This document shows positions 1 through 20,406 of a stretch of 20,406 nucleotides of DNA, in pieces. Location: IMG/VR virus record IMGVR_UViG_3300037882_000058, positions 1 through 20,406 of that record; one strand, 5' to 3'. Below the pieces are notes generated by a model, which saw only the letters and a program-made list of their open reading frames with translations, was not told the origin of the DNA and made no database searches. Source of the stretch: a virus. The stretch's first letter is position 1, and every line of letters begins with the position of its first letter. The position numbers and the translations under genes are program-made.

Positions 1-2
1 CT

Positions 3-74
3 AGAACGCGCACCGACGCAGTTCAGGGGTTTTTGGGGTTTGGGCGGTACAATAAAAACCAGGGGGAAAAATGA
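3..74 (+). CDS. Possible 3' end of an upstream gene (partial)
   Basis: The frame beginning at base 3 is open from the window edge to a TGA at 72-74. That stop overlaps the ATG at 71 as ATGA, the same arrangement used by many later gene pairs here. The encoded tail is about 23 residues, ending in Asn-Gln-Gly-Glu-Lys, too short to assign. A second frame, from base 1, is also open to a TGA at 79-81 and begins Leu-Glu-Arg-Ala, so the reading frame is not certain. The overlap style is the only support. Confidence 0.3.
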   Translation, partial: RTRTDAVQGFLGFGRYNKNQGEK

Positions 75-1396
75 TAAATGAAAACTTGCAGGCGCTGGCC
101 ACGCCGATCGACGATTTAAAACCGCTGCCAGGAAACCCACGCATCGGCGACGTGGCCGCCGTAGCTCGATCGCTTGAGCGCTTTGGCCAACGAAAGCCAG
201 TAGTTGCCCGGCACGCAGACGGCACGATCATCGCAGGCAACCACACATGGAAAGCAGCGAAGCAACTCGGCTGGACAGAGATCGCCGTCGTTTGGACAGA
301 CGACGATGACAGCACAGCGAAAGCATTTGCACTAGCAGATAACAGAACCGCCGAACTTGGAACTTACGATGAGGAAGCATTGCGCGAGATGATTGCGCAG
401 CTCGTAAATGTTGATCCAGAATTAGTAAGCGACGCAGGCTACAGCCAAGAAGCGATCGCAGAGATTCTAAAGATTCCGGTCGAAGAGATTCCAATGGCTG
501 GCGACTTAGACGAAGCACCAGCAAAGCCACGCGAAGCACACAGCATCGAAGGCGACGTTTGGATTCTAGGGCCGCACAGATTAGTCGTTGGAGATTCAAC
601 AGACGCTGCAATTTTGGCAAAGGCACTCGACAATAAACTCGCCGATTGCATCTTCACCGATCCGCCATACAACGTTGCATACACCGGCGGAACAAATGAG
701 AACCTGACAATTCAAAACGATTCAATGAGCGACTTAGACTTTGAATCTTTTCTGCTAGCGACATACGCAGCGATGTATGCAAACGCAAAAGAAGGCTGCC
801 CAATTTATGTCTGCCACGCAGATGGAAGCAGCGTGACATTTAGATCAGCGTTCAAGACTTCCGGATTCATGCTGAAGCAAATTCTTATATGGGTTAAAGA
901 CAACTTCACACTCAGCCGCCAGGATTACAACTGGCAGCACGAACCAATTATTTATGGATGGAAGCCAGGAGCAGCACATCCCTGGTTTGGCCCATTCAAT
1001 GATTCAACCGTTCTAGACTTTGCCACTAAAGACCTGGACACATTAAGCAAGACAGAGCTCGTCAAGATTATCGAAACAGCACGAAGCACATCAACGGTGA
1101 TCAGAGAACCACGCCCACGCCGGAACTCAGAACATCCAACGATGAAGCCGATTAGTTTAATCACAAGAGTGCTCAAGAATTCAGCAAACAGCGAATCGCT
1201 TATTCTTGATCCATTCGGCGGATCCGGTTCCACATTGGTAGCAGCTCATTCACTAGGAATGAAAGCAGCGATCGTAGAACTCGATCCAATCTACGCAGAT
1301 GTAATCTGCAAGCGATGGCAACAACTTACCGGAGTGCAGCCAATCAACGAGCTCACCGGCAAGACTTACGATTTCATAGGAAGCGAAGATGCCTAA
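71..1396 (+). CDS. ParB-like N-terminal domain fused to a beta-class DNA (N6-adenine/N4-cytosine) methyltransferase
   Basis: The 441-residue protein has two modules. Residues about 10-110 resemble the ParB/sulfiredoxin fold, with a GNHTWKAAKQLG helix region at 56-67 and an ADNRTAEL segment at 89-96. Residues about 160-425 are a methyltransferase: the catalytic DPPY is at 197-200 and the SAM-binding DPFGGSGST at 380-388. Motif order IV before I is that of beta-class amino-methyltransferases, which transfer methyl from SAM to adenine N6 or cytosine N4. No restriction enzyme gene is nearby, so it is probably a solitary phage enzyme, perhaps protecting DNA from host restriction or marking DNA near packaging; its target site cannot be read from sequence. 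The ATG at 71 has AGGGGG 5 bases upstream. The 3' end overlaps the small terminase by 8 bases, tying it to the packaging genes. Confidence 0.9.
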   Translation: MINENLQALATPIDDLKPLPGNPRIGDVAAVARSLERFGQRKPVVARHADGTIIAGNHTWKAAKQLGWTEIAVVWTDDDDSTAKAFALADNRTAELGTYDEEALREMIAQLVNVDPELVSDAGYSQEAIAEILKIPVEEIPMAGDLDEAPAKPREAHSIEGDVWILGPHRLVVGDSTDAAILAKALDNKLADCIFTDPPYNVAYTGGTNENLTIQNDSMSDLDFESFLLATYAAMYANAKEGCPIYVCHADGSSVTFRSAFKTSGFMLKQILIWVKDNFTLSRQDYNWQHEPIIYGWKPGAAHPWFGPFNDSTVLDFATKDLDTLSKTELVKIIETARSTSTVIREPRPRRNSEHPTMKPISLITRVLKNSANSESLILDPFGGSGSTLVAAHSLGMKAAIVELDPIYADVICKRWQQLTGVQPINELTGKTYDFIGSEDA

Positions 1397-1826
1397 TCCA
1401 CCAAAGCCAATAGAACAAAAGCGCAAATTGGGGAACCCTGGAAAGCGACCACTTCCAGAGAAGGCCAATGTCATAGCGCTACCAATGGCAACAGAAACAC
1501 CGGAACCGCTTCGACCATTAGGACCAGAAGGCACAAAGATGTGGGAACGAATCTGGAAAGCAGGACGCGCCTGGATTTCACCAACGACAGACATCGAGCA
1601 AGTGATGATGCTCTGCGAAACAATGGATGAGCGAATCCAACTACGCGCCGTAGTATTTCGCGGTGGCGAATGGAGAGATCGAGTAGCACTTCGACAACTC
1701 GACTACCAGATCACCAATATGCTTTCATTGATTGCATTCAATCCAGTAGAGCGATCAAGGCTAGGACTTGCAGAAGTACAAGCACAGACACGCATCCAGG
1801 AATTAATGCAGCGATCACGTGGGTAA
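1389..1826 (+). CDS. terS: Terminase small subunit, P27-like family
   Basis: The 145-residue protein has the basic, proline-rich start seen in P27-type small terminases, with KRKLGNPGKRPLPE at about residues 11-24. A helical body follows, including WERIWKAGRAW and a DYQITNMLSLIAFNPVERSRLG segment near the C-terminus. Small terminase recognises the packaging site on concatemeric phage DNA and presents it to the large subunit. The length and the position immediately upstream of the large terminase fit the family. Its ATG lies inside the end of the methyltransferase gene, and its own stop lies inside the start of the large subunit gene, so all three are probably translationally coupled. The start could be contested by a few bases but no better ATG exists nearby. 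Confidence 0.85.
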   Translation: MPNPPKPIEQKRKLGNPGKRPLPEKANVIALPMATETPEPLRPLGPEGTKMWERIWKAGRAWISPTTDIEQVMMLCETMDERIQLRAVVFRGGEWRDRVALRQLDYQITNMLSLIAFNPVERSRLGLAEVQAQTRIQELMQRSRG

Positions 1827-3363
1827 AAAGAAAATACAATCGTGGCCGCCGCGTTGGATGACGCCGGTGGACGCAGCCGACCGCAAACGTGGAGACGGCC
1901 CACTTTATTCAGAATTTGCTGAAGCCGTTTGCAGAGTTACCAAAGATTCAGTAGCAGCACCAGCAGGCCAACTCATAGAGCTGCGAGAATGGCAGAAGGA
2001 ACTTCTCAACCACGCGCTTGCACGACGCAAAGACGGCCGCTTCAAACACAGAGTGGCCCTGATCGGCATGGCACGAAAGAACGGAAAATCTGCGCTCGCA
2101 GCGTCGGCAGGATTATCAGCCCTGACATTAGGTGGCAACGGTTCCGAAATTTATTCATGCGCAGCCGATCGAGATCAGGCACGCATCGTATTTGGCACAG
2201 CTCGTCGAATGGTTGAATTAGATCCAGAACTTTCTTCAATGTTCACGCTTTACAAAGACGCGATCGAATACAAAGACAAAGGATCCGTTTACCGCGCACT
2301 ATCAGCAGAGGCATACACCAAAGAAGGACTCAACCCTTCGCCGATTGTTATCTTTGACGAAGTACACGCACAGCCAAACCGAGAACTCTGGGATGTTATG
2401 TCGCTCGCCGGCGGAGCACGCGCCGATTCACTTCTTCTCGGCATAACAACAGCAGGAGTAAAGACACAAGCAAACGGCCAGGACAGCCTCTGCTATTCGC
2501 TTTATCAATACGGCCAGAAGCTCGTAAAGGGCGAACTTGTAGATCCGTCGTTCTTCTTTGCTTGGTGGGAACCGAAGCAACCAGAAGCAGATCACAGAGA
2601 CAAGCAGCTCTGGATAGAAGCAAACCCCGGATTCGGCGACATCGTCGATGCCGAGGATTTCGAGAGCGCCGTTCTTCGAACTCCAGAAGCCGAATTCAGA
2701 ACAAAGCGAATCAACACATTTGTATCAACAGCAACCGCCTGGCTTCCGACAGGGGCATGGGAAGCGTTGATCGATACAGACAGAACGCCAGAACAAGGCG
2801 AAAATGTGATTCTTGCATTTGATGGAGCGTTCTCAAACGACAGCACAGCGCTGATCGCCTGGCTTCTCGGCGGAGACAAACCGCACTTGATGGTTGTGGG
2901 AATTTGGGAACGACCAGATGATGCAGAACAGGGCTGGCACGTTCCAGTCGCAGAAGTAGAACAAACGATCATCGACACATTTAGAAACAGCAACTATCAA
3001 ACCAAAGAGATCGTCTTCGACCCGGCACGATGGCAGCGAACATTCATGGTGCTAGACGAACAAGGAATGCCAGTCGTTTCTTATCCAAACAGCGCAGAGC
3101 GAATGGTTCCAGCAACGCAGAAATTCTACGAAGCCGTAGTCAACCAAAGCTTTACGCACGACGGCGATGAAAGAATGGCAAGACACATTGCCAACTGCGT
3201 GACCAAACAATCATCACGCGGAGTGATGGTTGCAAAAGCAAGCTCGAAGCGCAAAGTCGACGCAGCCGTTGCAGCAATCTTCGGATACGACAGAGCAACG
3301 CAACCAGCAGAACCAAAGAAACCAGTCGCAAGATTCTTCTCACTTGATCTAGGAGCAAAATGA
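1819..3363 (+). CDS. terL: Terminase large subunit (packaging ATPase and nuclease)
   Basis: At 514 residues this is a full-length TerL. The ATPase half has a Walker A-like MARKNGKS at 84-91 and a Walker B IVIFDE at 176-181, followed by an ITTAG motif at 209-213 (coupling motif). The RNase H-like nuclease half carries acidic residues in FDGAFSND (D335), VFDPARW (D401) and KRKVDAA (D481), the usual metal-binding trio. It pumps DNA into the prohead and cuts the concatemer. The GTG at 1819 overlaps the small subunit stop by 8 bases and keeps a basic N-terminus; an in-frame ATG at 1858 (residue 14) is an alternative, but neither has a strong Shine-Dalgarno. The stop overlaps the next start as ATGA. 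Confidence 0.95.
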   Translation: MGKKKIQSWPPRWMTPVDAADRKRGDGPLYSEFAEAVCRVTKDSVAAPAGQLIELREWQKELLNHALARRKDGRFKHRVALIGMARKNGKSALAASAGLSALTLGGNGSEIYSCAADRDQARIVFGTARRMVELDPELSSMFTLYKDAIEYKDKGSVYRALSAEAYTKEGLNPSPIVIFDEVHAQPNRELWDVMSLAGGARADSLLLGITTAGVKTQANGQDSLCYSLYQYGQKLVKGELVDPSFFFAWWEPKQPEADHRDKQLWIEANPGFGDIVDAEDFESAVLRTPEAEFRTKRINTFVSTATAWLPTGAWEALIDTDRTPEQGENVILAFDGAFSNDSTALIAWLLGGDKPHLMVVGIWERPDDAEQGWHVPVAEVEQTIIDTFRNSNYQTKEIVFDPARWQRTFMVLDEQGMPVVSYPNSAERMVPATQKFYEAVVNQSFTHDGDERMARHIANCVTKQSSRGVMVAKASSKRKVDAAVAAIFGYDRATQPAEPKKPVARFFSLDLGAK

Positions 3364-3500
3364 AAAAAATAGACTTCTCACTGATCGCAGAAGTGGTAGG
3401 CGTTGCGTGCGCAACAGCAGGACTGGCGATGCTTTCACTTCCGGTGGCATTGATTGCACTAGGATCTTTCTTAATTTGGATCACAGAAAAGGCTAACTAA
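3360..3500 (+). CDS. 46-residue membrane peptide between terminase and portal
   Basis: An ATG at 3360 overlaps the terminase stop and is preceded by AGGAG with a 4-base spacer, among the best ribosome-binding sites in the window. The frame runs to TAA at 3498-3500, which itself overlaps the portal ATG. The peptide begins MKKIDF and then has about 34 mostly hydrophobic residues (roughly 7-41), enough for one long or two short membrane segments, ending ITEKAN. I do not recognise a family. Small membrane peptides at this place are seen in some phages and their role is unknown; toxicity control, a minor holin-like activity or simple coupling of portal translation are all possible. The overlaps at both ends and the good ribosome-binding site support it being real. 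Confidence 0.7.
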   Translation: MKKIDFSLIAEVVGVACATAGLAMLSLPVALIALGSFLIWITEKAN

Positions 3501-5161
3501 TGAGTCTATCAAAGCGACTACGACAAGCAGGCGAGAAGCGCACCAACGACAGCCAATGGGTGGAGCCGCTTATTCCAGGACGCCCTGCGTACATGGCACC
3601 ATCCGGAATCGAAGTTACAGCAGATTCTGCGATTCGTATGTCAACAGTTTATGCCTGCGTGCGATTACTCGGCGATACGATTTCATCATTGCCACTAGGC
3701 GCATACGTTCGACGCGGCAGAAACCGCATCTCATACATTTCAGCATTCGGTGAACAGCCAGAATGGATCAACAAGCCAAACCCAGAAGCAACACGCCTGG
3801 AGTTCTTCGAGCAAGTTATTTCATCGCTTAACATTCATGGCAACGCTTTCATTTTAACCGTTCGCGACGACATGGACGAAGTAAGAGAGCTCTACTGCGT
3901 TCACCCGGAAGATATTCGAATCGAGCGACCAGGGCCAGGCGAACCGATCATCTACAAGATGCGCGATTCAGTAGGAGCCTATTCTCGAATTTTGACCAGC
4001 AAGGAAATGCTTCACATTCCGATGTTTCGCCTGCCTGGATCTCTTTACGGATTAGGCCCAATCGCAGCTGCGCGACTTACGATCGGTGCAGCGATGGCAG
4101 CAGACACATACGCAGCCGCATACTTCGGCAACGCGGCAAATCCAGGCGGAGTAATCGAAGTGCCAAACGAGCTCACAGAAGAGCAGGCAAGCGACATCGG
4201 CCGCGATTGGAACATCACACACACAGGCCCATACAGAGCCGGCAAGATTGGCATCCTTTCAGGCGGCGCAACATTCAGACCGCTGACACTTAACGCACAA
4301 GATGCACAGCTGCTAGAAGCCAGAAGATTCAACGTCGAAGATATTGCCCGATTGTTCCGAGTTCCGATCAGTTTATTAGGACACCCGGTCGCAGGATCGA
4401 TGTCATTCGCCAGCGTTGAAGCGCAAAACCTTTCATTTGTTCAGCACAGCCTGCGCCCATTATTGGAACGCTTAGAGCAAGCACTTTCAGGATTGCTGCC
4501 AGAGCCAGAAGGATTCATCAAGTTCAACCTTGACGCACTTCTACGAGGAACCACCCTGGAGCGCTTCGACGCTTACACAAAGGGCCTCCGTGAAGGTTTC
4601 CTATCACTTAACGACGTGCGATCCGTTGAAGATTTGGCACCGCTTGGCGAAGCCGGAGATCAGTACCGAGTGCCACTACAAAACATCGACGCAGCAGACG
4701 CACGCGATGTAGGACTCAAGCTACGAGCAGAGATCGCATCATCACTGATCCAGGTTGGATTTGATCCAAAGGCCGTAACAGAAGCGGTCGGATTACCAGA
4801 GATGGCGCACACAGGCCTCCCATCTACGCAGCTGCAACAGATTTCAGCAATTGATCCAGCAGACCCACAAAGCGTCTACGAAGTCAATTCAAGAGAAGCA
4901 CGAAGCGAGCAACCGCACATGGTTCTACAAGTTCCAGAACCAACCGTCAATGTTGCAGCTCCGAATGTAACAATTGAACCGGCAATGGTTATGCTTGATT
5001 CACCACAAGTCAATGTTGAAGCGCCAAACGTAACGGTTGACGCACCGACAGTAAATGTGACAAACACAATCGAGCGCAAACGAGTTCGCAAGAAGATCAT
5101 TCGAGATGAAAACAATTTGATTGTTGAAGTCATTGAAGAATTTGTTGAAGGGGAAGAATAA
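3500..5161 (+). CDS. Portal protein, HK97 family, with a repeat-bearing C-terminal tail
   Basis: The 553-residue protein matches the HK97-type portal family: ADSAIRMSTVYACVRLLGD near residues 37-55, SLPLGAY, LHIPMFR with a following glycine-rich turn, and FNVEDIARLFRVPISLLG in the clip/stem half. The family forms the dodecameric ring at one capsid vertex through which DNA enters and to which the tail attaches. The conserved core ends near residue 400. The tail contains a valine/asparagine/proline repeat (residues 483-521) and then a charged segment KRVRKKIIRDENN ending in an acidic tail. Such an extension makes it longer than many HK97 portals. The ATG at 3500 overlaps the preceding stop (TAATG), and the 3' end does the same with the next gene. 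Confidence 0.95.
   Translation: MSLSKRLRQAGEKRTNDSQWVEPLIPGRPAYMAPSGIEVTADSAIRMSTVYACVRLLGDTISSLPLGAYVRRGRNRISYISAFGEQPEWINKPNPEATRLEFFEQVISSLNIHGNAFILTVRDDMDEVRELYCVHPEDIRIERPGPGEPIIYKMRDSVGAYSRILTSKEMLHIPMFRLPGSLYGLGPIAAARLTIGAAMAADTYAAAYFGNAANPGGVIEVPNELTEEQASDIGRDWNITHTGPYRAGKIGILSGGATFRPLTLNAQDAQLLEARRFNVEDIARLFRVPISLLGHPVAGSMSFASVEAQNLSFVQHSLRPLLERLEQALSGLLPEPEGFIKFNLDALLRGTTLERFDAYTKGLREGFLSLNDVRSVEDLAPLGEAGDQYRVPLQNIDAADARDVGLKLRAEIASSLIQVGFDPKAVTEAVGLPEMAHTGLPSTQLQQISAIDPADPQSVYEVNSREARSEQPHMVLQVPEPTVNVAAPNVTIEPAMVMLDSPQVNVEAPNVTVDAPTVNVTNTIERKRVRKKIIRDENNLIVEVIEEFVEGEE
4946..5062 (+). repeat. Short imperfect repeat in the portal tail (VNV-x-APNVT-like)
   Basis: Residues 483-492 read VNVAAPNVTI and 504-513 read VNVEAPNVTV. 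A partial third copy, VNVTNT, begins at 518. The spacing is 21 then 14 residues. The alternating valines suggest short beta strands, possibly a beta-solenoid-like or extended arm. Confidence 0.8.
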
Positions 5162-5544
5162 TGGCAACAGGTCTAAGTGCTTACCTTGCAAACAAATTTC
5201 TAGACGCCGTCGGCAATGCCACCGCTTACTCAGCAGCCAACGTGTATGTGAAACTTCACATAGGCGATCCAGGAGCAAACGGCACAGGCAACCCGGCAAC
5301 AGAGACGACACGTCAAGCAGTTTCATTCAGCGCAGCAACAGGCGGTGGACTTACATCCGACGCAGATATTTCTTGGACAAACATCGCAGGCTCAGAAGAT
5401 GCAACATTCTTCACAGCATGGGATAACGCAACGACAGGAAACTTCTTATTTAGCGGAGCAATAACAGGCAACGCTTACACAGCAGGCGATACTTTTACAA
5501 TTCCAAGCGGATCACTGACAGTATCCCTAACGCTCGCGAGCTAA
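5161..5544 (+). CDS. Probable virion protein, beta-rich (127 residues), of a type common after actinophage portals
   Basis: The protein has a short helical start (GLSAYLANKFLDAV), then VYVKLHIGDPGANGTGNPA at about 29-47, an ETTRQAVSFSAATGGG stretch, a tryptophan in DISWTN, and a glycine/threonine-rich beta end (AYTAGDTFTIPSGSLTVSLT). This pattern, with the LHxGDPG and WTN motifs, is familiar in small actinophage structural proteins variously labelled tail fibre-like or decoration; I do not know a firm function. Position between portal and protease points to a head component or head-neck accessory. It starts at an ATG overlapping the portal stop, so it is coupled to portal translation. Confidence 0.75.
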   Translation: MATGLSAYLANKFLDAVGNATAYSAANVYVKLHIGDPGANGTGNPATETTRQAVSFSAATGGGLTSDADISWTNIAGSEDATFFTAWDNATTGNFLFSGAITGNAYTAGDTFTIPSGSLTVSLTLAS

Positions 5545-5545
5545 C

Positions 5546-5926
5546 ATGGCTCAATTTGTTCTCGATACTTCCCAACTTAATGTCGACGTATTAGGACCGA
5601 TCACGTTCGCAACAGCGAGCGCTTCGTTAGGATCAGCAACAGCAACAGCAACGGCAGAGATTGACAACATCGTCGCAGCTAACGCACCACTTGGAGCATT
5701 GGTAGCACAGGCAAGCATTCCACAGCCAGGATCTCAAACCGCTGGTTCGGTGGGGCTTCCAAACTATGTACAGCCAAACATAATCACGCCAAACATAGAG
5801 ATAAAGCAAGCAAAGAAAATAAAGGCAAAGGCAAAGACACGACTAGGCGCGATGAAAATACAAGCAACATCAAGAATAGATTTCTCTGTGCTTAACGACG
5901 ACGCAGAACTTCTTCTACTGATCTAG
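5546..5926 (+). CDS. Hypothetical protein with three alanine/glycine repeats
   Basis: I do not recognise a family for this 126-residue protein. It is rich in alanine and threonine at the N-terminus, has a proline/asparagine stretch around residues 59-84, and a lysine-rich segment (KQAKKIKAKAK) at 87-97. A degenerate unit recurs three times: ASLGSATATATAEI (26-39), APLGALVAQASI (47-58) and TRLGAMKIQATSRI (98-111), each with Leu-Gly and an alternating small/hydrophobic pattern that suggests beta strands. It begins one base after the preceding stop and lacks a clear Shine-Dalgarno, so reinitiation is likely. A head or decoration-associated role is guessed from position only. Confidence 0.65.
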   Translation: MAQFVLDTSQLNVDVLGPITFATASASLGSATATATAEIDNIVAANAPLGALVAQASIPQPGSQTAGSVGLPNYVQPNIITPNIEIKQAKKIKAKAKTRLGAMKIQATSRIDFSVLNDDAELLLLI

Positions 5927-5933
5927 GACAAAA

Positions 5934-7448
5934 ATGCCATATTTGATAAGCGATAAGCAAAGTGACTGCGCAGGATGGGCAACCGTCAAAGAAGAAGCCG
6001 ACGGTTCATACACGACTCTTTCATGCCACGATACAAAGCAAGACGCAATCGATCAAATGGTTGCTATATCAATTGCAGAAGATATGGAACCAGGCGGAGA
6101 AGTAAACAGCAGGGCAGTAGATCTGAGTGCGCCAGCATTTATCCGACAGAACGCAGAACGCGGATTGAAATATCTGCAAGAAGGTTATGGCGGAGACGGC
6201 CTCACAGATGCAACAAAGCGTGAAGCACGCGAGATGGCAGCAGGAAGAATAAGCGAAAACAAAGTAAGAAAAATGGCGCCCTGGTTTGCTAGACACAAAG
6301 TCGATGGCCAGGCACCAAAGAACAGCAACCCATCCGATCCACAATATCCAGGCGCAGGATTAGTCGCCTGGCTGTTATGGGGCGGAGACGCAGACTTCAG
6401 CGACCGAGCACAAAACTGGGCGCAGAGAAAAATAGACGCACTCGATGCAGAAGAAGATTCAAGGAGCAAAATGAAAAAAATCGAACGCCGCACCTTCACG
6501 ATCAAGAACGTAGAAGCACGCCAGGCAGAAGATGGAACGATGCGCCTCTCTGGATACGCAGCCGTATTCAACGAAGATAGCGTGCCGCTTCCATTCCTTG
6601 AGAGAATCGCACCGGGTGCATTTAGAAAGACCCTGACAGAGACACCAGATGTGCGCCTCTTGATCAACCACGAAGGCCTACCTTTGGCAAGAACAAAGAA
6701 CGGAACACTTCGACTTAACGAAGATGAAACCGGCCTCTATATGGATGCAGATCTTCCAGACACGCAAGCAGCTCGCGACCTTTACACCCTGGTCGAGCGC
6801 GGCGACGTTGACCAGATGAGCTTTGCATTCAGAGTGATCCGCCAGAAATGGAGCGAGGATCGCAGCCGCCGAGTTTTAACAGAGCTCAGCCTTTCAGATG
6901 GCGACGTTTCAGTCGTCACATATCCGGCATATCCAACGACAAGCGTTGAAGCACGCGAAGCACTAAGAAGCGCAATAGATGCAATCAAGGAAGGCCGTGA
7001 AGTTACCGGCGAATCTTTAATCATCCTAAAAACAATTTTCGAGGATCTCAGCGAAGGTCATGAATATATTATGCGTGCGGTTGAAATGATGGCGATGCTT
7101 ACAGGCTCAGAAGAAGAAATTGAAGAACAATCACGTGAAAACGTTGGCGACTTTGTCGAATGGGATTCAAGCGGTGGAACTGCAAAAGGCCGCATTGAAC
7201 ACATTATGGAAGAAGGCGTTCTTGGTATTCCAGGAACAGAATTTAGCATTACAGCTGAAGAGGGCGATCCTGCGGTTTTGATTCGAGTATATGAAGAATT
7301 TCGCGATGGATACCGACCAACAGAAACCTTAGTCGGTCACAAAATGTCTGAACTTCGTTATATTGAACCACTACCTGAAGCAACCGAAGAAGAAGGTCGC
7401 AAGATTTCTCTTCGACTTGCGAAAGCAATCGTAAATAATACAAAATAG
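5934..7448 (+). CDS. Multi-domain prohead (head maturation) protease, S78 family
   Basis: This 504-residue protein has at least three modules. Residues 1-55 form a small domain with a cysteine pair (C12, C31) and CHDTKQDAIDQMVAISIAED; 62-172 is a helical module containing REAREMAAGRISENKVRKMAPWFARH and PGAGLVAWLLWGG, known to me as an accessory segment of actinophage proteases. Residues about 183-345 are the S78 protease that trims capsid subunits during head assembly: PGAF at 227-230, LLINHEG with H246, and QMSFAF with S296, aligned with the family's His and Ser; D324 in GDVSVVTYPA may be the acidic member. Residues about 404-479 are an added small beta domain resembling phage HVA1/Tudor-like folds (VGDFVEWDSSGGTAKGRIEHI, TLVGHKMSELR). 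An internal in-frame start may also give a 325-residue form. Confidence 0.9.
   Translation: MPYLISDKQSDCAGWATVKEEADGSYTTLSCHDTKQDAIDQMVAISIAEDMEPGGEVNSRAVDLSAPAFIRQNAERGLKYLQEGYGGDGLTDATKREAREMAAGRISENKVRKMAPWFARHKVDGQAPKNSNPSDPQYPGAGLVAWLLWGGDADFSDRAQNWAQRKIDALDAEEDSRSKMKKIERRTFTIKNVEARQAEDGTMRLSGYAAVFNEDSVPLPFLERIAPGAFRKTLTETPDVRLLINHEGLPLARTKNGTLRLNEDETGLYMDADLPDTQAARDLYTLVERGDVDQMSFAFRVIRQKWSEDRSRRVLTELSLSDGDVSVVTYPAYPTTSVEAREALRSAIDAIKEGREVTGESLIILKTIFEDLSEGHEYIMRAVEMMAMLTGSEEEIEEQSRENVGDFVEWDSSGGTAKGRIEHIMEEGVLGIPGTEFSITAEEGDPAVLIRVYEEFRDGYRPTETLVGHKMSELRYIEPLPEATEEEGRKISLRLAKAIVNNTK
6462..6473 (+). promoter_or_regulatory. Internal ribosome-binding site and in-frame ATG inside the protease gene
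   Basis: AGGAG (6462-6466), spacer CAAA, then ATG at 6471-6473, in frame as Met180 of the protease. The 20 bases AGGAGCAAAATGAAAAAAAT are identical to those starting the membrane peptide gene at 3351-3370. Starting here would give a 325-residue protein beginning exactly at the S78 catalytic module, leaving out the two N-terminal modules. Confidence 0.65.
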
Positions 7449-7563
7449 AATTCTGCTGGATAAGCCAGCAGAGACAAAGTCGGAGCGAGACTCACACCCG
7501 GAAAGCGCCGTGAGAATTACCGCCACCACCTTGCAAAAACCAACTCATAAGGAGATCAAATAA
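7449..7563 (+). promoter_or_regulatory. Non-coding leader upstream of the major capsid gene
   Basis: This 115-base gap is one of only two sizeable non-coding stretches. It holds an 8-pair hairpin at 7452-7472, a possible second weaker stem (CTCAC near 7490 with GTGAG near 7511), and a strong AAGGAG at 7549-7554 nine bases before the capsid ATG. I saw no convincing -35/-10 pair, so a promoter is possible but not shown. An mRNA leader that insulates or boosts capsid translation is the simplest reading. Confidence 0.5.
7452..7472 (+). other. 8-pair RNA hairpin upstream of capsid gene
   Basis: TCTGCTGG pairs perfectly with CCAGCAGA around the 5-base loop ATAAG. No uridine run follows, so it is not a classical intrinsic terminator; it starts 4 bases after the protease stop and could be a processing site, mRNA 5'-end protector or attenuator. 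Confidence 0.65.
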
Positions 7564-8913
7564 ATGTCAAAGTCTTTTCTTGACAAGTTGATCGAGCGCC
7601 GTGATGCAGTTAAGGCAGAAATGGATGCAGTTCTAGAAGCAGTAGCTTCAGAAGACCGCACCGACCTAACAGCAGATGAAACAACAAAGGTCGATACCCT
7701 TGTTGAAGAATCACGAACACTCGATTCAAAGATTGAAAAAATGAAGGCACAGGCAGATGCAGATGCGAAAGCAAACGAAATCCGCTCAGCAGTAGCCGAC
7801 GTAGCAATGCCAAAAGTAGGCGGAACAACAGTCACACGCGAAGAGCGTACATACTCAGCAAACTCAACATCATCATTCGTGAAGGATGCATTCAATGCAC
7901 AGTTCTCAAATGACTATGCAGCAAACGAGCGCCTTGCACGCCACATGCGTGAAGAGTCAATCGAGCGTCGCGATGTTGGAACACCACAGTTTGACGGTCT
8001 TGTAATTCCACAATACCTAGTCGAATTAGCAGCTCCATTAGCACGCGCAGGTCGCCCATTCGCAGACTTCGCAACAAACAAGATGGCACTTCCACCAAGT
8101 GGAATGACGCTGAACATTTCTCGCATGACGACAGGAAGTTCAACGGCCGTACAGGTTACACAGAACGATGCAGTCTCAGAGACAGACATCGACGACACAC
8201 TACTTACAGTAAATGTTCGTACGATTGCCGGACAGCAAGATGTATCACGTCAGGCACTAGAGCGCGGAACAGGCATCGATACATTCGTAATCGCTGACTT
8301 GATCAAGTCATGGCACACAACACTTGATTCACAGATCCTGAACGGTGCAGGCACAGCCGGCACAATCAAGGGCCTTCGTGCATCAGGCGGAAACGCAATC
8401 ACATTCACATCGACAGCACCAACAGTCGGATTGCTTTATCCAAAGCTTGCTGATGCGATTGCACAGATTCAGACAAACGCATTCGTTTCACCAACACACT
8501 GGGTAGTTCACCCACGTCGTCTAGCCTTCTTGCTTGCAGCAGTTGACAGCACAAACCGTCCACTTGTTGTACCAGCAGCAAACGGCGCGATGAACGCAGT
8601 AGGCGTTGGCGGAGCACCAACATACGGAAACTCCGGATACCAGATGCTCGGACTTCCAATCATCACCGATGCAAACATCGGAACAACATACGGAACAACA
8701 ACAAACCAGGATGAAATCTATTGCGTATTAGCAAACGAATCTCATCTTTGGGAGCAACCAGGTTCACCTTTCGCACTTCGCTTCGATGCAACAGGCGCAG
8801 GAAACCTAACAATCAAGTCTGTCGTTTACGGCTACGCCGCATACACAGCAGAGCGCTACCCACTTGCAGCCTCAATCATTTCAGGCACAGGTCTAAGCGC
8901 ACCAACCTTCTAA
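7564..8913 (+). CDS. Major capsid protein, HK97 fold
   Basis: The 449-residue protein has a charged, helical N-terminal segment (about 1-80, many Glu/Lys/Ala), which in HK97-type capsids acts as a built-in scaffold (delta domain) and is removed by the prohead protease. The capsid domain follows from about residue 135: FDGLVIPQYLVELA, MTTGSSTAVQVTQNDAVSETD, a long helix around LIKSWHTTLDSQILNG, THWVVHPRRLAFLLA, and a C-terminal VVYGYAAYTAERYPLAA. It forms the icosahedral shell. The ribosome-binding site AAGGAG is strong. Arginine is encoded mostly by CGC and CGT, while terminase and portal use many CGA and AGA codons, which fits selection for very high expression. Flanking hairpins on both sides suggest separately tuned transcript levels. 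No separate scaffold gene is seen. Confidence 0.95.
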   Translation: MSKSFLDKLIERRDAVKAEMDAVLEAVASEDRTDLTADETTKVDTLVEESRTLDSKIEKMKAQADADAKANEIRSAVADVAMPKVGGTTVTREERTYSANSTSSFVKDAFNAQFSNDYAANERLARHMREESIERRDVGTPQFDGLVIPQYLVELAAPLARAGRPFADFATNKMALPPSGMTLNISRMTTGSSTAVQVTQNDAVSETDIDDTLLTVNVRTIAGQQDVSRQALERGTGIDTFVIADLIKSWHTTLDSQILNGAGTAGTIKGLRASGGNAITFTSTAPTVGLLYPKLADAIAQIQTNAFVSPTHWVVHPRRLAFLLAAVDSTNRPLVVPAANGAMNAVGVGGAPTYGNSGYQMLGLPIITDANIGTTYGTTTNQDEIYCVLANESHLWEQPGSPFALRFDATGAGNLTIKSVVYGYAAYTAERYPLAASIISGTGLSAPTF

Positions 8914-8934
8914 TCTGAAGGCAAGCACTAAATT

Positions 8935-8977
8935 GTGCAGGGCGAGTGGCCCACCCCCCGAGTCACTCGCTCTGCAC
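8935..8977 (+). terminator. Strong 16-pair hairpin just after the capsid gene, terminator-like
   Basis: GTGCAGGGCGAGTGGC (8935-8950) pairs with GTCACTCGCTCTGCAC (8962-8977) over all 16 positions, two of them G-U, with an 11-base C-rich loop. Only a weak T-containing tract (TTCTAAAA) follows, so termination may be partial, or the hairpin may protect the 3' end of a capsid mRNA. It lies 21 bases after the capsid stop and ends 8 bases before the GGGGG ribosome-binding site of the next gene. Confidence 0.7.
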
Positions 8978-8996
8978 TTCTAAAACGGGGGAACAA

Positions 8997-9680
8997 ATGA
9001 AAACAGGACACAAAGTAACAATTGGATCATGCGATCCAGGATCCGTAAACGGATCATTTGCATATCGCCTCATCCAGTTAGCACAGGCAAGAAGCAGCAG
9101 ACTCGGTCCATTTGTAAGAATTAAGGGATCAGGACTTCTATCAAAACAGCGCAACCGAGTTGTCAAACAATTTCTGGATAACACAGATTCTGACTGGCTT
9201 CTTATGATCGATTCAGATGAGCAGCTCACAGTTCCAGCATTTGACGCTTTAATCGACACAGCCCACGACAAAGAACGACCGATCGTTGCAGGTTTAGTGT
9301 TCGCAGGATTCGGAGTGGCAGGAAAACCTTATCCAAAACCAGTACCTGCAATCTTTCAGGACACAGACAAAGGTTTTCTGCCACTCTACAAATACGATAA
9401 GAATTCAGTCTTTGAAATTGACGCAGCTGGAACCGGATGCCTAATGGTTCACCGAAGCGTTCTAGAGAAGATGCGCGAAGTAGCAGACCCAAACCAGGGC
9501 AAAGATTGGTGCTGGTTCTGGGATGGGCCAGTAGCCGGCGAATGGATCGGAGAAGATTTATTATTCTGCCGAAGAGCAAAGGCGCTCGGATTTAAGATCC
9601 ACGTAAATACAGCAGCTGTGCTACCCCATCAAAAGAGTTTCTGGATGGATGAGATTCATAATGATATTTGGAAAGATTAA
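8997..9680 (+). CDS. Glycosyltransferase-like protein (GT-A fold) next to the capsid gene
   Basis: The 227-residue protein has features of a GT-A nucleotide-sugar transferase: SKQRNRVVKQFL at about 49-60, an LLMIDSDE metal-binding DxD motif (D72, D74), a GTGCLMVHRSVLEKM segment, IGEDLLFCRRAKALG (E186, D187), and HVNTAAVLPHQKSF with H211 near the end. Such enzymes transfer a sugar from a nucleotide donor; the acceptor cannot be read from sequence. Position between capsid and connectors suggests capsid or tail protein glycosylation, but this is inference. I chose the ATG at 8997 because GGGGG lies 5 bases upstream. An earlier in-frame GTG at 8946 would put the start inside the 16-pair hairpin and has no ribosome-binding site. 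Confidence 0.8.
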   Translation: MKTGHKVTIGSCDPGSVNGSFAYRLIQLAQARSSRLGPFVRIKGSGLLSKQRNRVVKQFLDNTDSDWLLMIDSDEQLTVPAFDALIDTAHDKERPIVAGLVFAGFGVAGKPYPKPVPAIFQDTDKGFLPLYKYDKNSVFEIDAAGTGCLMVHRSVLEKMREVADPNQGKDWCWFWDGPVAGEWIGEDLLFCRRAKALGFKIHVNTAAVLPHQKSFWMDEIHNDIWKD

Positions 9681-9786
9681 GAAGATCCGGCAGAAGCCGG
9701 CAAAGGAAACAGCAACCGCCGATCCCAAACTAGAACGCGCAATGCTGCCGAAACCGGAAAGAAGGATAAAGCGTGGCCCTAACTAA
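9661..9786 (+). CDS. Small basic ORF (41 residues) bridging glycosyltransferase and connector
   Basis: An ATG at 9661 lies inside the last 20 bases of the glycosyltransferase in another frame, and the frame ends at TAA 9784-9786, 14 bases inside the connector gene. The peptide begins MIFGKIKKIRQK and is rich in Lys, Arg and Pro (ending KPERRIKRGPN), with no membrane segment. The upstream GGATGAG is a modest ribosome-binding site. Without it the 92 bases between the neighbours would be empty in an otherwise gapless operon, which is the main argument for it. No family recognised. Confidence 0.5.
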   Translation: MIFGKIKKIRQKPAKETATADPKLERAMLPKPERRIKRGPN

Positions 9787-10381
9787 TGCCTACTGCACAC
9801 TTGCCGAATTAAAGGCATCGCTTGCGATCACAGACAGCGTCGACGACACGCCCCTAGAAGCAGCGATTACAGCAACAAGCCGCATGATCGACGACTACAC
9901 CGGGCGCTTCTTTTATCGGAATGGAACGACGCAATCACCAGTAGCTCGTTATTACACACCACTCGATCCGTGGACGATGAACATGGATGACAATTATTCA
10001 ATTACAGAAGTCGCAACCGACGACAACTTCAACCAAACATGGGATACCGTCTGGTCAACCAGCGACTATATGCTCGAACCAGTAAATAACCCACAGCGCG
10101 GATGGCCAGTAAACCGGATGCTTGCAATAGGAAGATACGTCTTCCCTTATTATTTGCCACAATCGGTACGCATCACCGGAATCTGGGGATGGGCAGCGAC
10201 GCCAGCCGAAGTCAACATGGCAACCTTGATCCAGGCAGCTCGGCTATTTACCAGACGCCAGTCGCCATTTGGGATCGCAGGAAGCCCGGACTTAGGCACC
10301 GTCCGATTGAGCGCCAAGCTCGACGCAGACGTTGAAACCCTTCTGCGGCCATTTAAGAAGAACAATGGATTGGCCAAGTAA
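9773..10381 (+). CDS. Head-tail connector (adaptor) protein, gp6-like
   Basis: The 202-residue protein starts CTLAELKASLAITDSVDDTPLEAAITATSRMIDDYTGRFFYR, the helical opening of HK97 gp6-like head-tail adaptors that assemble as a ring beneath the portal. An insertion with many aromatic residues (about 60-115) precedes VRITGIWGWAATPAEVNMATLIQAARLFTRR, also characteristic: a beta turn followed by the second helix. The GTG at 9773 is preceded by AAGGA about 7 bases away and keeps the expected N-terminus. The stop abuts the next start with no gap. Confidence 0.85.
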   Translation: MALTNAYCTLAELKASLAITDSVDDTPLEAAITATSRMIDDYTGRFFYRNGTTQSPVARYYTPLDPWTMNMDDNYSITEVATDDNFNQTWDTVWSTSDYMLEPVNNPQRGWPVNRMLAIGRYVFPYYLPQSVRITGIWGWAATPAEVNMATLIQAARLFTRRQSPFGIAGSPDLGTVRLSAKLDADVETLLRPFKKNNGLAK

Positions 10382-10780
10382 ATGAACCCAAGCCAAGTCC
10401 GCGATGGCCTTAAAACCAGATTACAGACCATAACAGGCCTACGCGTATACGACCTGATCCCAGAGCCAGTAACACCGCCATGCGCGGTCGTAGGACAACT
10501 AGATCTCACATTCGACATCGATAACGCCCGAGGACTTGATCAGGCAAACGTCGATGTTTATGTGATCGTTCAACGCTTCTCCGAAAGAGCAGGCCAGGAC
10601 AAACTCGATGCATACCTAGCAGGTTCCGGCTCCAGCTCAATCAAAACAGCGATCGAAGGAGATAGAACGCTTGGCGGAACAGTAAATACCTTACGAGTCA
10701 CAGCAGCCGAATCAGGCCAATATGAATCACAAGGAAACCTGTTTCTTTCTTACCGATACCGCTTAACAATTTGGGGATAA
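10382..10780 (+). CDS. Probable tail terminator / neck protein
   Basis: The 132-residue protein has the alpha-beta layout expected for tail terminator or minor capsid/neck proteins at this locus: helix MNPSQVRDGLKTRLQTITGLRVYDLIP, then PCAVVGQLDLTFDI, a VDVYVIVQRFSERAGQDKLDAYL segment and a final strand LFLSYRYRLTIWG. Tail terminators cap the tail tube at its head end and set where it joins the connector. The order connector, this gene, tail tube supports that. I cannot separate it by eye from related tail-completion proteins. Its ATG immediately follows the connector stop. Confidence 0.65.
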   Translation: MNPSQVRDGLKTRLQTITGLRVYDLIPEPVTPPCAVVGQLDLTFDIDNARGLDQANVDVYVIVQRFSERAGQDKLDAYLAGSGSSSIKTAIEGDRTLGGTVNTLRVTAAESGQYESQGNLFLSYRYRLTIWG

Positions 10781-10789
10781 GGAGAACCA

Positions 10790-10990
10790 ATGTCATACAC
10801 GATCATCTCAAGCAAAACCGTCTGCGGAAAAACCAAAGGCGACACGCTAACAAATGAAGAATTGCAAGATGCAGGAGTCAGCGCAGAAACTCTGATCGCT
10901 GGAAACCACATCAAAGCAACAGCAACAAACACAGAAACAAAAGTAGTACAATCCATCAAACAAGAAACCAAAGAAGGAGCGACCGCATAA
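10790..10990 (+). CDS. Small protein of unknown function before the tail tube genes
   Basis: A 66-residue protein starting MSYTIISSKTVCGKTKGDTLTNEELQDAGVSAETLIAGNHIKA. The shape (short beta strand, Gly-Asp-Thr-hydrophobic turn, an acidic helix, then 'LI-x-x-x-H-hydrophobic') resembles small phage neck-region proteins with a KGDTV(T/S)xEEL pattern, but I know no function. The C-terminus is polar and lysine-rich. TAAGGAG lies 5 bases upstream of the ATG, and the stop overlaps the next ATG (TAATG), so it is coupled with the tail tube gene. Confidence 0.7.
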   Translation: MSYTIISSKTVCGKTKGDTLTNEELQDAGVSAETLIAGNHIKATATNTETKVVQSIKQETKEGATA

Positions 10991-11400
10991 TGCCACGCTT
11001 AGTCCTAACTAACGCATTCATATCCGTCGGTGGAGTGGATCTGAGCGATTTGGTCGCTTCAGTAACACTTAACTCGACATTCGACGTCGTCGAAACAACA
11101 GCATTCTCTTCCACAGCAGCTAAGACTCGCGTGGCAGGATTGGCAGACAACTCAATCTCACTAGAATTTCATCAAGACTACGCAACAGGCGAAGTCGAAC
11201 AAACAATTTATCCATTACTAGGAACATCGGCGGCAGTTATTGTCAAGCCAAACGGTGCAACAACAAGCGCATTCAATCCGTCATACACATGCAACGCAAT
11301 TATTTCAGAATGGACTGCGCTCAACGGAACCGTTGGTGAATTAGCAACAGCAAGCGTGACATGGCCAGTAACCGGAGCAATCACTAAGGCGGTCGTGTAA
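10990..11400 (+). CDS. Major tail tube protein, copy 1
   Basis: The 136-residue protein has the beta-rich pattern of actinophage tail tube subunits: DLSDLVASVTLNSTFDVVETTAFSSTAAKTRVAGLADNSISLEF, a helix-like HQDYATGEVEQTIYPLLGT, and FNPSYTCNAIISEWTALNGTVGELATASVTWPVTGAI. Tail tube subunits stack as hexameric rings around the tape measure protein and form the DNA channel. It is about 72% identical by hand alignment to the gene immediately downstream, from which it is separated only by a TAATG overlap. Copy 1 has one extra residue near position 43, and differs most at 10-22 and 80-102, probably surface loops. Which copy is the main tube protein cannot be told from sequence. Confidence 0.85.
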   Translation: MPRLVLTNAFISVGGVDLSDLVASVTLNSTFDVVETTAFSSTAAKTRVAGLADNSISLEFHQDYATGEVEQTIYPLLGTSAAVIVKPNGATTSAFNPSYTCNAIISEWTALNGTVGELATASVTWPVTGAITKAVV

Positions 11401-11810
11401 TGGCAAGAATCGTTCTAACAAATGCATATGTTGTATTCGGTACAACTGATCTGAGCGACCATATCGCGTCAGTCACATTGAACTCGACATTCGACATCGT
11501 CGAAACAACCGCGTTCGGAAACACAGCAAAGACACGTGTGGCTGGATTGGCAGACAACTCTGTAAGTTTCGAGTTCCACCAGGACTACGCAACAAGCAGC
11601 GTCGAACAAACAATCTACCCATTACTCGGAACAGCCGTAACAGTTTCAGTAAAGCCAGTCAATACAACAACAAGCACAGTGAATCCGAATTACGCATTCT
11701 CTGCGCTAATTTCAGAATGGACTCCGCTAAACGGAACCGTCGGTGAATTAGCAACGGCATCGGTTACATGGCCGATCAGCGGAGCAATTACAAAAACAAC
11801 ATCAGCATAA
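11400..11810 (+). CDS. Major tail tube protein, copy 2 (tandem paralogue)
   Basis: This 136-residue protein aligns end to end with the preceding one, with about 98 identical positions and a single one-residue gap. Invariant blocks include ASVTLNSTFD, AKTRVAGLADNS, FHQDYAT, VEQTIYPLLGT and LNGTVGELATASVTWP. Both reading frames are intact and each starts MxRxVLTNA, so both are probably made. The tube may contain two subunit types, or one copy may be a minor ring or decoration. It starts at an ATG overlapping copy 1's stop; the next gene follows after 19 bases with a strong AAGGGGG ribosome-binding site. Confidence 0.85.
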   Translation: MARIVLTNAYVVFGTTDLSDHIASVTLNSTFDIVETTAFGNTAKTRVAGLADNSVSFEFHQDYATSSVEQTIYPLLGTAVTVSVKPVNTTTSTVNPNYAFSALISEWTPLNGTVGELATASVTWPISGAITKTTSA

Positions 11811-11829
11811 ACAACTAAGGGGGAAACAA

Positions 11830-12108
11830 ATGGATGGATTATTTATCAAAGTAAAAACAAACGATGGCACCGATGCAACGTTCCCGTTGCGTCCACGTAT
11901 CATCGTGGACTTTGAACAAAAGTACGGAAAAGGACTCGCAAAACTTATCGGCGAAGAGCAGAAACTAGAGCACATCTATTATTTAGGGTGGCTTGCACTT
12001 CGAGCAAACGGCAAGGTTGTGAAACCCTTCGGGCCTGATTTCTTGGATACATTAGAAGCGGTATCCCTGGACACAGACCCAAATTCCGAATCCACAGAGA
12101 CAGCCTGA
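11830..12108 (+). CDS. Tail assembly chaperone, gpG-like
   Basis: The 92-residue protein has the gpG-like signature VDFEQKYGKGLAKLIGEEQKLEHIYYLGWLALRA at about 26-59, with a FGPDFLDTLEAVSLD helix after it and a short polar tail. Tail assembly chaperones bind the tape measure protein and help the tube polymerise around it, and are normally absent from the finished virion. A -1 slippery site at 12078-12084 lets a fraction of ribosomes bypass this gene's stop and add a gpT-like domain. Location between tube and tape measure is the standard one. The ATG has GGGGG six bases upstream. Confidence 0.9.
   Translation: MDGLFIKVKTNDGTDATFPLRPRIIVDFEQKYGKGLAKLIGEEQKLEHIYYLGWLALRANGKVVKPFGPDFLDTLEAVSLDTDPNSESTETA
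12078..12084 (+). other. Programmed -1 ribosomal frameshift site (CCCAAAT)
   Basis: The heptamer sits in the zero frame as C CCA AAT, exactly the X XXY YYZ form, eight codons before the gpG stop. In the -1 frame the sequence is open from at least 12063 to the TGA at 12243-12245. Tail chaperone genes of many long-tailed phages use such a site. Confidence 0.85.
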
Positions 12109-12245
12109 CATATTCAATAGCAGCAGTTTCTGTGGAGACAGGGATCGACCCGATCAGTTTATTAGATGCACCAGAAGGCATATTAGAAGCGATCGTGATC
12201 TACCTGAAAGAGCGAGCAAAGGCGGTTAATAAAAATGGCGGATGA
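12084..12245 (+). CDS. gpT-like extension, made by -1 frameshift as gpGT
   Basis: After slippage at CCCAAAT, translation continues in the -1 frame for 53 codons from 12084, giving a fusion of about 138 residues. The extension reads ...SLTYSIAAVSVETGIDP then ISLLDAPEGILEAIVIYL and ends KERAKAVNKNGG. This is the usual 'hydrophobic helix, TGIDP, LLD-x-P-x-x-hydrophobic, YLKERAK' pattern of gpT-type domains, which contact the tail tube subunits while gpG contacts the tape measure. There is no good independent start in this frame. Its end overlaps the next gene by 11 bases. Confidence 0.85.
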   Translation, partial: FRIHRDSLTYSIAAVSVETGIDPISLLDAPEGILEAIVIYLKERAKAVNKNGG

Positions 12246-12780
12246 AACAGTAGTGATATCCGGCATCAAAGAAACCATCGAGTCGCTTAAAAAATTCGAC
12301 AAGGACGCAGCTCGTCGGCTGAACAAAGTGATCAACGACGAGCTCGCCCTTGCCGAAAGCGCAGCCAGGGCCAAAGTTACAGACGCCCCACCAATGAGTG
12401 GCTGGCGCACCGTTGCAGCTGCAAAGGGCCGCACACGCGGTGGGCAAGGATGGCCAGCCTGGGAACCAACAGCGATCCGCCAGGGCATCAAAAAAACCAG
12501 AGTTGAAGGCAAAGTCCGATCCGATTACACGACCAGCGCCGGAGCACTTGTTCAAAGAACAGCAGCCGGTGCCATTTGGGAAGTAGCAGGACGACGCAGC
12601 GGCGGATCAGGAACAGGCCGCAACATGATCGGCGTGCTTAACGAAAGATTCAAAGGCGCATCACGTGGCATTTGGGCCGTCGTAGACAAAGACGCAGATA
12701 AAATCCGCACTAACGTTCGCAAAGCGATAGAAGATGCACAGAGATTATTAAAGCAAAATTTGAACAAGGAGAAGGGATAA
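12235..12780 (+). CDS. HK97 gp10-like tail component
   Basis: The 181-residue protein has a helical N-terminal part (ETIESLKKFDKDAARRLNKVINDELALAESAARAKV), a PPMSGW turn near 52-57, a beta section with IRQGIKKTRVEGKVRSDYTTSAGALVQRTAAGAIWEVAGR, and a helical end (DKIRTNVRKAIEDAQRLLKQNLNKEKG). SAAGAIxExAGR-like motifs are typical of gp10-like neck/tail completion proteins. In many phages that gene lies upstream of the tail tube; here it lies between the chaperone and tape measure. Its ATG overlaps the gpT extension, with only a weak AAAGG upstream. Confidence 0.65.
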   Translation: MADETVVISGIKETIESLKKFDKDAARRLNKVINDELALAESAARAKVTDAPPMSGWRTVAAAKGRTRGGQGWPAWEPTAIRQGIKKTRVEGKVRSDYTTSAGALVQRTAAGAIWEVAGRRSGGSGTGRNMIGVLNERFKGASRGIWAVVDKDADKIRTNVRKAIEDAQRLLKQNLNKEKG

Positions 12781-12784
12781 CCAC

Positions 12785-15169
12785 GTGGCAGTAGGAGCAG
12801 TAGTCGCCCGGATTATTACCCAATACTCCGACAAGGGAAGCAAAGCAGCAGCCAGGGATATAAATAAACTTGGCAAATCCTTCGACAAATTTGCAGGCAA
12901 AGTAGGCAAAGCGTTCGCCATTGCAGGCGCAGCTGCGGCAGCATATGCGGTCAAGATCGGCGTAGATTCAGTAAGAGCTGCGATTGCAGACGAAAAATCA
13001 CAGACGCTTCTGGCCAATTCCTTACGCAATACAACAGGCGCAACCGACGCAGCGATCGCAGCGACAGAAACCTACATCGACCAGATTCAGAGAACCTTCG
13101 GAGTTGTCGACGATGAACTTCGTCCGGCGCTAGGAAAACTCGCCTCAATAACCGGATCAATTACGGACGCACAAAAACTTCTAGGCCTTGCCCTTGATGT
13201 TTCAGCAGGCGGAAGCGTTGATTTAGGAACGGCAACAAATGCCGTAACAAGAGCGCTGAATGGAAACTACAAAGCCCTGCGCAATATGGGCGTTCCAATT
13301 ACAGACGCAATGGTCAAATCAAAAGACCTCAATGCCGTCCTGGAAATAACAGCTAAGACTTTTGCAGGAGCAGCAGCGGCAAGAGCAAACACATTTGAAT
13401 TCAGAATGACTCGTCTCAACATTGCCCTGGACGAAGCAAAAGAAACATTAGGCACAGCGCTTCTGCCTACCCTGGAAGAATTATTCACTACGCTGACGAC
13501 TAAAGTCATTCCAGCAGTTCAAAAGTTCCTAGAAGAAAACGGCGACAAACTTGTCGCAGCATTCCAAATGGCAATCAAAGCCGTTGTCGGCTTCGGCTTT
13601 GTTATCTTCAAAGTCTTTCAATTCGTAGCAAAGAATAAAAACGTATTCATAACACTTGGTGCAATCTTCGCCGCTACATTTGTGGCAGGCAAAGTGATCG
13701 CTTTCGTCACAGCAATCAGCAAACTGGTGGCAGCATACAAGGCGATCAGAGCAGCAGCCATCGGCGCAGCAGCAGCACAGGCAGCGGCAACCGGCGGTCT
13801 TTCAGTAGCCGCAGCCGCAGCCGGAGTTGCAGCCTTCACACTTACGCTCGGTGGACTTTATGTCGCAGTCAAGGGCGCAAACAGCGCGATGGACGGCCTA
13901 GAGAGCACCGGCGAAGATTTAGAATTCTCATTCGACGGTTTAAATGACAAGACAGCAGGATTCCTAACAAACCTCAAAGGCCTTAACGTCGGTCTCGGCA
14001 AGACGACAGGAAAGACAAAGGCACAAACAGCAGCAGACATAGCAGCTGCGAAGGCAAAGACAGTTCTTGCAGCTCTGGCAAAATTAGGCGTAAAGCCAAC
14101 AACAGAGAAGGATCCGATCCAACTCGAAGCAGCACGCCTGAACCTTCTCAAGCAAAGCAACCTAGAAGAACAGCGCAAACTTGCAGCGATCATGGAAAAC
14201 ATGAGGGCGCAATTATTGGCAAACGAAGCCATTCAGCGATACGTAGATCTGCTCGGAGTCGTTGCCGATCAAACAATTTCACCAGAGGAAGTAATTCTTC
14301 TATCCCTTAAATGGGGCATAAGCCAGGAAGCCGTTGTCGCTTATACGACTGCCGTCTTTGCAGTAAACGATGCAAAACTTTCTACAGAAGAGATCGATCT
14401 GCTTGCAAAGCAATGGGGCGTCACAAAGCAACAAGCAGAGATGTACCTGGACTTCTTCAAAGCGATCAACGACGGAAAACTAGATCAATCCGAAGTGAAC
14501 GCTTTGATGGAAAAATGGAAACTGACCAGCAAAGAAGTAACAGATTACGCCAAGAAGATTTCAGATGGCGTAACCCCATCGGACCTATGGCCAACACCGG
14601 GCAACCAGGCAGCAAAGTCTTGGCGCGATGCGCTCGCAGCTCTTAACGCCTACCTTGCAGCGGTCGGAGCCAAACTTGCACCAACACCACCAACAGCACC
14701 AACACCAGGCGGCGGCGGTGGGGGCGGCGGTGGCGGTGGGGGTGGCGGCCCAGTTATGGGCAAAGCAGCGATCGAAGCATTGACGCCAGCACAGGCAGAG
14801 AAAATTCTTTCAACCATGCCATCTAGCGTTGCAACGACACTAACCCCGGCGCAAATCTCCGGAAACCGCTATGCAGCTCAGGGAGCAGCGCAATATCAGA
14901 AGATGCTCGATGCGATAACGCTCACCGATCCGGTTGCACAAACATCGCTCCAGTCAGGACTTGCAGGCGGCGCATCATTGAGCGCAGCGCTTTCAGGATC
15001 ACGTTATGCAGCTCAGGCAGCAGCCCAATACGGATCAGGAACGACCGTCAATGTGACAGTTCAGGGAAGCGTCACATCCGAAAACGATCTGGTTGCATCC
15101 ATTCGTAACGGATTGCTTCAAGGACAAAATAACGGCCAGGCAATTGTAAAATCAGCGGTGGCAATCTAA
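12785..15169 (+). CDS. Tape measure protein
   Basis: At 794 residues this is the longest gene and lies where tape measure genes lie, just after the chaperone and gp10-like genes. It begins with a basic helical part, an alanine-rich segment at about 42-58, and further hydrophobic stretches near 265-330 and 335-365, which the family may use to open the host membrane during DNA ejection. Residues 498-595 hold three tandem repeats of about 34 residues. A Pro/Thr linker leads into a run of 14 glycines (642-655), then a C-terminal domain with the paired motifs NRYAAQGAAQY and SRYAAQAAAQY and a beta end TTVNVTVQGSV. Its length sets tail length; at about 1.5 angstrom per residue this suggests a tail of about 120 nm. 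The GTG start has AGAAGGG 8 bases upstream. Confidence 0.9.
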   Translation: MAVGAVVARIITQYSDKGSKAAARDINKLGKSFDKFAGKVGKAFAIAGAAAAAYAVKIGVDSVRAAIADEKSQTLLANSLRNTTGATDAAIAATETYIDQIQRTFGVVDDELRPALGKLASITGSITDAQKLLGLALDVSAGGSVDLGTATNAVTRALNGNYKALRNMGVPITDAMVKSKDLNAVLEITAKTFAGAAAARANTFEFRMTRLNIALDEAKETLGTALLPTLEELFTTLTTKVIPAVQKFLEENGDKLVAAFQMAIKAVVGFGFVIFKVFQFVAKNKNVFITLGAIFAATFVAGKVIAFVTAISKLVAAYKAIRAAAIGAAAAQAAATGGLSVAAAAAGVAAFTLTLGGLYVAVKGANSAMDGLESTGEDLEFSFDGLNDKTAGFLTNLKGLNVGLGKTTGKTKAQTAADIAAAKAKTVLAALAKLGVKPTTEKDPIQLEAARLNLLKQSNLEEQRKLAAIMENMRAQLLANEAIQRYVDLLGVVADQTISPEEVILLSLKWGISQEAVVAYTTAVFAVNDAKLSTEEIDLLAKQWGVTKQQAEMYLDFFKAINDGKLDQSEVNALMEKWKLTSKEVTDYAKKISDGVTPSDLWPTPGNQAAKSWRDALAALNAYLAAVGAKLAPTPPTAPTPGGGGGGGGGGGGGGPVMGKAAIEALTPAQAEKILSTMPSSVATTLTPAQISGNRYAAQGAAQYQKMLDAITLTDPVAQTSLQSGLAGGASLSAALSGSRYAAQAAAQYGSGTTVNVTVQGSVTSENDLVASIRNGLLQGQNNGQAIVKSAVAI
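14276..14569 (+). repeat. Three 34-residue tandem repeats in the tape measure
   Basis: Units at residues 498-531, 532-565 and 566-595 share the pattern (I/L)(S/D)xxE(V/I)xxLxxKWxxTxxxxxxY, and the first two end NDxK. The ND-G-K-L-x-x-x-E element is like half an EF-hand or dockerin-like loop but lacks a full set of calcium ligands, so calcium binding is only a possibility. Confidence 0.8.
14708..14749 (+). repeat. Run of 14 glycine codons in the tape measure
   Basis: Fourteen consecutive GGN codons follow a Pro/Thr-rich linker, using GGC, GGT and GGG in mixed order rather than a pure triplet repeat. It probably forms a flexible hinge separating the rod from the C-terminal domain. Confidence 0.9.
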
Positions 15170-16419
15170 TGGCTCTGCCAACGCTCGGCGTTGCGGTTGA
15201 TTTTGCCAACGGCCCGGCCTTTGGCAATCCGCTCATTCTTGGAGACGCATCAACGCCATTAGGCACAGGCATCCTGGCAGATACGCCTTCAGACGTTGTC
15301 GATGTTTCAGACATCACGCTTCGAGCTTCAATTCGCAGAGGACGCAATCGAATCTTGAATAAATTCGAAGCAGGAACCGCAACGATCGTTCTTGAAGATC
15401 AAAATGGCGACTGGGTCCCTTCCAATCCAGCATCTCCCTATTACGGCAAACTTGTACCACTTCGCAAAATTAGAATATGGGCAGATTACAATTCAGTCCG
15501 CTACTATCTTTATTCCGGCTACATTACGAGCTACGACACAAACTTCAGCGTTGGATTGAACGACCTTTCTACCGTCACCCTGCAATGCGTGGACGCCTTC
15601 CGCTTATTTTCTAACGTGGCAATTTCAACCGTTGCAGGCACTTCAGCAGGGCAGACAACAGGGGCGCGGATGGAAAATCTGCTCGACGTTGCATCATTTC
15701 CAAGTTCAATGCGCGTAATTGATACAGGAGACAGCACCGTCCAGGCGGATCCAGGAACCGAGCGCGACTTATTGAACGCACTTCAAACAATAGAAAACAG
15801 CGAGTTCGGTGGCTTTTACATTGATCCAGAAGGCAATGCCACATTCCTCTCACGCAATACCGTGGCACAAAAGGCAGATCAGACAGCAACAGATTTCTCA
15901 GACGGCGGAACCGGAATCTCTTATCAGGCGATCGATTTTGCCTACGACGACACCCTGATCTTTAACGACGTGACCGTCAACCGGGTCGGCGGCACAGCTC
16001 AAACGGTGCAGGACACCAGCAGCATCGAAACCTACTTCATCCATTCAGGAAAGCGCGAAGGCCTGCTGATCCAAACAGATGCCGAGTCTTTAGATCAGGC
16101 AACGATGATTCTGCAATCGCGCAAAGATGCAATCTTCCGAATCGATTCCATCGGGCTGAACCTGACAGACGACGCAGAAACAGCCAGGATCGTGGCAGGC
16201 CTAAGTCTAGACATTTTCGATTTGGTCAACATTACAAAGACCACGCCGGGCAGCACTTCTGTTACCCTTGAGTTATTCGTACAAGGGGTACAACAGGACA
16301 TAACGACCAACACATGGACAACCAGATTGTTCACAGCAGAACCTATAATTCAAGCATTCATTTTGGACTCGACAACTCAAGGAACATTGGATGGCGCAAA
16401 TTCTGTGCTTTCCTACTGA
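15169..16419 (+). CDS. Minor tail protein (tail tip / hub region)
   Basis: The 416-residue protein is of the kind following the tape measure in actinophages. The first part has VVDVSDITLRASIRRGRNRILNKFEAGTATIVLEDQNGDWVPSN at about 43-86, then PLRKIRIWADY and a YLYSGYITSYDTNF strand; the middle has LLNALQTIENSEFGGFYIDPEGNATFLSR (about 201-229), a hub-like feature; the end is beta-rich (STSVTLELFVQGVQQDITTNTWTTRLF). It likely combines roles that other siphoviruses split between distal tail and baseplate hub proteins, since no other such gene is present. The ATG overlaps the tape measure stop. Confidence 0.75.
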   Translation: MALPTLGVAVDFANGPAFGNPLILGDASTPLGTGILADTPSDVVDVSDITLRASIRRGRNRILNKFEAGTATIVLEDQNGDWVPSNPASPYYGKLVPLRKIRIWADYNSVRYYLYSGYITSYDTNFSVGLNDLSTVTLQCVDAFRLFSNVAISTVAGTSAGQTTGARMENLLDVASFPSSMRVIDTGDSTVQADPGTERDLLNALQTIENSEFGGFYIDPEGNATFLSRNTVAQKADQTATDFSDGGTGISYQAIDFAYDDTLIFNDVTVNRVGGTAQTVQDTSSIETYFIHSGKREGLLIQTDAESLDQATMILQSRKDAIFRIDSIGLNLTDDAETARIVAGLSLDIFDLVNITKTTPGSTSVTLELFVQGVQQDITTNTWTTRLFTAEPIIQAFILDSTTQGTLDGANSVLSY

Positions 16420-16432
16420 TTAAGGAGCAACA

Positions 16433-17290
16433 ATGGCAAAGCAGACATTTACTACCGGTCAAGTTCTGACCGCAGCGCAAATGACATCGCTGCAACAAAC
16501 TGCAATGTTAGGCGGAGCTGCAAACGCAAAGACCGCTTCTTATGTTCTCGTTGCAGCTGATGCCGGTGACGGAATCACAATGAACAATGCAGGAGCAACA
16601 ACAATCACAGTCAATACCGGATTGTTTGCTGCCGGCGACATTGTCACAATTATCAACATTGGAACAGGAACCTGCACGATTACAGCAGGAACGGCAACAG
16701 TTACGACTTCAGGATCCCTTGTTCTAGCTCAGAATCAGGGCGGCGTTCTTCGTTTCACAAGTGCAAGCGCTGCGATTTTCTTACAGTTCGCAACACCAGC
16801 CTCTGGAGATATCGAAGGCGTTACAGCCGGCACAGGATTGTCAGGCGGCGGAACATCAGGAACCGTCACACTTTCTATCGCAACTTCACAATCAGATTTG
16901 ATTGTTAAAGGATTCGAAGAAGATGTGAATGTGGTGGCATCGGCTGCGACAGGAACGATCAACTTTGATGTTTCAACTGCATCGGTGTGGTATTACACAT
17001 CAAATGCCAGCGCCAACCACACGCTCAACTTCCGCTATTCAAGCGGAGCAACTCTCAGCTCAGTTCTAGCAGTCGGCGATGCGATCACTCTTGTATGGCT
17101 TAACACCAACGGAGCAACCCCTTACTATCCAAATGTCATTCAGATTGATGGAAGCGCAGTAACTCCAAAGGTTCCAGCAGCGATCAGCGCAGGAAATGCT
17201 TCTGCAATTGATGCCTATGTGTTCACAATCATCAAGACAGCAGCAACACCAACATACACAGTTCTTGAGACACAAACGAAGTTTGTATAA
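16433..17290 (+). CDS. Tail fibre-like protein
   Basis: The 285-residue protein starts MAKQTFTTGQVLTAAQMTSLQQTA, a typical fibre attachment segment, then has alternating small and hydrophobic residues, consistent with beta-structured fibres (for example ITVNTGLFAAGDIVTIINIGTGTCTITAGTATVT). Residues 128-150 carry EGVTAGTGLSGGGTSGTVTLSI, the turn-rich element seen between fibre domains. The C-terminal 130 residues are a separate beta domain that may contact the host surface. TAAGGAGCAACA lies before the ATG, and the same 16 bases precede the gene at 18488. Confidence 0.7.
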   Translation: MAKQTFTTGQVLTAAQMTSLQQTAMLGGAANAKTASYVLVAADAGDGITMNNAGATTITVNTGLFAAGDIVTIINIGTGTCTITAGTATVTTSGSLVLAQNQGGVLRFTSASAAIFLQFATPASGDIEGVTAGTGLSGGGTSGTVTLSIATSQSDLIVKGFEEDVNVVASAATGTINFDVSTASVWYYTSNASANHTLNFRYSSGATLSSVLAVGDAITLVWLNTNGATPYYPNVIQIDGSAVTPKVPAAISAGNASAIDAYVFTIIKTAATPTYTVLETQTKFV

Positions 17291-17299
17291 GGCAAATAA

Positions 17300-18220
17300 A
17301 TGACACCATTAATAACTACATTTGCAAATTCTTCTTCAAAAGGTTTCGTAAGTTCTATTCTTAAACCGATTGTAACTGGCGGTACTCTTTCATCAGATGC
17401 AACTTATTACTATCGCACATTTACTAGCAATGGCACATTGGCAGTTTCAAATTCTAATTTAACCGCTGATTTATTAGTTATTGCCGGCGGCGGCGGAGGT
17501 GGCGGAGGACGTAACCGTACAAGCGTGGTAATTTTTACAAATGCCGCAGGTGGCGGCGGTGCCGGTGGACTTTCTTACTCTGGTAGTCAAACAGTTAGCC
17601 CGGGATCTTACGCTGTTACTATTGGTGCCGGCGGTGCCGGTGCAGCTACTTTTAGCGGATCAGGTGGCACAGGATCAGACTCATCTATAAACACTTTAGC
17701 TAGTGCAAGCGGCGGCGGCGGCACAAACGGCCAAACAACCGGAGCTAGTGGAGGATCGGGCGGCGGCGGCGGCGGATCTTGGGAGCAAACGGGGCCAGTT
17801 ATTACAACTTATGCCGGTGGATCAGGTATATCAGGTCAAGGTAATAACGGTGGCAGCGGATACGCAATAAACTCACAAACTGCAAGCTCGGGCGGCGGCG
17901 GCGGCGGCGCAGCAGGAGCCGGTGCGAATGGTACAAACGGTACAGGCGGTACAGGCGGCGCGGCCTCATCGTCATATTCTGATTGGGCTACGGCTACATC
18001 AACCGGAGTGGGCGGGGCATACGCAGGTGGAGGCCCAGGGGCAGGGTATTCAAATGCAGGAAATTCAGGCGGAGGCGGATCTAATAAGGCTGCTGCCGGA
18101 GATGCAAATACAGGAGCAGGTGGTAGCGGGCCGACTATTGGATCAGGCGGCAGTTCAGGCGGATTTGCTGGCGGTTCAGGAATTGTCATTGTTCGTTATA
18201 CGAAATCGCAGGTGGACTAA
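17300..18220 (+). CDS. Glycine-rich adhesin-like tail protein
   Basis: This 306-residue protein is dominated by glycine, with serine, alanine, asparagine and threonine. It has a short start (about 1-60), then TADLLVIAGGGGGGGG at 55-70, several long glycine runs, GSYAVTIGAGGAG near 100-115, and a closing GGSGIVIVRYTKS. The ends match the glycine-rich fibre domain type found in many aquatic phages, thought to form sheets of polyglycine helices whose loops bind the receptor. The 5' part is clearly A+T-richer than most of the window (about 32-40% G+C by hand at 17341-17460), while the glycine runs are G+C-rich. It probably helps determine host range. The start has only AAGG at 17289-17292; the stop overlaps the next ATG. 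Confidence 0.75.
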   Translation: MTPLITTFANSSSKGFVSSILKPIVTGGTLSSDATYYYRTFTSNGTLAVSNSNLTADLLVIAGGGGGGGGRNRTSVVIFTNAAGGGGAGGLSYSGSQTVSPGSYAVTIGAGGAGAATFSGSGGTGSDSSINTLASASGGGGTNGQTTGASGGSGGGGGGSWEQTGPVITTYAGGSGISGQGNNGGSGYAINSQTASSGGGGGGAAGAGANGTNGTGGTGGAASSSYSDWATATSTGVGGAYAGGGPGAGYSNAGNSGGGGSNKAAAGDANTGAGGSGPTIGSGGSSGGFAGGSGIVIVRYTKSQVD

Positions 18221-18468
18221 TGAGTCATTGGGCAGAAATTGATCAAAACAACATTGTGCTTCGAATTACTGTCGGAGATAACGACGATGAAAATGGTGAT
18301 GAAGGTTATCAATGGCTAATAGAAAATTTGGGTGGAGTTTGGATTCAAACATCTTACAATGCAAATTTTCGTGGCAAATTTGCAGCAATTGGTGATTTCT
18401 ACGATGAACTTAAAGATGAATTTATTTCTCAAGCGGAACTATCCACACCGAACCTGACCGGTGAATAA
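18220..18468 (+). CDS. Small acidic virion-associated protein of a type seen in aquatic phages
   Basis: An 82-residue protein beginning MSHWAEIDQNNIVLRITVGDND, with GGVWIQTSYNANFRGKFAAIGDFYDELKDEFIS. The elements 'A-x-IDxNNIVL', 'WIQTSYN' and 'FAxIGxxYDExxDxFI' are well known to me from small tail-region proteins in cyanophages and other aquatic phages; the function is not established. G+C in the two rows counted is about 36%, far below the flanking genes. It is joined to the adhesin gene by TAATG, and the two may have moved as one cassette. Confidence 0.75.
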   Translation: MSHWAEIDQNNIVLRITVGDNDDENGDEGYQWLIENLGGVWIQTSYNANFRGKFAAIGDFYDELKDEFISQAELSTPNLTGE

Positions 18469-18487
18469 GATTCTATAAGGAGCAACA

Positions 18488-18742
18488 ATGGGAATCAGCA
18501 CCCGGCAAGTCACCGTGACAACATCGCCAACGGCACTCGTTGACGCAACCCAAGAAGCAGAGATGGTCTATCTTCATAGCGCAAGCGGCCAATGCTTTGT
18601 AGGCAATAGCGACGTGACAACAAGCACCGGATACCGCATGGACAACGGCGATAAAATCAGCATTGAAAACAAGGCAAACGGTATCTGGGGAATTACAGCT
18701 TCAGGAACCGTGACCATGATGGTGATGGCAATCGGAAAATGA
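18488..18742 (+). CDS. Small beta-rich structural protein
   Basis: The 84-residue protein starts MGISTRQVTVTTSPTALVDA, then VYLHSASGQCFVGNSDVTTSTGYRMDNGDKISIENKANGIWGITASGTVTMMVM. The order 'VYLH..., VGNSxVTTSTG, I-W-x-ITASGT' matches a family of small phage virion proteins with a jelly-roll-like layout, of uncertain role. The ribosome-binding site is strong (TAAGGAG), and the stop overlaps the holin candidate's ATG as ATGA. Confidence 0.65.
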   Translation: MGISTRQVTVTTSPTALVDATQEAEMVYLHSASGQCFVGNSDVTTSTGYRMDNGDKISIENKANGIWGITASGTVTMMVMAIGK

Positions 18743-18957
18743 CAGCTCAAGATTGGGCAGCGCTGATAGTTTCGATCATTACGATCGCCGGAGCATTTCT
18801 CGCCGTCACCCGGTGGCTTGTTAAGCATTACCTTGCAGAATTAAAGCCAAACGGCGGCAGCTCGATGAACGACCGGATGACTCGGGTCGAAACCAGAGTC
18901 GACGAGATATACAGCCTGCTATTGGAAAACAATAGAACCAAAGGGGGCAGAAAATGA
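18739..18957 (+). CDS. Holin candidate 1: one membrane segment plus coiled coil
   Basis: The 72-residue protein has one hydrophobic segment at about residues 5-27, a basic turn (RWLVKHYL), then a polar helix MNDRMTRVETRVDEIYSLLLENN that is likely a coiled coil, ending in TKGGRK. Small proteins with this layout next to an endolysin are commonly holins or holin-like regulators, which collect in the membrane and open holes for the lysin. The ATGA overlap with the endolysin gene couples the two. Assignment rests on topology and context. Confidence 0.6.
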   Translation: MTAQDWAALIVSIITIAGAFLAVTRWLVKHYLAELKPNGGSSMNDRMTRVETRVDEIYSLLLENNRTKGGRK

Positions 18958-19457
18958 ACCAAAGAGACAAGATGATCCAGATTGCAACAGCAGAGCTCGG
19001 ATACATCGAAGGACCAGCCAATAACCAGACGAAATACCAGAAGGCAAACGTCGCATGGTGCGGCGCCTTCGTTAACTGGGTGGCAAAGCAAGCCGGCGTA
19101 CGAATTCCAAACTGCACCTACACCCCGGCAGGGGCGGTAGCCTTTATGGACAAGAAGAAGTGGCAAGACGCAGCTACGGCAACGCCAGAGCCAGGCGACA
19201 TCGTATTCTTTGACTTTCCAGGAGACGCACTCGACCGGATCAGCCACGTCGGAATCGTGATCAAGGACAACAAAGACGGCACAGTTACCACGATCGAAGG
19301 CAACACAGCACCCGATAAGAAGGGCGATCAACGCAACGGAGGCCAGGTTTGCCGTAAGATCAGGGCCTACCAGAAGAAGAACCGGGGCAAACTCAAGCCA
19401 TCAATGGCCGTAACCATTGTCGGCTTTGGAAAGCCAACCTTTAAGGAGACAGAATGA
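18954..19457 (+). CDS. Endolysin, CHAP-type amidase/endopeptidase
   Basis: The 167-residue protein begins with ATAELGYIEGPANNQTKYQ, then AWCGAFVNWVAKQAG with the likely nucleophile C36, EPGDIVFFDF at 79-88, ISHVGIVI with H98, and IEGNT (E115, N117), the Cys-His-Glu/Asn arrangement of CHAP enzymes that cut peptide bonds or amide links in peptidoglycan. It has no signal peptide, so a holin is needed. The protein is short and shows no separate cell-wall-binding domain; the lysine-rich end (KKNRGKLKPS) may instead help surface binding. ATGA overlaps on both sides place it in a lysis cassette with two membrane proteins. Confidence 0.88.
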   Translation: MNQRDKMIQIATAELGYIEGPANNQTKYQKANVAWCGAFVNWVAKQAGVRIPNCTYTPAGAVAFMDKKKWQDAATATPEPGDIVFFDFPGDALDRISHVGIVIKDNKDGTVTTIEGNTAPDKKGDQRNGGQVCRKIRAYQKKNRGKLKPSMAVTIVGFGKPTFKETE

Positions 19458-19648
19458 ACAAGCCAGCACTTGAAGCGATTATCAAGACGTACCTACGAGC
19501 AGCAGCCGCAGCAGCCGCAGCTCTTTATTTAGCAGATCCAAACCAGCCAGCGAAGAATTACTTGGTAGCCGGCCTAGCAGCGATCGCAGGGCCAGTTCTT
19601 AAGGCGCTCGATGGTAAGGCAACCGAGTTCGGACGCGGAGCAAAGTAA
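19454..19648 (+). CDS. Holin candidate 2: two hydrophobic segments
   Basis: The 64-residue protein has an alanine-rich segment at about 13-27 (RAAAAAAAALYLA), a polar linker DPNQPAKN, a second segment YLVAGLAAIAGPVLKAL at about 36-52, and a charged end with FGRGAK. Two short segments with this 'AGLAAIAGPxLKxLD...FGRG' ending resemble r1t-like phage holins. The ATGA overlap with the endolysin supports a lysis role. Whether this or the protein at 18739 is the main holin, and whether one is an antiholin, cannot be told. Confidence 0.65.
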   Translation: MNKPALEAIIKTYLRAAAAAAAALYLADPNQPAKNYLVAGLAAIAGPVLKALDGKATEFGRGAK

Positions 19649-19651
19649 TTG

Positions 19652-19915
19652 ATGAATCGGGGGGATATTCTTAAAGAAGCAGCACGCCTGACATCAAGCG
19701 ATCGCCAGAACCAATACGGCGACCCATATACAAACCACCAAAGAATTGCAGACCTCTGGACGACATATCTGGAAACACAGATCAAGCCAGAGCAGGTTGC
19801 AATTTGCATGGCGCTGGTAAAAATTGCACGTTTGATGCAGACACAGAGCGATGATTCATTTATAGATCTAGCCGCATACGCAGCGATAGCCGGCGAGATT
19901 GCGAGCAACCGATGA
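19652..19915 (+). CDS. DUF6378-like phage protein
   Basis: The 87-residue protein has RGDILKEAARLTSSDRQNQYGDPYTNHQRIADLWTTYLE, then IKPEQVAICMALVKIARLMQTQSDDSFIDLAAYAAIAGEI. This helical sequence, with the YGDPxxNHxRIADLW and ALxKIxRLxxxxxxDxxxDxAAYxAIAGE blocks, matches what I know of the DUF6378 family, present in many phages; its function is not known. The ATG at 19652 is preferred; a TTG directly before it at 19649 would add one Met. GGGG-type ribosome-binding signals are absent and translation probably follows from the preceding gene's stop at 19646-19648. The stop overlaps the next gene as ATGA. Confidence 0.75.
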   Translation: MNRGDILKEAARLTSSDRQNQYGDPYTNHQRIADLWTTYLETQIKPEQVAICMALVKIARLMQTQSDDSFIDLAAYAAIAGEIASNR

Positions 19916-20406
19916 ACAAGATGATCATCCTGGTGCCAACTCGCGGCCGCCCAATGAACGCAACGCCCCTGCTTGCAGCTCACGAAGAGCTTTCAGCAGC
20001 AAGCGACCTGCTCTTCATCATTGACGCAAACGACCCGGAGCACGATCAGTACCACTTCGAAGTAGGCGCAGAGCGCTGCATGACGATCGAGAACCAAACC
20101 CGAGGAATGGCTTACCCCATCAACAAGGCAGCCAACGCGATCGCAAAGCAAGATAAGTATGACTTCTTCGCCTTCTTAGGCGATGACCACCGCCCACGCA
20201 CAGCCGAGTGGGATTTACATCTGATGGCGGCGATGCAACAGCGGCCGTCAATGACCTACGGCAACGACCTTCTACAAGGCAAGCGATTGCCAACCATGAT
20301 CGTGATGACCAGCGATATCGTAAAGGCGCTCGGTGGAATGGTTCCGCCGAATATGAAGCATTTATATCTGGATAACTTCTGGAAAAAACTAGGAGAAGAT
20401 TTAGGA
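19912..20406 (+). CDS. Glycosyltransferase-like protein, 3' end beyond window
   Basis: An open frame from the ATG at 19912 runs to the window edge for 165 codons without a stop. The N-terminus MNKMIILVPTRGRP is the start of a GT-A fold; ENQTRGMAYPINKAANAIA follows, then FFAFLGDDHRPRTAEWD at 86-101, with the metal-site-like GDDHR at 90-94, then TYGNDLLQGKRLPTMIVM and PPNMKHLYLDNFWKKLG. This is a recognised phage glycosyltransferase-like type, distinct from the 227-residue protein at 8997. Possible jobs are modifying virion proteins or the host surface polymer. It begins inside the previous gene's stop (ATGA) and continues the operon. Confidence 0.75.
   Translation, partial: MNKMIILVPTRGRPMNATPLLAAHEELSAASDLLFIIDANDPEHDQYHFEVGAERCMTIENQTRGMAYPINKAANAIAKQDKYDFFAFLGDDHRPRTAEWDLHLMAAMQQRPSMTYGNDLLQGKRLPTMIVMTSDIVKALGGMVPPNMKHLYLDNFWKKLGEDLG

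Follow-up and report, generated by a model that had tools for sequence, protein, structure and literature searches.

A conserved internal start site in a phage prohead protease gene that probably yields a second protease lacking the N-terminal modules

Introduction

The prohead protease gene of the virus studied here raises the question of whether one gene specifies one protease or two. The window, which is the whole stretch of DNA that was analysed (20,406 nucleotides, a 20.4 kb virus record), contains an open reading frame of 504 codons in which a second potential translation start lies at the border of the catalytic domain. An earlier note on this DNA, made from the sequence of the window, proposed that this nested start gives rise to a short protease in addition to the long one, or that the gene is a former two-gene pair that became fused. 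We have compared the window with its relatives at the levels of protein, codon and gene order.

Results

The full-length protease and its N-terminal modules

The protease gene is flanked by the genes of the portal (3500-5161) and of an HK97-fold major capsid protein (7564-8913). A Pfam search of the 504-residue product places PF04586 at residues 192-342 with an E value of 3e-43 and a score of 148.3 bits, the curated cut-off being 21, whereas residues 1-179 have no Pfam match. In PHROGs, residues 1-63 match the start of phrog_80 (head maturation protease) and residues 60-165 match phrog_2859, a family of unknown function. In this report, residues 1-60 are referred to as module A and residues 61-175 as module B. 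His246 and Ser296 are invariant among 84 representatives and are the presumed catalytic residues. The PF04586 score, the head-protease fold, the invariant His and Ser and the position of the gene between portal and capsid identify the product as an S78 prohead protease. The features of the locus are listed in Table 1.

Table 1. Positions of the protease gene, its two starts and its domains in the window
Feature	Position	Strand	Remark
Prohead protease ORF in full length (504 aa), with modules A and B, the S78 protease and a TUDOR-like C-terminal part	5934..7448	+	
Weaker start of the full-length form, AGGA-CAAAA-ATG	5925..5936	+	SD pairing -3.9; median -4.9 across 71 relatives
Module A, residues 1-60 (MPYLISDKQSDC...SCH...)	5934..6113	+	Match to start of phrog_80
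Module B, residues 61-175, helical	6114..6458	+	phrog_2859 match; some relatives lack B or have B minus A
Internal Shine-Dalgarno AAGGAG in codons 176-178 (TCA AGG AGC)	6461..6466	+	Codon 177 is AGG in all 84 non-redundant relatives
Internal start codon ATG, Met180	6471..6473	+	GTG is the sole replacement in relatives
Predicted short product, 325 aa: complete S78 protease and C-terminal part	6471..7448	+	
Peptidase_S78 domain (PF04586), residues 192-342	6507..6959	+	His246 and Ser296 invariant; fold match T4 gp21
Hva1_TUDOR-like domain, residues 405-451	7146..7286	+	
Start site of small gene 3360-3500	3351..3370	+	20 bases equal to 6462-6481

For the full protein, AlphaFold gives a model of moderate overall quality (mean pLDDT 73.5, pTM 0.35); its confidence falls below 50 at the linker of residues 176-180, and the first strand of the S78 fold begins at residue 184. 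The best match among solved folds is T4 gp21 (5jbl, E 5e-4), and a sequence search returned no solved relatives. The N-terminal part is predicted confidently when it is modelled alone (87.4). Its fold has no match in the PDB with an E value below 0.3; in a viral structure library, it matches models that are annotated as prohead proteases, XkdF-like proteins, portals and small uncharacterised proteins of approximately 175-180 residues. Modules A and B together are also found on other head proteins, including portal, minor head and other prohead-protease proteins, which leads us to guess that they are docking domains for head assembly. In the tail-gene position of the window, the two adjacent 136-residue genes at 10990-11400 and 11400-11810 are clear tandem paralogues (VLTNA...DLSD..ASVTLNSTFD.VETTAF).

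The internal start site in the window

AGGAG at 6462-6466 is followed by the spacer CAAA (6467-6470) and by an ATG that is codon 180 of the reading frame, approximately 12 residues ahead of the catalytic fold as defined by Pfam. A Shine-Dalgarno (SD) sequence and a start codon are therefore present in frame at a domain border, and the coordinates, frame and product lengths of 504 and 325 residues given in the earlier note are all correct. The calculated SD pairing is -7.5 kcal/mol for the internal site versus -3.9 kcal/mol for the full-length start at 5934, and it is the third strongest among 193 in-frame internal ATG, GTG and TTG codons of the scanned ORFs. Two copies of the motif AGGAGNNNNATG are present in the window (0.45 expected), a count of two being reached in 11 of 100 shuffles; taken alone, the motif in the window is within chance and is not significant. 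Comparison with the relatives, which is described below, places the internal site far beyond chance.

The 20 bases shared with the start of the small gene at 3360, to which the earlier note drew attention, are indeed identical at all 20 positions. The start site of the 3360 gene has other letters in relatives (TTTAGGAGCGCAATG, CTAAGGAGAGCAATG), and the two starts diverge. The identity consequently reflects two strong start sites of the same style rather than a duplicated piece, and an origin of the internal site by duplication from the 3360 gene is rejected.

Conservation among fused relatives

Relatives were collected in three scans of a viral collection for the clade of the window and in a fourth scan queried with the protease of Pontimonas phage phiPsal1. 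The comparison set consists of 84 fused members of the window clade with less than 95% nucleotide identity (mean pairwise identity 72%). The sequences bearing the site are all metagenomic, and the isolates compared either lack the site or possess a stand-alone protease.

AGGAG with an in-frame ATG or GTG is present in all 84 non-redundant fused relatives, as expected if the nested start gives products of 504 and 325 residues; a failure of fused relatives to keep AGGAG, which the earlier note had named as the observation to look for against its proposal, is not seen in the window clade. ATG follows at a distance of four bases in 79 sequences and GTG at the same distance in one, and in four others a CAA codon is inserted and GTG stands at seven bases. 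The CAA insertion with the adjoining GTG belongs to one lineage, and independent changes of the start codon are few in number.

Codon 177 is AGG in 84 of 84 sequences, a codon that accounts for 3.6% of the other Arg codons in the same genes and 2.3% of the Arg codons in the window. It is the only codon-invariant six-fold column, also after thinning to 53, 32, 18 or 13 representatives; among the 13 representatives that share less than 75% identity, it is the sole invariant six-fold codon of 47. At sites with identical residues in the 84 representatives, the same codon is used at a rate of 0.97 in codons 176-179 versus 0.48-0.52 elsewhere, and of 289 residue-conserved degenerate columns, nine, including 176, 177 and 179, are essentially single-codon. 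Immediately behind AGGAG, the sequences have C, T or A, and variation is also found in codons 181-183, the signal itself being spared. The SD sequence and the start are thus conserved at the nucleotide level beyond what the protein requires. Modules A and B exhibit 82% amino acid versus 76% nucleotide identity, which indicates that they evolve as protein and that the long form is translated too.

No supported RNA helix was detected at the junction with RNAalifold (energy -3.6, covariation +0.04). A second codon-level constraint (TGGGCGCA) is located at codon 163 (6420-6422), approximately 40 bases 5' of the internal SD and likewise with no supported RNA helix: Ala163 is encoded by GCG in 80 of 81 representatives, GCG accounting for approximately 11% of Ala codons. 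In one relative (L101, near 1885), a TAG is found two codons past the internal ATG (ATGACATAG); it would end both forms and would represent a sequencing error or a dead gene.

Stand-alone proteases and exchange of the upstream modules

The region upstream of the internal start is a mosaic that consists of no module, A, B, A and B, or A, Z and B. Module Z, a Cys-rich stretch of approximately 60 residues (CGNC...C...YYCNAW) between A and B, is present in L104, L112 and L082 (phiPsal1); its sequence recalls that of high-potential iron-sulphur proteins. In a tree built from the protease domain, the 55 rows of the window clade require at least 19 changes of architecture, a count that is approximate because the tree was made rapidly, contains many weak branches and does not distinguish gain from loss. 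The start is present in 55 of 55 rows with no losses, and stand-alone and fused forms are interleaved.

In close relatives without N-terminal modules, the same SD and start head a stand-alone protease directly behind the portal gene. AAGGAG-CAAA-ATG is located approximately 30 bases past the portal stop in L162 and in some 20 loci related to it. The open frame of L247 extends over just eight codons and contains no ATG, GTG or TTG other than the homologous GTG; L248 and L068/L069 resemble L247 but have another ATG 7 or 15 codons upstream. The independently annotated proteases of Rhizobium phage 16-3 (p004) and of ctekg1 begin with a Met1 that aligns to residue 180. These HK97-type S78 proteases (PF04586, phrog_80) belong to the same catalytic family as the protease of the window but have no N-terminal modules and one annotated start. 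The second start of the fused gene thus corresponds to the first codon of stand-alone S78 proteases, which indicates that the modules sit in frame ahead of an already complete gene that has retained its own start.

The modules were found as a separate intact gene beside the protease at none of 215 non-redundant loci. In ten contigs with a stand-alone protease, no sequence resembling A or B was found elsewhere (five of these contigs measure 29-37 kb, the contigs may be incomplete, and no positive control accompanied the search), and the phages without modules seem to have no A or B. A two-gene pair fused by the loss of a stop codon, the second origin considered in the earlier note, therefore finds no counterpart at these loci. 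The related expectation that the two parts occur as separate units is borne out in part: proteases without modules and with the same start exist in close relatives, and A and B together occur on other head proteins and in proteins of approximately 175-180 residues, but at no locus do the modules form a separate gene next to the protease. Prophage relatives in genome contigs are distant (at most 50% identity) and offer no useful junctions.

In one contig (L020, near 3918-4001), a deletion with short flanking homology lies within module B, so that A and B are out of frame with the protease and 34 open codons precede the internal start. This locus was considered as a natural breaker of the fusion and was set aside, the deletion being present in one contig only.

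The phiPsal1 sister clade

The protease of phiPsal1 (AUV61415.1) resembles that of the window in being a fusion of A, the Cys-rich Z, B and S78, with approximately 42% identity. It differs in having no AGGAG-ATG at the junction, where at most a weak GAGGGCAGA-GTG is found, and no TUDOR-like part that aligns. Most members of this clade, which are fused as well, have a junction without a start (GRAKGQ and similar), which indicates that the internal start is lineage-specific and that the short form is not required by every fused protease. The junction in this clade is a picture of an unconstrained junction. GGAG with GTG is present at the junction in 4 of 36 tree rows; in L170, L172, L173 and L230, it may be a retained or re-evolved internal start.

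Discussion

Alternative explanations of the conserved site

The conserved site could be a relic or spare start, that is, the old start of the stand-alone gene, which permits some initiation and gives a short product with no role of its own; it would persist through the frequent gain and loss of modules, the stand-alone forms needing the start. The interleaving of stand-alone forms with the same start among the fused forms on the tree is consistent with this explanation. However, such a start is expected to drift, as in the phiPsal1 clade, whereas nearly all of the 84 divergent fused sequences retain the rare AGG and, ahead of it, the A of TCA while neighbouring synonymous sites are free, and we consider a relic unlikely. 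The frequent change of modules upstream of the junction also raises the question of whether the stretch marks the point of exchange of the N-terminal modules and is preserved for the sake of homology rather than translation. In that case, it would be difficult to explain why the 12-15 or so frozen bases coincide with SD, spacer and start while flanking synonymous sites vary, and why the start codon varies between ATG and GTG only. The border between A and B is a labile module border too, yet it displays no codon freeze: the residue Arg60 at this border is conserved, and its commonest codon reaches just 23%. Module swapping alone therefore freezes no codons, which counts against a mere recombination boundary and makes this explanation very improbable.

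The presence of AGGAG and a rare AGG at a linker, followed in the window by ATGAAAAAAAT, might instead suggest that the ribosome is slowed for folding or that the A-run promotes slippage. A pause needs no start codon at a fixed spacing, however, and neither the restriction to ATG and GTG nor the use of the site as the sole start in L247 is explained in this way; we rate a pause or frameshift signal a shade lower again. Frameshifting at the A-run is rejected, since the run is not conserved (AAA and AAG are mixed, and ACA, GCA or AGC codons are inserted). It could also be argued that S-R-S/R-K is kept purely as a peptide, as a linker or a self-cleavage site, given that Ser176, Arg177 and Lys179 are nearly invariant residues. 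Selection on residues cannot fix AGG among six Arg codons or TCA among six Ser codons, which leaves this explanation with almost no probability.

A proposed pair of nested proteases

In our judgement, AAGGAG-CAAA-ATG is very probably a functional internal start that yields a 325-residue protease beside the 504-residue one. The site is kept in every fused relative of the same branch that was compared, which suggests that the long and the short protease are probably both made. The conservation at the nucleotide level and the presence of this site where stand-alone relatives begin are read directly from the alignments, and initiation at 6471, the two products and their roles are what we infer from them. 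The mRNA would be read from two places. Initiation at the weak start at 5934, perhaps linked to the end of the gene before it, would give the protease with modules A and B in front. Independent initiation at the stronger start at 6471 would give a protease with the whole S78 fold and the C-terminal part but no modules. The most likely function of the modules would be to tether the enzyme to the head during assembly, in which case the ratio of docked to free protease would be set by the two starts.

A broader reading, which is conceivable and which we advance tentatively, is that of a translational switch in head maturation: in a widespread phage lineage, two nested starts would supply a fixed mix of module-bearing and bare protease, the bare form remaining constant while the docking modules are freely exchanged, and the ratio might control the tethering of the protease to the portal or shell and the time of its activation. 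The number of proteases per prohead and the manner in which they are held there are poorly understood, and a second start that would deliver the enzyme in both versions, with modules and bare, makes them accessible to simple manipulation, one silent change being sufficient to remove one form. In this phage group, the usual annotation, with a single product of 504 residues, probably overlooks a protein, and the locus is a clear case of domain shuffling upstream of a fixed start.

Nested starts are known in head-assembly protease genes of the lambda C/Nu3 type and in herpesvirus UL26/UL26.5, where a second in-frame start gives a C-terminal product that is a scaffold without protease. The window differs from the lambda type in that the product of the start at 6471 holds the whole S78 domain, and, judging by the capsid gene, the N-terminal part of the capsid protein appears to serve as the scaffold here, as it does in HK97. 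In the openly accessible literature, no earlier account was found of an S78 protease that is itself the product of a nested start.

Internal in-frame starts are also present in the phage endolysins CTP1L, CD27L and CS74L (PMC4777826) and in LysIME-EF1, in which AAGGAGA is found in all 36 relatives (PMC7098653). Silent changes in the SD of such genes lower the amount of short product, as demonstrated experimentally (PMC4777826, PMC7098653), whereas the internal start of the window is supported by comparison. The arrangement is otherwise alike: a single gene carries a conserved in-frame internal SD with ATG or GTG at an inter-domain linker, and a C-terminal product accompanies the full protein. 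The short product of the endolysins is a binding domain without the enzyme, whereas the short product predicted for the window is the complete enzyme without its accessory modules.
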